Source: Actinophytocola algeriensis (GTDB taxonomy: Bacteria; Actinomycetota; Actinomycetes; Mycobacteriales; Pseudonocardiaceae). Taken from it: DNA of 64,000 bases. Numbering within the stretch: position 1 is the stretch's first letter; each line of letters opens with the position of its first letter. Positions 1 to 64,000 of the stretch are shown in pieces. A model generated the notes under the pieces. The model searched no databases. It saw nothing but the letters and a program-made list of their open reading frames with translations, and was not told the DNA's origin. Made by a program: the position numbers and the translations under genes. The stretch spans positions 248,001-312,000 of the forward strand of contig NZ_JACHJQ010000004.1 of assembly GCF_014203735.1 (NCBI RefSeq), read 5' to 3'.

Positions 1-147
1 ACGGCGGAGCTGGTGGAGCGCGAGGGCCAGTTCGGCGCCGGGCACTACCTGCGCATCACGCCGACGGTGTCGTGGAGCTTCAACCTCGACGGCGAGTCCC
101 CGCCCTACGACGCCGAGTTCTCCCGCACGGTCCACGAGGCGGCCTGA
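1..147 (+). CDS. C-terminal end of a truncated gene, product not identified
   Basis: The reading frame is open from the window edge to a TGA at 145-147 and gives the last 48 residues of a protein. The visible sequence (GHYLRITPTVSWSFNLDG, then an acidic-aromatic tail ending HEAA) is coding-like in composition. The YLRI-P-V pattern recalls C-terminal strands of FMN/F420-binding split-barrel (pyridoxamine-phosphate-oxidase-like) proteins, but this is a weak resemblance and I do not assign a family. It converges on the DUF899 gene, with 20 bp between the two stops. Confidence 0.6.
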   Translation, partial: TAELVEREGQFGAGHYLRITPTVSWSFNLDGESPPYDAEFSRTVHEAA

Positions 148-167
148 CCACGGGCTTCGACACGGGC

Positions 168-1004
168 TCAGTACTCGTCGTGGAAGCGGAGGTCCGGGCT
201 GCCGGCCTGCACGCCGAACGCCGTGGCCCGGCCTTCCGGTTTCTCCCACGGTTCCTGCCGGCCCAGGGCCGTCATGTCGAGGTAGTAGAGGGTGCCGCCG
301 ACCTGCTCCAGCCCGCGCGCGAACGTCGAGTACGTGTGGAACACCCGGTCCCCGTCCCGCAGGAACGCCGACATCCCGGGGTAGTCGCCTCGGCGCGCGG
401 GTGACCACTCGAACCCTTGCGCGGCCAGCTCGTCGACGGTCCGGTAGTTCAGCAGCACCGGCCGCACCCGCTCGTCGAGCGTCACGTGGTAGTCGTGGTT
501 GAAGTCGCTGCCGTGCGAGGAGTACCAGGGGAACGTCCACCCCATCCGCTCCCGGAACGGGGCGATCTTCGCGAACGGCGCCCGCGACACCGCGACGAAC
601 GAAGTGTCCCGCTGGTGCAGGTGCACGAGGTGGCCGATGTTGTCGGCGTGCGCGGAACAGCTCGGGCAGCCCGTGTCGCGCGGGACCTCGTTGCCGTCCT
701 CGTCGACGTCGTAGGCCCACATCAAGTGGTCGACGATCAGCTGGCGGCGTCCGTCGAACAGGTCGAGCAGGGTCGTGGGCCCGCCCGGTCCGTCGAACAC
801 GTACTCCTTCTCGACCGGCACCATCGGCAGCGAGCGCCGCGCGGCGGCCAGCTCGTCGCGAGCCTTGGTCAGCGCCTTCTCCCTGGTCAGCAGTTCCTTG
901 CGGGCGTCGAGCCACTCTTCGCGGCGCACCACTTTCGGCAGGTTCATGGTGGGTAGACCGGACGGCGGCGCGAAAGTCATCGCGCCGCCGCCGGAAAGGG
1001 TCAC
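168..1004 (-). CDS. DUF899 family thioredoxin-like protein
   Basis: Matches the DUF899 family: an N-terminal LPKVV-REEW-AARKELL-REK segment, then a thioredoxin-like fold with GCPSCSAHADNIGHL (Cys113 and Cys116 from the GTG start), and the family signature GW-FPW-SS-GSDFN-DYHV near residues 155-174. The CPSC pair sits where a redox CxxC would be. Members are cytosolic and biochemically poorly characterised; a thiol-redox role is an inference. The GTG at 1004 directly follows the stop of the SRPBCC gene. In-frame ATGs at 980 and 947 are alternatives, and family members usually begin near the 947 start. No start has a strong Shine-Dalgarno sequence. It is the last gene of a minus-strand run. Confidence 0.85.
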   Translation of the reverse strand: MTLSGGGAMTFAPPSGLPTMNLPKVVRREEWLDARKELLTREKALTKARDELAAARRSLPMVPVEKEYVFDGPGGPTTLLDLFDGRRQLIVDHLMWAYDVDEDGNEVPRDTGCPSCSAHADNIGHLVHLHQRDTSFVAVSRAPFAKIAPFRERMGWTFPWYSSHGSDFNHDYHVTLDERVRPVLLNYRTVDELAAQGFEWSPARRGDYPGMSAFLRDGDRVFHTYSTFARGLEQVGGTLYYLDMTALGRQEPWEKPEGRATAFGVQAGSPDLRFHDEY

Positions 1005-1652
1005 TCAGAGGGGGTTGCGCCGGTTGCGGTCCATGCCCGCCGGGTTGTTCGGCACCGACTCGTCGGGGCCTTCCGGCGCGGGCTCGTTCGCGAACGTCGA
1101 GCTCGTGTGCTCGCCCGCGAAGTCCGGGTCGCCCTGCGGCGGTACGCTCTGTGCCGGGCTGCCACCGCGCGAGGCCATGCGCGACTCGCCCTGCTGCGGC
1201 GAACGGTCGACCTCACCGCGCCAGCCACCGGTCTCGGTGCCGCGGTGCTCGATGAACTCCTTGAACCGGCCGAGGTCGCCCTGGACGCGGTGGCCGACGA
1301 CGCCGAGCGCCGCGCCCGCCTTCTCGGTCAGGTTCTCGGGCTCGAACTCCATCTGCAGGTGCACCCGCGTGGTGGCGTCGTCGATGCGGTGGAACGTCAC
1401 GACACCGGACTGCTTCGGGCCACTGACGGAACGCCAGGCCACCCGCTCGTCCGGGTGCTGCTCGGTGATCTCGGCGTCGAACTCACGCGTGACGCCGCCG
1501 ATCGTGGTGTGCCAGTGCGTTCTCGTCGCCGTGGTCTGCTCGATGCGGTCCACGCCCTCCATGAACTTCGGGAATGACTCGAACTGGGTCCACTGGTTGT
1601 ACGCGGTCCGCACGGGAGCCTGCACATCCACCGACTTTTCAATGGTGGTCAC
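1005..1652 (-). CDS. SRPBCC (START-like) cyclase/dehydrase family protein
   Basis: 215 residues. The first ~145 form a SRPBCC hydrophobic-pocket domain: the opening TIEKSVDVQAPV, the QWTQFESFPKFM segment and the RVAWRSVSG strand are typical of polyketide-cyclase/dehydrase (COG5637-type) proteins. The last ~70 residues are a low-complexity polar tail rich in Gly, Pro, Glu and Ser, probably disordered. The ligand is unknown; relatives bind lipids or act in stress responses. The start is a GTG at 1652 with a strong GGAGGAG ribosome site 7-12 nt upstream. The coding frame stays open far upstream, but that extension overlaps two other genes and is not real. The DUF899 gene follows without a gap. 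Confidence 0.85.
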   Translation of the reverse strand: MTTIEKSVDVQAPVRTAYNQWTQFESFPKFMEGVDRIEQTTATRTHWHTTIGGVTREFDAEITEQHPDERVAWRSVSGPKQSGVVTFHRIDDATTRVHLQMEFEPENLTEKAGAALGVVGHRVQGDLGRFKEFIEHRGTETGGWRGEVDRSPQQGESRMASRGGSPAQSVPPQGDPDFAGEHTSSTFANEPAPEGPDESVPNNPAGMDRNRRNPL

Positions 1653-1699
1653 TGGTTTTCTCCTCCTTCGATCGCGTGCATGGAAAGACGTTCCACGTC

Positions 1700-2062
1700 T
1701 CACCACTGCGAAACATGCTTGTCCTTGCGGCGTTTCCTGCCTGTGCCCGCGGTGAAGCCGTGCTTCACCAGCCGCGCTTCGGTCAGCTCGTCCGCGCTGG
1801 TGAGCGTGAAGTACAGGCTCATTCCCAGCGCCATCGCGAGCGCGCCGAACGTCCAGCCGACCGGCAGTGGTGTGAACAACGTCAGCACCAGGCCCGCCGC
1901 GATGAGCCACGGCAGTGCCTGCGCGGTCACCCGCAGTGCGAAACGCAGCAGCCAGCCGCGGTCGGTGGTGTCGTGCAGTACCCAGTCGCGGTACCGGTCC
2001 GGCAGGCGTCCGCCGTAGGCGTAGCGGACCCACCGCACAGGACCGGGTCTCGTCATAGCCAT
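1700..2062 (-). CDS. DUF5313 family membrane protein
   Basis: 120 residues. The N-terminal RPGPVRWVRYAYGGRLPDR followed by WVLHDTT-R-WLLR is the signature of DUF5313, an actinobacterial family of small membrane proteins. Two hydrophobic stretches (PWLIAAGLVLTLFTPLPVGW and GALAMALGMSLYFTL) form a helical hairpin. The C-terminus is basic (KRRKDKH). Function is unknown. The ATG at 2062 is chosen as start; a second ATG at 2056 is equally possible, and an upstream extension to 2095 is unlikely because it runs into the P450 stop. It is co-oriented with the P450 upstream and the SRPBCC gene downstream. Confidence 0.8.
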   Translation of the reverse strand: MAMTRPGPVRWVRYAYGGRLPDRYRDWVLHDTTDRGWLLRFALRVTAQALPWLIAAGLVLTLFTPLPVGWTFGALAMALGMSLYFTLTSADELTEARLVKHGFTAGTGRKRRKDKHVSQW

Positions 2063-2091
2063 GACGTGGGGGTACCCGCCCCGCACCCGGA

Positions 2092-3369
2092 TCAACGTGC
2101 TGTGGCCCGGAACTCCAGGTGGAAGTTGTCCAGTGTCCCGGGCAGGTGCGTGCGGTCGCGCAGACCGTGGTCACCGACCAGCTCGTACTCACGGTGCGTG
2201 CGCATGGCGGCGAGCATCGTGCTCGTCGTGTACAGCACCAGGTTCCGGCCAGGGCACTGGCCGGGGCCGCCGCTGAACGGCACCAGCGCGGGCTGTGACT
2301 GTGCGCGCCCGTCCAGCCACAGGTCCGGTTCGAACCGGTTCGAGACCGCGCGGTGGAAGTACGGCGCGAACACGAGCACCGTGGTGTTCTCCGGCAGACC
2401 CCAGATCTGTGTCGTGGTCTCGCGCAGTATGGCCGGTGTCGTCGGCCACAGCCGCAACGTGTCCAGCACGCACGCCCGCAGGAACGGCAGCCGCGCGGGC
2501 TCGCCGGTGTCGGTCTCGGCACGGGCGGCGGCGTCCGGGTGGGTGGCGAGCACGGCGAGCGTGCGCATGATCGCCATGCCGGCCGCGTCGAACGCGAACA
2601 GCCAGTGCGGCACCTGCCCGACCGGATCAACCTCGGTGTCGACGCCGTGTGACAACCCGGCGGCGACCGTGTCCGGGTCGGCACGCGCGACGTGCGCGCG
2701 GAGGCGTTCGGTGAACTCGGACAGCAGCCGGGGCCGCCTCGGCGCGAGCCAGGCCCAGTTCGCGGTGCGGCGCAAGCGGTCCAGCAGCTCGGTGAGCCGC
2801 ACGTCGTCGCGCGCTGCGTCGCCGAGCACGATCCGGCGGACCACCCGTTGCCACGTGGCGTCGAACCTGTCCCAGTCGAGGGTGCTGCCGGACAGCGCCG
2901 CCGCCTCCTCGGTGACGACGCGGTGGATCGGCTCCGCGAGGTGGTGCAGCGGGCGCCCGGTGTCGAGCGCCTTCTCGTTGGCGGCACGGCGTTTCGCGCG
3001 TACCCGCTCGTCGCGGGTGATCAATACGGCGTGCGGCTGGAAGTGTTTCAGCGCACCGACCTTGTCCGTGCTCGCCGGGGTGAACGGGTCGGGCGTCCCG
3101 GCCAGCAGGGCACCGACGTCCGCCGGCGACAGCACGACCGCGACCTCCCGGCCGGGCACGCGCAGCGCGAGCGGCGCGTCGCCGTAGCGGTCGCGGAGCC
3201 GCGTGATCTCCCGGACCGCGCGCTCGTCGCCGCCGAGCAGCCCGACGAGCCCCATGAGCGGCGGCCGTCGCTTGATGACACCGCCCGCGATGATCGGCAG
3301 CAGCACGGCGGGCAGCAGGCGTGCCGTGTCGGCGGCGGACGCGCGGGTGGCTGTGGTCGTGCTGGTCAC
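2092..3369 (-). CDS. cytochrome P450 with atypical K-helix and I-helix motifs
   Basis: 425 residues, GTG start. The heme-binding loop FSGGPGQCPGRN is clear (Cys372 axial ligand). The I-helix reads FDAAGMAIMRTLAVL (about 260-274), so it lacks the usual acidic residue-Thr pair used for O2 activation. The K-helix ExxR is replaced by Asp-Thr-Leu-Arg (303-306). The N-terminus has a hydrophobic segment (LLPAVLLPIIAGGVI) that may touch the membrane. No ferredoxin or reductase gene is adjacent. The substrate cannot be told. The downstream DUF5313 and SRPBCC genes suggest a stress or envelope-lipid context, not a biosynthetic cluster. An oxidase, peroxygenase or non-canonical isomerase activity is conceivable. 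Confidence 0.88.
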   Translation of the reverse strand: MTSTTTATRASAADTARLLPAVLLPIIAGGVIKRRPPLMGLVGLLGGDERAVREITRLRDRYGDAPLALRVPGREVAVVLSPADVGALLAGTPDPFTPASTDKVGALKHFQPHAVLITRDERVRAKRRAANEKALDTGRPLHHLAEPIHRVVTEEAAALSGSTLDWDRFDATWQRVVRRIVLGDAARDDVRLTELLDRLRRTANWAWLAPRRPRLLSEFTERLRAHVARADPDTVAAGLSHGVDTEVDPVGQVPHWLFAFDAAGMAIMRTLAVLATHPDAAARAETDTGEPARLPFLRACVLDTLRLWPTTPAILRETTTQIWGLPENTTVLVFAPYFHRAVSNRFEPDLWLDGRAQSQPALVPFSGGPGQCPGRNLVLYTTSTMLAAMRTHREYELVGDHGLRDRTHLPGTLDNFHLEFRATAR

Positions 3370-3376
3370 GTGCGCG

Positions 3377-3874
3377 TCACCCCATGCTCGAGAGCGCGGT
3401 CATCAGGCCGGCCACCACCTCGGGGTGGCCGAGCGGCAGGGGCGGTTCGACGCGGTCGGTCGGGCCGGGGTGGCTGCGCGCCACGACCCGCACCTCGATG
3501 TCGGTGTCCGCGGGCGGGTCCCCGTCGTCCGGCGGGTCGACCAGCAGCACCGACGTCACGATGTCGCTGTACTGGCGGGCGAGGGCCATGGCCGAGTCGC
3601 AGGCCTGTCCGCTCGCCACCAGGTTCGCCGTCGCGCGCCGCTCGGCGAGCGTCTCGAACACGTCCTCGACGTCCTCCACGGACCGCCTGCCCGCGGGGAC
3701 GCGGCACCACGCCACCTGGAAGTGGTCGGCGAGCCGGTCCCAGGTCGGCGGCAGCTCGTCGTGCCGCGCCGTGCCAGCCGGGTCGATCACCACCAGCGCG
3801 GGACCGTCCTCACGTCCCGCCCACACGACGGGTGAGCCCTCCGCACGGGGGCCTTCCTTGTCGAACTCACGCAC
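3377..3874 (-). CDS. hypothetical protein, possible degenerate alpha/beta-hydrolase fold
   Basis: About 165 residues. The middle segment (TANLVASGQACDSAMALARQYSDIVTSVLLVDPP) looks like the nucleophile-elbow and following helix-strand of an alpha/beta hydrolase, but no Ser sits in a G-x-S-x-G motif, so hydrolase activity is doubtful. I do not recognise the family. The GTG at 3874 is chosen because a GAGGTG lies 7-12 nt upstream; a GTG at 3883 and a TTG at 3919 are alternatives. It sits between the ligase gene and the P450 gene, 7 bp from the P450 start, so the three are likely cotranscribed. Confidence 0.65.
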   Translation of the reverse strand: MREFDKEGPRAEGSPVVWAGREDGPALVVIDPAGTARHDELPPTWDRLADHFQVAWCRVPAGRRSVEDVEDVFETLAERRATANLVASGQACDSAMALARQYSDIVTSVLLVDPPDDGDPPADTDIEVRVVARSHPGPTDRVEPPLPLGHPEVVAGLMTALSSMG

Positions 3875-3925
3875 CGGTATCACCTCGGCGGTAGGGATAC
3901 CGCCCGCCCACGTCGGCAAACGTGG

Positions 3926-4792
3926 TCACCGGGTTTCGCGGACGACCTCCGCCGGTGGCCGGTCGGTGCGCAGCCCGCCGAAGCGGGGGTGGCGCAGCCT
4001 GCCGTCCCGGGTCCACTCGCTGAAACCCACGTGCACCACCAGTTCCGGCCGGATCCAGTGCGCCGTCGGTTCCGGCACCGGGTCGGCGAACGGCGAGGAG
4101 TCCCGCGCCATGGTGTCCATGCGGGCACGCAGCGCACGCAGCGTGGCGTGGTCGTAGCCGGTGCCGACCTTGCCCGCGTACCGCAGCGCGCCGTTCTCGT
4201 GGTAGCCGACGATCAGCGCGCCGAACCCGGCCCGTGAGCCCTGCGGCTCGGTGAACCCGCCGACGACGAACTCCTGGCCGCGCACGCACTTGAACTTGAG
4301 CCAGTCGGCGGACCGTCCGCCTACATAGGGCGAGTCGGCGCGCTTGGCGATCAGTCCTTCCCAGCCGCTGTCGCACGCGTGCTGGTAGTACTCCTCGCCC
4401 TCGGCGTCGCGGTGCTCGGAGTAGCGCAGCGACCCGTCGTAGCGGAAGGCGGTGCGCAGGATCTCCTTGCGCTCCCGCAGCGGACGGCCGGTCAGATCGG
4501 TGCCCTCGAAGGACAGCAGGTCGAACAGGTAGTACCGGACGGCCCCGTCGTCCGCACGGACGATCTCGCCGTCGGTGATGAAGCGGTCCGTGCCCGCCCC
4601 GCCGAGTGCTTCCACCAGTTCGGGGTAGCCCTCGTCGAGGCGCTTGTGGGTGCGGGACCACAACTGTGGCCGCCACCCGTCACGGATGGACAGGGCGCGT
4701 ACCCCGTCCAGCTTCCGTTCGAACAGCCAGTCGTCGTCGGAGAAACGGCGATCGGTCGGCGTTGCGAGCATCAACTCGGGCGGATCGATCAT
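3926..4792 (-). CDS. ATP-dependent DNA ligase, LigD-type ligase domain protein
   Basis: 288 residues holding the adenylation and OB-fold domains of an ATP-dependent ligase. Motif I is ERKLDGVRA (Lys27 is the adenylated lysine), motif III DGEIV / YYLFDLL, motif IV EGLIAKR, motif V DWLKFKC. The OB part ends with FGGLRTDRPP-EVV. The protein resembles the ligase domain of LigD, with no polymerase or nuclease domains, and no Ku gene lies in this window. Stand-alone copies in actinobacteria may seal breaks in stress or stationary phase; that role is inferred. The start is the ATG at 4792. A 545-bp intergenic stretch with repeats lies upstream. Confidence 0.9.
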   Translation of the reverse strand: MIDPPELMLATPTDRRFSDDDWLFERKLDGVRALSIRDGWRPQLWSRTHKRLDEGYPELVEALGGAGTDRFITDGEIVRADDGAVRYYLFDLLSFEGTDLTGRPLRERKEILRTAFRYDGSLRYSEHRDAEGEEYYQHACDSGWEGLIAKRADSPYVGGRSADWLKFKCVRGQEFVVGGFTEPQGSRAGFGALIVGYHENGALRYAGKVGTGYDHATLRALRARMDTMARDSSPFADPVPEPTAHWIRPELVVHVGFSEWTRDGRLRHPRFGGLRTDRPPAEVVRETR

Positions 4793-4966
4793 CTCTCGTC
4801 TCGGGGGGTGATCGGCGGGGAAGAATATGCAAATTGCATACCCGGGGTTGCGGATTGTAAACGCTCCGCGCCATCACGTCACTACCGCCCCAGGCGGCTT
4901 GCTGGTCAGGTTCGCCGGCCATGCGCGGAATGCCCCGGGAGACGCTGTCGAGACAGCTGCGATGCC

Positions 4967-5104
4967 ATGAAGGACCCCTTCGTAACGCCCGCCTGCGATG
5001 AAGGACCCCTTCGTTGCGTTCACCGTGATGAAGGGCCCCTTCATTGCGTGCGGTGTGACGAAGGGCCCCTTCATTGCGTGCGGTGTGATGAAGGGGTCCT
5101 TCAT
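4967..5104. repeat. tandem array of five 30-bp palindromic units (ATGAAGGRRYCCCTTCAT type)
   Basis: Five copies of a palindrome of the form gATGAAGGRSCCCTTCRT start at 4967, 4998, 5028, 5058 and 5088, a period of 31, 30, 30 and 30 bp. The linkers between palindromes are similar but not identical (TTGCGTGCGGTG type), so this is a tandem repeat and not a set of spacers. The same unit with the same 30-bp period recurs at 26251-26332. The 30-bp period equals ten codons and leaves an open frame on the minus strand, yet no start or family supports a protein. It lies upstream of the ligase gene and downstream of the DUF2252 gene. Confidence 0.85.
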
Positions 5105-5337
5105 GCCATCGGGCCACGTCCTGAAAGCGCCTTTCACGGCATGAAGGCCAACCGAGCACGGGGCGGAAGCCCGTAGGGAGGTCGACGGGATGGCAGGCAG
5201 ACCCGCACCCAACCGCAGCCAAACAACGCCCCCGCCACCCCGGAGACCTGCCCCTCCGGCGAGGAGCCCCCGGAGGGCACAAGCCACCCATCGAAGACAC
5301 CCCTCAGCAGACAACCCGAATCATCGGCGGCGCGGCG
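5105..5337. repeat. intergenic mosaic with TGAAAGCGCCTTTCA palindrome and block shared with 10.1 kb
   Basis: After the 30-bp array comes a CTGAAAGCGCCTTTCA palindrome (5121-5136), the second repeat family of this window. Positions 5243-5264 match 10138-10159 perfectly in inverse orientation over 22 bp, and 5190-5198 (GGCAGGCAG) starts a block resembling 55918-55950. A CCCTCCG/CGGAGGG stem lies at 5252-5277. No plausible coding sequence is present; the stretch is the 3' flank of the DUF2252 gene and may end its transcription. Confidence 0.6.
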
Positions 5338-6666
5338 TTAGATTCCGGGGATCTGACCGCCGCGGAAGGCGTTCACGAACAGGCTGTGGTCTTCGCGGGT
5401 CTGGGCCGCGTACTTCATCGCGAACCTGGTCAGCGTCGTCGTGAACTCGTTCTCGTCCGTGAGTACCGACGCGATGGCCTCCTCGCTCTGGAAGTCGACC
5501 AGGGTCTGTTCCGAGTCGGAGTCCGAGACGCAGTGCATCTTGGCCGTCGCGCGGCCCAGGTAGTTCAGGACGGGAGCCATGTCGGCTGGTTCGGTCAGTT
5601 CCGACCAGTCCAGGTCGCTCGAGTACGGGGACAGCTCGGTCACCACGAAACCCGTGCCGTCGATGGACGTGTAGCCCAGCCACGGGTCCGCGTGCGCCTG
5701 CAGGGCCCGCTGCGACACCGCCGTCCGGTGGCCCTCGTTCTCGAAGTAGCCGTGGATGCGGGGCTCGTCGACGATGCGGCTCGGGGCGGGCACGTTGCCC
5801 TGCTTCATCGACAGGACCACGTCGTTCTCCAGGGCCTGCGTGTGACCCTCCACCAGCACGTTGTACGCGGGCAGCCCGGCCGACCCGATGCCGAAACCGC
5901 TGCGGCCCACCAGGTCCTTCACGCGGTACGTCCCCGCGTCGAAGCGTTTGCCTTCCGGGATGCTGTCGAGGTAGGACTCGAACGCCGCCATGGCCACCGA
6001 CTGCTCGGACCGTGACAGCTCGCGGACGCCCGGACCGCGGGAGAAGCGGCGTTCGTAGTCCTCCACCTTCGTCATCGTCGACAGCAGGCCGGTGCGGGTG
6101 CGCAGGCGGGCCCGCAGCAGGACCTCGTGCAGCGTGCCTTCCGTGCTGTCCAGCTGCAGCCGCACGCCCTCGTCGCCCGGGTTGTCGGCGAACGAGCGGA
6201 CCTGGTGAACGTAAGCCGTGAGAAACGTGCTGATCAGGTGGGCTATGTCGGCGTCAGAGATGGCCTTGCTCCACGCCATCAGTGCCACGCTCGCGGCCAG
6301 GCGTTTGAGGTCCCACGTGAAACAGCCGAGGTAGGCCTCGTCGAAGTCGTTCACGTCGAACACCAGCGTGCCGGACGAGTCCATGTAGGTGCCGAAGTTC
6401 TCCGCGTGCAGGTCGCCCTGGATCCACACCCTGCTCGTGCGTTCGTCGGCCCACGGGTCCACGTCCTCGGCCATGTCCGCGTAGAACAGGCACGCGCTGC
6501 CCCGGTAGAACGCGAACGGTGCCGCCGCCATCTTGCGGAACTTCCTGCGGAACGCCACCGGGTCCGCGCTCATCAGCTCGTCGAACGCGGCCACCAGCAC
6601 GTCCACGATCCGCGTCTGCCGTGCCTCTTCGCCGCGTTCGGTGATGCGGTCGATGACGTCATCCAT
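5338..6666 (-). CDS. DUF2252 family protein (kinase-fold-like)
   Basis: 442 residues, full length for DUF2252 (COG4320). The phosphotransferase-like loops are visible: GDLHAENFG (84-92), resembling the catalytic loop of aminoglycoside/choline kinases, and FDVNDFDE (103-110), resembling the metal-binding DFD. A FYRGS motif and a GSAGLPAYNVLVEG segment are also family features. It may phosphorylate a small molecule, but no substrate is known. It starts at an ATG (6666) and is not obviously in an operon: a STAS gene is 65 bp upstream on the same strand and a repeat region follows. Confidence 0.88.
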   Translation of the reverse strand: MDDVIDRITERGEEARQTRIVDVLVAAFDELMSADPVAFRRKFRKMAAAPFAFYRGSACLFYADMAEDVDPWADERTSRVWIQGDLHAENFGTYMDSSGTLVFDVNDFDEAYLGCFTWDLKRLAASVALMAWSKAISDADIAHLISTFLTAYVHQVRSFADNPGDEGVRLQLDSTEGTLHEVLLRARLRTRTGLLSTMTKVEDYERRFSRGPGVRELSRSEQSVAMAAFESYLDSIPEGKRFDAGTYRVKDLVGRSGFGIGSAGLPAYNVLVEGHTQALENDVVLSMKQGNVPAPSRIVDEPRIHGYFENEGHRTAVSQRALQAHADPWLGYTSIDGTGFVVTELSPYSSDLDWSELTEPADMAPVLNYLGRATAKMHCVSDSDSEQTLVDFQSEEAIASVLTDENEFTTTLTRFAMKYAAQTREDHSLFVNAFRGGQIPGI

Positions 6667-6731
6667 GTCTCAACCATGCCATCTCCCGGCGCCGTCTGTT
6701 GATCTTCGCGCCCCCGGCCGGGCCGCCCGGC

Positions 6732-7097
6732 TCAGTCCACAGTGGACTGATCGAGTGCGGCAGGCAGGTCCGGGCTGAGCCGGAGCACGTCCCGCAGCCC
6801 CGTGACCGTCACCGGCCGCAGCACCGCGGGGTTGTTCGCGACCACGGAGAGCCGCGCGCCGCGGGCGGTGAGTGCCGACCGCGCGTCGACGAGGATCGAC
6901 AACCCGATGCACCCCAGGAACTCCACCTGCGACAGGTCGCACACGAGCAGTGTCGTCGTGGGGTCCGACAGGTGGGGCGACAGGCTGTCACGAAACGTGT
7001 CGGCCGTGACGAGGTCGATCTCACCGGCGACGGAGACGATCGCCACACCGCCGGTGACGGTTCTGCGGCGGATGCGAAGCATTGCCGAGCCAGCCAA
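6732..7097 (-). CDS. STAS-domain protein (anti-sigma-factor antagonist-like)
   Basis: About 121 residues, one STAS domain: strand VAIVSVAGEIDLVTADTFRDSL, then LLVCDLSQVEFLGCIGLSILVDA and SVVANNPAVLRPVTVTGL. In SpoIIAA-type antagonists the loop after the second strand carries a phosphorylated Ser (DSSGL); here it reads GCIGL, so the acceptor is Ile. A TTG start at 7097 is preferred because AGGAGG lies 7-12 nt upstream; the ATG at 7082 is the usual annotation alternative. It is divergent from the GAF-ANTAR gene (7213), so the two may share a regulatory region and act in one stress-signalling pathway. No partner anti-sigma kinase is in the window. Confidence 0.85.
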   Translation of the reverse strand: MAGSAMLRIRRRTVTGGVAIVSVAGEIDLVTADTFRDSLSPHLSDPTTTLLVCDLSQVEFLGCIGLSILVDARSALTARGARLSVVANNPAVLRPVTVTGLRDVLRLSPDLPAALDQSTVD

Positions 7098-7212
7098 AAG
7101 TGGCCTCCTGGGAACGAGGAAGCACGGCTGACTTCGTAACCGTGAAGATGGGCACACATTAGCAACACCGGAGGGAGTTGCCATCGACGCCCGCACCGCT
7201 CAGACTCCCTCC

Positions 7213-7959
7213 GTGCCAGACGACATCCTGAGCGTGGCGAGCGAGCTCGTCGAGATCACCAGACTGGTCGCCGACGACGATTTCAGTGCCACGATGGCCC
7301 GTTTCGTCACGCGGCTCGTTCGCACGGTGCCAGGCTGTGACGACGCCATCATCACGGTGCGGTCGGCGACCGGCGTCGAGACCGTGCACTCCAGCCGCGA
7401 TCTCGGGTTCGACCCGCTCGTGCCCGGCCCGATCGTCGAGGCGGTGACCTTCGGCGAACCGCGCAGGCTCGACGACGTGGCGGTCGACCAGCGGTGGCCC
7501 TCGTTCGGCACGCAGTTCGTCAACGCCGGTTACCGCAGCTGCCTGTGCCTGCCGGTGTCCACGCCCGGCGAGGAGACCGCGGTGCTCACGCTGATCTCCA
7601 AGGACGCCGACCGGTTCGGCGAGTCCGCGTACGACCTGGTGCTGCTGCTGACGTTGCACGCCGGCGTCGCGTTCGAGAACGCGGCGCTGTTCCACGACTC
7701 CCGGGAGCTCGTGACCCAGCTGCGGACCGCGCTGCGCACCCGGTCTCTGGTGGGCCAGGCGCAGGGACTGCTGATGCGGCACTACACGTACGACTCGTCG
7801 CACGCGTTCGAGGTGCTGAAACGCGCGTCGCAGAACAGCAACCGCAAGCTGCGCGATCTCGCGGCGCTGCTGGTGAAGGCACACGAGGACAGGACCTTCG
7901 AGACCGCGCTCGCGGACCTCGGCATGGCCGAGCAGGACGTGACCTCGCCGTCGCACTGA
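7213..7959 (+). CDS. GAF and ANTAR domain regulator
   Basis: 248 residues. A GAF sensor domain occupies about 10-165 (IITVRSATGVETVHSSR, FVNAGYRSCLCLPV). A C-terminal ANTAR RNA-binding domain covers about 172-235 (ALRTRSLVGQAQGLLM, then SSHAFEVLKRASQNSNRKLRDLAALLV). ANTAR proteins bind paired hairpins in nascent RNA and prevent termination; the GAF signal here is unknown. The GTG at 7213 has no Shine-Dalgarno, while a good GGAGGGA lies 7 nt before an in-frame ATC at 7183, so a rare start ten codons upstream is possible. It is divergent from the STAS gene and its stop is 1 bp from that of the GT gene. Confidence 0.9.
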   Translation: MPDDILSVASELVEITRLVADDDFSATMARFVTRLVRTVPGCDDAIITVRSATGVETVHSSRDLGFDPLVPGPIVEAVTFGEPRRLDDVAVDQRWPSFGTQFVNAGYRSCLCLPVSTPGEETAVLTLISKDADRFGESAYDLVLLLTLHAGVAFENAALFHDSRELVTQLRTALRTRSLVGQAQGLLMRHYTYDSSHAFEVLKRASQNSNRKLRDLAALLVKAHEDRTFETALADLGMAEQDVTSPSH

Positions 7960-7960
7960 C

Positions 7961-8794
7961 TCAGGCGGCCTGTGCGAGCGGCGGTGCCGCGAGGAGCCCC
8001 TCGACGCGGTCCGCCGCGGTCGCCGGTGCGCCTGCGGCGGCCACCAGCTCACGGAGCCGTCGCGCGGTGGCGCGCGCGGGTTCGTCGACCCGCAGGTGCT
8101 CCACGAGCCTGCGCAGGTCCTCGGCGTGCGCGTCGTCGAACGAGGCGACGACCTTGGCGACACCCAGCCCGGCGACCTGCTCGGCGCAAGCGGTCTCCTC
8201 GGCCGACTTCGGGGCGAGGACCATCGGCACGCCGGCCCGCAGGCCCGCGCTCACGGCGGCGAGGCGGCCGTCGGTGAGGAAGACGTCGGCGTGCGGAAGT
8301 TCCGTGTCGCTCACGACCACCTGCCACTCGGTGTGGCCGAAGGCGCGCACCAGTGGCCCGAGCGCCGGGCCGTCGACCAGCAGCACCGGCCTGCGGCCGT
8401 GGCGGCGCCACGGGTTGTGCACGGCGCCGCGCGCGCCGGGGACGGTGAACACGTACGACTCGTACGCCCGCTCGTGCGGCCAGCCGTGCGGCGACTCGGG
8501 CAGGTTCTCGCCGGCCACGAGCAGTGGCAGGTCCCAGGCGCGGGCCATGTCGGAGGCGACGGCCGCCGTGCGCGGGTCGGCGACGACGGCGTCGAGGAAG
8601 AGCGGCGCCTCGAGCAGCTGTCGCTCGCTCCTGCCGAAGCTGATCGCCCGCACACCGGACCCGGCCTGCTCGTCGAGGTGGGGATCCCCGGACGCGAACG
8701 TGACCTCGTGGCCGCGTGCCCCGAGCTCCTCGGCGAGCCGCAGGGTCGGGTACAGGTGGCCCGGCGCGGGTCGGCTGAGGAAGAGGAGGTGCAT
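7961..8794 (-). CDS. shortened GT-B (UGT/MGT-like) glycosyltransferase-family protein
   Basis: 277 residues, compared with about 390-420 for typical macrolide/UGT-like enzymes. The N-terminal Rossmann half is recognisable: MHLLFLSRPAPGHLYPTLRLAEEL, then GHEVTFASG. The C-terminal half retains GVPMVLAPKSAEETACAEQV-GLGVA, the region equivalent to GVP-P-DQ-NA-G. The sugar-nucleotide loop, usually a HGG motif, is LTDGR, and much of the middle is missing. It is either a miniaturised enzyme or one that has lost donor binding. It stands alone, with no sugar genes nearby. Convergent with the ANTAR gene. Confidence 0.75.
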   Translation of the reverse strand: MHLLFLSRPAPGHLYPTLRLAEELGARGHEVTFASGDPHLDEQAGSGVRAISFGRSERQLLEAPLFLDAVVADPRTAAVASDMARAWDLPLLVAGENLPESPHGWPHERAYESYVFTVPGARGAVHNPWRRHGRRPVLLVDGPALGPLVRAFGHTEWQVVVSDTELPHADVFLTDGRLAAVSAGLRAGVPMVLAPKSAEETACAEQVAGLGVAKVVASFDDAHAEDLRRLVEHLRVDEPARATARRLRELVAAAGAPATAADRVEGLLAAPPLAQAA

Positions 8795-8981
8795 ACAGTG
8801 ACGCTAGATCGGCTGGGTGGAGCTACGGTCCAACATCGGTCACACACGCCGCGCCCTGGTCAACCCGCCGCACGACCTGCGAGTCCGGCCGGCGCGCGCC
8901 GGCGACCTCCCGGTGTGAGAAATCGGACTATCCGGACTGGTCAGTCGGCGCGACGGCGGTCAAGGTCGTTAGGGTCGGGAT

Positions 8982-10088
8982 GTGGGAGCGAACGGGCGTA
9001 GTGCGTGGTTGTCGTGGACTCGCGTCGTGCCCGTGCTCGCTCTTCTCGCGCTCGCCGGCACCTGGGGCCGGGACCTCGGCGTCGTCGTGGTCGTCATCGT
9101 CGCGCTCGTCCTCGCCGCGGCCGTGCTGGCCGCGGTGCACCACGCGGAGGTCGTCGCACACCGGGTCGGGGAGCCGTTCGGGTCGCTCGTGCTCGCGGTG
9201 GCGGTCACGGTCATCGAGGTCGCGCTCATCGTGACGCTCATGGTGTCCGGCGGGCCCGAGTCCGCGTCGCTCGCCAGGGACACCGTGTTCGCGGCGCTCA
9301 TGATCACCACCACGGGCATCGTCGGGTTGTCGCTGTTGCTCGGTGCCCAGCGGTTCCGCGTGACCCTCTTCAACGCGGAGGGCTCCGGCGCCGCGCTCGC
9401 GACCGTCACGACGCTCGCCGCGCTCAGCCTCGTCCTCCCCACCTTCACGACCAGCCAGCACGGTCCCGAGTTCTCGTCCTCACAGCTCGCCTTCGCGGCG
9501 CTGGCCTCGCTGGCCCTGTACGGGATGTTCGTGCTCACGCAGACCGTGCGGCACCGCGACTTCTTCCTCCCCGTGGCCCAGGAGGGCCAGCGGGAACAGG
9601 AGGACTGCGACGAGCACGCGGCCCCGCCGAGCAACCGCGAGGCGCTGGTCAGCCTCGCGCTGCTGCTCGTCTCACTGATCGCGGTCGTCGGTCTGGCGAA
9701 GGTCGAGTCGCCCGCGATCGAGGAGGCCGTGGCCGGGGTCGGGTTCCCGCCGTCGTTCGTCGGCGTGGTGATCGCGCTGCTCGTGCTGCTGCCCGAGACG
9801 CTCGCCGCCGCGCGCGCCGCCCGTCGCGGCCGCATCCAGACCAGCCTCAACCTCGCCTACGGCTCCGCCATGGCGAGCATCGGTCTCACCATCCCGACGA
9901 TCGCGCTCGCATCGTTCTGGCTCGAAGGCCCGCTGGTGCTGGGTCTCGGCTCCACCCAGCTGGTGCTGTTGGCGCTGACGGTCGTGGTCAGCGTGCTCAC
10001 GATCGTGCCGGGCCGGGCCACGCGCCTGCAGGGCGGCGTGCACCTGGTCCTGCTGGCGGCGTTCCTGTTCCTCGCGGTAAACCCCTGA
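8982..10088 (+). CDS. chaA: Ca2+/H+ antiporter, CaCA superfamily (ChaA-like)
   Basis: 368 residues with 10-11 predicted transmembrane helices. The two inverted alpha repeats of the CaCA superfamily are visible: GEPFGSLVLAVAVTVIEVAL (about 67-86) and LLPETLAAARAARRG followed by LAYGSAMASIGLTIP. The Glu of VIEVA and that of PETLAA are the expected ion ligands. A hydrophilic loop (EGQREQEDCDEH) in the middle joins the halves. It would expel Ca2+ (or Na+/K+) in exchange for protons at the cytoplasmic membrane. GTG start at 8982; the gene stands alone, convergent with the TetR gene. Confidence 0.88.
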   Translation: MGANGRSAWLSWTRVVPVLALLALAGTWGRDLGVVVVVIVALVLAAAVLAAVHHAEVVAHRVGEPFGSLVLAVAVTVIEVALIVTLMVSGGPESASLARDTVFAALMITTTGIVGLSLLLGAQRFRVTLFNAEGSGAALATVTTLAALSLVLPTFTTSQHGPEFSSSQLAFAALASLALYGMFVLTQTVRHRDFFLPVAQEGQREQEDCDEHAAPPSNREALVSLALLLVSLIAVVGLAKVESPAIEEAVAGVGFPPSFVGVVIALLVLLPETLAAARAARRGRIQTSLNLAYGSAMASIGLTIPTIALASFWLEGPLVLGLGSTQLVLLALTVVVSVLTIVPGRATRLQGGVHLVLLAAFLFLAVNP

Positions 10089-10137
10089 GCAACGCGGTTG
10101 TGTTAACGGGAAATCATGGTCCTCGCCGGACGGGCCT

Positions 10138-10222
10138 CCTCGCCGGAGGGGCAGGTCTCTGGGATGGCAGGCAACCTCGGGTGGGGTGTGGGGCTGGCGC
10201 CCCCTTCTGCGCCTTTCACGGC
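10138..10222. repeat. intergenic repeat between convergent genes, with GCGCCTTTCA half-palindrome
   Basis: The non-coding stretch 10089-10343 between convergent chaA and tetR holds a block shared with other gaps. 10138-10159 matches 5243-5264 in inverse orientation, and 10164-10222 matches 55917-55975 in the same orientation (GGCAGGCA, CTYGGGTG, GGTGTGGGGCT, then GCGCCTTTC). A role as a bidirectional terminator or structured spacer is plausible, but no T-tract is seen. Confidence 0.6.
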
Positions 10223-10343
10223 CAACCCGGAGCGCGGGGGCCGTCAGGCGCACACCGGCTTTGTAGGACACGCCCGGGAGGTATCGCTCCCACACGTCCT
10301 CCGCGACCGTCCGGCTGTGCGCGACTGTGCGCGCTGTGCGGGG

Positions 10344-10907
10344 TCAATCCCTGAGCAGCGCCCGCACGGCCGCGACGACGACCTCGCGCCGCCGCTCGTG
10401 CGGGATGTCCTCGGTGAGCAAGCCCATCTCGGGTGTCACCGCGAACCACAGCGACGACAGGTGCACCACGAGCGCCAGCACCTCCACCGGTGTGAACCGG
10501 TCCGGGATCAGGCCCTCTTCCTGCGCCTTGGTCACCGCGGCGAGCTTGTCGCGCGTGCTCGCGACCACCAGGTCGACCGCCGCGTACCCGCTGCCCTCCA
10601 GCCGGTACCAGTTGGCGAGCCGCGCCATCACCGGGTCGGCGGCGAAGCGGTCGTACAGCCTGCCCGCGTACTCCGGGAGGTCGGCCGCGTCGATCGGTGC
10701 CTCGCGCACCGTGTGCCCGGCCAGCTCGCGCATGACCGCGTCGAACAGGCCGTCCTTGTTCGTGAAGTAGTGGTAGATCTGCGCCTTGTTGCTCTGCGCC
10801 GCGGCTGCGATCCGGTCCACCCGCGCGCCCGCGATCCCGTACTCGGCGAACTCCTTGGCGGCCGCGTCGAGCAGCCTCCTCCTGGTCGCCTCCGCATCAC
10901 CAGCCAT
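10344..10907 (-). CDS. TetR/AcrR family transcriptional repressor
   Basis: 187 residues. The N-terminal helix-turn-helix is typical: RRRLLDAAAKEFAEYG, then VDRIAAAAQSNKAQIYHYFTNKDGLFDAVM (about 12-60). The C-terminal part is a TetR_C-like ligand domain. The ATG at 10907 is chosen over a GTG three codons upstream. It is divergent from an SDR gene. The 104-bp intergenic region carries two matching 15-bp sites (10926-10940 and 10983-10997), which suggests that it represses both itself and the SDR gene, with release by an unknown small molecule. Confidence 0.9.
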   Translation of the reverse strand: MAGDAEATRRRLLDAAAKEFAEYGIAGARVDRIAAAAQSNKAQIYHYFTNKDGLFDAVMRELAGHTVREAPIDAADLPEYAGRLYDRFAADPVMARLANWYRLEGSGYAAVDLVVASTRDKLAAVTKAQEEGLIPDRFTPVEVLALVVHLSSLWFAVTPEMGLLTEDIPHERRREVVVAAVRALLRD

Positions 10908-10925
10908 GTGATCCACCGTACCTGA

Positions 10926-10940
10926 CTAACCGTCTAGTTG
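10926..10940 (+). promoter_or_regulatory. putative TetR operator site 1
   Basis: The 15-mer CTAACCGTCTAGTTG is an imperfect palindrome. It matches 12 of 15 positions with the reverse complement of 10983-10997 and lies 19 bp ahead of the tetR start. Confidence 0.65.
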
Positions 10941-10982
10941 ACAGCGCCGCCATGGGGTGCTTCTCTGGAGACAGGAGCTAAC

Positions 10983-10997
10983 CAACCAGTCAGTTAG
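10983..10997 (-). promoter_or_regulatory. putative TetR operator site 2
   Basis: Read on the minus strand the site is CTAACTGACTGGTTG, 12 of 15 identical to site 1. It ends 14 bp before the SDR ATG, where bound repressor would block transcription or early elongation. Confidence 0.65.
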
Positions 10998-11011
10998 AAG
11001 GTGTGAGAACC

Positions 11012-11881
11012 ATGGCGAAGGTCTTCCTGGTCACCGGCAGCTCGCGGGGCCTCGGGCGTCAGATCGCGGAGAAAGCCCTGGCCGCGGGGAACGAGGTGGT
11101 CGCGACCGCGCGCACTCCGGAGCAGCTGTCCGACCTGGTCGAGCGGTACGGGAAGCAGGTGCGGACGGTCCAGCTGGACGTGACCGATCCCGAGGCGGCG
11201 CGTGCCGCGGTGGCCACCGCGGTCGCCGAGTTCGGCAGGCTGGACGTGGTCGTGAACAACGCGGGCTACGCCAACACCGCGGCCGTGGAGGACATCACCG
11301 ACGCCGACTTCCGCGAGCAGGTCGACACCAACCTGTTCGGGGTCGTCAACGTCACCAAGGCCGCGGTGCCGATACTGCGCGAGCAGGGCGGCGGCCACAT
11401 CATCCAGGTCTCGTCGCTCGGTGGCCGCATGACGACGCCGGGCATGTCCGCCTACCAGGCCGCGAAGTTCGCGGTCGGCGGCTTCTCGGAGGCACTGGCA
11501 CAGGAGGTCGCGCCGCTCGGCATCAAGGTCACGGTGCTCGAGCCGGGTGGCATGCGCACCGACTGGGCAGGCTCGTCGATGAGGATCCCGCCGATCTCGG
11601 CCCCCTACGAGCAGACGGTCGGCCGGGTCGTGACCATGCTGCGCGGCAGCATCGTCACGCAGGCCGTCGGCGACCCCGCGAAGGTCGCGGACGTCGTGCT
11701 GACGGTCGCCGACCTCGTCGAGCCGCCGGTCCGCCTTCTGCTCGGCAGCGACGCCGTCAACTACGCCGCGCAGGTGGCGCGGGTCCGCGCGGAGACCGAC
11801 GCGAAGTGGCGCGACCTGTCGGTGTCCACCGACCACGACGACGCCACGCAGGTCGACATCGACCCGCTGGCGGCGCTGTGA
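11012..11881 (+). CDS. short-chain dehydrogenase/reductase (SDR)
   Basis: 289 residues, classical SDR. The NAD(P) loop is TGSSRGLG, the NNAG motif lies at about 86-89, the catalytic Ser is in IIQVSSLGG and the Tyr-Lys pair in SAYQAAK. LEPGGMRTDWAG is the usual PG-x-x-T segment. The Arg in the TGSSRG loop points to NADP(H) preference. The substrate is unknown. The ATG at 11012 is preferred because GAAGG lies about 10 nt upstream; a GTG at 11003 is too close to it. Control by the divergent TetR gene is supported by two shared operator-like sites. Confidence 0.92.
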   Translation: MAKVFLVTGSSRGLGRQIAEKALAAGNEVVATARTPEQLSDLVERYGKQVRTVQLDVTDPEAARAAVATAVAEFGRLDVVVNNAGYANTAAVEDITDADFREQVDTNLFGVVNVTKAAVPILREQGGGHIIQVSSLGGRMTTPGMSAYQAAKFAVGGFSEALAQEVAPLGIKVTVLEPGGMRTDWAGSSMRIPPISAPYEQTVGRVVTMLRGSIVTQAVGDPAKVADVVLTVADLVEPPVRLLLGSDAVNYAAQVARVRAETDAKWRDLSVSTDHDDATQVDIDPLAAL

Positions 11882-11941
11882 CGTGACCATCCACCCGCGC
11901 GGGGCCGAAAAGTGTCGGTCCCGCGCGTTATCGTGCGCGCC

Positions 11942-12463
11942 ATGGTCTACATCGCTCTGTTGCGTGCCATCAACCTCGCCGCCAAGAGGCGCGTGGCGAT
12001 GGCCGATCTGCGCGCGTGGCTGACCGGCCTCGGGTACGACGACGTGCGGACGCTGTTGCAGAGCGGCAACGCGGTGTTCAGCACGAAGAAGAAGCCCGCG
12101 ACCGTGCGCAAGGAGGTGGAGGCCGTGCTGGAGGAAGGTGCCGGCTTCCACATCGACTGCGTGCTGCGGACGGCCAACGAGTTACGCGCGGTGGTCGCCG
12201 CGGACCCGCTGGGTGCGGTGGCCACCAACCCATCCCGATACTTCGTGTCCTTTATGGACGTGGCACCGGCGTGGCCGGAGATCGACGCGGCCGCCTACGA
12301 GCCGGAGCGCGTGCACCTCGCCGAGCGCGAGGCGTACTTCTGGGTGCCGGACGGCACGCAGAACTCCAAGCTCCTGGCGGCGTTCCCGGCGCGCAAGGGT
12401 GCGATCGCGACCATGCGCAACTGGAACACGGTGACGAAACTCCTTGCGATGGCGGAGAAATGA
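11942..12463 (+). CDS. DUF1697 family protein
   Basis: 173 residues. The start MVYIALLRAINLAAKRRVAM and the strand-helix pattern DVRTLLQSGNAVFST are diagnostic of DUF1697 (COG3797). Later family segments are FMDVAPAW and the conserved end KGAIATMRNWNTVTKLLAM. The fold is ferredoxin-like; function is unknown. The ATG at 11942 fits the family start; a GTG about 30 bp upstream would add an atypical extension. Its stop is 1 bp from the stop of the convergent GT-C gene. Confidence 0.9.
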   Translation: MVYIALLRAINLAAKRRVAMADLRAWLTGLGYDDVRTLLQSGNAVFSTKKKPATVRKEVEAVLEEGAGFHIDCVLRTANELRAVVAADPLGAVATNPSRYFVSFMDVAPAWPEIDAAAYEPERVHLAEREAYFWVPDGTQNSKLLAAFPARKGAIATMRNWNTVTKLLAMAEK

Positions 12464-12464
12464 G

Positions 12465-13937
12465 TCAGCTGTAGTGGCGGATCTCGGGCCACAGCGCCGC
12501 CCACGTCCGGACCGGACCGGAGCACAGCAGGATCGGCTTGCCCTGTTCCTCGTTCCACGAGCCGACGCCGTCGTCCACCGTGGCCTGGCGTTGGCAGGAG
12601 CTGAACAGCTGCCGCGTGCGTGGTGAGTCGGTGGCGATGATCACCGTGGCGACGTGTTCTTCCGGCATGGCACGCCACCACAGTTCGTTGTGCCCGCTGT
12701 AGACCGGCGGCAGGTCGTACTGGTCCGACCACCGGTCCACCGCACCGGCCTGTCCGTAGTTCTCGGCGAGCACGATCGTGTGCACCCGCTCCTCCGCCGA
12801 GATGGTGCTCGCGACCTCACCGATCTGCTCGGCGAACCGTTGCCATCCGATGGACTCGGGAGCGGTCTCGTTCACCTCGCCGATCGGCAGGTCGTCCAGC
12901 GCGGACACGGGGAGCACAGGGAGCCCCAGCGGCACGGACACGACCGCGGTGGCCACGAGCCCGAGCACCACCACGGTCTGCCGCACGGCCGTGGTCATCC
13001 AGGCCGCGACGGGCACGGACCCCGCCGCGCACAACGCCATCAGGAAGCCCACGACGTAGTCCGCGCGTCCACCCGAGTAGATCGTCGCCGCGCACGCCAC
13101 CGGGTAGGCGATGACGAGGAACCGGAACGTGCGCCCCCGCCACAGCGACACCAGCCCGGCGACCGCCAGCACCGATCCGAACCCGAGCAGCCCGAACTGC
13201 AGCGGCCCGAACATGATCCGGTTGTCGGCACCGTCGTCGAGGTCGAGCGCCGTGGCCATCTGGGCCTGCGGCCAGTCGTGCGACGACTGGTAGAGGAGGT
13301 TCGGCAGCGCGATCGCCAGCGCCAGCACCGCACCGACCCACAGCCACTTCGACCCGAGCACCGAGTACGGACCCGCGAGGAGGATGCCGACGGCGATCCC
13401 GACCACGAGCAGGGCGATCAGCTGCCGGTTGTAGGTGGCGGCGCCGACCACCGCGCCGAACGCGAGCCACCAGCGGCTGTCGAGCTCGATCGCCTTGCAC
13501 ATGAACAAGATCGCCGCGGCCCACAGCGGCAGGTCGATGGTGAGCGTCAGCAGCATGTGGCCTGCGATGAGCGCCATCGACGACACCGCGATGGCGACCG
13601 CGGTGAGCACCTGCGCGCCGCGCGTGCCACCCAGCTCCCGGCAGATCTGCGCGACCAGCACGACGGTCACCGCGACCGCCAGCGCGGGCACGACCCGCAG
13701 CGCGACCACGTTGTCGCCGAACAGCGCGACCGAGAGCCGCGCGATCATCGGCGTGAGCGGGGGCGTGTCGAAGTACCCGGTGGCGGGCTGTTCACCCAGG
13801 AGACGGAAATACAACTCGTCCCGGTGGTAGCCGTACCGGGTGCTGACGGCCATGAGGGCGGCGAACAAGACGGTGGCGACCAGCGTGACTGGTGCCGCGG
13901 CGAAGATGGGCCTGGTGGGGACCGGGGCGTCAATCAC
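12465..13937 (-). CDS. GT-C fold glycosyltransferase, family 39/83-like membrane protein
   Basis: 490 residues with about 11 transmembrane helices in the first 350 and a soluble C-terminal domain. The first extracytoplasmic loop has the catalytic acidic pair YHRDELYF (Asp40, Glu41), followed by GYFDTPPLTPMIARL, as in ArnT/PMT-type enzymes. These use polyprenyl-phosphate sugars on the outer face of the membrane. The exact acceptor (cell-wall polymer, lipid or protein) cannot be told. GTG start. It is divergent from the EEP nuclease gene, 45 bp away, and convergent with the DUF1697 gene. Confidence 0.85.
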   Translation of the reverse strand: MIDAPVPTRPIFAAAPVTLVATVLFAALMAVSTRYGYHRDELYFRLLGEQPATGYFDTPPLTPMIARLSVALFGDNVVALRVVPALAVAVTVVLVAQICRELGGTRGAQVLTAVAIAVSSMALIAGHMLLTLTIDLPLWAAAILFMCKAIELDSRWWLAFGAVVGAATYNRQLIALLVVGIAVGILLAGPYSVLGSKWLWVGAVLALAIALPNLLYQSSHDWPQAQMATALDLDDGADNRIMFGPLQFGLLGFGSVLAVAGLVSLWRGRTFRFLVIAYPVACAATIYSGGRADYVVGFLMALCAAGSVPVAAWMTTAVRQTVVVLGLVATAVVSVPLGLPVLPVSALDDLPIGEVNETAPESIGWQRFAEQIGEVASTISAEERVHTIVLAENYGQAGAVDRWSDQYDLPPVYSGHNELWWRAMPEEHVATVIIATDSPRTRQLFSSCQRQATVDDGVGSWNEEQGKPILLCSGPVRTWAALWPEIRHYS

Positions 13938-13982
13938 GGGCGGGATTCTTCCGCAAAGATCCGCTCTCTACCATCACTTCTC

Positions 13983-14804
13983 ATGTCCGGTCTCAGCATG
14001 CTGACCCTCAACATCGGCAGCCCGTCAGAAGAACGCGCCCACCGCCAGCTCGCGTGGCTCGCGACCAGGGACGAGGACGTGCTGGTGCTGACCGAGACCA
14101 GGACCAGTGACGGCTGCAAACACCTCGCCGACGCCTTCCGCACGGCCGGCTACGCGGTGCTCTACCCCAAGCCGGCCCCCGCCGAGTACGGCGTCATGAT
14201 TGTCAGCAAGCTGCCAGTCCAGGCCGACCCGATCGGCAAAATGCTGTCGTACCTACCCAATCGGGTGACCGGGGCAATGATTTCCACCCAGATGGGTCTG
14301 ATTCGCATACTGGGCACTTACGTTCCGACACGAGACGCAACGGCCGAGAAGACGGAACGCAAGCGCCGCTGGCTGTCGGAGTTCTCGTCGGCACTCGGTG
14401 CGGCAGGCCTGGCGGACGCGGGCGCGCAGACAGTGGTCCTGGGCGACCTGAACGTGATCGAACCGGACCACGACCCGGCCTACACGACGTTCCGCTGGTT
14501 CGAGTACGACTTCTACCGCGGCCTGACCGACAAGCACGGCCTGGTCGACGCGTACCGCCACCTGAACCCGGAGCGGGTGGAACACAGCTGGATAGGCCGC
14601 ACGGGCGACGGCTACCGCTACGACCACGCCCACTGCGGCAAGGAACTGGCCGAGGAACTCGTCGAGTGCGAGTACGTACACGAGCCGAGGACGATCCGCC
14701 TGACCGACCACTCAGGACTGTCACTCCGCTTCTCCTGCGACGCGGGCACCCGCCTGGACACGTACGACGCCTTCGAGGCGGCAAGCCCACCCACGCTGTT
14801 CTGA
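13983..14804 (+). CDS. endonuclease/exonuclease/phosphatase (EEP) family protein
   Basis: 273 residues. EEP-fold motifs are in order: LNIGS, VLTETRT (metal Glu near residue 40), VVLGDLNVIEPDH (about 150-162), YRYDHAHCG and the final LTDHSGLSLRF with the catalytic Asp-His. This is the exonuclease III/phosphatase superfamily; a nuclease or a phosphodiesterase is equally possible. The ATG at 13983 begins MSGLSMLTLNIGS, as expected for the family. The frame stays open for more than 1.3 kb upstream antisense to the GT-C gene, but that extension is a shadow. A repeat element separates it from the next, convergent gene. Confidence 0.88.
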   Translation: MSGLSMLTLNIGSPSEERAHRQLAWLATRDEDVLVLTETRTSDGCKHLADAFRTAGYAVLYPKPAPAEYGVMIVSKLPVQADPIGKMLSYLPNRVTGAMISTQMGLIRILGTYVPTRDATAEKTERKRRWLSEFSSALGAAGLADAGAQTVVLGDLNVIEPDHDPAYTTFRWFEYDFYRGLTDKHGLVDAYRHLNPERVEHSWIGRTGDGYRYDHAHCGKELAEELVECEYVHEPRTIRLTDHSGLSLRFSCDAGTRLDTYDAFEAASPPTLF

Positions 14805-14910
14805 GGAAGCGCGGTTCGCCGCGCCAGTGCTGTGTCCGCCAACGGTTGCCGGGTCCTCCGGCGGATTCGGCCGAGCCGACGGTGATGGGCGTGCCGGGGT
14901 GGGCTGGTTT

Positions 14911-14970
14911 GCCGTGAAAGGCGCGTTGGGGACGTTGAGTGCCCCGAAGGCGCCCTTCAGGGCATGGCCA
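14911..14970. repeat. TGAAAGGCGC-type intergenic palindromic repeat
   Basis: Two facing half-elements, GCCGTGAAAGGCGC and GGCGCCCTTCAGGGC, are separated by about 25 bp. The arrangement matches 60732-60780. It lies between the convergent EEP gene and a small hypothetical gene. Confidence 0.6.
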
Positions 14971-14996
14971 GAACCCTGCACGGCGCAACGAAGCCA

Positions 14997-15212
14997 CTAA
15001 CCCACCGCGGACACCGAGACCAACTCATCGGCATGATCCCGAGCCAGATCAGCCAGTGCCTGCATGCGGGTGGCTTCCACACCTGAACCGCCGCTGGCCA
15101 GGTGGTCCAGGAGGTCCGCCTTGCGGCGGTACCAGTCCGCGACCTCGTGAGCGTCCGCGCCAGGACCGGGGGCGGTCCGCATCACCTGGCCCATCTCTTC
15201 CAGCGTGGTCAT
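14997..15212 (-). CDS. small hypothetical protein
   Basis: 71 residues, acidic and helical, with MRTAPGPGADAHEVADWYRRKADLLDHLA as its most distinctive part (split here: the APGPGAD loop and the WYRRKADLL helix). Small proteins with this WYRRKA pattern are familiar from actinobacterial genomes, but I know no function. No signal peptide or TM segment. ATG start at 15212. The next gene upstream on the same strand is the orphan carrier-like protein. Confidence 0.6.
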   Translation of the reverse strand: MTTLEEMGQVMRTAPGPGADAHEVADWYRRKADLLDHLASGGSGVEATRMQALADLARDHADELVSVSAVG

Positions 15213-15280
15213 GTCTCAAGTGTGAGCGGAGTCACGCGTTCGCGGCCAGTGCGGTCATCAGTGATCGGGCCATGAGATTC

Positions 15281-15505
15281 TCACGCCGCCAGATGGGGGT
15301 TCGTGCGCAGCAGGTGGCTGACGCGGGTCCACCACGCGTCCAGGGTGAGGTCCTTCGCGAGGTCGGCATAGGTCACCGGGAGGCCGCGGATCCGAAGCAT
15401 GTTCACGATTCGCATGACGTCCACCGAGGACAGCGGGAGCACACCGTCCTCATGGGACACTCCGGTGACGCGGGCGATCTCGTCCGCCAGGGCCTCGCGG
15501 GTCAT
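15281..15505 (-). CDS. orphan acyl/aryl-carrier-like (PP-binding) protein
   Basis: 74 residues. The central and C-terminal sequence (VLPLSSVDVMRIVNMLRIRG, then PVTYADLAKDLTLDAWW) aligns well with the end of aryl/peptidyl carrier domains such as the EntB C-terminus, where the order is G-L-D-S-V-R, a helix, then V-F-DLAE-PT-AWW. The phosphopantetheine Ser is present but the preceding Asp is Ser (LSSV in place of LDSV), and Gly is Pro. No adenylating enzyme, synthase or phosphopantetheinyl transferase is nearby. It may be a stand-alone carrier, or a relic that is no longer modified. ATG start at 15505; downstream is the small hypothetical gene. Confidence 0.6.
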   Translation of the reverse strand: MTREALADEIARVTGVSHEDGVLPLSSVDVMRIVNMLRIRGLPVTYADLAKDLTLDAWWTRVSHLLRTNPHLAA

Positions 15506-15558
15506 GGTCGAGAGAGTGTCAGGGCCCGGTGGAGCGGTGCATGACTCTCACCCGTTTC

Positions 15559-15575
15559 ATACCGTGCGGGGGTAT
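15559..15575 (+). promoter_or_regulatory. CsoR-type copper operator overlapping a TATAGT -10 element
   Basis: The 17-mer ATACCGTGCGGGGGTAT has the outer ATACC/GGTAT arms and G-run typical of CsoR operators. A TATAGT hexamer at 15573-15578 overlaps its right arm. The site lies 58 bp ahead of copZ, so apo-CsoR would repress the copper operon. No csoR gene is in the window. Confidence 0.75.
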
Positions 15576-15632
15576 AGTAGGTTTGACGCTAGCGCGGCCG
15601 GGTACGCCGCGAACGGACACGAGGAGTGACTG

Positions 15633-15839
15633 GTGGCTACGAACACGTACACGGTGACCGGGATGACCTGCGACCACTGCGTCGGCGCGGTGCGTGGTGA
15701 GGTCTCCCAGATCCCGGGCGTCACCGACGTCCAGGTCGACCTCTCCAGCGGGCAGGTCACCGTGACCAGCGACGCCCCCATCGACGTCGAGACCATCCGC
15801 GCCTCCGTCGACGAGGCCGGTTACGAGCTGGCGAGCTAG
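15633..15839 (+). CDS. copZ: copper chaperone CopZ (HMA domain)
   Basis: 68 residues, a single heavy-metal-associated ferredoxin-like domain. The Cu(I)-binding motif is GMTCDHC (Cys13, Cys16), and the protein ends DEAGYELAS, as copper chaperones do. It delivers Cu(I) to the P-type ATPase encoded two genes downstream. The GTG start has GAGGAG about 10 nt upstream. It is the first gene of a three-gene operon (copZ, His-rich protein, copA) behind a CsoR-type operator. Confidence 0.93.
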   Translation: MATNTYTVTGMTCDHCVGAVRGEVSQIPGVTDVQVDLSSGQVTVTSDAPIDVETIRASVDEAGYELAS

Positions 15840-15842
15840 GCC

Positions 15843-16751
15843 GTGAACACCGCGGCGGTGAAACTCGGCGGCCTCGTCCTGGTCGTGGTGGCGGTGTTCG
15901 GCGCCGCCTACGGGATCGGCAACGTCGTCGGGCCCGTCGCGGAACCGGCACCCGTCGCGGCGGCGGAGCACGAGGGCATGGGGGAGACCACGAGCGGGCA
16001 CGGGGACAGCCACGATGCCGCAGGGCCGCCCAAGGGGCTCCAGGTCAGTGAAGGCGGAGTCACGCTGGACGTGCTGACGCACGGCCTCGTCGCGGGCACC
16101 CCGGCCGACTTCGCGTTCCGCATCCTCGACGACGAGGGCCACGCGGTCACCGACTTCCAGCCGACGCACGACAAGCTGATGCACCTGGTCGTCGCGCGGC
16201 GCGACCTGTCCGGGTTCCAGCACGTGCACCCCGAGATGGCCGCCGACGGCACCTGGCGCGTCCCGATCACGTTCCCCGCCGCCGGTGACGTCCGCGTGTT
16301 CGCGGACTTCCAGCGCGAAGGCGAGGACGAGGGCCACACGCTCGGCATCGACGTTCCCGTCGACGGCGCCTACACGGCCACCCCGCTGCCGCCCGCTGCG
16401 CTGACGGCGGCCGTCGGGGAGTACCGGGTCACGCTGAGCGGAAAGCTCACGCCGGGCACCACCAGCAAACTGACGCTGTCGGTCGACAAGGGCGGTGTGC
16501 CGGTCACCGACCTGCAGCCCTACCTCGCGGCGTACGGCCACCTCATCGCACTGCGGCAGGGCGACCTCGCCTACCTGCACGTGCACCCGGACGGCGAGCC
16601 CGGCGACGGCACCACCAAGCCGGGACCGAACATCGTGTTCTACGCCGAGGTGCCGACCGCGGGCACGTACCGGCTGTACCTGGACTTCAAGCACGGCGAC
16701 GTCGTGCGCACCGCCGAGTTCACCGCGGTCGCGGGCGGACACGGGCACTAG
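15843..16751 (+). CDS. His/Met-rich exported protein of the copper operon
   Basis: 302 residues. An N-terminal hydrophobic helix (GGLVLVVVAVFGAAYGIGNVV) would anchor or export it. The remainder is extracytoplasmic and rich in metal-type residues: EHEGMGE, GHGDSHD, HDKLMH, QHVHPEM, LHVHPDGE and a C-terminal GGHGH. Two similar halves (VVARRDLSGFQHVHPE and LIALRQGDLAYLHVHPD) suggest a duplicated beta-sandwich domain. Position between copZ and copA, with gaps of 3 and 9 bp, implies periplasmic copper binding or handover; this is an inference. Such genes are common in actinobacterial copper operons but have no standard name. Confidence 0.85.
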   Translation: MNTAAVKLGGLVLVVVAVFGAAYGIGNVVGPVAEPAPVAAAEHEGMGETTSGHGDSHDAAGPPKGLQVSEGGVTLDVLTHGLVAGTPADFAFRILDDEGHAVTDFQPTHDKLMHLVVARRDLSGFQHVHPEMAADGTWRVPITFPAAGDVRVFADFQREGEDEGHTLGIDVPVDGAYTATPLPPAALTAAVGEYRVTLSGKLTPGTTSKLTLSVDKGGVPVTDLQPYLAAYGHLIALRQGDLAYLHVHPDGEPGDGTTKPGPNIVFYAEVPTAGTYRLYLDFKHGDVVRTAEFTAVAGGHGH

Positions 16752-16760
16752 GAGGCGAAC

Positions 16761-18989
16761 ATGGCCACCGACCAGGTCGAGCTGGTGATCGGCGGCATGA
16801 CGTGTGCGTCGTGCGCCGCCCGGATCGAGAAGAAGCTCAACCGCATGGACGGCGTCGAGGCCTCCGTCAACTACGCGACCGAAAAGGCGCTGGTCAACGG
16901 CACGGCGGCGACGGCGGACCTGATCGCCACCGTCGAGAAGATGGGCTACACGGCCGCCCTTCCCGCGCCGCCAGCGGAAGAGGACGAGGAGCCGCACGAC
17001 GCCGAGGTCCGCTCGCTGCGCACCCGGCTGCTGGTGAGCGCCGTGCTCACGATCCCGGTCGTGGTCATGTCGATGGTGCAGGCCTTCCAGTTCGAGTACT
17101 GGCAGTGGGCGGCGCTGACGCTCACCGCGCCGGTCGTCGTCTGGGGTGCGCTGCCGTTCCACCGCGCCGCGTGGCTGAACGCGCGCCACGGCGCCGCGAC
17201 GATGGACACCCTGATCTCCATGGGCACGCTGACCGCGTTCGGGTGGTCCCTGTACGCGCTTTTCCTCGGCACGGCAGGCATTCCCGGCATGGAGCACCCG
17301 TTCCGCATCACCATCGAGCGCACCGGCGGGACCGGCAACATCTACCTCGAGGTCGCCGCGGGTGTCACGACGTTCATCCTCGCCGGCCGGTACTTCGAGG
17401 CACGCGCGAAGAGCCGCGCCGGGTCCGCGCTGCGTGCGCTGTTGTCGTTGGGCGTCAAGGACGTCGCGGTCCTGCGGGACGGTTCGGAGACCCGGATCCC
17501 GATCGACGGGCTCGCGGTCGGCGACCGGTTCGTGGTGCGGCCGGGGGAGAAGGTCGCGACGGACGGCGTCGTCGAGGACGGTTCGTCGGCCGTGGACGAG
17601 AGCATGCTGACCGGCGAGTCGGTGCCCGCCGAGGTGTCGCCCGGCTCGGCCGTGGTCGGCGCGACCGTGAACGTCGGCGGGCGGCTCGTCGTGCGGGCCA
17701 CCCGGGTCGGCGCGGACACCCAGCTCGCGCAGATGGCGCGGCTGGTCGAGCAGGCGCAGACCGGCAAGGCGCAGGTCCAGCGGCTCGCCGACCGGGTGTC
17801 GGCGTGGTTCGTGCCCGCCGTGATCGTCCTCGCGGGCGGGACGCTGGGCTTCTGGCTCGGCACGGGCGCGACCCCGTCGGCGGCGTTCACCGCGGGTGTC
17901 GCGGTGCTGATCATCGCGTGCCCCTGTGCGCTGGGCCTGGCGACACCGACGGCGCTGCTGGTCGGCACCGGCCGGGGCGCGCAGCTGGGCATCCTCATCA
18001 AGGGCCCCGAGGTCCTGGAGTCGACGCGCCGGGTCGACACCGTGGTGCTGGACAAGACCGGCACGGTGACGACCGGGCAGATGACGCTGGTGGACGTGGT
18101 CGCGGCCGACGGCGTCACCGAGGACGAGCTGCTGCGGTACGCGGGTGCGCTCGAGGACGCGTCGGAGCACCCGATCGCGAAGGCGGTCGCGGACGGCGCG
18201 CGGGAGCGGGTCGGCGCGTTGCCGCCGGTGACCGGGTTCGTGGCGCGCGAAGGGCTCGGTGTGCGGGGCACGGTCGACGGTCACGAGGTCGCCGCGGGCC
18301 GGGTGGTCGACGCGGGCCGGGTGGTCGACGGCGACTGGCTGCCGGACCTGCCGGACGCCCTGGCCGACGCGAAGGAGAAGGCCGAGGCCGACGGGAAGAC
18401 CACGGTCACGGTCGCGTGGGACGGCGCGGCCCGTGGCCTCCTGGTCGTCGCCGACGCGGTCAAGCCGACCAGCGCGGCCGCGGTGGCACAGCTGCGGGCG
18501 CTGGGGCTCACGCCGGTCATGGTGACCGGTGACCACGAGGCGGTGGCGCGGTCGGTGGCGGCGGAGGTCGGCGTCGACGAGGTCATCGCGGGCGTCCTGC
18601 CCGCCGACAAGGTCGACGTGGTCAAGCGGCTGCAGGACGAGGGCCGGGTCGTCGCGATGGTCGGTGACGGCGTCAACGACGCGGCCGCGCTCGCGCAGGC
18701 CGACCTGGGACTCGCGATGGGCACGGGCACGGACGTGGCGATCGAGGCGAGCGACCTGACGCTCGTCCGCGGCGACCTGCGTGCCGCAGCGGACGCCATC
18801 CGCCTGTCCCGCCGCACCCTCGCGGTGATCAAGAGCAACCTGTTCTGGGCGTTCGCCTACAACGTGGCGGCGATCCCGCTGGCCGCCGCCGGGTTGCTCA
18901 ACCCGATGCTCGCCGGCCTGACGATGGCCGCCAGCTCGGTGTTCGTGGTGACGAACAGCTTGCGGCTGCGGGGTTTCAGGGCCCTGTGA
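16761..18989 (+). CDS. copA: copper-exporting P1B-type ATPase CopA
   Basis: 742 residues. One N-terminal HMA domain with GMTCASC (Cys15, Cys18), then eight TM helices. Functional motifs in order: TGES actuator loop (MLTGESVP), [19 protein letters not shown] with the CPC transport site, DKTGTVTTG with the phosphorylated Asp, SEHPIAKAV (the HP nucleotide motif) and [10 protein letters not shown]. This is a PIB-1 Cu(I) exporter in the cytoplasmic membrane. AGGAGG precedes the ATG. It ends the copper operon, and its last 14 bp overlap the convergent membrane-protein gene. Confidence 0.95.
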
Positions 18990-19695
18990 GGTAGCCGACC
19001 GACAGGCGGCCGGTCGCGTCCCTGGTGATGTCCAGGGACCGGATCGCGGCGGTCAGCATCAGCAGGACGCCGAGGTTCTCGCCCAGTTCCTCGGCGTGCA
19101 GCACCAGCACGTACAGCGGGCCGCTCTCGCCCTCGGCGACCAGCAGGCCCTGGATCAGCTCCATGCCCATGGCGGAGCCGAGCAGGAGCGCGAGGCCGCC
19201 GATCATGCACCAGCGGGTCACGCCCTGGAGCTTCACGGCGAGCAGGCCGAGCGCGGCCGCGACCGCGATGCCGGCGAAGATGCCCGGCACGAGCCAGTAG
19301 CCGGGGAAGCGCTCGAAGGTCACCCAGGACTGGCCGATCCGCTCGAGGCGTTCGTGCAGTGAGGTGTGGTCGTCGAGTGACAGCGCGGCCAGCACGGCCG
19401 CGGAGATGAACCAGGCGAACTTGAACCGCGGGGCGAGCGCACCGGTCACGGCGTGCGTGACCGCGGTCAGCACCAGCAGGCCCACGCTCCACCAGGTGGG
19501 CAGGTTGCCTTCGGAGAAGACGTCGAAGTAGACGCGCACCTCACCGCGTTCCGTGGTGAGCGGGTGGTCGATCAGCGCGGGGATGGCCATGCTGAGCACG
19601 GAGAGCGTGACGCTCACCCCCAGCAGCCACCACCCGATCGGCCGCAGTCGCACCGGTCTCGGCCGGACGATGTCGATCGTGGTCTCCGCAACCAT
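18976..19695 (-). CDS. hypothetical multi-pass membrane protein
   Basis: 239 residues with about six transmembrane helices (for example [19 protein letters not shown] and [20 protein letters not shown]). An acidic-histidine loop [15 protein letters not shown] lies about halfway, and a second, [11 protein letters not shown], near the end; both face the same side by helix count. I do not recognise the family. The 3' end overlaps copA by 14 bp on the opposite strand. Nothing links it to copper other than position. Confidence 0.75.
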
Positions 19696-19775
19696 GCGCT
19701 ACTCCTCGCGTCCCCGTGCACATTAAAGGGTGATTAAAGACACTTGGCGTTCACCCCTTGATAACCACAAGGACG

Positions 19776-19808
19776 CCGTGGGCGGGGGATGAGGGCCCCC
19801 GCCCACGG
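19776..19808 (-). terminator. GC-rich hairpin, likely terminator of the 19.8-21.5 kb pair
   Basis: A 13-bp perfect stem (CCGTGGGCGGGGG paired with CCCCCGCCCACGG) with a 7-nt loop lies 28 bp past the stop of the Ala/Pro-rich secreted protein. There is no T-tract, as is common in actinobacteria. Confidence 0.75.
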
Positions 19809-19835
19809 CTGTTCCCTTACTGACCGGCTCGGGCG

Positions 19836-20309
19836 TCAGTCGGCGCTTCCCGCGCTGCCCGCGCTCGAGCCGCTGTTCCCGCTGTCCCCGGAGTGGACGC
19901 GCGGCTGCACCGGCGCGGGGGCCGGGCTGTCCGCGGAGGCCACGTTCGCGGGCGCGGGAGCCGGGGCGGGTGCCTGCTTCGCCGGGGCGGGCGGCGGAGC
20001 GGGTGCGGGCGGCGGGGCCACCGCCTCGCCGGGGGAGTCGGCCGCGGAGTCGGCGCTGCCGCCGGCACCAGGACCCTGGTACCCGGCCGCACCCGGTGAG
20101 TCCGCCGCCGAGTCGGCGCTGCCGCCCTGGTGCACCGGGGCACCGGGGGCGTTGGGCGAGTTCGCCGAGTCACCTGTCAGCTGCACCACCGGTGCATGTC
20201 CCGGATCCCGCAGCTCCACGTCGTCCGAGGCCATCGCGATGCCCGCACCCGCGAACCCCGCCACTCCGATCGTCGCGCCCACCACTACCCACGTGCGCTT
20301 GATGTTCAT
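19836..20309 (-). CDS. secreted Ala/Pro/Ser-rich low-complexity protein
   Basis: 157 residues. An N-terminal signal segment (MNIKRTWVVVGATIGVAGFAGAGIAMASDD) shows a basic start, hydrophobic core and AMA-S cleavage site. The rest is low-complexity: two copies of a GGSADSAADSPG block, a PPPAPAPPPAPAKQAPAPAPAPA stretch (short repeats of PAPA) and a Ser/Gly-rich tail. No catalytic domain. Probably an exported, disordered, wall-associated or spacer protein. GAAGGAG precedes the ATG by 8 nt. It follows the APH-like gene by 16 bp, so they are cotranscribed. Confidence 0.8.
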   Translation of the reverse strand: MNIKRTWVVVGATIGVAGFAGAGIAMASDDVELRDPGHAPVVQLTGDSANSPNAPGAPVHQGGSADSAADSPGAAGYQGPGAGGSADSAADSPGEAVAPPPAPAPPPAPAKQAPAPAPAPANVASADSPAPAPVQPRVHSGDSGNSGSSAGSAGSAD

Positions 20310-20325
20310 ACCGATTCTCCTTCTC

Positions 20326-21462
20326 TCACTGTTGGTGCAGCCACTGCTCGGCGAGCGCGATCCGCCCGCCCGTCGCACGCCGCCACCCCGGGTCCGCGAC
20401 CCGGTGCGGTCCGGTGGCGAGCGACAGCACGACCGCGGCCGTCCGCCGCGCCAGTGCCGCCGCGTCCAGGTCCCGTTCGAACCGTGCCCGCAACGCCGTG
20501 CCCGGGTGCGCCAGCCCGGGATGGATCTGCACCAGCACGTCCAGGTGCGCGAGCAGGCACGCGGCGTCGTCCAGCCGTTCACCGCGACCCGCGGTGTCGA
20601 TGTCCAGCAGCCCGGTCACCCGCCCGGCGTCGACCATGAGCTGCGCCTCGTAGAAGTCGCCGTGCACGGGCACGTGCGGTCCCTCGGGTTCGCGGTGGTC
20701 GACCGCGGCGGCGACCGCCCGCGCCCGGCGGGCCAGCGCGGGTTCGACCGCGGCCACGACTTCCGCGTAGTGGCCGGCTTTCTGGCCCCAGGTGCGCCGG
20801 GCGGACCCACGGGCCAGCGGGGCCGGCAGGGCGTCGAGGACCGCGACCACGTCGTCGGCCACCACGTCCGTGTCGCCCGCCAGCAGTGCTGCACGCAGGG
20901 TGCGGCCGGGCAGTGCGGACAGGACCAGCAGGCCGTCCGGGGTCCAGCCGAGCGGGGCGGGGACGGGGGCGCCCGCCGCGCGGAGGTGCACGTCGTGCAC
21001 GTGCTCGACGCGGTCCGGGCGCAACACCTTCACGAACACGGTGCCGACGGACGTGGTCACGGAGACCACCGCGCGCCGCCGGGGCCGGTAGGTCCGCACC
21101 TCGAGCCGCGGCGTGCCGCCGAGACCCAGCCGGGCCGCGAGCCGTCCCATGCGGACCGGGTCGCAGGCGGCGGCGAGGCCGGGGAGGTCGGGGTCGAACG
21201 GGAAGCGCCACATGCCGACCTCGGTGCGCCCGTCGGTCAGCCGGGTCACACCGTCTGGCACCGGGCCCCCGGCGGCGCCGAGCGTCTCGTGCGAGACCGA
21301 CCCGTCCGGCCACTCGACGCGGGCCGCGTACGACACCGTCGTGTGGTCGTGGTCGACCTGCGTCACCGTCCAGTCCAGCGGGCGCCCGCCCGCCGGGCCG
21401 AGGACCGCGGCCAGCAGGTCACCGGCGTCCGGTCCGGACAGCAGTTCCAGTTCCGTGCTCAC
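20326..21462 (-). CDS. aminoglycoside-phosphotransferase-like (APH family) kinase
   Basis: 378 residues. The kinase-like C-terminal half has the Brenner-type catalytic loop VPVHGDFYEAQLM (about 268-280) and the metal site GLLDIDTAGRGERLDD (the DID). An N-lobe lysine is in TVFVKVLRPDR. The first ~120 residues form an additional domain (TTVSYAARVEWPDGS) also found in maltokinase-type and APH relatives. It would phosphorylate a small sugar or alcohol; the substrate cannot be inferred. GTG start. Cotranscribed with the secreted low-complexity gene downstream. A 162-bp MITE-like element begins 100 bp upstream of its start. Confidence 0.82.
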   Translation of the reverse strand: MSTELELLSGPDAGDLLAAVLGPAGGRPLDWTVTQVDHDHTTVSYAARVEWPDGSVSHETLGAAGGPVPDGVTRLTDGRTEVGMWRFPFDPDLPGLAAACDPVRMGRLAARLGLGGTPRLEVRTYRPRRRAVVSVTTSVGTVFVKVLRPDRVEHVHDVHLRAAGAPVPAPLGWTPDGLLVLSALPGRTLRAALLAGDTDVVADDVVAVLDALPAPLARGSARRTWGQKAGHYAEVVAAVEPALARRARAVAAAVDHREPEGPHVPVHGDFYEAQLMVDAGRVTGLLDIDTAGRGERLDDAACLLAHLDVLVQIHPGLAHPGTALRARFERDLDAAALARRTAAVVLSLATGPHRVADPGWRRATGGRIALAEQWLHQQ

Positions 21463-21561
21463 ACCATGAAGACTGGGCGCCGCAGGTGAGTGCTTCCTGA
21501 GCTGTCGATGAAAGAACCTTCACGTCGGCGGCGACCTGACCGGCCGCCGCCGACGGAGCTA

Positions 21562-21723
21562 GTGTCCCGCGCCGGAAATCAGGCAACTGATTCGGCGGCC
21601 CAGCTTCCTGCTGGCGGCGTTGCCGGTCCGCCCAAGTACGATCCAGTACGAGGACGAACCGGCGCCTTGCCAGCAGAAACCTGGATCCACCGACTCAATC
21701 ACCGCATTTCCGGCGCGGGACAC
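21562..21723. mobile_element. 162-bp MITE-like palindromic element, copy 1
   Basis: The element is bounded by perfect 18-bp terminal inverted repeats: GTGTCCCGCGCCGGAAAT (21562-21579) and its reverse complement (21706-21723). Between them is an imperfect long hairpin (CTGCTGGC...GCCAGCAG arms) around a central AGTACGATCCAGTACGAGG. A second copy of exactly the same length lies at 53844-54005. No coding capacity for a transposase, and no clear target-site duplication. It fills most of the 359-bp gap between the APH-like gene and the beta-glucosidase gene. Confidence 0.8.
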
Positions 21724-21773
21724 CAGTGCTGTGGCCACCTACGGTGGCCGGGGTGGGTTCGTCTTCTGGTGGT

Positions 21774-21815
21774 GCCGTGAAAGGCGCTTTCGCAGCGCTG
21801 GCCATGCCAGAAGGA
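21774..21815. repeat. TGAAAGGCGCTTTC intergenic repeat near the beta-glucosidase 3' end
   Basis: GCCGTGAAAGGCGCTTTCGC is followed by AGCGCTGGCCATGCC. It is one of the dispersed TGAAAGGCGCTTTCA-type palindromes, 7 bp beyond the stop of the beta-glucosidase gene and well placed for an end-of-operon structure. Confidence 0.6.
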
Positions 21816-21821
21816 CACGCG

Positions 21822-23231
21822 TCAGTGCCCGCGTGCGCGGCGGACGGTGTCCCGGTACCAGAGCGCGCTCTGCTTGGGTGTGCGGACCTGTGTCTCGTAG
21901 TCCACGTGCACGAGCCCGAACCGCTTCGCGTACCCGTAGGACCACTCGAAGTTGTCCATGAGCGACCACGCGAAGTAGCCGCGCACGTCCGCGCCCTGCT
22001 GCCGTGCCGCCGCCACCGCCGCGATGTGCGACGACAGGTAGGAGGTGCGGTCGTGGTCGGCGACGTAGCCGGACTGGTCCGCCTCGTCGTCGAACGCGGC
22101 GCCGTTCTCGGTGATCACCATCGCGGTGCCCGGGTACTCCTGGGACAGCCGCACCAGCAGCTCGGTGAAGCCCTCCGGCACGATCTCCCAGTCCATCGCC
22201 GTCACCGGACGCCCGAGCGGCACGTTCACCGAGATCGGGTTGCCGTCCTCGTCCTCGGTGCGGCCCGCCGCGTCCACCCCGGAGAAGCGGTGGCTGGAGT
22301 AGTAGTTCACGCCGAGCACGTCGATCGGCTCGCTGATGATCGCGAGGTCACCGTCGACCACGGGCATCTTGATGCCGCGCACGGACAGGTCGTCCATGAT
22401 GTCGCCCGGGTACTGGCCGCGCAGCAGCGGGTCCAGGTAGATCCGCGCGCCGAGACCGTCGGCCCGCCGCGCCGCCTCCTGGTCGGCGAGGCTTTCCGTG
22501 GCGGCCATGGCGGTGCCCATGTTCAGCGTGATGCCCAGCTCGATCGGCTGCGTCGCCGCGGCGCGCATCCGTTGTGCGGCAAGGCCGTGGCCCAGCAGCA
22601 GGTGGTGCACCGCGTCCATCGCGTCGGCGAAGTTCTGCCGCCCGGGAGCCTGCCTGCCCTCGTAGTAGCCGAGCATCGCCGAGCACCACGGCTCGTTGAG
22701 CGTGGTCCACGTGCGCACGCGGTCCCGCAGCCGGTCGAACACCAGCATCGCGTAGTCCGCGAACCGGTACGCCGTGTCCCGCTCCGGCCAGCCGCCCTTG
22801 TCCTCCAACGCCTGCGGCAGGTCCCAGTGGTACAGCGTGACCCACGGGTCGACGCCCGCGTGCAGCAGCTCGTCGACGAGCCGGTCGTAGAACGCGAGGC
22901 CCTTCTCGTTCGCCGGGCCGGTGCCGTCCGCCTGGATCCGCGGCCAGGCCACGGAGAACCGGTACACGTCGACGCCGAGCGACTTGATCAGCGCCACGTC
23001 CTGCGGCATGCGGTGGTAGTGGTCGCACGCCACGTCGCCGTTCTCGCCACCCTCGACCATGCCCGGCGTCCGGCAGTAGGTGTCCCAGATGGACACCCCG
23101 CGGCCGTCCTCCTGGTACGCCCCTTCGATCTGGTAGGCCGAGGTCGCCACCCCCCACCGGAAGTCCGAGGGCAGGCTCGCGATGAGCTCCGCCTCGGACG
23201 CCGGTGCAACTGTGGTATCCAAGAGATCCAT
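21822..23231 (-). CDS. family GH1 beta-glucosidase
   Basis: 469 residues, a complete (beta/alpha)8 GH1 enzyme without signal peptide. Acid/base Glu180 lies in TLNEP, the nucleophile Glu375 in VITENG. N-terminal FRWGVATSAYQIEGAY and C-terminal GYFAWSLMDNFEWSYGY are family signatures. It cleaves beta-glucosides such as cello- or laminari-oligosaccharides in the cytosol. It is the last gene of the Opp-type ABC operon, so its substrate is probably what that transporter imports. The ATG at 23231 directly abuts GGAGG; a TTG at 23222 has better spacing (9 nt) and would drop three residues. Confidence 0.95.
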   Translation of the reverse strand: MDLLDTTVAPASEAELIASLPSDFRWGVATSAYQIEGAYQEDGRGVSIWDTYCRTPGMVEGGENGDVACDHYHRMPQDVALIKSLGVDVYRFSVAWPRIQADGTGPANEKGLAFYDRLVDELLHAGVDPWVTLYHWDLPQALEDKGGWPERDTAYRFADYAMLVFDRLRDRVRTWTTLNEPWCSAMLGYYEGRQAPGRQNFADAMDAVHHLLLGHGLAAQRMRAAATQPIELGITLNMGTAMAATESLADQEAARRADGLGARIYLDPLLRGQYPGDIMDDLSVRGIKMPVVDGDLAIISEPIDVLGVNYYSSHRFSGVDAAGRTEDEDGNPISVNVPLGRPVTAMDWEIVPEGFTELLVRLSQEYPGTAMVITENGAAFDDEADQSGYVADHDRTSYLSSHIAAVAAARQQGADVRGYFAWSLMDNFEWSYGYAKRFGLVHVDYETQVRTPKQSALWYRDTVRRARGH

Positions 23232-23254
23232 CCTCCGTAACTCGAGACGTCGGG

Positions 23255-24264
<1,010 letters not shown>

Positions 24265-24268
<4 letters not shown>

Positions 24269-25239
24269 GTGCTGTCCCCCTTCCCGGAGAGGACCGGCGT
24301 GAAGCCGACCCGCATCTTGACCCCGCGCACCTTCGTGCCCGCGCTGCTGCGCAGCCGGGGGTTGACGTACTCGTCGATGCCGAAGTTCAGCAGCGCCAGC
24401 CCGGTGCCCAGCAGCGCGATCGCGAGCCCCGGCGGCACGAACCACCACCACGCGCCCTGCGCCAGCGCCTGCTGGCTCTGCGCCCAGAACAGGATCGCGC
24501 CCCAGTTCCACTCGGACACGCCGGGCACGCCGATGAACGCGAGCGTGATCTCCGACAGCACCGCGAAGATCACCGTCCCGATGAAGCTCGCCGCGATCAC
24601 CGCGGTCAGGTTCGGCAGGATCTCGAACCCGATGATCCGCCAGGTCGACTCACCCGTCGCGCGGGCCGCCTCGACGTAGTCCCTGCGCCGCAGCGACAAC
24701 GTCTGCGCACGCAGCACGCGCGCGCCCCACGCCCACGACGTGCAGCCGATCACCAGCGCGATCGTCATGTCGTTGGTGTCCGGCAGGGACAGCGTGATGA
24801 TGAGGATCAGCGGCAGCGCCGGGATCACCAGGAACACGTTGGACAGGGCGGAAAGGCTCTCCGAACCCAGGCCGGACAGGTAGCCGGAGGTCACGCCGAT
24901 CAGGACACCGAGCACCGTGGCCACCACACCGGCGATGAGCCCGACGAGCATGACGCTGCGGGAGCCGTCGAGCATCTGGCTGAACAGGTCCTGGCCGAGG
25001 TGCGTGGTGCCGAACCAGTGGTCGCCGTTGGGGCTGGCGAGCAGCTGGTCGCCGCGCTCGCCCGGGTCGTACGGGGCCAGCATCGGCCCGAAGATCGCCA
25101 GCAGGACGAAGAAGCCGAAGAGGACCATCCCGATCCTGGCCTTGCGGTTCCCGAGGAACCGCGGCCGCCTGCGCTTCCTGGTCGGCGTCGGTGCGGCGGG
25201 GGGCACGGCCGTCATGACCTCCGCGGTGGGCAGTGCCAC
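24265..25239 (-). CDS. ABC transporter permease, OppC/DppC type
   Basis: 324 residues. An N-terminal basic, Pro-rich cytosolic part, then FLGNRKARIGMVLFGFFVLLAIFGPMLAPYDP, typical of OppC. Six TM helices; the EAA loop is DYVEAARATGESTWRIIGFEILPN. The GSRSVMLVGLIAG region and FGTTHLGQDLFSQML are further OppC signatures. It forms the channel with the OppB-like permease. Spacing is 3 bp from the OppB-like gene, and it overlaps the ATPase gene by 4 bp. Confidence 0.93.
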
Positions 25240-25242
25240 GGC

Positions 25243-26223
25243 TCAGCCCTCCTTCCTGGTGCGCGGGTCCAGCAGGAGGTAGATGAGGTCCGCGAACAGG
25301 TTCGCGACCAGCACCGACAACGTGATGATCAGGAAGATGCCCTGCACGAGCGGGTAGTCCTTCGCGCCGACCGCCTGGAACAGCTGGAACCCGACGCCGG
25401 GATAGGAGAACACGATCTCCACGAGCAGCGTGCCGCCGACGATCAGGCCGAGCGACAGTGCGAACCCGGACACGTTCGGCAGCAACGCGTTCCGCGCCGC
25501 GTAGCCGATCATCACCCGGCGCTCGGACAGGCCCTTCGCGTGCGCGACGGTGATGTAGTCCTCGGAGGACACCGTGAGCATCATGTTGCGCATCGACAGG
25601 ACCCAGCCGCTCATCGACGAGATCAGGATCGTGATCGCGGGCAGCAGGCTGTGGTAGACCGCGCTCCACACGAAGTCCATGTCCCAGCTGGGCACCACGC
25701 CGGGGTCGTAACCGCCGGACGAGGGGAACGCGCCGCCCGCGTCGGCGAGCAGCGTGATCGCGATCAGGCCGAGCCAGAAGTACGGGATGGACGACAGGAA
25801 CGTCGTCACCGGCATCAGCATGTCCGCCCACGAGCCACGCCACCAGCCGGCGAGGACACCCATGAACGTGCCGAGCAGGAAGCTGATGACGGTCGTGATC
25901 CCGACGAGCCCGAGCGTCCACGGCAGCGAGTCGGACAGCACCTCCGACACCGGGGTGGGGAAGAACGTGAACGAGAGACCGAGGTCGCCGCGGAACAGCT
26001 GCCCGATGTAGTCGAAGTACTGCTCGACGATGCCCGTGTCGGTGTCGAGCCCGAAGAGGATGTACAGCGACTGGATCGCGTTGGCGTCGAGCTGCCCACG
26101 CGAACGGGCGATGAGCGCCTGGACCGGGTCACCGGGGATGAGGCGGGGGAGAAAGAAGTTGATCGTGATCGCGGCCCACGCGGTGAACGCGTAGAACCCG
26201 ATCCGGCGGAGGAGGTACCCCAT
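25243..26223 (-). CDS. ABC transporter permease, OppB/DppB type
   Basis: 326 residues. [33 protein letters not shown] is the typical OppB start (segments YLLRRI and RLIPGDP). The EAA loop is [29 protein letters not shown] long periplasmic segment lies in residues 30-100. The ATG at 26223 has a GGGAGG about 8-13 nt upstream. The same frame remains open through the upstream 30-bp repeat array to 26409, so an extended form would contain HEGVPHHA repeats; the strong ribosome site argues against it. Confidence 0.92.
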
Positions 26224-26250
26224 CAGCGCACCTCCCCGGACCCCGGCGTG

Positions 26251-26332
26251 ATGAGGGACCCCTTCGTGGCGCCTGGCGTGATGAGGGACCCCTTCGTGGT
26301 ACCCGGCGTGATGAAGGACCCCTTCATCGCAT
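26251..26332. repeat. tandem array of three 30-bp palindromic units inside the ABC operon
   Basis: Units start at 26251, 26281 and 26311, exactly 30 bp apart: ATGAGGGACCCCTTCGTGG twice, then ATGAAGGACCCCTTCATCG. They are the same family as 4967-5104. The array fills the 121-bp gap between the OppF-like gene and the OppB-like gene. It could create a structured mRNA segment that separates expression of the ATPase from the permeases. Confidence 0.85.
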
Positions 26333-26344
26333 CGTTCTGCCGCC

Positions 26345-27397
26345 TCATCGAGCCGCCTCCACCGTGTTGGCGTCGTAGAGCCAGCACGCGGCCCAGTGCG
26401 GACCGTCACCGTTGGACTCGACGGTCAGCCGCGGCGGGGCGTCGGTCTCGCAGCGGGCCATCGCGTGCGGGCAGCGCGGGTGGAACCGGCAGCCCGACGG
26501 CGGGTCGATCAGGCTCGGTGGCTCACCGCCGCCGACCTCCTCGACCTCGGACTCCGCGCCCGCGATGCGGTCCGGATCCGGGGCCGACGCGATCAGCAGC
26601 CGCGTGTAGGGGTGCGCGGCGTGCTGTGTCACCGCCTCACCGCCGCCGCCCTCCACGACCTGACCCGCGTACATCACCAGCACCTCGTCGGCGAAGTACC
26701 TCGCCGAGGCGATGTCGTGCGTGATGTACAGGATCGCCAGGTTGAGCCGGTCCCGCAGGTCCCGCAACAGGTTCAGCACGCCGAGGCGGATCGACACGTC
26801 CAACATGGACACCGGCTCGTCGGCCAGCAGCGCCTCCGGGCCCGCGGCGAGCGCCCGCGCGATCGCGACGCGTTGCCGCTGCCCGCCGGACAGCTCGTGC
26901 GGGAACTTCGACAGGAACCGCTCCGGCGGTGTCAGCGACACCCGGGTCAGCAGCTCCTCCGCGGTCGCCTCGCTGTGGTGGATCTTCAGCGCGCGCGTGA
27001 GGTGGTAGCGCACGGTGTGGATCGGGTTCAGCGAGGCGAACGGGTCCTGGAAGACCATCTGCACACGCCTGCAGTACGCGCGGAACCGGCGCCCGCCGGT
27101 CGCGTGCACCACGTCGCCGTGCAGCAGGATCTTCCCGTCCGTCTGCTTGACCAGCTGTGCCAGCAGCCGCGCCACGGTCGACTTGCCGGAGCCGGACTCG
27201 CCGACCATCGCGGTCACGCGGCCCTTGCGGAGCACGAGGTCGACCTGTTCGACGGCGTGGACCGCCCGCTGCTTCGTGAACAGCGTCCGCAGGCGGCGGC
27301 GGATGGGGAAGTGCTTGGTGAGGCCCACCGCCTCCAGCACCACGTCGGTGGCACTGGGGGCGGTGGGCGCTGACCCTGGGGCTGTGGAGGCCGTCAT
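26345..27397 (-). CDS. ABC transporter ATP-binding protein, OppF/DppF type
   Basis: 350 residues. Walker [17 protein letters not shown]-loop [15 protein letters not shown], signature [15 protein letters not shown], Walker [13 protein letters not shown], then [11 protein letters not shown]. The C-terminal [14 protein letters not shown] resembles the OppD cysteine region. The N-terminal 17 residues are Ala/Ser/Thr/Pro-rich. It pairs with the OppD-like subunit. It follows the substrate-binding protein by 9 bp and precedes the 30-bp repeat array. Confidence 0.93.
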
Positions 27398-27406
27398 CGG
27401 TATCGC

Positions 27407-29077
27407 TTACGACGCCGGCTTCAGGTGCAGGATGATGTCGAGCGCGTTGGGCTGCGTCGGCTGGGCGGGCGCGTACTGGTTGTCCTCGTCGGGCCAGCCG
27501 ACCCAGTTCTTCGTGCTGTACTCGCCACCGGCGTTGGCCGCGCCGGTGATCAGCACCGGCGCCTGCTCGACGTAGATCTTCTGCAGCTCGTCCATCGCCT
27601 CCTTGCGGACCGTGTCGTCCGCCGCGTTGGCGTACTGGTGCAGCGCCTCGGTCGCCTCCGCGTTGCGGAACCGGCCCCAGTTGCCGTTCACGCCCGCCGT
27701 GCCCTGTGGCTTGTACAGCGCACCGTCCATAATGGACTGGTACAGGTCGTACGGGGTGGCGCCGTTGTTGGTCCAGTGCATGGCGGCCTCGAACTGGCCG
27801 GTGTCGACGTTGGTGGTCCAGGTGTCCTGGTTGGCCTTGTCGACGGTCGCCGCGATGCCGAGGTCCGAGAAGTTGTCCTTCAGGATCTCGAGCGTCGTGA
27901 TGTAGTCCGACCACCCGGCCGGGTTCGACATGGTCAGCTTGACCGGCTTGCCGGTCTTGTCCATCAGCGCGTCGCCGGAGTAGGTGTAGCCGTTGTCGGT
28001 CAGCAGCTGCTTCGCGCCCTTGACGTCGACTTCGAACTCCTTGCCCTTGTACTCGTCGGCGAGGAACGAGTCACCCGCGGGTGTCGGGATGCCGGTGATG
28101 TTCTTGATCTCCGGGTAGAAGTAGCCGGCCTCGCCCTGCATGAACACGTCGTTGCGGTTGATGACCATGTTCATCGCGCGGCGCAGCACCGGGTCGTCGA
28201 ACGGCTTCAGCTCGGTGTTGAGGAACAGGCCGTGCGCGGCGAGCACCGGCGGGAACCACAGCTTGTGGTGCTCCGGGTCCTTGTTGACGTAGACCGCCTT
28301 GTAGTTCGAGATGAACGTGAAGGCCCACTCGGACGAGCCGTTCGCGAGCGCGGTGGTCTGCGCGTTGTTGTCGTTGTACGACGTGTAGCGCAGTTCCTTG
28401 ACCTGCGGCAGGTCCTGCCAGTAGCCCTTGTCCCGCACGGTCAGCGTGACGGTCTGCGGCGTGAACGACTTCAGCGTGTACGGACCGGAGCCGACCGGGT
28501 CCTTCACGGTGTCGGTGGCCGGGTCGGCGAGCTTGGACCAGACGTGCTCGGGCACCATCGGGGTCTGGGTGAGGATGTCCATCTGGTTCACGAACTGGGA
28601 GCTCGTGAACGTCACCGTCACCTTGTTCCCGTCGGCCGTGGCGTCGGAGTACGGGATGGCGTTGATGTTCAGCGCGGGAGTGCTCTTCAGCAGCGTGAAC
28701 GTGTAGGCGATGTCCGCGCCGGTGACCGGCTTGCCGTCCGACCAGGTCGCGTTGTCCCGGATGGTCAGCTCGAGCTTGCGGAAGTTGTCCGACCAGGTCC
28801 ACTCGGTCGCGAGCCAGGGCTTGCCCTCCTCGTCCGGCTTGACCTGGTTCGTCATCACGAGCGGCTCGTAGAGCGCCCACCGGTAGCCGAGCGAGTTGCT
28901 CGAGCTGGACGGGAGGAACGGGTTGTGGTTCTCGGTCTGCGGTCCGTTCGGCATGCCGATGTTCAGCACGCCGCCCGAGTTGCCGCCGCTGCCCGTCTGG
29001 CCATCGCCACAGGCCGCCAGTGAAGCGGTGAGAAGTAACGCCGCGGCGACGGCCACGGCCTTTCGCCTGAGTCGCAT
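27407..29077 (-). CDS. extracellular solute-binding lipoprotein, SBP family 5
   Basis: 556 residues. A lipoprotein signal peptide ends LTASLAAC (Cys23 lipidated). The mature protein has the SBP_bac_5 pattern: [46 protein letters not shown] and [11 protein letters not shown]. This family binds oligopeptides or, in several systems, oligosaccharides. AAAGGAG precedes the ATG by about 10 nt. It is the first gene of the six-gene operon and is divergent from the ROK regulator. The co-operonic GH1 enzyme suggests beta-gluco-oligosaccharides as ligand. Confidence 0.93.
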
Positions 29078-29192
29078 CGAACCGGACTCCTTTGTCGGGG
29101 AAAGGGAACGCGAGCGTGCACGCCGCCTGTTGGCTGGGAGTCAACCGGGTGAGCGAGGTCACGTCAATAACGGACAGGTAACGAACTTAGCC

Positions 29193-29213
29193 TTATTTAA
29201 AGATGCGAATAAA
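29193..29213. promoter_or_regulatory. AT-rich putative ROK operator between regulator and ABC operon
   Basis: TTATTTAAAGATGCGAATAAA stands out as AT-rich in a GC-rich intergenic region. Its TTATTT and AATAAA arms resemble the AT-rich sites of NagC/ROK regulators, although the symmetry is imperfect. It lies between the two divergent starts. Confidence 0.45.
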
Positions 29214-29280
29214 GTCTGCGCATGAACTATGGTTCCGCCTCGTTAGGCTGACGCGACCAGGTCGGGAGAGGACGGTGCTC

Positions 29281-30537
29281 ATGCAGCCGAGACGTGCGAC
29301 GGTCCGTGACCTGCGCAGGCGCAACCGGTCGACGCTGCTGTCCACGCTCTTCTTCGAGGGGCCGCTCTCGCGCCACGAGCTGGGCGGCCGCACCGGCCTG
29401 TCCGCCGCGACCGTGAGCAACGTGGTCGGCGAGCTGATCGACGACGGCCTCGTGATCGAGGCGGGCCAGGTCGAGTCCGACGGCGGCCGCCCCCGCGTGC
29501 TGCTCCGCGTGGACCCGACGTTCGGCAACGTCGTGGGGATCGACGTCGGCGAGACCGGCGTGACCATGGAGCTGTTCGACCTGTCGATGACCCGCCTCGC
29601 GACGGTCGACCACCCGCTGGCGACGCCGCAACCGGATGTCGCGATCGTCGGTGAGATCATCGCGGCGGGCTTCGGCACGCTGCTCGCCGAGGCGGGCGTG
29701 ACGGAGTCCTCGCTGCTCGGGGTCGGCATCGGGGTGCCGGGGACGGTCGAGCAGGGCGCGACCGTGCGCGTGCACGCGCAGACGATCGGCTGGGACGGTG
29801 TCGCACTCGCGGATCTGGTGCACGCCAAGGGAATCACGGCACCGGTCTTCGTCGAGAACGGTGCGAAGACCCAGGGTCAGGCCGAGATGTGGTTCGGCGC
29901 GGGGCGTGGGGCCCGGCACGCGGTGATCGCGCTGATCGGGTCCGGCATCGGCGCGACGGTGATCACCGACGGCACCACGTACCGCGGCGCGACGAGCAGC
30001 GCCGGGGAGTGGGGGCACACGACGCTCTCCTACGGCGGCAGGCTCTGCCGGTGCGGCGCGCTCGGCTGCCTCGAGGCCTACGTCGGCGCCGAGGGCATCC
30101 TCGACCGGTTCCGGAAAGCCCGTGGCGGCAAGGCGGTCCCGCGCGACGACGAACAGTCCCAACTGGACTTCCTGCTCGACGCGGTGGACCGGTCCGACAT
30201 CGCCGCGGCCTTGGTGGAGGAGACCGTCGGCTACCTCGGCGCGGGCATCGCGAACCTCGTCAACCTGTTCAACCCCGAGCGGATCGTGCTCGGCGGGTGG
30301 GCCGGCATGGCGCTGGGTTCCCGGCTGCTGCCGGAGATCCGCACCGCGACGGCCGCCCACGCACTGCGCCACGCGTACGACCAGACGTCGATCGTCCTTT
30401 GTGAACTCGGGCCGGACGCGGTGGCCGTCGGCGCGGCCACCCTCCCGGTCGAGGCACTGCTGAGCCTTGGGGCGGACCCGAGGATCCGCCCCAAGGCTCA
30501 GATATTGCAGGTGTCGCAGGGGAAAGGTCACGGATAG
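29281..30537 (+). CDS. ROK family transcriptional regulator
   Basis: 418 residues from the ATG at 29281; a GTG at 29275 and an ATG-like start at 29203 are alternatives. A winged HTH (LSRHELGGRTGLSAATVSNVVGELIDDGLVIE) precedes the ROK sugar-kinase-like domain. The zinc-binding CRCGALGCLEAY motif is intact, as are GVGIGVPGTVE and IGSGIGATVI. It is likely a repressor of the divergent ABC/beta-glucosidase operon, released by an imported sugar. The last codons (LSLGADPRIRPKAQ) lie in a perfect 16-bp hairpin and the gene overlaps the convergent secreted-protein gene by 10 bp. Confidence 0.9.
   Translation: MQPRRATVRDLRRRNRSTLLSTLFFEGPLSRHELGGRTGLSAATVSNVVGELIDDGLVIEAGQVESDGGRPRVLLRVDPTFGNVVGIDVGETGVTMELFDLSMTRLATVDHPLATPQPDVAIVGEIIAAGFGTLLAEAGVTESSLLGVGIGVPGTVEQGATVRVHAQTIGWDGVALADLVHAKGITAPVFVENGAKTQGQAEMWFGAGRGARHAVIALIGSGIGATVITDGTTYRGATSSAGEWGHTTLSYGGRLCRCGALGCLEAYVGAEGILDRFRKARGGKAVPRDDEQSQLDFLLDAVDRSDIAAALVEETVGYLGAGIANLVNLFNPERIVLGGWAGMALGSRLLPEIRTATAAHALRHAYDQTSIVLCELGPDAVAVGAATLPVEALLSLGADPRIRPKAQILQVSQGKGHG
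30461..30500. terminator. perfect 16-bp hairpin inside the 3' end of the ROK gene
   Basis: TGAGCCTTGGGGCGGA (30461-30476) pairs without mismatch with TCCGCCCCAAGGCTCA (30485-30500) across an 8-nt loop. It lies between converging genes and would act as a terminator in both directions. It is coding sequence of the regulator, so the terminator is embedded upstream of the stop codon. Confidence 0.75.
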
Positions 30538-32726
30538 TTGGTCACGTAGCTCACCTGGTGCGGTTGGTTCGCCACCTCACCCGTGTCGTTGATGACGCGG
30601 TTGATCGTGCCCACGCCACCCAGCGACACCGTCACCAGACCGTGGAACCGCACACCCGGCTTGTTCGGGACCTCGAAGCCGCGGCTCGCGACGACCGCCG
30701 GGTTGGTGTTGAAGAAGCAGTACGCCCCGACGCCCCACGCCTCGTGGTTCGTCACCGAGTCCGCCACCTTGTACGCCGCCCAGCCCTGGGCTCCGCCGCC
30801 ACTCGAACCCCACGCCGCGTTGCTCGGCGGGTCGTAGGGCATCTCGTTCTGGTAGAAGTACGTCCGGCCGTTGTCGCCGTTCCAGATGGTGTTGTACTGC
30901 TGGTAGTGCTCGACGAACAGGCCGTACATCGTCACGTTGTCACCGTTGACCACCAGGCCGTTCTGCGCGGTGTTGATGTTCCACCCGATGCCGGTCCCGT
31001 GGTCGCCGCGCCACAGCCACATGTGGTCGCCGATCACGTCCTTGCTGTTGATCCGCAACGACACCGTCGCCTTGCCAGCGTGCTGGCCGCCGACGCGGAA
31101 GAACACGTCGTGCAGTGACGTCGGGTTCGCCGCGTGGCTCGCCGACGAGCCGGACGGGCCGATCTCCGCCAGCACCGGCGAGTTCTGCGGGCCGGCGTCG
31201 ATCAGCATGCCCGCGAGCTTCACGCCGTCCACGTCGGCCACCGTGATGGCCGGGAGACCGGTGTCCGGGGTGAGCGTCGCGAGGCCGAGGCCCAGCACGA
31301 CCGTGTTCGGGTTGGTGACGCGGATCGTGTCGTTCAGGTGGTGGATGCCCGGCGTGAACAGCAGGTGCTTGCCCTGCGCCAGCGCGGCGTTGATCGTCGC
31401 GGCCGGGGTGCCGGCCTGCACGACGTAGAAGTCCGCCAGGGAGATCGACGAGCCTGCCGGGTTGCCGCTCGCCCACGACGTGCCGCGCGAGTTCTCGCGG
31501 ATCGCGGGGACGAACACCCGGTACTCGCCGCTGCCGTCGATGTACAGGAACGGCTTCTCGCGGATCTTCGGCGTGTTGGTGACGACCGTGTGCGACGGGT
31601 TGGGGAAGTTCTGCGCGGGCGCGCCGTTGGTGCCGGTGAACACCATGTTCCACACCGAGCCGTTCCAGCCACCGCGCAGGTCGCTGTTGCGGGTGAAGAA
31701 CTGTTGCTGCGAACCGGAAACCGCGACGCCGTCAATCTGCGAGTCGGCGATCAGGCCGCCGGACGCCCAGCCGTCACCGCCGTTCCACAGCTGGACCTGG
31801 CCGCGCAGGTGCATGCGCCGATAGGGAGCCGCTTGGGAAACAGCCCAGCGCTCGATCTGCCCGGCGGGGAGCGTCACCGACAGGTTCTCCGCGGCGCGCC
31901 AGAAGTTCTGCGTGGCGTTGCCGAGGTTGTTCGGGTTGTCGCCCTGCTGGAGCCAGTCGGCCTCGACGCGCACGTGACCGTTCAGGTTCACCTGGTCGGG
32001 CAGCAGCCCGAGACCCGCGACCTGCGTGTAGAAGCGGAGGTCGACGTCGGCGTTGTACGAGCCCGGCTTGAACAGGACCGCGTACCGCTGCGTGCCGAAC
32101 TGGTTGGTCCGCATCTGGGCCGCGATCGTGTTCAGCCGGGACTGGATCGTCGACTGCGGCGTCGAGGGGTCGAAGACGAACGTGTTGGGGCCGAGGTTCG
32201 GGTTGCGCGGGTCGGTCGGCGGGATCACCGGGCCGGAGCCGCCGCCGTCGGTGAACACGGACAGCTCCCAGAGCGAGTAGCCGTACTGCGTGGCGCGGGT
32301 GGTGCCGTAGACGCGCAGGTAGCGGCCGGTGCCGGTGACGTCCAGCGTCTGGTTGCCACCGGTGCCGGTCGTCGTCGAGTAGATCGTGGTCCAGGGGTTG
32401 GCGCCGGTGCCGGAGACCTGGATCTGGAACGAGCGCCCGAAGGCCGCCTCCCAGTTCAGGCCGACCCGGCAGATCTGCTGGGTCGACCCGAGGTCGACCT
32501 GCAGCCACTGCGGGTCGGAGAAGGCACTGGCCCAGCGGGTGCCGGGGTTGCCGTCGACGGCCGCGCTCGCCCGTGTGCCCGCGTTCTCGGTGGAGGAGGC
32601 GGTGGCGGTCTTGCCCTGCGCCACGTTGGTGGTCCCGCAGGCGAGCGGCGCGGCCTGGGCCTGCGGGATGGTGAGGAGAGCCGCGGCCGCGAACACCGTG
32701 GTCGCGGCAGCGAGGATGCGTTTCAT
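30528..32726 (-). CDS. secreted F5/8 type C (CBM32-like) and beta-helix protein
   Basis: 732 residues. A signal peptide ends PQAQA-A near residue 26. Residues ~30-155 are a discoidin/F5-8C carbohydrate-binding module (ASSTENAGTRASAAVDGNPGTRWASAFSDPQWLQVDLG in short: DGNPGTRWAS and WLQVDLG). A GGGSGPVIPP linker follows, then a ~550-residue right-handed beta-helix (GLGLATLTPDTGLPAITVADVDGVKLAGMLIDAG) with similarity to GH55/pectate-lyase-like proteins annotated as F5/8-domain proteins. It probably binds or cleaves an extracellular glycan, possibly a beta-glucan given the neighbouring oligoglucoside locus. No catalytic residues can be named with confidence. Confidence 0.85.
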   Translation of the reverse strand: MKRILAAATTVFAAAALLTIPQAQAAPLACGTTNVAQGKTATASSTENAGTRASAAVDGNPGTRWASAFSDPQWLQVDLGSTQQICRVGLNWEAAFGRSFQIQVSGTGANPWTTIYSTTTGTGGNQTLDVTGTGRYLRVYGTTRATQYGYSLWELSVFTDGGGSGPVIPPTDPRNPNLGPNTFVFDPSTPQSTIQSRLNTIAAQMRTNQFGTQRYAVLFKPGSYNADVDLRFYTQVAGLGLLPDQVNLNGHVRVEADWLQQGDNPNNLGNATQNFWRAAENLSVTLPAGQIERWAVSQAAPYRRMHLRGQVQLWNGGDGWASGGLIADSQIDGVAVSGSQQQFFTRNSDLRGGWNGSVWNMVFTGTNGAPAQNFPNPSHTVVTNTPKIREKPFLYIDGSGEYRVFVPAIRENSRGTSWASGNPAGSSISLADFYVVQAGTPAATINAALAQGKHLLFTPGIHHLNDTIRVTNPNTVVLGLGLATLTPDTGLPAITVADVDGVKLAGMLIDAGPQNSPVLAEIGPSGSSASHAANPTSLHDVFFRVGGQHAGKATVSLRINSKDVIGDHMWLWRGDHGTGIGWNINTAQNGLVVNGDNVTMYGLFVEHYQQYNTIWNGDNGRTYFYQNEMPYDPPSNAAWGSSGGGAQGWAAYKVADSVTNHEAWGVGAYCFFNTNPAVVASRGFEVPNKPGVRFHGLVTVSLGGVGTINRVINDTGEVANQPHQVSYVTNYP

Positions 32727-32774
32727 AGGCCTACCTGTTTCGATCCAGAAGAGTGCAGGGATGGATCAAACGGT

Positions 32775-32808
32775 GGCTCGGAACCGGTACCGGAACCGAT
32801 TCCGAGCC
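32775..32808. promoter_or_regulatory. inverted repeat upstream of the secreted F5/8C protein gene
   Basis: GGCTCGGAA (32775-32783) pairs with TTCCGAGCC (32800-32808). Between them are two direct GGAACCG copies 12 bp apart and a CCGGTACCGG palindrome. It lies 49-82 bp ahead of the start at 32726, where a repressor or activator would bind. The regulator is unknown. Confidence 0.5.
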
Positions 32809-32859
32809 TGTGATGCATTTAACAAGCGCGTCACAGGGCCGTCAAGATGCGAACGGGTG

Positions 32860-33426
32860 TCAGCTCTGCGGCGGGACCTGCACCCAGCTGCGGTAGGTCT
32901 GGCCGCCCATGCGCAGGCGGGGCAGCGGCAGGAAGGTCTCGGCCTCGATGCCGTCGTACCCGTGCTTGACCACGGACCGGTAGAACCGCTCGGTCACGCC
33001 GAGGATCAGCGGCGCGGTGCTCTTCTTCAGCCGCGCCTTGAGTTCGGGGCAGTCGAGGAGCCGGACCATGAGGTCGATGTCCTCGCCGAACCGCCCCCGG
33101 CTGTCGTTGTGCACGTCCCCGAAGTGCATGGCGACACGCAGCCGGAACTCCTGCGCGTACAGCTCGTCCCGCAGCACGGGGATGAACGTGTTGACCAGGA
33201 CCGGCTTGGGCACCTCGTCGACGGGCTGGATGAACACGATGGCCCCGTCGCCGCGGTCGAGGAGTGGCTCCCGGCGCTCCTCGGTGATACCGCTGGCGAT
33301 CAGACTCTTCTCGAGCACGTCGTACATCGCGGCGCGGATCCGCGCCCGCTGGACGTTGTTCAGGTCCGTGGACCCCTCGACATCAACCCCTACGACTGTC
33401 CGCTGTACCGGGAACGGGGTGCTCAT
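32860..33426 (-). CDS. class III nucleotidyl-cyclase-like domain protein (degenerate)
   Basis: 188 residues, essentially one cyclase homology domain. VVGVDVEGST places the first metal Asp at 15, and LLDRGDGAIVFIQP the second at 60. LRVAMHFGDVHNDSRGRFGEDIDLMVRLLD corresponds to the loop RVGIH-G-V... G-DVN-AARL. Arg122 of the transition-state pair is kept, but the Asn four residues before it is Asp118. The Lys of the substrate-binding K-x-GD motif is also lost (DRGD). It may make an unusual nucleotide or only bind one. It is divergent from an XRE regulator gene, and a TTCAG-repeat site lies 65-80 bp upstream of its start. Confidence 0.7.
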   Translation of the reverse strand: MSTPFPVQRTVVGVDVEGSTDLNNVQRARIRAAMYDVLEKSLIASGITEERREPLLDRGDGAIVFIQPVDEVPKPVLVNTFIPVLRDELYAQEFRLRVAMHFGDVHNDSRGRFGEDIDLMVRLLDCPELKARLKKSTAPLILGVTERFYRSVVKHGYDGIEAETFLPLPRLRMGGQTYRSWVQVPPQS

Positions 33427-33490
33427 GTTGGCCGCGCATGCTTCATCACAGGCTCCCGTCTCTCCGGAGCTGCGTGGTCTCGAGTGATAC

Positions 33491-33506
33491 TTCAGTAAAG
33501 TTCAGT
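33491..33506 (+). promoter_or_regulatory. putative XRE operator site A (TTCAGT direct repeat)
   Basis: TTCAGTAAAGTTCAGT: two TTCAGT copies with a 10-bp period, one helical turn. It matches 14 of 16 positions with the reverse complement of 33678-33693 and lies on the cyclase-like gene's side of the divergent region. Confidence 0.65.
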
Positions 33507-33644
33507 GATTGTGGGTATCATCACTTGAGATGAGTTTAGATTGTCAGAACCCGCTGAACAAGCTGATGCTTCATCACGGAGTTACCACTCGAGGCCTGAC
33601 AGTTGCTGTCGCAGGGGCTGTCACTGCGTCAAATGCCGTGGCAC

Positions 33645-33650
33645 TATAGT
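33645..33650 (+). promoter_or_regulatory. putative -10 element for the XRE/GT-A operon
   Basis: TATAGT inside a GCACTATAGTGC palindrome (33641-33652). A start of transcription near 33657 would place site B (33678-33693) just downstream, as for a roadblock repressor. No good -35 hexamer is seen. Confidence 0.4.
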
Positions 33651-33677
33651 GCGCTCGGCGCTAACATCGCACCACTG

Positions 33678-33693
33678 GCTGAACTTCGCTGAA
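33678..33693 (-). promoter_or_regulatory. putative XRE operator site B (TTCAGC direct repeat)
   Basis: On the minus strand TTCAGCGAAGTTCAGC, two TTCAGC copies with a 10-bp period, the same architecture as site A in opposite orientation. It ends 15 bp before the ATG of the XRE gene. Confidence 0.65.
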
Positions 33694-33708
33694 AGACGTT
33701 GAAATCCA

Positions 33709-34764
33709 ATGGCGAATCTTGCGAGGCGGTTGAGGTCCCTCCGGACCGGTATGTGGCCGAGCATGCGCGTGACCCAGCTCCAGCTCGCGGCCGCGCTGGA
33801 CGTCAGCCCGGCCCTGATCTCGTCGTGGGAGAGCTCGAAGAGCTCCGCGGTCCCGCCGACGCACCGGCTGGAGGCGTACGCGCGGTTCTTCGCCACCCGG
33901 CGGTCGGTGGCCGGGGAGCAGTACCGCCTCCTCCGGATCGACGAGCTGACGGCCGAGGAGAACGCGGACCGCGAGGAGCTGCTCGACGAGCTGCTGGCAC
34001 TCGTCGCCCCGGAGCCCGCGGGCCGACAGACGCCCGGCCTGCCGTTCGACGGCACGATGTTCCGCTACCCGGCCGACGAGGACATCACGATCGTCTGCTC
34101 CGAGCTGCCGCAGGAGCGGCGCAGCAAGTTGTCGTACGCGGCCCCGGACTCGCCGGACTACATCGAGGCGTACAAGTACGCCGACCTCGACGCACTGCTG
34201 GAACTGCACGGTCACGTCCGGGCCGCCAACCCGCTGTCGAGGGTGAACATCCGCGTCGCCCCGCTGATGGCGGACGAGTACGCCACCCACCTCATCCTGC
34301 TCGGCGGCGTCGACTGGAACCCGGTCACCAGGGAGCTGATGTCGCGGGTCGACATGCCGGTGCGGCAGAGCAGGCGAGCCGAGGACGAGACCCTCGGCGC
34401 CTTCGAGGTCGGTCCGGAGGACGACGCCACCGTCCTCACGCCGTCGGCGCGGACGCTGGGCGAGCAGGCGGTGCTCACGGAGGACGTCGCCCAGATCTAC
34501 CGGTCCGTGAGCCCGTTCAACATCAAGCGGACCGTGACCCTCTGCAACGGGACGCACCAGCCGGGAACGCTGGGCATGGTGCGGGCGCTCACGGACTCGC
34601 GGTTCCGGGACCGCAACGAGCGGTTCATCCGGGAGCGTTTCGCCGGGTCGGACACCTTCACCCTCATCAGCCGGGTGAGCGTGATCAACGGTGTCGCCAT
34701 CACCCCGGACTGGTCACTGCCGGGTGACCGGCTGTTCGAATGGTCACCCGGTGACGACGGCTGA
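33709..34764 (+). CDS. XRE-type HTH regulator with large uncharacterised C-terminal domain
   Basis: 351 residues. An XRE helix-turn-helix spans about 1-65 (TQLQLAAALDVSPALISSWES, then PPTHRLEAYARFF). The remaining ~240 residues are an alpha/beta domain I cannot name; its conspicuous motifs are DEDITIVCSELP, YKYADLDALLELHGHVRAANP (in two parts), ATHLILLGGVDWN and RTVTLCNGTHQPGTLGMVRALTD. The strand-then-GGVDWN pattern recalls Rossmann-like nucleotide-binding proteins, which would fit a sensor of a cyclase product; this is inference. It overlaps the GT-A-fold gene by 14 bp. Two TTCAG-repeat sites in the upstream region suggest autoregulation. No clear Shine-Dalgarno at the ATG. Confidence 0.8.
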   Translation: MANLARRLRSLRTGMWPSMRVTQLQLAAALDVSPALISSWESSKSSAVPPTHRLEAYARFFATRRSVAGEQYRLLRIDELTAEENADREELLDELLALVAPEPAGRQTPGLPFDGTMFRYPADEDITIVCSELPQERRSKLSYAAPDSPDYIEAYKYADLDALLELHGHVRAANPLSRVNIRVAPLMADEYATHLILLGGVDWNPVTRELMSRVDMPVRQSRRAEDETLGAFEVGPEDDATVLTPSARTLGEQAVLTEDVAQIYRSVSPFNIKRTVTLCNGTHQPGTLGMVRALTDSRFRDRNERFIRERFAGSDTFTLISRVSVINGVAITPDWSLPGDRLFEWSPGDDG

Positions 34765-35902
34765 GCCCGGCAGGCTCGCGGCCTCCGTCCACCACCACGG
34801 TCGGCACGACGCCCTCATCGACACCCCTCCGCACGCCGCGCCGGGCAAGGTCGACGCGATCATCGTGCCGACCGCCCGTTCGGCGAAGGAGATGGCCTAC
34901 GCCGTCAACCTGGCGAAGAGGCTCGGCTGTGTCCTGGTCGCCCTGTGCAGCAGGTGGTCCATCTTCACCGAAGTGGTGAAGGTCGCCCGTCCGTTCGGGA
35001 CGGAGGTGATCGTCATCGACGCCCGGCGGCTGCCTCCCGGTGTCCTGCCGCGGTTCTCCACCGACCGGCTGCTCGCGGGCACCCGGTTCTACCGGACGAC
35101 CGACACCAGCCAGAAACGCAACCTGGGCCTGCTCATCGCCCGGCTGAGCGGCTGGGAACGAGTGGCCTTCCTCGACGACGACATCACCATTCCCGAGCCT
35201 TCGGACCTGAAGGTGGCGGCAGGGCTCACCGATCGCTACGCGGGTGTCGGTCTCCAGATCGATCCGCGATCGCCCAGCTTCCCGGACAACTCCGTGGTGT
35301 GCCACGCCTACCGGGACGCGGGCGGTGACCAGGGCATGTTCGTCGGTGGTGGCGCGCTCGTCGTCGGGTCGGCGTCGATGACCTCGTTCTTCCCCAACAT
35401 CTACAACGAGGACTGGTTCTTCCTCCTCGGCGAGGACAACCTGCGCCCGGTCACGATGGTCGGCCGGGCCCTGCAGCGGCCCTACGACCCGTACGAGGAC
35501 GGCAGTCGCGCCCAGGTGGAGGAACTGGGGGACTGCCTCGCGGAAGGGCTGTTCTGGCTGTTCGACAACGGCGGGTCCATCCAGGACGCCGACGCGGTGT
35601 TCTGGCAGAGCTTCCTCGCGAGGCGGATCAGCTTCATCGCGGACGTGGTCGCCATGGTCAACCGCATGCCGGGGGGCGGTGGGAAGCGGCTGAGGATGCT
35701 GGCGGCCCTCAAGGCGGCCAGGGACCGCAGTGAGCGGATCAAGCCGGACCTCTGCACCCAGTTCGTCGCGAGGTGGCGGAACGACCGGGTCACCTGGCGC
35801 AACCACGTCGACGAGCTCCAGGAGCGGCACCGCGTCAAGAACGCGGAGAAGGTCCTGACGACCCTGGGGCTGACGGGGCAGTCGCGCTACCTGTCGTCAT
35901 GA
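34751..35902 (+). CDS. GT-A fold (glycosyltransferase-like) protein
   Basis: 383 residues from the GTG at 34751, inside the end of the XRE gene (14-bp overlap, so translation is coupled). The centre has GT-A hallmarks: TSQKRNLGLLIARLSGWERVAFLDDDITIP with the metal-binding Asp triplet (142-144), then MFVGGGALVVGSASM and IYNEDWFFLLGED, which resemble the acceptor loop and catalytic acidic residue of inverting GT2-like enzymes. The donor and acceptor are unknown. The C-terminal ~100 residues are helical and basic. Its tight coupling to an XRE regulator with a possible nucleotide sensor, next to a cyclase-like gene, is unusual. Confidence 0.75.
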   Translation: MTTAEPGRLAASVHHHGRHDALIDTPPHAAPGKVDAIIVPTARSAKEMAYAVNLAKRLGCVLVALCSRWSIFTEVVKVARPFGTEVIVIDARRLPPGVLPRFSTDRLLAGTRFYRTTDTSQKRNLGLLIARLSGWERVAFLDDDITIPEPSDLKVAAGLTDRYAGVGLQIDPRSPSFPDNSVVCHAYRDAGGDQGMFVGGGALVVGSASMTSFFPNIYNEDWFFLLGEDNLRPVTMVGRALQRPYDPYEDGSRAQVEELGDCLAEGLFWLFDNGGSIQDADAVFWQSFLARRISFIADVVAMVNRMPGGGGKRLRMLAALKAARDRSERIKPDLCTQFVARWRNDRVTWRNHVDELQERHRVKNAEKVLTTLGLTGQSRYLSS

Positions 35903-36400
35903 CAGGGCCTTGACCAGGATCCGGCAGATCTCGACCTTCCGCAGCTCCCCGTTCTCCGGGTGCGTGAGGCAGGGGACGAGCCCGAACGGCCATTCCGTGA
36001 AGCCGCGGTGGTCGTAGAAGCGCGCCACGTCGTCGTTGGTCCGTTCGACCGCCAGCGCCACGCGGTCGTGTCCCCGGCCCGCCAGTTCCCGCTCCGCCGC
36101 GCTGATCAGCGCGGTGCCGAGGCCGTGGTCCCGGTGGTCGCGGTGGACCTCGAGGTGGGTCAGCAGCGGGATGCCCGGCAACCGGTCGCGGATCTCCGGT
36201 TCCTCCGCCGGTTCCAGCCACAGGTAGACGTCGCCGATCGGGCGGGTGCCCCGCCACGCGCTGAGGAGCACGCCGAGGTTCTTCGCCTGCCGGGCCAGGC
36301 GGTCGGCGAAGTAGTCGCGCTGGCCCAGGTGCGCGACGAGTGCCGCCAGGTCCTCGTCGTCGGCTGTGCGGATGTGTGTGCGCTGCATGGGCTCGCTCAC
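35897..36400 (-). CDS. GNAT family N-acetyltransferase
   Basis: 167 residues. Acetyl-CoA-binding motif A is HLEVHRDHRDHGLGTALISAAER (RDHGLG as the Q/R-x-x-G-x-G/A loop), with the later VERTNDDVARFYDHRGF typical of motif B. The acceptor is unknown. The GTG at 36400 overlaps the LacI stop (GTGA), suggesting translational coupling; an ATG at 36388 is an alternative. It overlaps the GT-A-fold gene by 6 bp on the opposite strand. Confidence 0.88.
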   Translation of the reverse strand: MSEPMQRTHIRTADDEDLAALVAHLGQRDYFADRLARQAKNLGVLLSAWRGTRPIGDVYLWLEPAEEPEIRDRLPGIPLLTHLEVHRDHRDHGLGTALISAAERELAGRGHDRVALAVERTNDDVARFYDHRGFTEWPFGLVPCLTHPENGELRKVEICRILVKALS

Positions 36401-37389
36401 ACGGCGGGTGCGCTTTCGCGGATGACCAACGAGGTCGGGACCACCAGGGGTTCCTCAGGTGGGGTCTCTCCGGCCAGGTGGGCCAGCAGCATGGTGGCGG
36501 CCGCCTCGCCCATCTCCCTCGACGGCTGGCGGACCGTGGTCAGCGCCGGCTGGGTGTGTTCGGCGATGGAGATGTCGTCGAAGCCGATCACCGCCACGTC
36601 GTCCGGGACGGTGCGGCCCGCCGCGCGCAGGCCGTCCAGGACGCCGACCGCCATCAGGTCGTTGTGGGCGAAGACGCCGTCGAACTCGACGTTCTTCGCC
36701 AGCAGCTCCTCGATCGCGGCCTGGCCGCCGTCGCGGGTGAAGTCGCCTTCCGCGGTCAGGGCCGGGTCGAAGGCGTTCGCCGCCGCGCCGTGGAAGCCCG
36801 CTGTCCTGTCCCGGGTGCAGCCGAACGCCGCCGGGCCCGTCACCATGGCGAGACGGGTGCGGCCCAGGGTCAGCAGGTGGGCCGCCGCGTCGGCCGCGCC
36901 CTTGTCGTTGCTCGTCGCCACCGACGGGAAGCCGGGGTGGTGGCCGCGGTCGTCGATCATGACCACCGGGAGGCCGCCTTCGTGCAGGCTCGTGATGTAG
37001 GACAGCGTGTCCGGCGGCTCCACCAGCAGCAGGCCGTCGAAGGCGTTCGCCGACACGTGCCGCTGGAACTGGGTCAGGGACTGCTCGCCGCGGTTGACCG
37101 TGTGCAGGAGCAGGCCGTAGCCCCGCGCCTCCAGCACGTCCGACACGCCCTGCAGCACGTCGCCCATCCACGGCCACGTCAGGCCGGGGACCAGCATGCC
37201 GACGGTCTGGGTGCGGCCCCGCGCCAGGCCGACGGCACCCGCGCTCGGGGTGTAGCCGGTGGCGGCGATGACCTCGCGCACCCGGATGGCGGTCGCCGCG
37301 TCCACGTCACCCTTGTTGTTGAGCACGCGTGACACGGTGGTCTTGCTGACCCTCGCTCTTCTCGCGACCTCGGCGATCGTCACGCGCAT
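36397..37389 (-). CDS. LacI family transcriptional regulator
   Basis: 330 residues. An N-terminal LacI helix-turn-helix (TIAEVARRARVSKTTVSRVLNN, then GYTPSAGAVGLARG hinge) and a periplasmic-binding-protein-like effector domain (VGMLVPGLTWPWMGDVLQG, FDGLLLVEPP, IGFDDISIAEHTQPALTTVRQP). Target genes are unknown. The linked GNAT gene is not a typical sugar gene. A LacI-type GGGAGCGCTC site occurs at 48931-48944, 11.5 kb away, and could belong to this or any other LacI protein. Confidence 0.93.
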   Translation of the reverse strand: MRVTIAEVARRARVSKTTVSRVLNNKGDVDAATAIRVREVIAATGYTPSAGAVGLARGRTQTVGMLVPGLTWPWMGDVLQGVSDVLEARGYGLLLHTVNRGEQSLTQFQRHVSANAFDGLLLVEPPDTLSYITSLHEGGLPVVMIDDRGHHPGFPSVATSNDKGAADAAAHLLTLGRTRLAMVTGPAAFGCTRDRTAGFHGAAANAFDPALTAEGDFTRDGGQAAIEELLAKNVEFDGVFAHNDLMAVGVLDGLRAAGRTVPDDVAVIGFDDISIAEHTQPALTTVRQPSREMGEAAATMLLAHLAGETPPEEPLVVPTSLVIRESAPAV

Positions 37390-37405
37390 GCAGGTCAGGA
37401 TACGT

Positions 37406-39070
37406 TCACGACGCCCACTCCGAGGGCTGGACGGTCAGTTCCGCGGCGACCAGCTTCGCGAGCGGGCCGATGCGGCCGTCCTCCAGCAGGCCGTGTTCGA
37501 CCAGGCGCCTGGCCACGTGCGGTGGCAGCTCGCCGACCGGCATGCCGCCGCCGAGGTGGCGGAACGCCGTGGCGGACATGGGGTCCGACGCGGTCAGCTC
37601 GCGGTAGCGGCCGAGCAGCCTGGCCCTCGGGTCGAGGTCGTCGACGGCCAGTTCGTCGAGCAGGTTCTCGTCGTGCAGGCGGGGCACGAGGTCCTCGATG
37701 CCCAGCCGGGGGCTCTGGATCAGCACCGCGGCGACCGCGCGGATCGCGAGCGGCAGGTGGTCGCAGCGCGCGACGAGGTCCCGCGCGTGCCGCTCCGACA
37801 CCAGCCGTGCCCTGCCGACGAGCCTGCTCAGCATCGCGATCGCGGCGCTCGGGGTCAGCCGCGCCACCGGCACGCGTGCGGTGGCGTCGACCGCGGCGAG
37901 TGGCGAGTCGGCCGTCACCACGAACGCGCAGCCCGGCTCGGACACCAGCAGCGGCCGCAGTTGCGCGGCGGTCGTGCAGTGGTCGATCACGACGAGCGCC
38001 CGCTTGCCGGTCAGCGACTCGCGCCAGCGCGCCGCGGTGTCCGAGGACAGGCCCGCGCTCGCGAGGTCCACGTACAGCTGGCCGTCCGGGAAGCGCCACG
38101 CCGCCTGGTGCGCGGCCAGCAGCGCCACCGACGACTTGCCCGCGCCCGCGGGCCCGTGCACGACCACGACCTGCGGACCGGTCGCGTCGTCGCAGACGGC
38201 CGACACCACCGACCGGACCTCCTCTGCCCGGTCCACCACCGGTGCCTGGTGCGGCAGCTGGCAGCGGGTGCCCGCCGCGACCGGCGCGGTCGCGACCGGC
38301 TGCGCGAGCAGCGCGCTGTCGCGGTTGAGCATGGCGGCGTGCAGCTGCTGCAGCCGCGGCCCCGGTTCCAGGCCGAGCCCCTCGACCAGGCGGTTCCTGG
38401 CCTCGGTGAACGCCTCGAGCGCCGCGGCCACGTCACCGCTGCGGTACAGCGCGAGCATCAGCGCCGCCCAGCAGCGTTCGCGCAGCGGGTGGTCGGTGAC
38501 GAGCCTGCGTGCGACGCCGACCTGCTCGGCGTGCCTGCCGACGGCCAGCTCCGCCTCCATCAGGTCCTCCTCGGCGAGCAGGCGCTGCTCGGCGAGCGCG
38601 TCGAGGTGGCCTGCGAGCGCGCGGCGGGGCGGCAGGCCCTCGCCGGCGTGGCCGCGCCACAGGCCGAGCGCCTGGCGCAGGTGGGTGCGGGCGCTCGCGG
38701 CTTCCCCTTCGGCGAGCGCGCGCCTGCCCGTCTCGGCGAGCCGGGCGAAGACGTGCACGTCCAGTTCCTCCGGCGCGGTGGCGAGCAGGTAGCCGCCGCT
38801 CTTGGACACGAGGCGGTTGCGGGAGCCCTGGTCGAGCGCGCGGCGCAGCGCGGTGGCGTAGGTGCGCACGTTGGACCGCGCCGACGGCGGCGGCCCGCCG
38901 TCCCACAGGACCTCGCCCAGCGCCTCGAACGACACCACCGTGTTCGGCGCCAGCGCGAGCGCGGTGAGCATGAGCCGGATCTTCGTCGACGACAGGTCGA
39001 TGGCCGACCCGTCGTGGTACAGCTCCACCGGACCGAGCAATCGATAGCGGATGCTTTCGTACGTGTCCAT
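37406..39070 (-). CDS. SARP family regulator with BTAD and NTPase domains
   Basis: 554 residues from the ATG at 39070 (GGGAGG lies about 10 nt upstream). An N-terminal OmpR-like winged helix (YRLLGPVELYHDGS, KIRLMLTALALAPNTVVSFEALGEVLW, in parts) leads to a bacterial transcriptional activation domain to ~residue 250, then a STAND-like NTPase with P-loop VVHGPAGAGKSSVALL (about 312-327) and a LVVIDH Walker B. A C-terminal VARCDHLPLAIRAVAA is the GLP-like motif of this class. SARPs activate secondary-metabolism genes, but no biosynthetic cluster is here. A GCTAACA heptamer repeat (11-bp period) lies 41 bp upstream. Confidence 0.92.
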   Translation of the reverse strand: MDTYESIRYRLLGPVELYHDGSAIDLSSTKIRLMLTALALAPNTVVSFEALGEVLWDGGPPPSARSNVRTYATALRRALDQGSRNRLVSKSGGYLLATAPEELDVHVFARLAETGRRALAEGEAASARTHLRQALGLWRGHAGEGLPPRRALAGHLDALAEQRLLAEEDLMEAELAVGRHAEQVGVARRLVTDHPLRERCWAALMLALYRSGDVAAALEAFTEARNRLVEGLGLEPGPRLQQLHAAMLNRDSALLAQPVATAPVAAGTRCQLPHQAPVVDRAEEVRSVVSAVCDDATGPQVVVVHGPAGAGKSSVALLAAHQAAWRFPDGQLYVDLASAGLSSDTAARWRESLTGKRALVVIDHCTTAAQLRPLLVSEPGCAFVVTADSPLAAVDATARVPVARLTPSAAIAMLSRLVGRARLVSERHARDLVARCDHLPLAIRAVAAVLIQSPRLGIEDLVPRLHDENLLDELAVDDLDPRARLLGRYRELTASDPMSATAFRHLGGGMPVGELPPHVARRLVEHGLLEDGRIGPLAKLVAAELTVQPSEWAS

Positions 39071-39110
39071 GACATGCACCTCCCCAAGCGGTTCCATGCT
39101 GGGTGAGGCC

Positions 39111-39128
39111 GCTAACAACTCGCTAACA
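39111..39128. promoter_or_regulatory. heptamer direct repeat, SARP-type binding site
   Basis: Two GCTAACA heptamers (39111-39117 and 39122-39128) are separated by exactly 4 bp, the 11-bp period characteristic of SARP recognition sites. On the minus strand the heptamer is TGTTAGC. The site lies between the SARP gene and the SMP-30 gene. Confidence 0.6.
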
Positions 39129-39132
39129 GGCG

Positions 39133-40008
39133 ATGCCGGGTACGGTCCTGTCTGTGATCGTCGACGTGGTGCTGGCGGCGGAGGCGCGGCTGGCCGAGGG
39201 CCCGATCTGGGATCCGCGCAGCTCGTGCCTGCGGTGGGTGGACATCCAGCGGGGGCAGGTCCACCGGTTCGACCCCGCCTCGGGGACGGACACGTACTTC
39301 GAGGTCGGCGAGGACGTCGGCACGGTCGCCGTGCGGGCCGCGGGCGGGCTGGTCATCGCGACCACGTCGGGCCTGTACACGTGCCTCGACGACGGCGGCC
39401 GCAGGACACTGCTGCACGCCGTGGACACCGACCCGCCCGGCGGCCGCTTCAACGACGGCAAAGCCGACCCGTGGGGCCGGTTCTGGGCGGGCACCATGCT
39501 GGACGAACCCCGTGGCGCGGGCGCGCTGTACCGCATGGACCCGGACCATTCGCTGCACACGATGGTGACTGGAGTGTCCTGTTCCAACGGTCTGGCGTGG
39601 TCGCCCGACGGTGCCGTCATGTACTACATCGACACGCAGACCGGTGGCGTGGACGCGTTCGACCACTCGGTGTCGTCGGGTGAGCTGTCCGGCCGGCGCC
39701 GGATCGCCGACATCGACCGCGGCCACCCGGACGGCATGACGATCGATGCCGACGGTTGCCTGTGGGTCGCGCTGTGGGACGGGTGGGGGTTGCGGCGGTT
39801 CGCGCCGGACGGGCGGTTGCTGGCGACGGTCGAGGTGCCCGCGCAGCGGGTGACGTCGTGCGCGTTCGGCGGGCCCACGTTGTCCACGCTGTACATCACG
39901 ACGGCGCGGGCCGGGTTGCGGGACTTCACGGACCAGCCGCTGGCCGGGTCGTTGTTCGCGCTGGAACCGGGGGTGCCGGGCATGGCCCCGGGGGAGTGGG
40001 CCGGGTGA
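39133..40008 (+). CDS. SMP-30/gluconolactonase/regucalcin family protein
   Basis: 291 residues forming a six-bladed beta-propeller. Metal-site signatures are visible: AEGPIWD (Glu ligand near 23), GGRFNDGKADPWGRFWAGTM (Asn), SCSNGLAWSPDG (Asn) and HPDGMTIDADGCLWVALW (Asp). These enzymes hydrolyse sugar lactones. ATG start at 39133; a GTG at 39154 is a possible alternative, since the ATG has no ribosome site and is only 4 bp from the GCTAACA repeats. It overlaps the DUF202 gene by GTGA and is divergent from the SARP regulator. Confidence 0.9.
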   Translation: MPGTVLSVIVDVVLAAEARLAEGPIWDPRSSCLRWVDIQRGQVHRFDPASGTDTYFEVGEDVGTVAVRAAGGLVIATTSGLYTCLDDGGRRTLLHAVDTDPPGGRFNDGKADPWGRFWAGTMLDEPRGAGALYRMDPDHSLHTMVTGVSCSNGLAWSPDGAVMYYIDTQTGGVDAFDHSVSSGELSGRRRIADIDRGHPDGMTIDADGCLWVALWDGWGLRRFAPDGRLLATVEVPAQRVTSCAFGGPTLSTLYITTARAGLRDFTDQPLAGSLFALEPGVPGMAPGEWAG

Positions 40009-40373
40009 GCTGGCCGACGCGGCTGCGGGAGCGGGGCGAGGATCCCGATCCGCGGTTCAGCTTCGCCAATGAGCGGACCTTTCTCGCGTGGATCCGCACC
40101 GCGCTCGCCCTGCTCGCCGCGGGGATCGGTCTCGAGGCGTTCGCGCCGCCGCTCGCGGTGCCCGGGTTGCGGCAGGTGCTCGCGGCGGCGCTGGTGCTCT
40201 CGGGCGTGTGGATCAGCGGACTCGCCTTCCGCCGCTGGTTGCGGAGCGAGGAGGCGTTGCGGGAGCGGCGGCCGCTGCCCGCGCCCCGGCTCGCGCCATG
40301 GCTCTCCTACGGCATCGCCGCCGTCGCCCTGGCCGTGTTCGTGCTCCTGGTGGTGGCCAACCTGCGTGGCTGA
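40005..40373 (+). CDS. DUF202 (YidH) family membrane protein
   Basis: 122 residues, three TM helices. FANERTFLAWIRTALALLAAGIGLEAFAP is the DUF202 signature (NERTFLAWIRT core). The GTG overlaps the SMP-30 stop (GTGA). Function is unknown; members are often found in pairs like the one here. The C-terminus ends in a hydrophobic helix. Confidence 0.88.
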   Translation: MSWPTRLRERGEDPDPRFSFANERTFLAWIRTALALLAAGIGLEAFAPPLAVPGLRQVLAAALVLSGVWISGLAFRRWLRSEEALRERRPLPAPRLAPWLSYGIAAVALAVFVLLVVANLRG

Positions 40374-40677
40374 GCCTCCCGGTGTGCAGAACGAGCGGAC
40401 GTCCCTCGCGTGGGTGCGGACCGCGCTCGGGCTCGTCGTCTGCGCCCTGCTCGCCGGGCGGTTGGCGGTCGTGCGCGGGGAGGGCTGGGCCATCGGGGCG
40501 GGCATCGCCGCCGCCGTGCTCGCCATCGGGGCCCTCGGCTGGTCGCACGACCGCTACCGCCGCGCCGCCCTGCGGTTGCACGCACAACGTCCCGTCGACT
40601 TCGCCGTGCCCGCGCTCGTGCTGACCGCCACCGTGGTCATGGTCGGGGTGCTGGGGTTCCTGCTGGTCGTGCTCTGA
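40366..40677 (+). CDS. second DUF202 family membrane protein
   Basis: 103 residues. QNERTSLAWVRTALGLVVCALLAGRLAVV (core NERTSLAWVRT) is again DUF202, followed by two TM helices. The GTG at 40366 overlaps the first DUF202 gene by 8 bp. The two proteins are paralogues and may form a heteromeric complex. Its last 41 bp overlap the end of the convergent MBL-fold gene. Confidence 0.85.
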   Translation: MAEPPGVQNERTSLAWVRTALGLVVCALLAGRLAVVRGEGWAIGAGIAAAVLAIGALGWSHDRYRRAALRLHAQRPVDFAVPALVLTATVVMVGVLGFLLVVL

Positions 40678-41452
40678 CGAACGGTTCCGTCAGGTGCGGC
40701 GTCGCCAGTTCCGCGTCGCGGGCCAGCAGCGCCATGCGGCTGGCCCGCGCCAGCCCGGGGTCCTCCTCGTACACATAGGACACCGAGGGCGCCACCAACT
40801 GCACCGCGTGCACCAGCACGTCACCCGTCACGACCACCTGTGTGCCGCCGCCATCGACCACCACCGACTGGTGTCCCGGTGTGTGACCGGGCGTGGGGAT
40901 CACCGTCACCCGTTCGCCTGACGGCAGCGACGACAGCACCGTCTCGCCCGGCACCTCCTGCAGGACGTCCGCCGCGCGCAACGGCCGCACCACGTACGAC
41001 GCCACCGGGTCCGTCACCCACGCCACCTCGTCGCGGTGCAGCACGTACCGCGCGTTGGGGAACATGGGCTCCCCGGACGGTGTCACCGCCCAGCCGCAGT
41101 GGTCCGAGTGCAGGTGGGTCAGCACCACCGTGTCCACATCGGACAGCGCGACGCCGAGGGCGGACAGCGCGCCGGGCAGCGCACCCGGGACCGGCGCCCA
41201 GCCCTGCGCCGGCGCGCCTGCCGGCCCGATGCCCGCGTCCACCAGCGTCACGCCCGCCGCCGACCGGACGAGGAACGCGCGGAAGTCCAGCAGCCACCGG
41301 CCGTCGTGGCCGAACGCCGCCGGGTCCGCGCTCCTCGCCAGGACCCAGTCCCTCGGCGACGCGCCGGGGAACGCCGACTCCCACGCCACGTACGGGCCGC
41401 GGGCGTCACGCAGCGCTGTCACCGTCACCGCACCGACTGAACGTGTGCTCAC
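40637..41452 (-). CDS. MBL-fold metallo-hydrolase
   Basis: 271 residues. The metal site VLTHLHSDHCGWAV (HxHxDH) is intact, the third His is in PTPGHTPGHQSVVV, the Asp in VVVTGDVLVHAVQ. Lactonase/esterase-like members of this class share the YVLHRDEVAWV region. The GTG overlaps the methyltransferase stop (GTGA), so it is the fourth gene of the lipid-modification operon, and its substrate is probably a lactone or thioester. The last 41 bp overlap the convergent DUF202 gene, an unusually long overlap. Confidence 0.9.
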   Translation of the reverse strand: MSTRSVGAVTVTALRDARGPYVAWESAFPGASPRDWVLARSADPAAFGHDGRWLLDFRAFLVRSAAGVTLVDAGIGPAGAPAQGWAPVPGALPGALSALGVALSDVDTVVLTHLHSDHCGWAVTPSGEPMFPNARYVLHRDEVAWVTDPVASYVVRPLRAADVLQEVPGETVLSSLPSGERVTVIPTPGHTPGHQSVVVDGGGTQVVVTGDVLVHAVQLVAPSVSYVYEEDPGLARASRMALLARDAELATPHLTEPFVRARPAGTPAPRP

Positions 41453-42666
41453 CCGGTCGAGCGTAGGCCGAACTGCCACACATCCAGATACCGCGACCGG
41501 AACCCGGCTTCCGAGTACGCCAGGTAGAACTCCCACAGCCGCTCGAACACCTCGTCGAACCCCAGCGCCGCGACCCGGTCCCGCGCCGTGCCGAACCGGG
41601 TCCGCCACTGCGCCAGCGTTCGCGCGTAGTGCGGGCCCAGGCCGCGGCGCCGCTCGATCGACAGCCCCGCCTGTGCCGCCTGCTCCTCGATCACCGGCAC
41701 CGACGGCAGCAACCCGCCGGGGAAGATGTACTTCTGGATCCAGTTGTGCGAGTGCCGGGTCGCCAGCAGCCGGTCGTGCGGCATCGTGATCGCCTGCAGC
41801 CCGATGCGGCCGCCCGGCGCCAGCAGGCGGGCCAGCGTGGCGAAGTACTCCGGCCAGAACTCCGCGCCGACCGCCTCGATCATCTCGACCGACACGACCG
41901 CGTCGTACGTGCCGGTCGCCGCGCGGTAGTCCAGCAGCTCGACCGTCACCCGGTCGGCCAGCCCGGCGGCGGCCACGCGCTCCTCCGCCAGCTTCTTCTG
42001 CGCCACGGAGATCGTCAGCGAGGTCACCGTCGCGCCGCGCAGCGCCGCCCGGATCGCCAGCGCGCCCCAGCCCGTGCCGATCTCCAGCACCCGGCTGCCC
42101 GCCGCGACCCCCGCGTAGTCGAGGATCCCGTCGATCTTGCGCAGCTGCGCCGCCGCCAGGTCGTCACCGGGCTCGAACCAGGCCGCCGAGTACGTCATCG
42201 ACTCGTCCAGGAACGTCTCGAACAGCTCGTTCGACAGGTCGTAGTGCCGGTGGACGTTCTCCAGGGCCCCGTCGGGGGTGTTCAGCTCGGTCGCGGGACG
42301 GCGGGCGTCCACCCACCGGCGGAACGCCTGCAGCGGCGCGGGCACCAGCGTCGCCATCCGCGCGGCGAACGGGGTGAGCACGGCCGCCGGGTCGGGGCTG
42401 CACCAGTCGCCCGCCATGTGCGCCTCGCCGAAGCCGATGTTCGCCTGCGTGCCGAGCCGGTGGAAGAACGCCGACGGCCGCACGACCCGCAGCTGCGGGC
42501 CGCCCCGGCCGATCGTGGCACCGTCCGGAAAGGACACGGTGACCGGCAGGTCCCGCGCGGCGTGGCGGAAGAGCCGTTCCGCCACCCACGCGCGGAACGG
42601 CGAGGACGGTGGTGCGGGCAGCGCCGTCCGGCCGGTCCCGGTCGTCTCGGTCGTTTCGGTGGTCAC
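41449..42666 (-). CDS. cyclopropane-fatty-acyl-phospholipid synthase family methyltransferase
   Basis: 405 residues. SAM-binding motif SRVLEIGTGWGALAIRA (about 200-216), post-motif TSLTISVAQKKLAEERV and the CFA signature HYDLSNELFETFLDESMTYSAAWF (in parts: YDLSNELF, SMTYSAAWF). The end has GLGPHYARTLAQWR. It methylates or cyclopropanates unsaturated fatty acyl chains of phospholipids. GTG start with AGGAGG upstream. It follows DUF1365 by a GTGA overlap. COG2907-DUF1365-CFAS clusters occur widely, and in Rhodobacter related genes make methylated and furan fatty acids; the exact product here is unknown. Confidence 0.92.
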   Translation of the reverse strand: MTTETTETTGTGRTALPAPPSSPFRAWVAERLFRHAARDLPVTVSFPDGATIGRGGPQLRVVRPSAFFHRLGTQANIGFGEAHMAGDWCSPDPAAVLTPFAARMATLVPAPLQAFRRWVDARRPATELNTPDGALENVHRHYDLSNELFETFLDESMTYSAAWFEPGDDLAAAQLRKIDGILDYAGVAAGSRVLEIGTGWGALAIRAALRGATVTSLTISVAQKKLAEERVAAAGLADRVTVELLDYRAATGTYDAVVSVEMIEAVGAEFWPEYFATLARLLAPGGRIGLQAITMPHDRLLATRHSHNWIQKYIFPGGLLPSVPVIEEQAAQAGLSIERRRGLGPHYARTLAQWRTRFGTARDRVAALGFDEVFERLWEFYLAYSEAGFRSRYLDVWQFGLRSTG

Positions 42667-43373
42667 TGCACACCCTCCTGTGGTACGTGGGGCGCGCGCG
42701 GCACCACCGGCAGCTTTCGCAGCCACAGCACGATGCCGTGGCGCTGGATCAGGAACCGCACTCGTTGCGGCACAAGGCAAAGCGTGTAGCCGAGCACTCG
42801 TCGTGCGGTGCCGGGGCCGACGCGGCGGCCGGTGAGCGTCGCCGTGAACGCGGGCTCGTCCTCCTGGCGCAGCGCGATCGTCAGTGACAGCCGCTCGTCC
42901 GGTGGTGGCAGCCGCATCCGGTAGTGGCCCGACACCTCGAGGAACGGGGACACGTAGAACTCCTTGTCCACCTCCGCGTGCCACCGCTCACCGGGGCGCA
43001 GCAGGTAGCAGTGCCGCTCGCCGTAGGTGTTGTGCACCTCGGCCACCACGCACAGCGGCGCCCCCGCCGCGTCCTCGCACCAGTAGACGGTCAGCGGGTT
43101 GAACACGTACCCGAGCGACCTCGGTGCCGCCAGCATGGTGATCCGCGCGGGCGCGGGGATCCCTCGGGTGGCGAGCCATTCCGTCAGGTTCGTCCGGATC
43201 GACCGGTCCGGGTCGCCGAGGTGGTCGGCCGCGCGGAACGACACCAGCCGGGACAGCGGCGATGTCAGGGGGAGGTCGTCGACGTCCACGAGCCACAGCC
43301 GCACGCGGTGGCTGAAGCGCCGGTCCAGCGCCCTGTGCCGCACGTGCGTGAGCTTCGCGGTGTACAGGATCAC
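42663..43373 (-). CDS. DUF1365 family protein
   Basis: 236 residues. LYTAKLTHVRHRALDRRFSHRVRLWLVDVDDLP (core THVRHR, FSHRV-LWLVDVD) and GYVFNPLTVYWCED are diagnostic of DUF1365 (COG3496). VHNTYGERHCYLL is a further conserved part. Function unproven; it almost always sits between the COG2907 oxidoreductase and a CFA-type methyltransferase, as here, implying work on the same fatty-acyl substrate. Both ends overlap neighbours by GTGA. Confidence 0.93.
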   Translation of the reverse strand: MILYTAKLTHVRHRALDRRFSHRVRLWLVDVDDLPLTSPLSRLVSFRAADHLGDPDRSIRTNLTEWLATRGIPAPARITMLAAPRSLGYVFNPLTVYWCEDAAGAPLCVVAEVHNTYGERHCYLLRPGERWHAEVDKEFYVSPFLEVSGHYRMRLPPPDERLSLTIALRQEDEPAFTATLTGRRVGPGTARRVLGYTLCLVPQRVRFLIQRHGIVLWLRKLPVVPRAPHVPQEGVQ

Positions 43374-44617
43374 CAGTCCACCCCGAACGCGGCGGCCGCC
43401 CGCACCCCCGACGCGCAGCCGTCCTCGTGGAACCCCCAGCCGTGGTAGGCGCCCGCGTACACCGTCCGGACCGTCGCGAGCGAGGGCAGGAACTGTTGTG
43501 CCGCAACGGACTCCGGTGTGTACACGGGGTGCTCGTAGGTCATCTTCGCGAGCACGGCGCCGGGGGCGACCCGGTCGGTCGCGTTCAGCGTCACGACGTA
43601 GGGCACCGGTCCACCCAGTCGCATGAGCCGGTTCATGTCGTAGCTCACCAGCACCTGGTCGGCGCCGGCGCAGGCCGGTTTCAGGTAGTTCCACGAGGCA
43701 CGCGCGCGGCGGGCCACCGGCAGCAGCGAGTCGTCCGAGTGCAGCCAGGTCTCGTTGCGGGAGTAGGTGAACGCGCCGAGGACCCGCTTCTCCTCCGGCG
43801 TGGGGTCGGCGAGGAGCGCGAGCGCCTCGTCGGCGTGCGTGGCCACGACCACCCGGTCCACGGTGTGCGTCTCGTCGCCGTCGTCGCGCACCTCGACACC
43901 GTGCGGCGTGCGGGCGACCGCCCGCACCGGCGTGCCGACGTGGACCGCGGTCAGCTCCTTCGCCGCGCGCTCGACGTACTCGCGGGACCCGCCCGCGACG
44001 GTCCGCCAGGTCGGTGCGCCGCCGACGGACAGCAGCCCGTGGTGGGCGAGGAAGCGGAACAGGTACCGCACGGGGTAGGCGCGGCTCACCTTCTCCGGTG
44101 CCGACCACACCGCGGAGACCACCGGCAGGAGGAAGTGCTCCGTGAAGTACCGGGAGTAACCCGCGGCGAACTCGCCCAACGTGACCTCCTCCCCGTCGCC
44201 GGCCAGTACGCGCCGCGCGTGGCGGTGGAACCGCGTGATCTCGGCCAGCATGCGCAGGTAGCGCGGTCGCAGCGCGTTGCGCGGCCGCGTGAACAGACCG
44301 GGGAGCCCCCGGGCGCCCGCGTACTCCAGGCCGCAGCCGAGGCAGCGCACACTCATCGACATCTCCGACTCGCGCGTGGTCACCCCCAGCTCGCCGAACA
44401 GGCGCAGCAGGTTCGGGTAGGTGCGTTCGTTGTGCACGATGAACCCGCTGTCCACGGCGACCGTGCCCGTGGGTGTCGGCACGTCGTGGGTGTGCGCGTG
44501 GCCGCCGAGCCGGGGCGCGGCCTCGAACAGCAGCACGTCGTAGCGGCGTTGCAGCAGGTAGGCGGCGGTCAGGCCGGCCACACCGGACCCGATGACGGCA
44601 ACCCTCTCGGTAGTCAT
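43370..44617 (-). CDS. NAD(P)/FAD-dependent oxidoreductase (COG2907)
   Basis: 415 residues. N-terminal dinucleotide-binding VAVIGSGVAGLTAAYLLQ, then LFEAAPRLGGHAHT (the flavin GG doublet). Segment SMSVRCLGCGLEYAG and DRVVVATHADEALALL, plus C-terminal VYAGAYHGWGFHEDGC, fit COG2907 amine-oxidase-like enzymes. It probably desaturates or oxidises fatty-acyl chains before methylation by the operon's CFA-type enzyme. First gene of the four-gene operon, divergent from a FadR-type regulator 305 bp away. The ATG at 44617 has no strong ribosome site. Confidence 0.92.
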   Translation of the reverse strand: MTTERVAVIGSGVAGLTAAYLLQRRYDVLLFEAAPRLGGHAHTHDVPTPTGTVAVDSGFIVHNERTYPNLLRLFGELGVTTRESEMSMSVRCLGCGLEYAGARGLPGLFTRPRNALRPRYLRMLAEITRFHRHARRVLAGDGEEVTLGEFAAGYSRYFTEHFLLPVVSAVWSAPEKVSRAYPVRYLFRFLAHHGLLSVGGAPTWRTVAGGSREYVERAAKELTAVHVGTPVRAVARTPHGVEVRDDGDETHTVDRVVVATHADEALALLADPTPEEKRVLGAFTYSRNETWLHSDDSLLPVARRARASWNYLKPACAGADQVLVSYDMNRLMRLGGPVPYVVTLNATDRVAPGAVLAKMTYEHPVYTPESVAAQQFLPSLATVRTVYAGAYHGWGFHEDGCASGVRAAAAFGVDW

Positions 44618-44922
44618 GCCAGTGATTCGGTGCCGGAGGGTGTTCGGCTTGCACCAGTCGCCCGCGCGCGTGGACGGTGCGCGGTCCGGCCGTGGATATT
44701 TCGGCGATGCGGGTCCGCGGTGGCATTTTTGACGCATCTGTGGCGCCAGTCGGCCGAACTTGTAACGAGCGCGGCCCGGGCAGCGATGCTGTATCGGCTC
44801 GCCCGTTGTTCGGGTAAACCATTGCTCTCGGGAATATCCGGCCGCGCCGTCCGGAATCTTCCCGTTGCCTTCGGAAAAAGCCTGACCGAAATGGGAGACA
44901 TTCTCGCCAATGTCGCTAACAT
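44618..44922. other. 305-bp divergent promoter region without a gene
   Basis: Non-coding region between the lipid-modification operon and its divergent FadR-type regulator. GC content falls toward the regulator side. I see no strong palindrome or CTN3-type FadR site. Both promoters must lie here. Confidence 0.5.
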
Positions 44923-45675
44923 GTGCGGGTGGCAGCAACAGGCGCGGGGACGCCCAGGAGGCCGGTCAGACGCAGCGACAAGGTGTCAGAGGCGATCGCA
45001 CGAGATATCGTCCGCCGAATCGGCGCCGAAGAGCTCGCCCCGGGAACGCAGCTGCCACCGGAAGCCAAGATGCTTGAGGAGTACCGCGTGGGTCGCGGCT
45101 CCCTGCGTGAGGCGCTGCGCATTCTGGAGGTGCACGGGCTGATCTCGATCAAGCCCGGCCCGCGCGGTGGCCCCACCGTCGACCAGGTCCACACCGAGAA
45201 CTTCGGCCGCATGGCCACCCTGTACTTCCAGATGGACGGGGTGACCTTCGCGGATCTCATCGAAGCGCTGATCATCATGGAGCCCACGCTCGCCGCGCTC
45301 GCGGCGCAGCGGCACGACCCCCAGCTCGTCGTCGAGATGACCCGGTTCACCCGGCCGGCCCGCACCGACGACGAGGAGTACGCCCGTGACGCGGCCGACT
45401 TCCACCGGCTCGTCGCGGCCATGTCCGGTAACCCGGTCATGAGCCTGTTCGGGCAGTCGCTCAACGACATTGTGCGGGACCGGGTTTCCCCGCCGCTGTT
45501 TCCGAAGTCGCGACGACCCGCCGTCTTGAATGTCCACTGTGACATCGCGCGCGCGATCATCGACGGCGACGCGGACCGCGCCGAGGAACTGATGCGGGAG
45601 CACATGGCTGAATATGCGGCATATGTGCGGAGGCGGCATCCTGGACTCATGAAGGAGGTCGTGGACTGGCGCTGA
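44923..45675 (+). CDS. GntR/FadR family transcriptional regulator
   Basis: 250 residues. A winged helix (EAIARDIVRRIGAEELAPGTQLPPEAKMLEEYRVGRGSLREALRILEVHGLI, core GTQLPPE and VGRGSLREALR) plus an FCD effector domain (DFHRLVAAMSGNPVMSLF; AIIDGDADRAEELMREHM). FadR-type members bind acyl-CoA or organic acids. Its position divergent from the fatty-acid-modification operon suggests that it controls that operon. GTG at 44923 or 44929; an ATG at 44921 is out of frame. Confidence 0.9.
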   Translation: MRVAATGAGTPRRPVRRSDKVSEAIARDIVRRIGAEELAPGTQLPPEAKMLEEYRVGRGSLREALRILEVHGLISIKPGPRGGPTVDQVHTENFGRMATLYFQMDGVTFADLIEALIIMEPTLAALAAQRHDPQLVVEMTRFTRPARTDDEEYARDAADFHRLVAAMSGNPVMSLFGQSLNDIVRDRVSPPLFPKSRRPAVLNVHCDIARAIIDGDADRAEELMREHMAEYAAYVRRRHPGLMKEVVDWR

Positions 45676-45743
45676 CTGGCCCTGGCTGGCCCCTGGCCGG
45701 CCCTGACCGGGCCTTGCGCCGGGCTCTGACTGAGCCATGACTG
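45672..45743. repeat. CTGGCC-rich degenerate repeat after the FadR-type gene
   Basis: Starting at the stop codon, CTGGCC/CTGACC units repeat about six times with GGCCGGCC and GGGCC palindromes. It can fold extensively and is likely the transcription end of the regulator gene. Confidence 0.5.
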
Positions 45744-45794
45744 ACGCTGGACGTGCTGACCGGAGCGCGCGGGTCCGGGTTGACGACGTTGTCG

Positions 45795-45824
45795 TTGACT
45801 GCGTGGTTCACAACGGATTAGGTA
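45795..45824 (+). promoter_or_regulatory. predicted promoter for a leaderless ECF sigma mRNA
   Basis: TTGACT (45795-45800), 18-bp spacer, TAGGTA (45819-45824). Transcription would start about 7 bp downstream, at the GTG (45831), so the mRNA would have no leader. No Shine-Dalgarno is present, which agrees. Confidence 0.55.
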
Positions 45825-45830
45825 GGTTTG

Positions 45831-47078
45831 GTGACAGGGGACCGGAGGTCCGACGCGGAGCTCATCGCGGCTGTACGGCGCGGTGACTCCGAGGCGTACG
45901 GTGAGCTCTACGAGCGGCACCTGCACGCGGCGAAACGAGCCGCGTCGTGCCTGTCGAAGACGGCCGCGGAGCGGGAAGACCTGGTCGCGGACGCTTTCAC
46001 CCGGGTGCTCCGGGTGCTGCGTGACGGCGGCGGCCCCACCGAGGAGTTCCGCGCCTACCTTCTCGTCACGCTGCGCAACGCCGCCATCAGCGGGGCGCGC
46101 GGCGCGACCGTGTCGTTGTACGCCGACGTGCCGGAGGTCTACCTCCCCCAGCCGGGTGGTGATCCGGTGCTGCACCAGTGGGACGCGAACGCCGCCGCGA
46201 GCGCGTTCGCGAGCCTGCCGGAGCGGTGGCGGACCGTGCTGTGGCACACCGAGGTCGAGGACGAGTCACCGGCCGAGATCGCGCCGCTCCTGGGACTGCG
46301 GCCCAACGGTGTCGCGGCGCTCGCGTACCGGGCGCGGGAAGGGCTGCGGCAGGCGTACCTGCGTGCGCACCTGACCGAGGTCGAGGGCCGCGAATGCCAG
46401 GCGACCGTCTCGAAGCTCGCCGGGTGGGTGCGCAGCAGCGTGCCGGACCCGCTCAGCCGCAAGATCAGCAAGCACCTCGCGCGGTGCGCCGAGTGCCGTG
46501 TCCGCGCCGACACCCTCGCCAAGGCCAACGCCGAGCTGCGCTCGTCGGTGGCGCCGCTGCTGCTCGGCGCGTCGCTGGCCGCCGGCTACCTGCCCGCGGC
46601 CGCGCCGGTGACGGTCGCGAAGACGCTGGTCGCGAAGGCCGCCGCGATCGTCGTCATCGCCGCGACGGCCGTGACCACGGTGGCGTCGTCGCCGCGCGTC
46701 GCCGCGTGCGACCCGCTGGCCCAGGTGCCCGCGCTGGCCGACCCGACGTCGGCCACCGAGACGATCATCCATGGCCCGGTCTCGTTCGCGCGGCCGACGG
46801 CGGGCGCGCCGTCCACAGGGGAACCCGCGGTCGACGGCGGTGGTGGCGCGATGCCGGCCGGCACGGAGGTCCCCGCCACGTCCGTTCCTGCCACGTCTGT
46901 CCCCTCGGCGGTCCCATCCCCGCCGCGTGCCTCCGTGGCCGAGGAGCGGATCGCCGCCAAGGAGGAGCGCAAGGCCGAGAAGGAAGCGGCCAAGTCGGCC
47001 CGCAAGGAGGCCAAGGAGCAGGCGAAGGCCGAGAAGAAGGCGGAGAAGGACGCCGAGAAGGACGACAAGGGCAAGTGA
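45831..47078 (+). CDS. ECF sigma factor fused to zinc-finger and transmembrane tail
   Basis: 415 residues. Sigma region 2 is about 5-90 (DSEAYGELYERHLHAAKR; DLVADAFTRVLRVL), region 4 about 125-180 (LPERWRTVLWHTEVEDESPAEIAPLLGLRPNGVAALAYRAREGLR). Then HLARCAECRV (H-x3-C-x2-C) matches the anti-sigma zinc-binding motif. A hydrophobic helix follows (AKAAAIVVIAATAVTTVAS), then an outside segment with Pro/Ser/Thr-rich part, ending in a Lys/Glu/Ala-rich tail (EERKAEKEAAKSARKEAKEQ and on). This is a sigma factor carrying its own membrane-anchoring anti-sigma-like module. GTG start, probably leaderless. Confidence 0.88.
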   Translation: MTGDRRSDAELIAAVRRGDSEAYGELYERHLHAAKRAASCLSKTAAEREDLVADAFTRVLRVLRDGGGPTEEFRAYLLVTLRNAAISGARGATVSLYADVPEVYLPQPGGDPVLHQWDANAAASAFASLPERWRTVLWHTEVEDESPAEIAPLLGLRPNGVAALAYRAREGLRQAYLRAHLTEVEGRECQATVSKLAGWVRSSVPDPLSRKISKHLARCAECRVRADTLAKANAELRSSVAPLLLGASLAAGYLPAAAPVTVAKTLVAKAAAIVVIAATAVTTVASSPRVAACDPLAQVPALADPTSATETIIHGPVSFARPTAGAPSTGEPAVDGGGGAMPAGTEVPATSVPATSVPSAVPSPPRASVAEERIAAKEERKAEKEAAKSARKEAKEQAKAEKKAEKDAEKDDKGK

Positions 47079-47133
47079 CCCCGGGTCGGCGGTAGGCACC
47101 GCTCAGGGGTGCCGAACGCGAGACCCGTGGGGG

Positions 47134-48375
47134 TCAGCGCTCCGGCAGTCCCGCCGCCTTCCTGGTCAGGTACTCCCGTTCCGGGCGGCTCGACGTCGCC
47201 TTGGCCGCCCGCAGGTAGTGCTCGCGGGCCGCGGGCAGGTCACCCGACGCTTCCAGGAGGTGGGCGCGCAGGCCGTCCACGCGGTAGTGGCCTGCCAGGC
47301 GCGGGTCGGCGGCCGCCCGGTCGAGCGTGGCCATGGCCGCGGCCGGGCCGTGGACCTTCAGTTCGGCCACCGCCTGGTTGAGGGTGGTCATCGGGTTGTC
47401 CGCGATGCCGGCCAGCAGCCGGTACAGGCCGAGGATCTGCGGCCAGTCCGTCTCCGCGTCGCTGTCGGCCTCGTCGTGGACCGCCGCGATCGCGGCCTGC
47501 AGCTGGTAGGGGCCGAACCGGTCCGTCGACGTCAGCGCCTTCGACACCAGTGCCACGCCCTCCGCGATCGCGTCGCGGTCCCAGCGCGACCGGTCCTGCT
47601 CCGCCATCGGCACCAGGTCGCCCGCCGGGCCGGTCCGCGCCGCCCGCCGGGCGTCGGTCAGCAGCATCAGTGCCAACAGGCCCGTGACCTCGTGGTCGTC
47701 CGGCAGCATCCGGTGCAGCAGCCGCGTCAGCCGGATCGCCTCCGTCGTCAGCTCGACCCGCTGCAGCGACTCACCCGCCGTCGACGCGTAGCCCTCGTTG
47801 AAGATCAGGTACAGCACGTGCAGCACCGCGGCCAGCCGCTCGGGCAACTCCGGCGGCGCGGGCAGCCGGAAAGCCGAGCCCTTGATCTTCTGCTTCGCCC
47901 TCGTCACCCGTTTCGCCATGGTGGCCTCGGGCACCAGGAACGCGGTCGCGATCTCCGCCGTCGTGAGACCGCCGACCGCCCGCAGTGTCAGCGGGATCTG
48001 CGCCGACGCGGCCAGGTCCGGGTGGCAGCACAGGAACAGCAGCATGAGCGTGTCGTCCGCGTCGGCGGGTGGCGCGTCGGCCGCGGGGGACAGGAACCGG
48101 TCGCGCGGGATGTGCGTGCCCTCCGTGTCCTCCCGCCGCCGCCGCGCGATCTCGCTGCGCAGGTGGTCGGTCATCCGCCGGTGCGCGACCCGGATCAGCC
48201 ACCCGGGCGGGTTGTCCGGCCTGCCGTCCCGAGGCCACTGCAGTGCGGCGTCGATCAGCGCCTCCTGCACCGCGTCCTCCGCGGCACCGAAGTCGCCGAA
48301 CCGGCGCACGAGCGCCCCGAGGACCTGCGGCGCCAGCTCGCGCAGCAGGTCCTCGAGCGGGGCCGGGGTGCTCAG
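47134..48375 (-). CDS. ECF42-type RNA polymerase sigma factor (SnoaL-free, long C-terminal)
   Basis: 413 residues. LLRELAPQVLGALVRRFGDFGAAEDAVQEAL (core LGALVRRFGDF) opens region 2. A C-terminal TPR-like ~200-residue part (LPERLAAVLHVLYLIFNEGYAS, core LYLIFNEGY; PDDHEVTGLLALMLL) is typical of ECF42. The partner YCII-related gene directly upstream is standard for this group. No ATG, GTG or TTG lies near the expected N-terminus; the family start coincides with a CTG (48375-48373) that overlaps the YCII stop as CTGA, so I take CTG as the start, translationally coupled. Confidence 0.88.
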   Translation of the reverse strand: MSTPAPLEDLLRELAPQVLGALVRRFGDFGAAEDAVQEALIDAALQWPRDGRPDNPPGWLIRVAHRRMTDHLRSEIARRRREDTEGTHIPRDRFLSPAADAPPADADDTLMLLFLCCHPDLAASAQIPLTLRAVGGLTTAEIATAFLVPEATMAKRVTRAKQKIKGSAFRLPAPPELPERLAAVLHVLYLIFNEGYASTAGESLQRVELTTEAIRLTRLLHRMLPDDHEVTGLLALMLLTDARRAARTGPAGDLVPMAEQDRSRWDRDAIAEGVALVSKALTSTDRFGPYQLQAAIAAVHDEADSDAETDWPQILGLYRLLAGIADNPMTTLNQAVAELKVHGPAAAMATLDRAAADPRLAGHYRVDGLRAHLLEASGDLPAAREHYLRAAKATSSRPEREYLTRKAAGLPER

Positions 48376-48758
48376 AACGGCTCCGGTCCGGACGGGATGG
48401 GCCGGACCTCGACGGTGTCGCCGACCGCGTCGACCACTCGTGCGGCGATCTCCATGACCCGTTCGTGTGACGCGCAGTCCAGGATCGCGTAGCTCACCAG
48501 CACCTCCTTGACCTCGGCGTACGGCCCGTCCGTGGTCACCACGCCGTCGGCGCTCTTGCGGATGGTCTTGGTGTGCGACGGGTCCGCGAGGCCCTCGGTC
48601 GCCACGAACTCGCCGGTCGCCGTCAGCTCCTTGTTCAGCTGCTCGTAGAAGTCGCAGGCCTCCTGGACCTCCTTGGGCATGGGCGCGTTCGGGTCCCAGT
48701 TCGCCATCGCCTCTCCCCAGGCCTCGGCGTTCGTGTAGGCCAGCATGATGTACTTCAT
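48372..48758 (-). CDS. YCII-related (DGPF domain) protein, ECF42 partner
   Basis: 128 residues. MKYIMLAYTN-E opens like YciI/DGPF proteins, and GVVTTDGPYAEVKEVLVSYAILD contains the DGPF-type motif (DGPYAE-KE). Such proteins precede ECF42 sigma genes and may sense or inhibit. GGAGG lies 8 nt ahead of the ATG (48758); a GTG two codons upstream is too close. The stop overlaps the sigma CTG start. Confidence 0.92.
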   Translation of the reverse strand: MKYIMLAYTNAEAWGEAMANWDPNAPMPKEVQEACDFYEQLNKELTATGEFVATEGLADPSHTKTIRKSADGVVTTDGPYAEVKEVLVSYAILDCASHERVMEIAARVVDAVGDTVEVRPIPSGPEPF

Positions 48759-48930
48759 GGTCACTCCTCCGTTCGGGGCTTACGGCGATACGTCGTAGCC
48801 GCCGGACCGCGCGGGACATCCTCCTCCAGAATCTTCCCGGCGGGATCCCCCGCGCCGGAGGCCGTGCGCGGCGGGCCGCGGTCGCGGCGGGTGGCGCACG
48901 CCCGCCGCACACCGGGTGGAACGAAACTTT

Positions 48931-48944
48931 CGGGAGCGCTCACA
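48931..48944. promoter_or_regulatory. LacI/CebR-like operator upstream of the second glycan operon
   Basis: CGGGAGCGCTCACA matches 12 of 14 positions of the GGGAGCGCTCCC palindrome bound by CebR-type LacI regulators of cellobiose genes. It lies 48-61 bp ahead of the ATG at 48992. Confidence 0.55.
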
Positions 48945-48946
48945 CC

Positions 48947-48962
48947 AGGAAAGCCTTTTCCT
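48947..48962. promoter_or_regulatory. second palindrome upstream of the second glycan operon
   Basis: AGGAAAGCCTTTTCCT has 6-bp perfect arms (AGGAAA/TTTCCT), located 30 bp ahead of the start. Regulator unknown; it may be an additional binding site. Confidence 0.4.
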
Positions 48963-48991
48963 CGGGAAAGACTGCCGCTACGCTCCGAAGC

Positions 48992-50662
48992 ATGGATCGG
49001 CGCGACTTCCTGCGGTCTGCCGGAACCACGGCGGCAAGCGGTTACCTGCTGGCCGCGACTGCCGGCGTCGCCGCCGCGAGTGATCGTCCACAGTGGAACA
49101 GACGTTGGCGTTCCTACCTGTCGAACCCGGATTCCCACCCGCTGATCCCCAACGTCTCCCACGCGGGCTACCGGCGTGGCGAGTTGCCGCTGCCCAGGCT
49201 GGGCGTCCGGGTGAGCGTGACCGCGTTCGGCGCGGTCGGCGACGGCGTGACCGACTGCACGGCCGCGTTCACCGAGGCCGTCGAGCGGGTCGGCGCCACA
49301 GGTGGCGGCACCGTGTACGTCCCGCCCGGCACCTACCTGCTGACCGGCATCGTGTGGGTCCACCACAGCCGGGTCGCGATCCGCGGTGCTGGCCGCCACC
49401 GCACGCGCCTGTTCTTCGACCGTTCCCTGACCGAGTGCTACCGCCCCGGGTCGCGCAACGAGTGGTCGTGGTCCGGTGGTCTCGTCTGGTTCATCCCGCG
49501 CGAGCTGCGGGGCGCGCTGGAGGAGAGTGGCTTCACCGGCAACGAGGGCTGGCTCGCCAACCGGGACCTGTCCACCGTCACCGCCGACGTGCCACGCGGT
49601 CGCCGCCGGATCCCGGTCTCCGACCCGTCCGCGTTCCAGACCGGCCGCCACGTCCTGCTGCTGGCCGACAACACGACCGACAACTCACTGCTCGCCCACC
49701 TCGCGGGCGACGTCCCGGGCACCGCCACCTACGCGTGGGCGACCGCGGCCAAGCGCCTTCGCCCGGAGCTGACCGACTGGCCGCTCGCGGTCAACTTCGC
49801 GCGGTACCGGTTCCCGGTGCAGGTGCACCGGGTCGAGAAGGACGCGGTCGTGCTCGCGCAGCCGCTGAAGATCGACCTGCGGGCGGGCTGGTCGCCCCGG
49901 TTCGCCACGCTCGGTCCGGCGATCACCGAGTCGGGCATCGAGGACCTCACGATCGAGATGCGCCAGGTCCCGCAGACCGCCCACCACCTCGACCCCGGCT
50001 TCAACGGCCCGCACTTCCAGGCCGCCATGAACTGCTGGGTGCGCGACGTCGACCTGTGGCACGCCGACAACGGCTTCGGCTCCACGACCACCAAGGGCGT
50101 CACGATGACCGGCGTCCGGGTCGGTGGCCGCGCCCGGCACCACACGTTCATCTGCCGCGTCCAGACCCACGACCTGCTGGTCGACCACTTCGAGATCCCG
50201 GCCGCCACCACCCCGCTCGCGCCGGGCGCCGCGCACCACGGCATCAACACCGAGGGGTTCTCGTCGGGCAACGTGTGGTCGAACGGTGTCATGGAGGGCA
50301 CGTTCGACTCGCACCGCGCGCTGCCGTTCGAGAGCGTGCGCACCGCGATCACGGTGACCAACAACGGCATCACCGGTGGCGCGGGTGACGCGGGACCCCG
50401 CTGGGGCGCGCGGTTCTGCCACTGGAACGTCGACGTGCTCGGCGGCCGCGCACACGGGGTGCGGCTGGAGGAGCACGCCCCGTACAGCGCGGCGGTCGGC
50501 GTGCGCGGGACCACCGGCCCGACGGATCATCCGAAGGACTTCACCGGCGAGCTGTCGTCGGTCGTCGACGCGCTCGACGAGGCGGTCCTGCCTGCGAACC
50601 TGTACGAAGCCCAGCTGCGCCACCGGTTGCGCGGCACGACCCAGGAGCGTGGCGATGCGTAG
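48992..50662 (+). CDS. Tat-exported beta-helix protein, pectate-lyase-3-like
   Basis: 556 residues. Twin-arginine signal (DRRDFLRSAG, then a hydrophobic AASGYLLAATAGVAAAS). The domain begins VSVTAFGAVGDGVTDCTAAFTEAVE, the classic start of Pectate_lyase_3/GH28-like beta-helices (GAVGDGVTD core), followed by GGGTVYVPPGTYLLTG. Later coils have HTFICRVQTHDLLVDHFE and GVRLEEHAPY. It is probably an extracellular polysaccharide lyase or hydrolase. The first gene of an operon with an ABC importer; the lipoprotein gene overlaps its end by 8 bp. Upstream lies a LacI-type operator. Confidence 0.85.
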   Translation: MDRRDFLRSAGTTAASGYLLAATAGVAAASDRPQWNRRWRSYLSNPDSHPLIPNVSHAGYRRGELPLPRLGVRVSVTAFGAVGDGVTDCTAAFTEAVERVGATGGGTVYVPPGTYLLTGIVWVHHSRVAIRGAGRHRTRLFFDRSLTECYRPGSRNEWSWSGGLVWFIPRELRGALEESGFTGNEGWLANRDLSTVTADVPRGRRRIPVSDPSAFQTGRHVLLLADNTTDNSLLAHLAGDVPGTATYAWATAAKRLRPELTDWPLAVNFARYRFPVQVHRVEKDAVVLAQPLKIDLRAGWSPRFATLGPAITESGIEDLTIEMRQVPQTAHHLDPGFNGPHFQAAMNCWVRDVDLWHADNGFGSTTTKGVTMTGVRVGGRARHHTFICRVQTHDLLVDHFEIPAATTPLAPGAAHHGINTEGFSSGNVWSNGVMEGTFDSHRALPFESVRTAITVTNNGITGGAGDAGPRWGARFCHWNVDVLGGRAHGVRLEEHAPYSAAVGVRGTTGPTDHPKDFTGELSSVVDALDEAVLPANLYEAQLRHRLRGTTQERGDA

Positions 50663-51860
50663 GACAACGAAGTCGACACTCGCGATCACGGCGGTACTGG
50701 TGGCCGCACTGGCGTGCGGCGCACCGGAGACGACGGCGCCCGCGAACCCGCCGAGCAGCGTTCCCGACACGCCGTCGGCGCCGGTCGAGCTGAACATCCT
50801 CGACGTGGCCGGCAACCTGCAGCTCACGCAGGGCATGATCGACGAGTTCGCCGCTGAGCACCCGGACATCGTCAGCAAGGTCAACTACACCAAGGCGACC
50901 GCGCCGGAGATGCCCGGCAAGCTGCAGGCCGAGCAACGCGGCGGATCGTCGCAGACCCACCTCGTGCTCACCGGCACCGACGGTCTCGCGTCGGTGATCG
51001 AGCAGGAGCTGGTGCTGAAGCTGTTGCCGGACTTCGAGGCCCGGTTCCCGAACCTGACCGGGAACTACCTGCCCGCGGCCGCGGACATGCAGGAACTGGC
51101 ACAGGGACAGGGGATCACGGTCACGTTCTACCCGTCCGGCCCGCTGTTCGAGTACGACCCGAACGTGGTGAAGGACCCGCCGAAGACCACCGACGACCTG
51201 CTCGCGTGGGCGAAGGCCAACCCCGGAAAGTTCCAGTACGCGCAGCCCGCGAACTCCGGTCCCGGCCGGACGTTCCTCATGGGACTGCCGTACCTGCTGG
51301 GTGACGAGGACCCCAAGGACCCGGTGAACGGCTGGGACAAGACGTGGGAGTACCTGGCCGAGCTGGGCAAGTACGTCGACTACTACCCGACCGGCACCAC
51401 CGACACCATGAAGAACCTGGCCAACGGCACGGTCAACATGGTCGCCACCACCACCGGCTGGGACATCAACCCGCGCGTGCTCGGCACGGTGCCCGCGCAC
51501 ATGGAGACGACCACGCTCGACGGCTTCCACTGGGTGACGGACGCGCACTACGCCGTCGTGCCGCGCGGGGTGTCGGAGGACGTGCTGTCGGCGAACCTCG
51601 CGCTGATCGAGTGGATGCTGCAGCCGGAACAGCAGGCGAAGGCGTACGACAAGGGCTACTTCTACCCGGGCCCCGCGGTCAAGGACGTGACGCTGGACAT
51701 GGCGCCGCAGGAGTCGCAGGACGCGATCGAGAAGTTCGGGCGGCCCGAGTACGACCAGCTGATCGAGCACAACCCGCAGGAGACGTCGCTCCCGGCGGAG
51801 CAGCAGGTGGCCGCGTTCCAGCGCTGGGACCGGGAGATCGGCTCGGGGAAGACCAAGTGA
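50655..51860 (+). CDS. ABC transporter substrate-binding lipoprotein (family 1)
   Basis: 401 residues. Lipobox LVAALAC-G ends the signal peptide near residue 21. After a Pro/Thr/Ser-rich linker (APETTAPANPPSSVPDTPSAP) the domain resembles family 1/PotD-type binding proteins: LTGTDGLASVIEQELV, TFYPSGPLFEYDPN, YLAELGKYVDYYPTGTT. AGGAG precedes the ATG by 8 nt. It overlaps the Tat-protein gene by 8 bp. The ligand may be a sugar or organic polyamine-like product of the exported enzyme. Confidence 0.9.
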   Translation: MRRTTKSTLAITAVLVAALACGAPETTAPANPPSSVPDTPSAPVELNILDVAGNLQLTQGMIDEFAAEHPDIVSKVNYTKATAPEMPGKLQAEQRGGSSQTHLVLTGTDGLASVIEQELVLKLLPDFEARFPNLTGNYLPAAADMQELAQGQGITVTFYPSGPLFEYDPNVVKDPPKTTDDLLAWAKANPGKFQYAQPANSGPGRTFLMGLPYLLGDEDPKDPVNGWDKTWEYLAELGKYVDYYPTGTTDTMKNLANGTVNMVATTTGWDINPRVLGTVPAHMETTTLDGFHWVTDAHYAVVPRGVSEDVLSANLALIEWMLQPEQQAKAYDKGYFYPGPAVKDVTLDMAPQESQDAIEKFGRPEYDQLIEHNPQETSLPAEQQVAAFQRWDREIGSGKTK

Positions 51861-51904
51861 GCGGAGCGAGCGGAGCGAGCGGAGTGAGCGGAGCGAACAG
51901 TTGA
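51857..51904 (+). CDS. 15-codon coupling mini-ORF made of a 9-bp tandem repeat
   Basis: A GTG at 51857 overlaps the lipoprotein stop as GTGA. The frame reads VSGASGASGVSGANS and stops at a TGA (51902-51904) that overlaps the ATPase TTG start as TTGA. It therefore bridges the two genes by two 4-bp overlaps. The DNA is four copies of GAGCGGAGY (51859-51894), each with Shine-Dalgarno-like GGAG. A peptide function is unlikely; translational coupling is the plausible role. Confidence 0.4.
   Translation: MSGASGASGVSGANS
51859..51894. repeat. four tandem 9-bp repeats GAGCGGAGC
   Basis: Units at 51859, 51868, 51877 and 51886; the third ends in T instead of C. It lies in the 40-bp gap between binding-protein and ATPase genes. 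Unit length (9 bp) keeps any traversing frame unchanged when copy number varies. Confidence 0.8.
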
Positions 51905-52947
51905 ACACAGCCTTTGCTGAACTCCACATCGATCACGTCAGCCGTGCGTTCGGTGAGCACATCGCCTTGCGGGAACTCGATCTCACCATCAAGGGCGGCG
52001 AGTTCGTCGCGCTGCTGGGGCCCTCCGGGTGCGGGAAGTCGACCGCGCTCAACTGCCTCGCCGGGCTGCTGCCGTTGACCGGCGGGCAGATCCTCATGGA
52101 CGGCAAGCGGGTCGACACGCTGCCGCCCGAGAAGCGCGGCTTCGGCATGGTGTTCCAGAACTACGCGCTGTTCCCGCACATGTCGGTGCGGCGCAACGTC
52201 GCGTTCGGACTGTCCATGCGCAAGGTCGCCCGCACCGAGCGGGAACGCAGGGTCGACGAGGCGCTGCGGCTCGTGCAGCTCACCGACCACGCGGCGAAGT
52301 TCCCCGCACAGCTGTCCGGCGGGCAGCAGCAGCGGGTCGCGATCGCGCGGGCCATCGTGCTGGAGCCGCGGCTCGTGCTGATGGACGAGCCACTGTCCAA
52401 CCTGGACGCCGCGCTGCGGCTGGAGATGCGCTCGGAGATCCGGCGCCTGCACCAGACGCTCGGCCTCACCACCGTGTACGTGACGCACGACCAGGAGGAG
52501 GCGCTCGCGCTCGCCGACCGGCTGGTCGTGCTGCGGGACGGCCTCGTCCAGCAGATCGGGTCACCAGAGGAGGTGTACGCGCACCCGGCGAACCGGTACG
52601 TGGCCGGTTTCATGGGCTACCGCAACCTGCTGCCGGTCGCGATGTCCACATCGGACACGGTGACGGGCGAGGGGTTCACGCTGTCCGGGGTCAACCGCGA
52701 CGGGCTCACCGAGGGCGCGGCGGTCGCCGCGTTCCGGCCGACGGACGTGACGGTCGCCGACACCGAGGGCGAGAACACCGTGCGCGCCGCGGTGGAGATC
52801 GTCGAGTACCACGGCCGCGAGCAGGCGGTCGAGGCCCGGCTGCCCGGCGGCGAGGCACTGCACGTGCGGACCGAGAGCCGCCTCGCACCCGGCGACGAGG
52901 TGCTGTTCCACGTGCCGCGCGAGCGGGTCCTGGTGTTCGCGCCATGA
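51901..52947 (+). CDS. ABC transporter ATP-binding protein, PotA/UgpC type
   Basis: 348 residues. Walker A LLGPSGCGKSTALNCLAG, Q-loop MVFQNYALFPHMSV, signature [16 protein letters not shown], Walker B LVLMDEPLSNLDA, H-loop VTHDQEEALALADR. The C-terminal ~110 residues form a TOBE/OB domain (AAVAAFRPTDVTVADTEG). It starts at a TTG right after a tandem-repeat spacer. It overlaps the first permease by ATGA. Acts on the inner face of the membrane with both permeases. Confidence 0.93.
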   Translation: MNTAFAELHIDHVSRAFGEHIALRELDLTIKGGEFVALLGPSGCGKSTALNCLAGLLPLTGGQILMDGKRVDTLPPEKRGFGMVFQNYALFPHMSVRRNVAFGLSMRKVARTERERRVDEALRLVQLTDHAAKFPAQLSGGQQQRVAIARAIVLEPRLVLMDEPLSNLDAALRLEMRSEIRRLHQTLGLTTVYVTHDQEEALALADRLVVLRDGLVQQIGSPEEVYAHPANRYVAGFMGYRNLLPVAMSTSDTVTGEGFTLSGVNRDGLTEGAAVAAFRPTDVTVADTEGENTVRAAVEIVEYHGREQAVEARLPGGEALHVRTESRLAPGDEVLFHVPRERVLVFAP

Positions 52948-53837
52948 CCGTGACCGCGCCGGAGCGGCCGAGCCTCAAGCACCGCCTGGCCGAACGCGGG
53001 GTCGACCGGACCCTGCTGCTGCTCGTGCCCGGCGTGCTGTTCGTGGTGCTCCTGTTCGCCTACCCGGTCCTGTATGGACTCCAGCTGTCGTTCCAGCCGG
53101 CCGAGGGCGGCAGCCCGTTCGCCAACTACAGCACGTTCTTCTCCGACCCGTACCTCGCGGACACGATCTGGACCACGCTGCGGCTCGCGATCCCGGCGGC
53201 GCTGATCAACGTGCTGGCGTCGATCCCGATCGCGTACCGGCTGCGGGGCAGGTTCCGCGGCAAGCGGTTCCTCACCACGATCCTCGTCGTCCCGATCACT
53301 CTCGGCACCGTCCTCACCGCCGAGGGGCTGAAGCAGTACCTGAGCCCGGTCGGCTGGTTCAACCGGATCCTGATGGCGCTCGGCATGGACGAGCCGATGC
53401 GGCTCGTGCCGAGCTGGACCGCGGTGCTGTTCTCGCTGATCATCACCGGGTTCCCGTTCGCGTTCCTGCTGACGCTGTCCTACCTGTCCGGCATCGACCC
53501 GACGCTGGAGCAGGCCGCGGCGACGCTGGGCGCGGACTGGCGGCGCCGCTTCCGGTACATCACGCTGCCGCTGCTCGCGCCAGGCCTCGCGATCACGTTC
53601 TGCCTGACGTTCGTGCTCGCGTTCTCCGTGTTCCCGTCGGCCTACCTGGTCGGGCTGCCGCAGGGGGAGACGCGGGTGATGTCGATCGCCGCGTACGAGG
53701 CCGCGTTCCGGGACGGCGACTACCCGATGGGCTCCACCATCGCGGTGATCATGGCGGTGGTGATGCTGGTGGTCATCGCGCTGGTGCTCGCCTGGCGGTC
53801 CCGGCTCTACCGCGGCGCGACGGGAGGCAAGGGATGA
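52944..53837 (+). CDS. ABC transporter permease, PotB type
   Basis: 297 residues, six TM helices. LLLLVPGVLFVVLLFAYPVLYGLQLSF opens as in PotB-like subunits. The EAA loop is TLEQAAATLGADWRRRFRYITLPLLAPGL. ATG at 52944 overlaps the ATPase stop (ATGA); its own stop overlaps the next permease start (ATGA). It forms the pore with the partner permease. Confidence 0.93.
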   Translation: MTVTAPERPSLKHRLAERGVDRTLLLLVPGVLFVVLLFAYPVLYGLQLSFQPAEGGSPFANYSTFFSDPYLADTIWTTLRLAIPAALINVLASIPIAYRLRGRFRGKRFLTTILVVPITLGTVLTAEGLKQYLSPVGWFNRILMALGMDEPMRLVPSWTAVLFSLIITGFPFAFLLTLSYLSGIDPTLEQAAATLGADWRRRFRYITLPLLAPGLAITFCLTFVLAFSVFPSAYLVGLPQGETRVMSIAAYEAAFRDGDYPMGSTIAVIMAVVMLVVIALVLAWRSRLYRGATGGKG

Positions 53838-54811
53838 GGCTTGGTGGTCGCCGCCGGAAGTCCTCCGGGGTCTCGACGGCCCAGCTCCCCGCTGGGCGCA
53901 CGGCCGAAAGGCCCGAGTACGACCCGGTACGAGGACCTTCCGGCCGCACGCCCAGCGAGAACCTGGATCCGCCGATACCCGCGAAGGATTTCCGGCGGCG
54001 ACCACTCACCGTCGGCGGGTGGCTGGTGTGGGGCGCGGTCGCGTTCTTCCTCGTCAACCTGGTGGGGCTGGTCGCCTCGGTGGTGGTGAACTCGTTCGCC
54101 GTCACCTGGTTCGACACGTGGTGGCCGAGTGGGCTGACCGCGCAGTACTACAGCATGGCGTGGCAGGAGATGGCCCTGCTGGACGTGCTCGTGGTGACGC
54201 TGCAGGTGTCGGCGGCGGTGGTCGTGCTGTCGGTGCTCATCGGGGTGCCGACCGCGTACGCGCTGGCACGCAGGACGTTCTTCGGGAAGCGGCTGATCAC
54301 CGTGCTGTTCCTGCTGCCGATCCTGTTGCCGCCCATGACCTACGGGATCCCGCTCGCGACCGTGCTGTACAAGTTCGACCTCGCGGGCAGCATGACCGGC
54401 GTGATCATCGCGAACCTGGTGCCGTCGGTGCCGTTCGTGGTGCTCACGATGACCCCGTTCATCGAGCAGATCGACCCGAAGATCGAGGCCGCCGCCCGCA
54501 TGTGCGGGGCGAACACGGCCGCGGTGTTCGGCCGGGTGCTCGCGCCGCTCCTGGTACCGGGCATCCTCGCGGCGTCGATCCTCGTGCTGGTCCGGACGGT
54601 CGGCATGTTCGAGCTGACGTTCCTCACCGCGGGCCCCGGCAGCCAGACGCTCGTGGTGTCGTTGTACGAGGCCATGTTCTCGGCGGGCATCCGCGCGCAA
54701 CAGGCGGTGGACGCCATGGCAGTGATCTACACCGGATCCATGCTCGTGCTCCTGGTGATCGCGCTACGGTTCGTGAACCCGACGCAGCTCGTCACCAGGC
54801 TGAAGGAGTGA
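53834..54811 (+). CDS. ABC transporter permease, PotC type, with MITE-derived N-terminus
   Basis: 325 residues. From ~57 on it is a normal PotC-like permease: RRPLTVGGWLVWGAVAFFLVNLVGLVASVV (in parts), and an EAA loop KIEAAARMCGANTAAVFGRVLAPLLVPGI. The ATG at 53834 overlaps the previous stop (ATGA) and ten bases later a 162-bp MITE-like element begins; it is 54 codons, in frame, and encodes AQLPAGRTAERPEYDPVRG and similar. The added ~54 residues are hydrophilic and presumably cytosolic. They are absent from ordinary PotC proteins, so the insertion seems tolerated. Confidence 0.9.
   Translation: MRLGGRRRKSSGVSTAQLPAGRTAERPEYDPVRGPSGRTPSENLDPPIPAKDFRRRPLTVGGWLVWGAVAFFLVNLVGLVASVVVNSFAVTWFDTWWPSGLTAQYYSMAWQEMALLDVLVVTLQVSAAVVVLSVLIGVPTAYALARRTFFGKRLITVLFLLPILLPPMTYGIPLATVLYKFDLAGSMTGVIIANLVPSVPFVVLTMTPFIEQIDPKIEAAARMCGANTAAVFGRVLAPLLVPGILAASILVLVRTVGMFELTFLTAGPGSQTLVVSLYEAMFSAGIRAQQAVDAMAVIYTGSMLVLLVIALRFVNPTQLVTRLKE
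53844..54005. mobile_element. 162-bp MITE-like element, copy 2, inside the permease gene
   Basis: Perfect 16-bp terminal inverted repeats GTGGTCGCCGCCGGAA (53844-53859) and TTCCGGCGGCGACCAC (53990-54005). Same length as copy 1 (21562-21723). The interior shares CGGCCCAGCT, AGTACGA-CC-GTACGAGGAC and ACCTGGATCC in the same order, so the two copies are homologous although diverged. The 162 bp keep the permease reading frame open. Confidence 0.85.
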
Positions 54812-54814
54812 GGC

Positions 54815-55891
54815 ATGCGGCTGACCGGCCACGCGTATCCGTGGGACGTACTGGGGGACCCGGGTTTCGCGGGCCGTGCCGATGGCATGGCGACCGTGGC
54901 GCTGGCGGCCGCGTACCACTCGGTCCGCGCCGCGACGCCGCAGCACCCCAAGCACCAGCTGGTGACCGCGTCCTACGCCGCGCTGTACCGGCCGGTGCGC
55001 CCTTCGGTCTGGCAGGGCCGCCGCCTCCGGCCGCTCGAACCGGCGTGGATGTCCACACCGGACTCGTGGGGTCTCGCGGCCGACCGGTTGCGCGCCGCGG
55101 GGCTGCGGGTGTCGGCGTGGGTGGTGCTGACGCACAACTCCAGGCTCGGTACCGAGTTCCCGGACGTGGCGGTGGTCAACTGCTTCGGTGACCGGTACCC
55201 GTACGCGCTGTGCCCGTCCCACGAGGAGGTCCGCGCGTACGCGGCCACGCTGGCGGTGGAGGCGGCCGCGGAGGCCGACGAGGTGTCGCTCGAGGCGTGT
55301 GGCCAGCTCGGCCTGACGCACGGTTCCCACCACGAGAAGACCGAGAACGCCTGGACGACGACCGCCCAGCGGTGGCTGTCGGTGTGCTGCTGCACGGAGT
55401 GCCAGAAGGCGTGGTCCGACCGCGGCCTGGACCCGGTGTGGGTGCTCTCGACACTGCGGGAGGCCGTGCGCACGTCGTCGGAGGTGCCCTTCGCCGACGA
55501 ACTGCTGGCCACCCGCCACGCGGCGACCGACCTGCTGCGCGCGGAGGTCCTGGCTGGCCTGGACGTGCCGGTGGTCCTGCACGCCCACCCGGACCCGTGG
55601 ATGACGGGCGCGTCCCCTGGCCTGACCCCGTCCACCGGCCCCGATGTCTCCGCGCTGGTCGTCCCGGCGTGGCCGGTGGACAGCGCGCCGGTGGTGGCGG
55701 CGGCGGTCGAGCGGGGGCGGCCAGTGGATGCCTACGTGACGGTCCTGCAGTCCGAGGACGGTCTCGTCGACCACGCCCGCGCCGTGGCGGCGGCGGGCGC
55801 GACCGGGCTCGCCTTCTACCACCTGGGGCTGGCTCCGTCCTGGCGCCTGCCCACGATCACCGCGATGGCGAAGGCGGCTCAGCGGGCCTGA
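54815..55891 (+). CDS. conserved hypothetical protein of the glycan import operon
   Basis: 358 residues without signal peptide. The N-terminal HAYPWDVLGDPGFAGRADGM, later DEVSLEACGQLGLTHGSHHEKT, a cysteine cluster SVCCCTECQKAW and VTVLQSEDGLVDHARAVAAAGATGLAFYHLGL suggest an alpha/beta-barrel fold, like GH-type TIM barrels, but I cannot name the family. The CCCTEC could bind metal. AAGGAG precedes the ATG by about 7 nt, and it closes the operon, so it likely acts on the imported compound. Confidence 0.75.
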   Translation: MRLTGHAYPWDVLGDPGFAGRADGMATVALAAAYHSVRAATPQHPKHQLVTASYAALYRPVRPSVWQGRRLRPLEPAWMSTPDSWGLAADRLRAAGLRVSAWVVLTHNSRLGTEFPDVAVVNCFGDRYPYALCPSHEEVRAYAATLAVEAAAEADEVSLEACGQLGLTHGSHHEKTENAWTTTAQRWLSVCCCTECQKAWSDRGLDPVWVLSTLREAVRTSSEVPFADELLATRHAATDLLRAEVLAGLDVPVVLHAHPDPWMTGASPGLTPSTGPDVSALVVPAWPVDSAPVVAAAVERGRPVDAYVTVLQSEDGLVDHARAVAAAGATGLAFYHLGLAPSWRLPTITAMAKAAQRA

Positions 55892-55916
55892 TGGCTGGAT
55901 TGCCGTACGTCGTTCT

Positions 55917-55990
55917 GGCAGGCAGCCTTGGGTGTGGTGTGGGGCTTGCACCCCCCGTGCGCGCCTTTCGCGCCTTCGGGTTCTGGTGGT
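55917..55990. repeat. intergenic repeat between convergent genes, GCGCCTTTCGCGCC type
   Basis: The segment matches 10164-10222 (GGCAGGCA, CTTGGGTG, GGTGTGGGGCTTGCACCCCC) and ends with TTCTGGTGGTG, also found at 21764-21774. It separates the convergent glycan operon and the GNAT gene. Confidence 0.6.
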
Positions 55991-55995
55991 GTCCT

Positions 55996-56490
55996 TTAGC
56001 CAATCCAGTAGCGGCGGTTGTGGCCGTCGCTGCTCTCCAGTACGCCGCCGCAGTGCTCGATCACCTTCTGCGACGCGGTGTTCGTCTCGTCGCACGTGAG
56101 CAGCGCGCGGGTAACACCGCGTGCGCGGGCCACCGGCAGGCTCTGTCGCAGGATCTCCTTCGCGTGGCCGCGGCCGCGGCGGGCGGGGAGGACGCAGTAG
56201 CCGATGTGCCCGCCGAGCACCGCGAGGGTGGCGTTCAACTCGTGGCGGATCGACGTGCGGCCGACGATGACGCCGCCGGCCTCGGCGACCAGGAACGTCG
56301 CCGGGACGAAGCCGTCGAGCCGCGCACCGGCCTCGACCTCCGCGAGCCTGCGCAGGTAGCCCGGCCAGTCCAGCCCGTCGAGGCCCAGGCCGAACACGAT
56401 ACCCTCGCGGGCCATCACCTCGTGCGCCGCGCGGAACTCCGCTTCGTCGCCAGGGCCGGGTGGGCGGAGTGTCAGAGCTGGAAGTGCCAT
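55996..56490 (-). CDS. GNAT family N-acetyltransferase
   Basis: 164 residues. The acetyl-CoA motif is IGYCVLPARRGRGHAKEILRQSL (RRGRGHA as loop), followed by ALLTCDETNTASQKVIEHCGG, typical of motif B. EAEFRAAHEVMAREGI at the start is shared with RimJ/YafP-like members. The acceptor is unknown. The ATG at 56490 overlaps the upstream methyltransferase gene by 19 bp; longer upstream starts would extend into that gene. Confidence 0.9.
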   Translation of the reverse strand: MALPALTLRPPGPGDEAEFRAAHEVMAREGIVFGLGLDGLDWPGYLRRLAEVEAGARLDGFVPATFLVAEAGGVIVGRTSIRHELNATLAVLGGHIGYCVLPARRGRGHAKEILRQSLPVARARGVTRALLTCDETNTASQKVIEHCGGVLESSDGHNRRYWIG

Positions 56491-57338
56491 ACGACCATCA
56501 CCGGGATGCCCGCGTCGGCGGCGGCCGTCGCCTCCGGTACCAGTGCGGCCAGCGACCACGGCCACACGTCCCACGGGCCGGGGTCGGTGGCGCGCTCACC
56601 GGAAGGCGGCGCCAGCACCGGTTCCACGCACCGCCGCACCTGGAAACCCGCCGCCAGTGCGGCGCGCACGTAGTCGCCGATCAGGTGCCGGTGCGCCGGC
56701 GCGCGGACCGGGCGTCCCTCGGCGTCCCGCAGTGACGGCACGGCGCCACGCAGCACCCGTTCCGGGTGCATGTCCGCGATCACCACGTGCCCGCCCGGCC
56801 GCAGGACGCGGGCGAACTCCGCCAGCACGGGGTCCAGCGACGGCACGTGCGTCAGCGCCAGTCCGCACGTCACGAGGTCCACGCCGGCGTCCGCGACCGG
56901 CAGCGCGGTCACGTCGCCGACCCGGAAGTCGTTGGCAGGCAGGCGTTTGCGTGCGCGGTCGAGCATGTCGGGCGACTTGTCGACACCGATGACCTGGTGC
57001 CCGCGCGCGGTGAGCAGTGCGGAGTACCGGCCGGTGCCGCACGCGGCGTCCACGGCCGGGCCGGGCGGCAGGTCCGCCAGGATCTCCGCGAGCACCGGTT
57101 CGTCCACGTCGAACGCCGAGTTCGGGCCGTCGTACGTCGGCGCCCACCGCCCGTATCCGTCCACTGTGGAGACCGGGGTGGTGGTGACGCCCTCGGTCAG
57201 CGCCGGGTCGTCGAGCAGCGTGCGGATCTCCCTGATCCGCGCCTCGACGAACTCCCGGTCGTGTTCACCGCCGAAGGCCCGCAGCAGCGCGAGGCCCTCC
57301 ATCCCGAGCACGTACGACAGCGGCTGTTCATACCCCAT
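56472..57338 (-). CDS. SAM-dependent methyltransferase
   Basis: 288 residues. A class I Rossmann methyltransferase: motif I AVDAACGTGRYSALLTARG (about 94-112), VIGVDKSPDML for motif post-I, FRVGDVTALPVADAGVDLVTCGLAL, then RVLRPGGHVVIADMHPE. The first ~60 residues are an extra helical segment (DREFVEARIREIRTLLDDP). Substrate unknown. It overlaps the GNAT gene by 19 bp, so the two are translated together. Confidence 0.9.
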   Translation of the reverse strand: MGYEQPLSYVLGMEGLALLRAFGGEHDREFVEARIREIRTLLDDPALTEGVTTTPVSTVDGYGRWAPTYDGPNSAFDVDEPVLAEILADLPPGPAVDAACGTGRYSALLTARGHQVIGVDKSPDMLDRARKRLPANDFRVGDVTALPVADAGVDLVTCGLALTHVPSLDPVLAEFARVLRPGGHVVIADMHPERVLRGAVPSLRDAEGRPVRAPAHRHLIGDYVRAALAAGFQVRRCVEPVLAPPSGERATDPGPWDVWPWSLAALVPEATAAADAGIPVMVVWHFQL

Positions 57339-57378
57339 CCGGCGAGGCTAGCCAGCCCGGCGCGGCGCGGGCGACCGA

Positions 57379-57804
57379 TTAACCGCCGGTGTTGATGTCC
57401 ACCAGCACGGTCGCCGCGGTCGCCGACGCCTCGGCCAGCACCTCGGCCACGCGGGCGTCGCCGGTCAGGTTCGGGTTGCCGCGCGCGACGAGGTCCCTGG
57501 CCAGCTCCGCCACCCGCGACGCCGCCGCGGCGATGTCCTTCGGCACCTCGGTTGCCTTGCGCAGCGCGGCTTTCCGCGCCGCGCCCTTCGCCGCGAGGTA
57601 CTCCGTGTACGCGGCCGCGTCGGCCTCGGCGAGCCGCAGCAGGTCGGCACGCAGCCCGTCGGCGGTCGTCGCCACGGGTTCGTCGTCGCTGAAGCGGGCC
57701 GCCATCGCCACCAGTGCGGCGGCGGCGGCCGCGGTCGTCGCCGCCACCGCCCCGCCGCCCGGTGCCGCCGTGCGGGCCGCGACCGCGTCCAGGAAGGACT
57801 TCAC
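57379..57804 (-). CDS. fchA: formimidoyltetrahydrofolate cyclodeaminase-like protein (FchA)
   Basis: 141 residues, shorter than the ~205 of typical FchA. SFLDAVAARTAAPGGGAVAATTAAAAAALV (core PGGGAVAA) is the family start, and AAAASRVAELARDLVARGNPNLTGD (core GNPN--SD) the middle conserved part. The enzyme deaminates 5-formimidoyl-THF to 5,10-methenyl-THF. The GTG overlaps the fhs stop (GTGA), consistent with a one-carbon folate operon. The reduced length (lacking the C-terminal ~60 residues) makes activity uncertain. Confidence 0.85.
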   Translation of the reverse strand: MKSFLDAVAARTAAPGGGAVAATTAAAAAALVAMAARFSDDEPVATTADGLRADLLRLAEADAAAYTEYLAAKGAARKAALRKATEVPKDIAAAASRVAELARDLVARGNPNLTGDARVAEVLAEASATAATVLVDINTGG

Positions 57805-59498
57805 GACAGACCGACGATGTCGCCGTTGTCGTCGAAGTCGATCCGCGTCGCCGCGGGCGAGGAGCCGAGCCCCGGCATGGTCCGCATGTCGCCCGCGATC
57901 GGGTAGACGAACCCGGCGCCGACCGACGCGCGCACCTCGCGGACCGGCAGCGTCCAGCCGGTCGGCGCGCCGAGCAGCTTCGGGTCCGACGAGATCGACA
58001 GGTGGGTCTTCGCCATGCACACGGGCAGCTCGCCAAAACCGTTGCGCTCGAAGCGGTCCAGCTGCCTGCGCGCGGTGGGGGAGTAGCTGACGCCGTCCGC
58101 GCCGTACACCTTCGTCGCGATGGTCTCGATCTTCTCCCGCAGCGGCGCCGACGACGGGTACAGCAGCCGGAACTCGCTCGGCTCCTCCGCCGCCTCGGCG
58201 ACCACCTCGGCCAGCTCGACCGCGCCTGCGCCGCCCTCGGAGAAGTGGGTGGACACCGCGACGCGGGCACCCATCTCCTCGGCGATCTCCCGGATCACGG
58301 CGTGCTCGGAGTCGAAGTCGCCGGGGAACGCGTTGATCGCGACGACCGGTGACACGCCGTGCATGCGGATGTTCTCGATCTGCTTGCGCAGGTTCGCCGC
58401 GCCCGCGTGCACGTCGTCGGGGTTCTCCTTGAGCAGGTCCGCCGGCAGCGGCCGGCCCGCGACGATCTTGAACTTGCCGGAGTGCGCCTTGAGCGCGCGC
58501 ACGGTCGCGACCAGCACGGCCGCGTCCGGTGCCTCGCCGGAGACGCGGCACTTGATGTTGAAGAACCGCTCCGCGCCCATGTCGGCGCCGAACCCGGCCT
58601 CGGTGATCAGGTAGTCGCCGGTGCGCAGCCCGATCAGGTCGGCGACCACGGACGAGTTGCCGGTCGCGATGTTCCCGAAAGGTCCACAGTGGACCAGCAC
58701 GGGCGTGTTCTCCAGGGTCTGCATGATGTTCGGCTTGATCGCCTCGCGCAGCAGCACGGTCATCGCGCCCGCGGTCTCCAACTGCTCAGCGGTCACCGGT
58801 TCGCCGTCCACCGTGTACCCGACGACGATCCGCCCGAGCCGCTCCCTGAGGTCCTCCAGCCCGGTGGTGAGTGCGAGTGCCGCCATCACCTCGGACGCGG
58901 CGGTGATGTCGAACCCGGTCTGCCGGGTCACCCCGTCGGCCTTCGCACCGAGCCCGATCACGATGTTGCGCAGCGCCCGGTCGTTCATGTCGAGCACCCG
59001 CCGCCAGGAGATCTCCCGCGGATCGAGGTTCAGCGCGTTCCCCTGGTGGAGGTGGTTGTCGACCATCGCGGCGAGCAGGTTGTGCGCGGCCGTGACGGCG
59101 TGCATGTCGCCGGTGAGGTGCAGGTTCAGCAGCTCCATCGGCACGACCTGGCTGTACCCGCCGCCCGCCGCGCCGCCCTTGATGCCCAGCGTGGGCCCCA
59201 TGGACGGCTGCCGCACAGCGACGGTCGCCTGCTTCCCGACGTGCTTGAACCCCTGGCCCAGCCCGACCGTGGTGGTGGTCTTGCCCTCACCCAGCGGCGT
59301 CGGCGTGATGGCGCTCACGAGCACGTACTTGGCCCTCGGCGCCCCCTTCAGCTCGTCGATCGCCTCGAGCCCGACCTTCATCACGTCCCGCCCGTAGGGC
59401 TCCAGCAGACGCGGCGGCAACCCCATGTCAGCGGCGATGTCGTCGATGGGCTTGAGCTTCGCGCCTCGCGCGATCTCCAGGTCGGACGGGAAGGCCAT
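57801..59498 (-). CDS. fhs: formate-tetrahydrofolate ligase
   Basis: 565 residues, full length. P-loop-like TPTPLGEGKTTTTVGLGQG, RQPSMGPTLGIKGGAAGGGYSQVVPME (core GPTFG--GGAAGGGYSQ) and GLEDLRERLGR. ATP-dependent synthesis of 10-formyl-THF in the cytosol. GAGGAG lies about 7 nt before the ATG (59498); a GTG two codons upstream is an alternative. The overlap with fchA links it to one-carbon metabolism. The upstream HxlR regulator gene is 74 bp away on the same strand. Confidence 0.96.
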   Translation of the reverse strand: MAFPSDLEIARGAKLKPIDDIAADMGLPPRLLEPYGRDVMKVGLEAIDELKGAPRAKYVLVSAITPTPLGEGKTTTTVGLGQGFKHVGKQATVAVRQPSMGPTLGIKGGAAGGGYSQVVPMELLNLHLTGDMHAVTAAHNLLAAMVDNHLHQGNALNLDPREISWRRVLDMNDRALRNIVIGLGAKADGVTRQTGFDITAASEVMAALALTTGLEDLRERLGRIVVGYTVDGEPVTAEQLETAGAMTVLLREAIKPNIMQTLENTPVLVHCGPFGNIATGNSSVVADLIGLRTGDYLITEAGFGADMGAERFFNIKCRVSGEAPDAAVLVATVRALKAHSGKFKIVAGRPLPADLLKENPDDVHAGAANLRKQIENIRMHGVSPVVAINAFPGDFDSEHAVIREIAEEMGARVAVSTHFSEGGAGAVELAEVVAEAAEEPSEFRLLYPSSAPLREKIETIATKVYGADGVSYSPTARRQLDRFERNGFGELPVCMAKTHLSISSDPKLLGAPTGWTLPVREVRASVGAGFVYPIAGDMRTMPGLGSSPAATRIDFDDNGDIVGLS

Positions 59499-59572
59499 GG
59501 ACACTCCTCGGGGTCACCGGTGGTCTGTGCTGCCTCCAGTCAACCAGCGAGCGCGGCGACGTGCCGCGAGGG

Positions 59573-60214
59573 TCAGAACCTGGTCGACGCGAACAGCAGG
59601 CGGGCGGCCGTGTCGTCGCCGGTGACGGTGAGCCAGCCGCTGTCGATGGCGGTGGTGAACGCCTCGTCGTCGCCGATGACGTCGTCCAATGTGTCGGAGT
59701 CGGTGTCGATGACCGCGTCCGGGCGGCCGTGCGGCTCACCCCGGCTCACGTCGGCCAGCGTGCCGTCGGCGACCCGCACGGTGAAGCGGTGGCGGCCGAG
59801 GCGTACCTCGTAGGTCGCGGTCCACGACTGCTCCGGCTGGAAGAAGCTGCGCAGCTTGAGCATGGCCGAGTCCGGGCCGACGTGGTCGCCGGACGGCTCC
59901 GGCGCATCCGCGCCCCACCGGCCCAGCGCGACGATGACCCCTTCCAGACAGGCGCCCCACTCGGTCAGCTCGTACACCTGGGAGCTCGCGGGCGGTGCCA
60001 GCGTGCGGCGGCGCAGGATGCCAGCGCCCTCCAGTTCGCGCAGCCGCTGGGCCAGGATCTTCGGGCCCGCGCCGGGCAGGCCGTCCTGCAGGTCGGTGAA
60101 CCTCTTGGGGCCGAGCAGCAGTTCGCGGACGACCAGCATCGCCCAGCGCTCGCCCACGAGATCGAGCGCGGTCGCGATCGCGCAGCCGTCGTGGTACCGG
60201 CGGTTCGTCGCCAT
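59573..60214 (-). CDS. HxlR family regulator with C-terminal SCP2-like domain
   Basis: 213 residues. HxlR winged helix: CAIATALDLVGERWAMLVVRELLLGPKRFTDLQ (core LVGERWAMLVVREL; FTDLQ) and LAQRLRELEGAGILRRR. The last ~100 residues resemble an SCP2 sterol-carrier-like domain (YEVRLGRHRFTVRVADGTLADVSRGEPHGRPDAVIDTDSDTL, core). ATG at 60214; an ATG at 60223 is an alternative. Divergent from a tautomerase gene. A short inverted repeat (60265-60279) between them is a likely operator. Confidence 0.9.
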   Translation of the reverse strand: MATNRRYHDGCAIATALDLVGERWAMLVVRELLLGPKRFTDLQDGLPGAGPKILAQRLRELEGAGILRRRTLAPPASSQVYELTEWGACLEGVIVALGRWGADAPEPSGDHVGPDSAMLKLRSFFQPEQSWTATYEVRLGRHRFTVRVADGTLADVSRGEPHGRPDAVIDTDSDTLDDVIGDDEAFTTAIDSGWLTVTGDDTAARLLFASTRF

Positions 60215-60264
60215 GCTTCCCATCTTACATGCGCGTACTTGCCCTTGACGCACCATCTTCTATC

Positions 60265-60279
60265 AGTTAGGAATGAACT
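60265..60279. promoter_or_regulatory. putative HxlR operator
   Basis: AGTTAGGAATGAACT: AGTT/AACT arms around a 7-bp centre, in the 92-bp divergent region, 28 bp before the tautomerase start. Confidence 0.5.
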
Positions 60280-60306
60280 ACTTCCCAAAAGAAAGCAGGA
60301 GGAGCG

Positions 60307-60714
60307 ATGCCCCAGTTCTTCATCGAGGCGCCGGAAGGTGTCCAGCCGCAGGCCAAGCAGAAGATGATGCGTGCGATCACCGACGCGATCGACGAGGCGT
60401 ACCCCATTCCCGACGTACGGGTCTGGCTGCGCGAGTACTCACCGGACAACGTCTCGGTGGACGGCCGGACCGGCGCCGAGCCGATCAAGCCGGTGTGCTT
60501 CCTCGAGGCACCCGAGCTGACCAGCCTGGAAGCCAAGGGTGCACTGGTCACGAAGATCCTCGCCGCGGTCGACGAGGCCTACCGCGAGCTCGCGAACACC
60601 GAGGAGACGCTGATCCTGATGAACCACTACCCGCTGGAGAACGCGGCGTGGGCGGGCCGGCTCGGGTCCGAGATGCCGGAGGTGGTCGCGGCCATCGAGG
60701 CGCTGAACGCGTAA
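60307..60714 (+). CDS. tautomerase/MIF-superfamily protein
   Basis: 135 residues. MPQFFIEAPEGVQPQAKQKMMRAITDAIDEAY (core) begins with Met-Pro, giving the catalytic Pro after Met removal. The second part repeats a related pattern (LTSLEAKGALVTKILAAVDEAYRELA), so the domain may be a fused pair of beta-alpha-beta units. Tautomerase or dehalogenase activity is expected. GGAGGAG lies 3-9 nt upstream of the ATG. Divergent from the HxlR gene, which probably represses it. Confidence 0.85.
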   Translation: MPQFFIEAPEGVQPQAKQKMMRAITDAIDEAYPIPDVRVWLREYSPDNVSVDGRTGAEPIKPVCFLEAPELTSLEAKGALVTKILAAVDEAYRELANTEETLILMNHYPLENAAWAGRLGSEMPEVVAAIEALNA

Positions 60715-60731
60715 CAGCACACGTGGGCGAT

Positions 60732-60780
60732 GCCCTGAAAGGCGCTTTCGGGCACTGAACGCCCTGAAAGCGCCTTTCAG
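60732..60780. repeat. nested TGAAAGGCGCTTTCA palindromes
   Basis: GCCCTGAAAGGCGCTTTCGGGC (in two arms) is followed by GCCCTGAAAGCGCCTTTCAG. Each unit is itself palindromic, and together they form a near-perfect ~20-bp inverted repeat with a 7-nt loop. It follows the tautomerase stop. Confidence 0.7.
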
Positions 60781-60821
60781 AACACCACCAGAAAGAATGT
60801 GGTCACGGCACAAGATGATTT

Positions 60822-60832
60822 TGGTCTAGACC
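60822..60832. promoter_or_regulatory. DasR-type (dre-like) operator
   Basis: TGGTCTAGACC is the core of the dre consensus ACTGGTCTAGACCACT recognised by DasR in Streptomyces. The 2-nt flanks differ. It lies 72 bp ahead of the PQQ-dehydrogenase start. Confidence 0.65.
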
Positions 60833-60903
60833 TTCATCTTTTGGTTGTCCGTCGATACTGTTAGCGGAGAGTGACCGTTTCGCAACGTTGCGAGAGGAGT
60901 GTC

Positions 60904-61965
60904 ATGCGTTTCCGCGTACTCGCCGTGACGACCGCCCTTGCGGCCGGTGTCGTCACCGGTGGAGTTGCCCAGGCGGGGGGATCCGTGGGCGTACCAGACG
61001 AACCAGTCGTCGTGACCGAGGGGCTGACCGTCCCGTGGGCGGTGTCGTGGCTGCCCGACGGCCAGTCCGCGCTGGTGACCCAGCGCAATGACTTCCGCGT
61101 GTACCTGGTGACGAGATCGGGCGAGAAGACCGACGTCGGCACGGTGCCGGAAAGTGAGGGTACCGGCGGTGAAGGTGGCCTGATGGGCGTCGCCGTCTCA
61201 CCCGGTTGGGAGACCGACCAGTCCGTGTACTTCATGCACACGTCGTCCGACGGCAACCGCGTCGCGCGCATGACCTTCGACGGCACCGCGCTGTCGGACT
61301 ACACCCCGGTCGTGCGCGGCATCCAGAAGAACCGCTACCACAACGGCGGCCGCCTGGCGTTCGGCCCGGACGGCTACCTGTACGCGACCGCGGGCGACGC
61401 CCAGCACACCGAGCTGTCGCAGGACCCGTCGTCCCTGAACGGCAAGATCCTGCGCTTCACGACCGACGGCGAACCGGCGCCGGGCAACCCGTTCGGCACG
61501 CTCGTGTACAGCCTCGGCCACCGCAACCCGCAGGGTCTCGCGTGGGACGCCGAGGGCCGCCTGTGGTCGGCGGAGCTCGGCCAGAACACGTACGACGAGC
61601 TGAACCTGATCGAACCGGGCGGCAACTACGGCTGGCCGGTGTGCGAGGGCGTCTGCGACGACCCCGAGTACACGAACCCGAAGGCGACGTGGACGACCGC
61701 GGAGGCCTCCCCGAGTGGCCTGGCGATCGTCGGCGACACGGCGTTCATGGGCGCACTGCGCGGACAACGCCTGTGGCGCATCGAACTGAACGGCACGGAA
61801 GCAGGCGAGATCACCTCGCACTTCCAGGGCACGTACGGCCGCTTCCGCGCGGTGGTCCCGGTCCCCGGTGCGAACGAGATCTGGCTGACGACGTCGAACG
61901 CCGACGCGAACGGCGGCCGGCCCCCCGGCGCCGACCGCATCCTGTCCTCGACGATCACCGGCTGA
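60904..61965 (+). CDS. secreted PQQ-dependent sugar dehydrogenase
   Basis: 353 residues. A signal peptide (MRFRVLAVTTALAAGVVTGGVAQA-GG) precedes a six-bladed propeller of the soluble aldose dehydrogenase/YliI class: GLTVPWAVSWLPDG, GEGGLMGVAVSPGW (core), RYHNGGRLAFGPDGYLYATAGD and YSLGHRNPQGLAWD (the HRNPQG motif). GGNYGWPVCEG is a further conserved loop. It oxidises sugars extracellularly with PQQ and calcium. GAGGAG precedes the ATG by 7 nt; a GTG at 60871 is not the start. Controlled probably by DasR through the dre-like site. Confidence 0.93.
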   Translation: MRFRVLAVTTALAAGVVTGGVAQAGGSVGVPDEPVVVTEGLTVPWAVSWLPDGQSALVTQRNDFRVYLVTRSGEKTDVGTVPESEGTGGEGGLMGVAVSPGWETDQSVYFMHTSSDGNRVARMTFDGTALSDYTPVVRGIQKNRYHNGGRLAFGPDGYLYATAGDAQHTELSQDPSSLNGKILRFTTDGEPAPGNPFGTLVYSLGHRNPQGLAWDAEGRLWSAELGQNTYDELNLIEPGGNYGWPVCEGVCDDPEYTNPKATWTTAEASPSGLAIVGDTAFMGALRGQRLWRIELNGTEAGEITSHFQGTYGRFRAVVPVPGANEIWLTTSNADANGGRPPGADRILSSTITG

Positions 61966-61972
61966 CCGCGCA

Positions 61973-62004
61973 GGGCCCGTCGCGTGGACGCACGCGACGG
62001 GCCC
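61973..62004. terminator. perfect 14-bp hairpin between convergent genes
   Basis: GGGCCCGTCGCGTG and CACGCGACGGGCCC with a GACG loop, starting 7 bp after the dehydrogenase stop. Likely ends transcription from both sides; no T-tract. Confidence 0.8.
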
Positions 62005-62103
62005 GGTGGCCGGGACCGTCGCGGAAGAGCCCGCCGCCTGCCGGCTCGCCTTCCCGCGAGGGCTGGCGACGCTCGCGGAGCGGATCGTGCCGGCGCCGAC
62101 TTC

Positions 62104-63189
62104 CTAGACGACCACCGCGCGCAGGCGGTCCGCCACGTCCTCCGGCAGGACGTCCGTGATGAACGCGCCCATGCCGGTCTCCGAACCGGCCAGGTACTTC
62201 AGCTTGTCGGCGGCGCGCTGGATCGACGACACCTGCAGGTGCAGGTACGCGTGCTCGCGCAGCGGGTCCGACACCGGGGCCTGGTGCCAGGCCGCCACGT
62301 ACGGCAGTGGCTGGGCGTAGAGCCCGTCCAGGCGGCGCAGTACATCCAGGTACAGCACGGCGAAGTCGTCGCGTTCGGCGTCGGTCAGGGACGGGATGTC
62401 AGGGACCCGGCGGTGGGGGTACACGTGGACCTCCACCGGCCAGCGGGCGGCGGCCGGGACGAACGCGGTCCAATGGGACGACGTCGCGACCACGCGGGTG
62501 CCCGAGTCGCGTTCTCCCGCGAGGACGTCGGTGAACAGGTTGCGGCCGGTGCGGGCGTCGTACGCCGCCGCGTTGCCCAGCATCTGGCGGCTCTTCGGCG
62601 TCACGAAGGGATACGCGTAGATCTGCCCGTGCGGGTGGGCGAGCGTGACACCGATGGCCTCGCCCCGGTTCTCGAACGGGAACACCTGCTCCACGCCAGG
62701 CAGCGCGGCCAGCGCGGCCGTCCGGTCCGCCCACGTGTCCACCACGAGCCGCGCGTGTTCCGGCTTCAGCGTGGCGAACGCGGCGTCGTGGTCGCTCGTG
62801 AAGCACACGACCTCACAGCGGCCGACGCCGGGGCGTTGTGAGACCAGTGGCGGCAGGTCCGGCCCTGCGTCGCCGATCGCGTTCATCGACAGCGACGGGA
62901 AGCGGTTCTCGAACACCACCACGTCGTAGTCCGGTGACGGGATCTCCGTGTGCCGTTCCGCTGTGGACGGACACAGTGGACAGTCGGTCGTCGGCGGGTG
63001 GTAGGTCCGGCTCTGCCGGTGCGCGGCCAGGATCACCCACTCGTCGAGCACCGGGTCGTGCCGCATCTGCGAGGCGGTCGACACCGGGTCGAGCCTGCGC
63101 GGGTCGTGGAGCTCGCGCGCGGGAGCGTTGTCGTGGTCGAAGTAGATGATCTCGCGGCCGTCGGCGAGCTGTGCCGTGATGCGCTTCAC
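62104..63189 (-). CDS. galT: galactose-1-phosphate uridylyltransferase
   Basis: 361 residues. HPHGQIYAYPF contains the active-site His-Pro-His. Zinc-type CPLCPS lies near residue 70, and the second His-rich segment LREHAYLHLQ is the C-terminal GalT part. It exchanges UMP between UDP-glucose and galactose-1-phosphate (Leloir pathway). The GTG overlaps the DeoR stop (GTGA). A short PARELHDPRRLDP N-terminus precedes RHDPVLDEWVILAAHRQSRTY. A galK or galE would be expected downstream but the convergent PQQ dehydrogenase follows. Confidence 0.95.
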   Translation of the reverse strand: MKRITAQLADGREIIYFDHDNAPARELHDPRRLDPVSTASQMRHDPVLDEWVILAAHRQSRTYHPPTTDCPLCPSTAERHTEIPSPDYDVVVFENRFPSLSMNAIGDAGPDLPPLVSQRPGVGRCEVVCFTSDHDAAFATLKPEHARLVVDTWADRTAALAALPGVEQVFPFENRGEAIGVTLAHPHGQIYAYPFVTPKSRQMLGNAAAYDARTGRNLFTDVLAGERDSGTRVVATSSHWTAFVPAAARWPVEVHVYPHRRVPDIPSLTDAERDDFAVLYLDVLRRLDGLYAQPLPYVAAWHQAPVSDPLREHAYLHLQVSSIQRAADKLKYLAGSETGMGAFITDVLPEDVADRLRAVVV

Positions 63190-63971
63190 CGTACCGCCTC
63201 GACCTTGACGATGCGCAGGTCGTCGACGTGCTCGGCGAGCGCCTCCCTGCCGTCGCCCGGCAGGCCGTCGTCGGTGATCACGACGTGGGCGTCGGACAGC
63301 CGGGCGATCGTGGACAGCCCGACGGTGCCCCACTTCGTGTGGTCGGCGAGCACCACGAGTCTCCTGCCCGCCGCGACGAGCGCGCGGTCGGTGTCGGCCT
63401 CGAGGAGGTTCGGTGTGGTGAACCCGGCCGTCTCGGCCATGCCGTGCACGCCGAGGAACACGATGTCCAGGTGCAGCTGTGCGAGCGCGGACACGGCGAT
63501 CGGGCCGACCAGCGCGTCCGACGGGGTGCGGACACCGCCGACCACGACCACGTTCTGGTCCGTGCGCGGCGGGGCGTGCAGCACGTCCGCGATCCGCATC
63601 GAGTTCGTGACGATCGTGAGCCCGTCGACCGCGCGCAGCGCGTGCGCGAGCGCCCACGTCGTGGTGCCCGCCGACAGCCCGACCGCGGTACCGGGGGAGA
63701 CCAGCTCGACCGCCGCGTTGGCGATCGCCTCCTTCTCCGGCTGCTGCCGCAGCGACTTGGCCTCGAAGCCCGGTTCCTCGGTGCTGGCGGACCTTGCGCG
63801 GGTCGCACCGCCGTGCACCTTGTCCAGCAACCCCTGTTGTGCGAGCGCGTCAAGATCGCGGCGGATCGTCATGTCGGAGACGCCGAGCATCTGCGCGAAC
63901 TCGATGACCCGAACCGCGCCCCGCCTGTGGATCTCCTCGACGATCCGGGCTTGCCTCTCCGCTGCCAGCAT
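63186..63971 (-). CDS. DeoR family transcriptional regulator
   Basis: 261 residues from the ATG at 63971 (GGGAGAGG lies 2-9 nt upstream); a GTG at 63995 is an alternative. A DeoR helix-turn-helix (RQARIVEEIHRRGAVRVIEFAQMLGVSDMTIRRDLDAL, core GVSDMTIRRDL) and sugar-phosphate sensor domain (KEAIANAAVELVSPGTAVGLSAGTTTWALA; GVHGMAETAGFTTPN). It overlaps galT by GTGA and probably represses it, released by a sugar phosphate. The upstream region is outside the window. Confidence 0.93.
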   Translation of the reverse strand: MLAAERQARIVEEIHRRGAVRVIEFAQMLGVSDMTIRRDLDALAQQGLLDKVHGGATRARSASTEEPGFEAKSLRQQPEKEAIANAAVELVSPGTAVGLSAGTTTWALAHALRAVDGLTIVTNSMRIADVLHAPPRTDQNVVVVGGVRTPSDALVGPIAVSALAQLHLDIVFLGVHGMAETAGFTTPNLLEADTDRALVAAGRRLVVLADHTKWGTVGLSTIARLSDAHVVITDDGLPGDGREALAEHVDDLRIVKVEAVR

Positions 63972-64000
63972 TGCCTCTCCCAACCGGTAGGGCACCCCCG

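Follow-up and report, generated by a model that had tools for sequence, protein, structure and literature searches.

The question raised by this locus is what a small class III cyclase-like protein does beside an XRE-type regulator and a GT-A-fold enzyme, and in particular whether the regulator reads a nucleotide made by that protein. The window analyzed here is a stretch of 64,000 nucleotides from the Actinophytocola algeriensis genome. The original prediction described three genes joined by an ORF overlap and by paired TTCAG repeats. On re-checking of the ORFs and the sequence of the window, its coordinates, the overlap of exactly 14 nt between the XRE and GT ORFs, and both repeats were correct. 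The three-gene cassette also stood; the prediction had overlooked a GNAT acetyltransferase gene, which is a member of the module (Table 1). Site A lies 65 bp from the start of the cyclase gene, and site B immediately precedes the XRE start.

Table 1 Genes and candidate operator elements of the module in the window.
Feature	Position	Strand	Basis or remark
Cyclase-like protein (slot gene), 188 aa	32860-33426	-	ORF, ATG...TGA
XRE-type regulator, 351 aa	33709-34764	+	ORF, ATG...TGA
GT-A-fold enzyme, 383 aa	34751-35902	+	ORF, GTG...TGA
GNAT acetyltransferase, 167 aa	35897-36400	-	Convergent with the GT gene; Pfam PF00583
Operator A (candidate), TTCAGTAAAGTTCAGT	33491-33506	+	Repeat conserved in relatives
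Operator B (candidate), TTCAGCGAAGTTCAGC on the minus strand	33678-33693	-	Proximal copy conserved upstream of XRE starts
Imperfect element TTGAA beyond operator B	33699-33703		Additional

Relatives of the locus were collected with patterns from alignment A1, which comprises 22 of the 30 XRE loci L002 to L031, with the window in place of L002 and with L019 (internal stop) among those omitted; distant relatives are thus under-counted. Of 153 relatives, the best 80 make up the named actinobacterial loci, and a genome-sample set overlaps with them (L003 and L098, for example, are one place by coordinates). Genes for GT, GNAT, cyclase and Crp were counted by tblastn, and two further alignments were built from part of the loci (A2, 22 relatives and the window; A3, 19 relatives and the window). 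Among these best 80 of 153, the XRE and GT-A genes were adjacent in 76 loci, a GNAT gene was downstream in 58, including all 33 loci with a cyclase, and 20 had a co-directional XRE-GT-GNAT order. The GNAT gene was absent from Saccharothrix-type loci. The XRE-GT pair was present in Pseudonocardiaceae, Streptosporangiaceae and Micromonosporaceae with differing flanks, and the flanking genes were conserved within genera, a pattern as for resident genes. Phage searches gave no match, and the plasmid set gave one partial match, to a record of 11.85 Mb and covering 17% of the query. The viral fold library returned nothing at E ≤0.001. A conserved neighbourhood in other actinobacteria, as had been anticipated, was thus found; with its recurring sites, the gene group is a real, conserved and undescribed cassette. 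It is best explained as a regulatory module of filamentous actinobacteria, chromosomal and inherited mainly vertically. No description of the cassette was found in the literature searched, which included the available portions of PMC9937993, PMC2447327, PMC7159879 and PMC8195603.

The gene in the divergent slot is exchanged between loci. Among the best 80 of 153 relatives, the slot upstream of XRE held a cyclase-like gene in 33 loci, a gene for a membrane hairpin of 59-83 aa in 37, neither in 10 and both in none; L159 was counted under neither, since its match is an unrelated c60 protein. The small proteins have two hydrophobic segments and a basic loop, with helices counted by a hydrophobicity window rather than a trained predictor. 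Profile comparison of their three groups did not support a single family (probabilities 3.2, 0.8 and 0.1%); likeness is thus claimed only in size and topology. At least one exchange is required on the XRE tree. The identity of the XRE protein to that of the window was alike with either partner (53% in Lentzea with a cyclase, 52-53% in Saccharothrix with a membrane protein). The locus is in effect a natural experiment, with one regulator and one operator set and two unlike proteins at the same position.

The candidate operators were compared across the loci. Upstream of XRE genes, TTCAG-N5-TTCAG occurred in 64 exact copies in 29.7 kb, against 0.12 expected by chance from dinucleotide shuffles, and elsewhere in the same loci in 3 copies in 1,133,616 bases; at least one exact copy preceded XRE in 49 of the 80 loci. 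These counts refer to the best 80 of 153 relatives, among which close species are non-independent. The whole 9.73-Mb genome contains 5 copies, 2 of them at the window locus, and 4 copies of a reversed-pattern control. The repeat is better read as alternating half-sites, TGAA-N-TTCA-N-TGAA, with the consensus aCTGAAgTTcaCTGAAgg. With a site matrix, a score of at least 12 was reached in every cyclase locus (33 of 33) and in 26 of the 37 membrane-protein loci, the other 11 having no such site (best 80 of 153), and in 17 of 31 loci outside the matrix training set; 2 of 305 random stretches scored 10 or more. Sites were also gone in three of the ten slot-less loci (L124, L132 and L157), and no site scoring at least 12 was found upstream of 33 convergent GNAT genes. 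The sites are retained whatever gene occupies the slot, indicating that they go with XRE, and the XRE protein presumably binds them. The sites are thus conserved among relatives, and, as candidate operators, the paired repeats strongly indicate joint control of both divergent sides, as the original prediction held. Of 49 alignable loci, 21 have a TANNNT element 25 bp ahead of the proximal site, and 7 each have it at -24 and at -26, so that this site would sit directly after the transcription start, consistent with repression. No sigma-70-type promoter was found in the window itself, and repression there rests on analogy.

The XRE protein consists of an HTH at about residues 4-64 and a sensor domain at about 110-345 (22-row alignment). 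The HTH matched HTH_31 (E 8.5e-5) and HTH_3 (E 3.9e-4), which is significant and below the curated Pfam cut-offs, and the structure model (pLDDT 87.6) has helices at 2-61. Among the XRE members, some hit HTH models of antitoxin type (HipB-like, E 8.2e-6). With its HTH, large C-terminal domain and sites in the promoter regions of its own gene and of the divergent one, the protein is like autoregulators of the XRE type that carry a ligand-binding domain at the C-terminus. In contrast to these, its sensor domain matched no Pfam or NCBIfam family; the fold weakly resembles BcsB by structure comparison (E 5.9e-4, TM 0.29), a match from which the ligand is not certain. The same sensor domain was found in proteins beside GT25-like and hexapeptide-transferase genes, a second case in which this domain goes with a glycosyltransferase plus an enzyme of acyltransferase type.

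The GT of the window had no significant Pfam match and no PADLOC or NCBIfam family, and the best glycosyltransferase-family models were hit by 2 of 20 GT members (E 0.037). Its structure model (pLDDT 90.9) was most similar by Foldseek to the NDP-pyranose mutase MtdL (GT75; 7xps; E 1.1e-6), at 12% identity, a TM-score of 0.43 and an rmsd of 10.9; GT75/MtdL and reversibly glycosylated polypeptides were its best matches. The best sequence match, 7xpu, was weak (E 0.21) and has a [KR]RN[LV]G...DDD stretch in common with the GT. The DDD metal motif is D142-D143-D144, of which 142 and 144 are invariant in 20 rows. In MtdL, the nucleophilic Arg159 stands 48 residues after Asp109-111, according to the available part of PMC9937993. 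Arg188 of the GT, invariant in the 20 rows and 46 residues after DDD, may correspond to it by spacing, an equivalence that is not certain. The GNAT protein matched Acetyltransf_1 (PF00583) above the cut-off (E 2.3e-11).

From these results, we hold with moderate confidence that the XRE protein is a bidirectional autorepressor that responds to a ligand of the GT/GNAT pathway, the slot gene being its second output. Bound to the alternating TGAA/TTCA half-sites at either side of the divergent region, it would repress its own operon (XRE-GT, or XRE-GT-GNAT in some lineages) as well as the slot gene. A small ligand in the sensor domain would relieve repression; it most likely comes from the substrate or product side of GT and GNAT, as a nucleotide sugar or glycan precursor. 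In many lineages the second output would be the membrane hairpin, for which part of the Pseudonocardiaceae would have substituted the class III cyclase-like protein. Where a cyclase product is made, another receptor would read it; for Amycolatopsis, the neighbouring Crp-type protein is the probable one. The cyclase-like protein, GT and sensor domain of the window matched no family in the Pfam, PADLOC and NCBIfam collections searched, and the module recurs in three families of actinobacteria that are rich in natural products.

The exchange in the slot may go further than this and reflect true functional equivalence, with the autoregulator deploying either a hairpin or a cyclase fold for the same job near the membrane or an envelope-glycan pathway, and with the Lentzea fold as a non-catalytic regulatory pseudo-cyclase. 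This is a possible but tentative extension. If true, it would describe a new signalling module that connects a class III cyclase fold to an acetyltransferase and to a sugar enzyme resembling GT75.

The cyclase-like protein itself was compared with known enzymes. It matched Ma1120 of Mycobacterium avium (PDB 5d0g/4wp9), a single-domain class III cyclase, over profile residues 6-127 (5d0g, E 1.1e-4), and had no match in Pfam, including the Pfam cyclase, PADLOC or NCBIfam. The predicted Asp15, Asp60 and Arg122 are present; by alignment with 5d0g they are the metal-binding Asp pair and the active-site Arg of class III cyclases, shared with Ma1120-type enzymes. Asp118 was also confirmed, in place of the Asn usual at that position. 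Unlike class III cyclases, the 33 cassette members mostly have Asp at this position (29 Asp, 2 Asn, 2 Glu). Asp15, Asp60 and Arg122 were kept in 28 of the 33, with losses of Asp15 in 5, Asp60 in 2 and Arg122 in 2. The cyclase tree does not resolve the cassette cyclases as one clade; it has 4 changes, of which strongly supported branches force only 1, so recruitment may have occurred more than once. A Crp-type cNMP-binding regulator gene follows the cyclase gene in 15 Amycolatopsis loci, and an unrelated-looking 2-TM protein is encoded behind crp in this genus. L193 is a fusion of an XRE-type HTH with another cyclase of this family.

All five cyclases that lost Asp15 are Lentzea-type and form one clade (support 100/100) in which the gene is retained. 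The two closest pairs gave dN/dS values of 0.18 and 0.22, suggesting purifying selection by a crude pairwise measure. This lineage makes non-catalytic roles of cyclase folds testable in a small, self-contained locus. It is also consistent with a reading in which the cyclase-like protein is a protein partner of XRE, an anti- or co-repressor with or without a bound nucleotide, and catalysis is secondary and lost in Lentzea; the fusion in L193 points the same way. The available part of PMC7159879 describes inactive cNMP cyclases retained in actinobacterial conflict and signalling systems, whose associated parts include glycosyltransferase and GCN5-like acetyltransferase domains. These are alike in having inactive cyclases beside signalling parts, but they are vWA-MoxR and related systems, and XRE is mentioned 0 times in that part. 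However, more than half of the cassettes have no cyclase, a membrane hairpin can occupy the same slot, and more distant Lentzea pairs reach dN/dS 0.60 by the same crude measure, leaving relaxation possible. We therefore consider a partner role unlikely.

That unlike proteins replace one another under a single regulator would also fit a conflict module, similar to defence or toxin-antitoxin systems, in which the XRE repressor silences a slot effector and GT and GNAT are modifying enzymes. The HipB-like HTH match and the small proteins with two hydrophobic segments and a basic loop are consistent with this, as is the likeness of a small cassette with a class III cyclase-like gene to Pycsar anti-phage systems (class III cyclase and effector); 3 of 23 cyclase-family members weakly matched PycC (best E 8.4e-4). 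In contrast to Pycsar, where a TM or TIR effector adjoins the cyclase, cyclase and membrane protein are mutually exclusive here rather than paired. PADLOC was silent on the cyclase and GT of the window and gave only HTH matches at E 0.02-0.03 for XRE. A defence system was rejected on the PADLOC scans and the phage and plasmid searches, which gave nothing convincing, and the flanks behave as those of resident genes. The broader conflict reading is quite doubtful.

The mechanism of the original prediction, in which a (cyclic) nucleotide produced by the cyclase-like protein is bound by the XRE sensor, which sets GT expression, draws on the divergent linkage with operators in common, the catalytic residues kept in most cassette cyclases and the L193 fusion. 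Against it, 47 of the 80 cassettes (best 80 of 153) have no cyclase, the sensor diverges independently of partner type, Asp15 is missing in the five Lentzea-type cassettes, and in Amycolatopsis a Crp-type receptor is encoded next to the cyclase. Slot exchange, loss of Asp15 and the Crp neighbour together indicate that XRE does not generally read a cyclase product. The plain signal is thus ruled out as the general mechanism, and the reading as a whole is improbable. Chance, or mere synteny among closely related species, is a negligible explanation for the co-occurrence and the repeats unless gene calls are wrong throughout: many of the 80 loci are from close species, but the XRE-GT pair is spread over three families with different flanks, the upstream repeats are strongly enriched (64 copies in 29.7 kb against 3 in 1.13 Mb), and more than half of the non-training loci still score.

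The cyclase-like, XRE regulator and GT-A-like (GT) open reading frames of the original prediction, the overlap of the latter two, and the two operators (paired TTCAG repeats, sites A and B, between the cyclase-like and XRE genes) all matched on re-inspection of the window, which is carried by a single contig of the 9.73-Mb genome. A 12-bp direct repeat, ATGCTTCATCAC, was also seen by eye in the intergenic region (approximately 33438-33449 and 33568-33579), separate from the TTCAG sites.

Positions of the three open reading frames in the window
Feature	Position	Strand	Remark
Cyclase-like ORF	32860-33426	minus	
XRE ORF	33709-34764	plus	
GT ORF	34751-35902	plus	GTG start; 14-nt overlap with XRE ORF

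Among 150 same-family genomes, XRE relatives (E 1e-10) were present in 45, the window's own counted (sensor domain alone matched in 7 of these), GT relatives in 29, and cyclase relatives (E 1e-18) in 26. The top XRE relative in this sample was from a genome of the same genus (G115). The proposed three-family neighbourhood recurs: a GT relative is present at 28 of 30 XRE loci (L002-L031, window counted), and a divergent cyclase at 15. In the wider class sample, XRE at E 1e-20 was detected in 10 of 394 genomes and 4 of 138 genera, the window's counted, and the module is therefore sparse outside a few families.

Scanning of GTDB species genomes gave 153 relatives, the best 80 of which were kept as named loci and are used below. 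They belong chiefly to Pseudonocardiaceae, Streptosporangiaceae, and Micromonosporaceae, and include one in Actinophytocola oryzae (L098). GT follows XRE in 76 of the 80 loci. In 58 of them, an acetyltransferase (GNAT) gene is located no more than 3.2 kb downstream; its orientation is convergent in every one of the 33 cyclase loci and in 5 further loci, and co-directional in 20. The flanks are common within a genus (e.g., Kibdelosporangium, Amycolatopsis, and Saccharothrix) but unlike between genera, as expected for resident genes inherited mainly vertically. Two XRE copies of this family, in tandem or on opposite strands, were observed near each other in L031, L146, and L148 and in genomes G104, G249, G260, G472, and G495.

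Exact TTCAG-N5-TTCAG, on either strand, occurs 64 times in the 29,657 bases upstream of XRE in the 80 loci, against 0.12 expected, and 3 times in the remaining 1,133,616 bases. At least one exact copy is present in 49 of the 80 loci. The full site exceeds the TTCAG repeat and consists of alternating TGAA and TTCA half-sites, aCTGAAgTTcaCTGAAgg. With a matrix built from the 64 exact sites (score threshold 12), 66 of the 80 intergenic regions scored at least 12, as did 17 of the 31 loci outside the training set; 2 of 305 random 300-bp control stretches reached at least 10. Among the 49 loci that could be aligned, a TANNNT element precedes the proximal site at -25 bp in 21, -24 in 7, and -26 in 7; therefore, the proximal site would sit just past the transcription start. 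In the window itself, no promoter was detected by a simple scan. The window's genome contains five copies of the repeat and four of the reversed control pattern; two of the five are at this locus, and only these two have AA at spacer positions 3 and 4. We read the TTCAG sites as a local, autoregulatory set, and their co-conservation with XRE points to this regulator as the putative binder.

The slot, the position divergent from XRE, holds a cyclase-like gene in 33 of the 80 loci, a small membrane protein gene in 37, and neither in 10; both together within 1.1 kb were found in none. The matrix score was at least 12 in 33/33, 26/37, and 7/10 of these classes, respectively, the sites also being gone in three slot-less loci (L124, L132, and L157). 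The small proteins (59-83 aa, two or three hydrophobic segments) share size and topology, and profile comparison gave no proof of one family. Distant XRE relatives L185 and L186 adjoin other small hydrophobic proteins (60-85 aa), convergently. A single change between slot states suffices on the XRE tree (quick method, weak deep forks). On the cyclase tree, the cassette cyclases are not one clade and four changes are needed, of which strongly supported branches force only one; thus, the cyclase may have been recruited more than once.

By family profile (5d0g, E 1.1e-4), the window protein is a predicted distant class III cyclase. The metal aspartates Asp15 and Asp60 and Arg122 (window numbering) are retained in 28 of the 33 cassette cyclases among the 80 loci. 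Five Lentzea-type cyclases (L100, L101, L115, L120, and L137), forming one clade (support 100/100), carry Ala or Gly in place of Asp15, and two of the five additionally have Gly in place of both Asp60 and Arg122. Pairwise dN/dS by a crude counting method, in which deeper values are uncertain, was 0.18-0.60 among these five (0.18 and 0.22 for the two closest pairs) and 0.11-0.54 among the listed pairs with Asp15. The protein was thus retained after catalysis had presumably been lost. In 15 Amycolatopsis loci of the 80 (L112, L113, L116, L122, L123, L127, L130, L147, L149, L150, L151, L152, L158, L160, and L162), the gene directly after the cyclase, in the same orientation, encodes a Crp-type regulator. 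The two genes are 22-34 nt apart in the three loci measured (L112, L127, and L130), and Pfam, run on two of the regulators, gave cNMP-binding and Crp HTH domains. L163, another Amycolatopsis locus with the cyclase, lacks a Crp gene beside it; L132 and L159, also from Amycolatopsis, have neither cyclase nor Crp. One protein (L193:5679-6635) fuses an XRE-type HTH (residues 11-72) to a family cyclase domain (122-301), and non-cassette cyclase relatives L188, L189, and L197 adjoin LuxR-type response regulators (L188 by Pfam, others by eye).

The GT model (pLDDT 90.9) is nearest to MtdL, a GT75 NDP-pyranose mutase (E 1.1e-6, TM 0.43), with mannosyl-3-phosphoglycerate synthase also near. The DDD motif is retained and Arg188 is invariant in the alignment; the predicted enzyme could be either a mutase or a transferase. 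The sensor domain (pLDDT 87.6) weakly resembles BcsB (E 5.9e-4). It recurs at seven fetched loci (L178-L184) in approximately 400-aa proteins without the XRE HTH (e.g., L179:5888-7249), beside GT25-like and hexapeptide-transferase genes, each called in six of seven (Pfam check on L179 only), in an analogous uncharacterised cassette. Mainly because the sensor again has a glycosyltransferase and an enzyme of acyltransferase type as its neighbours, we infer that the XRE ligand lies on the sugar side.

The original prediction had XRE sensing a nucleotide made or bound by the cyclase-like protein. Such a circuit may fit single lineages but cannot be the general mechanism: where the cyclase is missing or lacks Asp15, XRE and GT are still present, and so, mostly, are the sites. 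The best reading is a bidirectional autorepressor: XRE would repress in both directions, its own gene included, a ligand from the GT/GNAT pathway would lift this repression, and the slot gene would also be under XRE control. Apart from sub-threshold HTH matches, the window cyclase, sensor domain, and GT gave no hits to families in Pfam, PADLOC, or NCBIfam, and no description of the cassette was found in the literature searched. Its parts are of known kinds; the gene arrangement, the slot exchange, and the retained Asp15-less cyclase are new.
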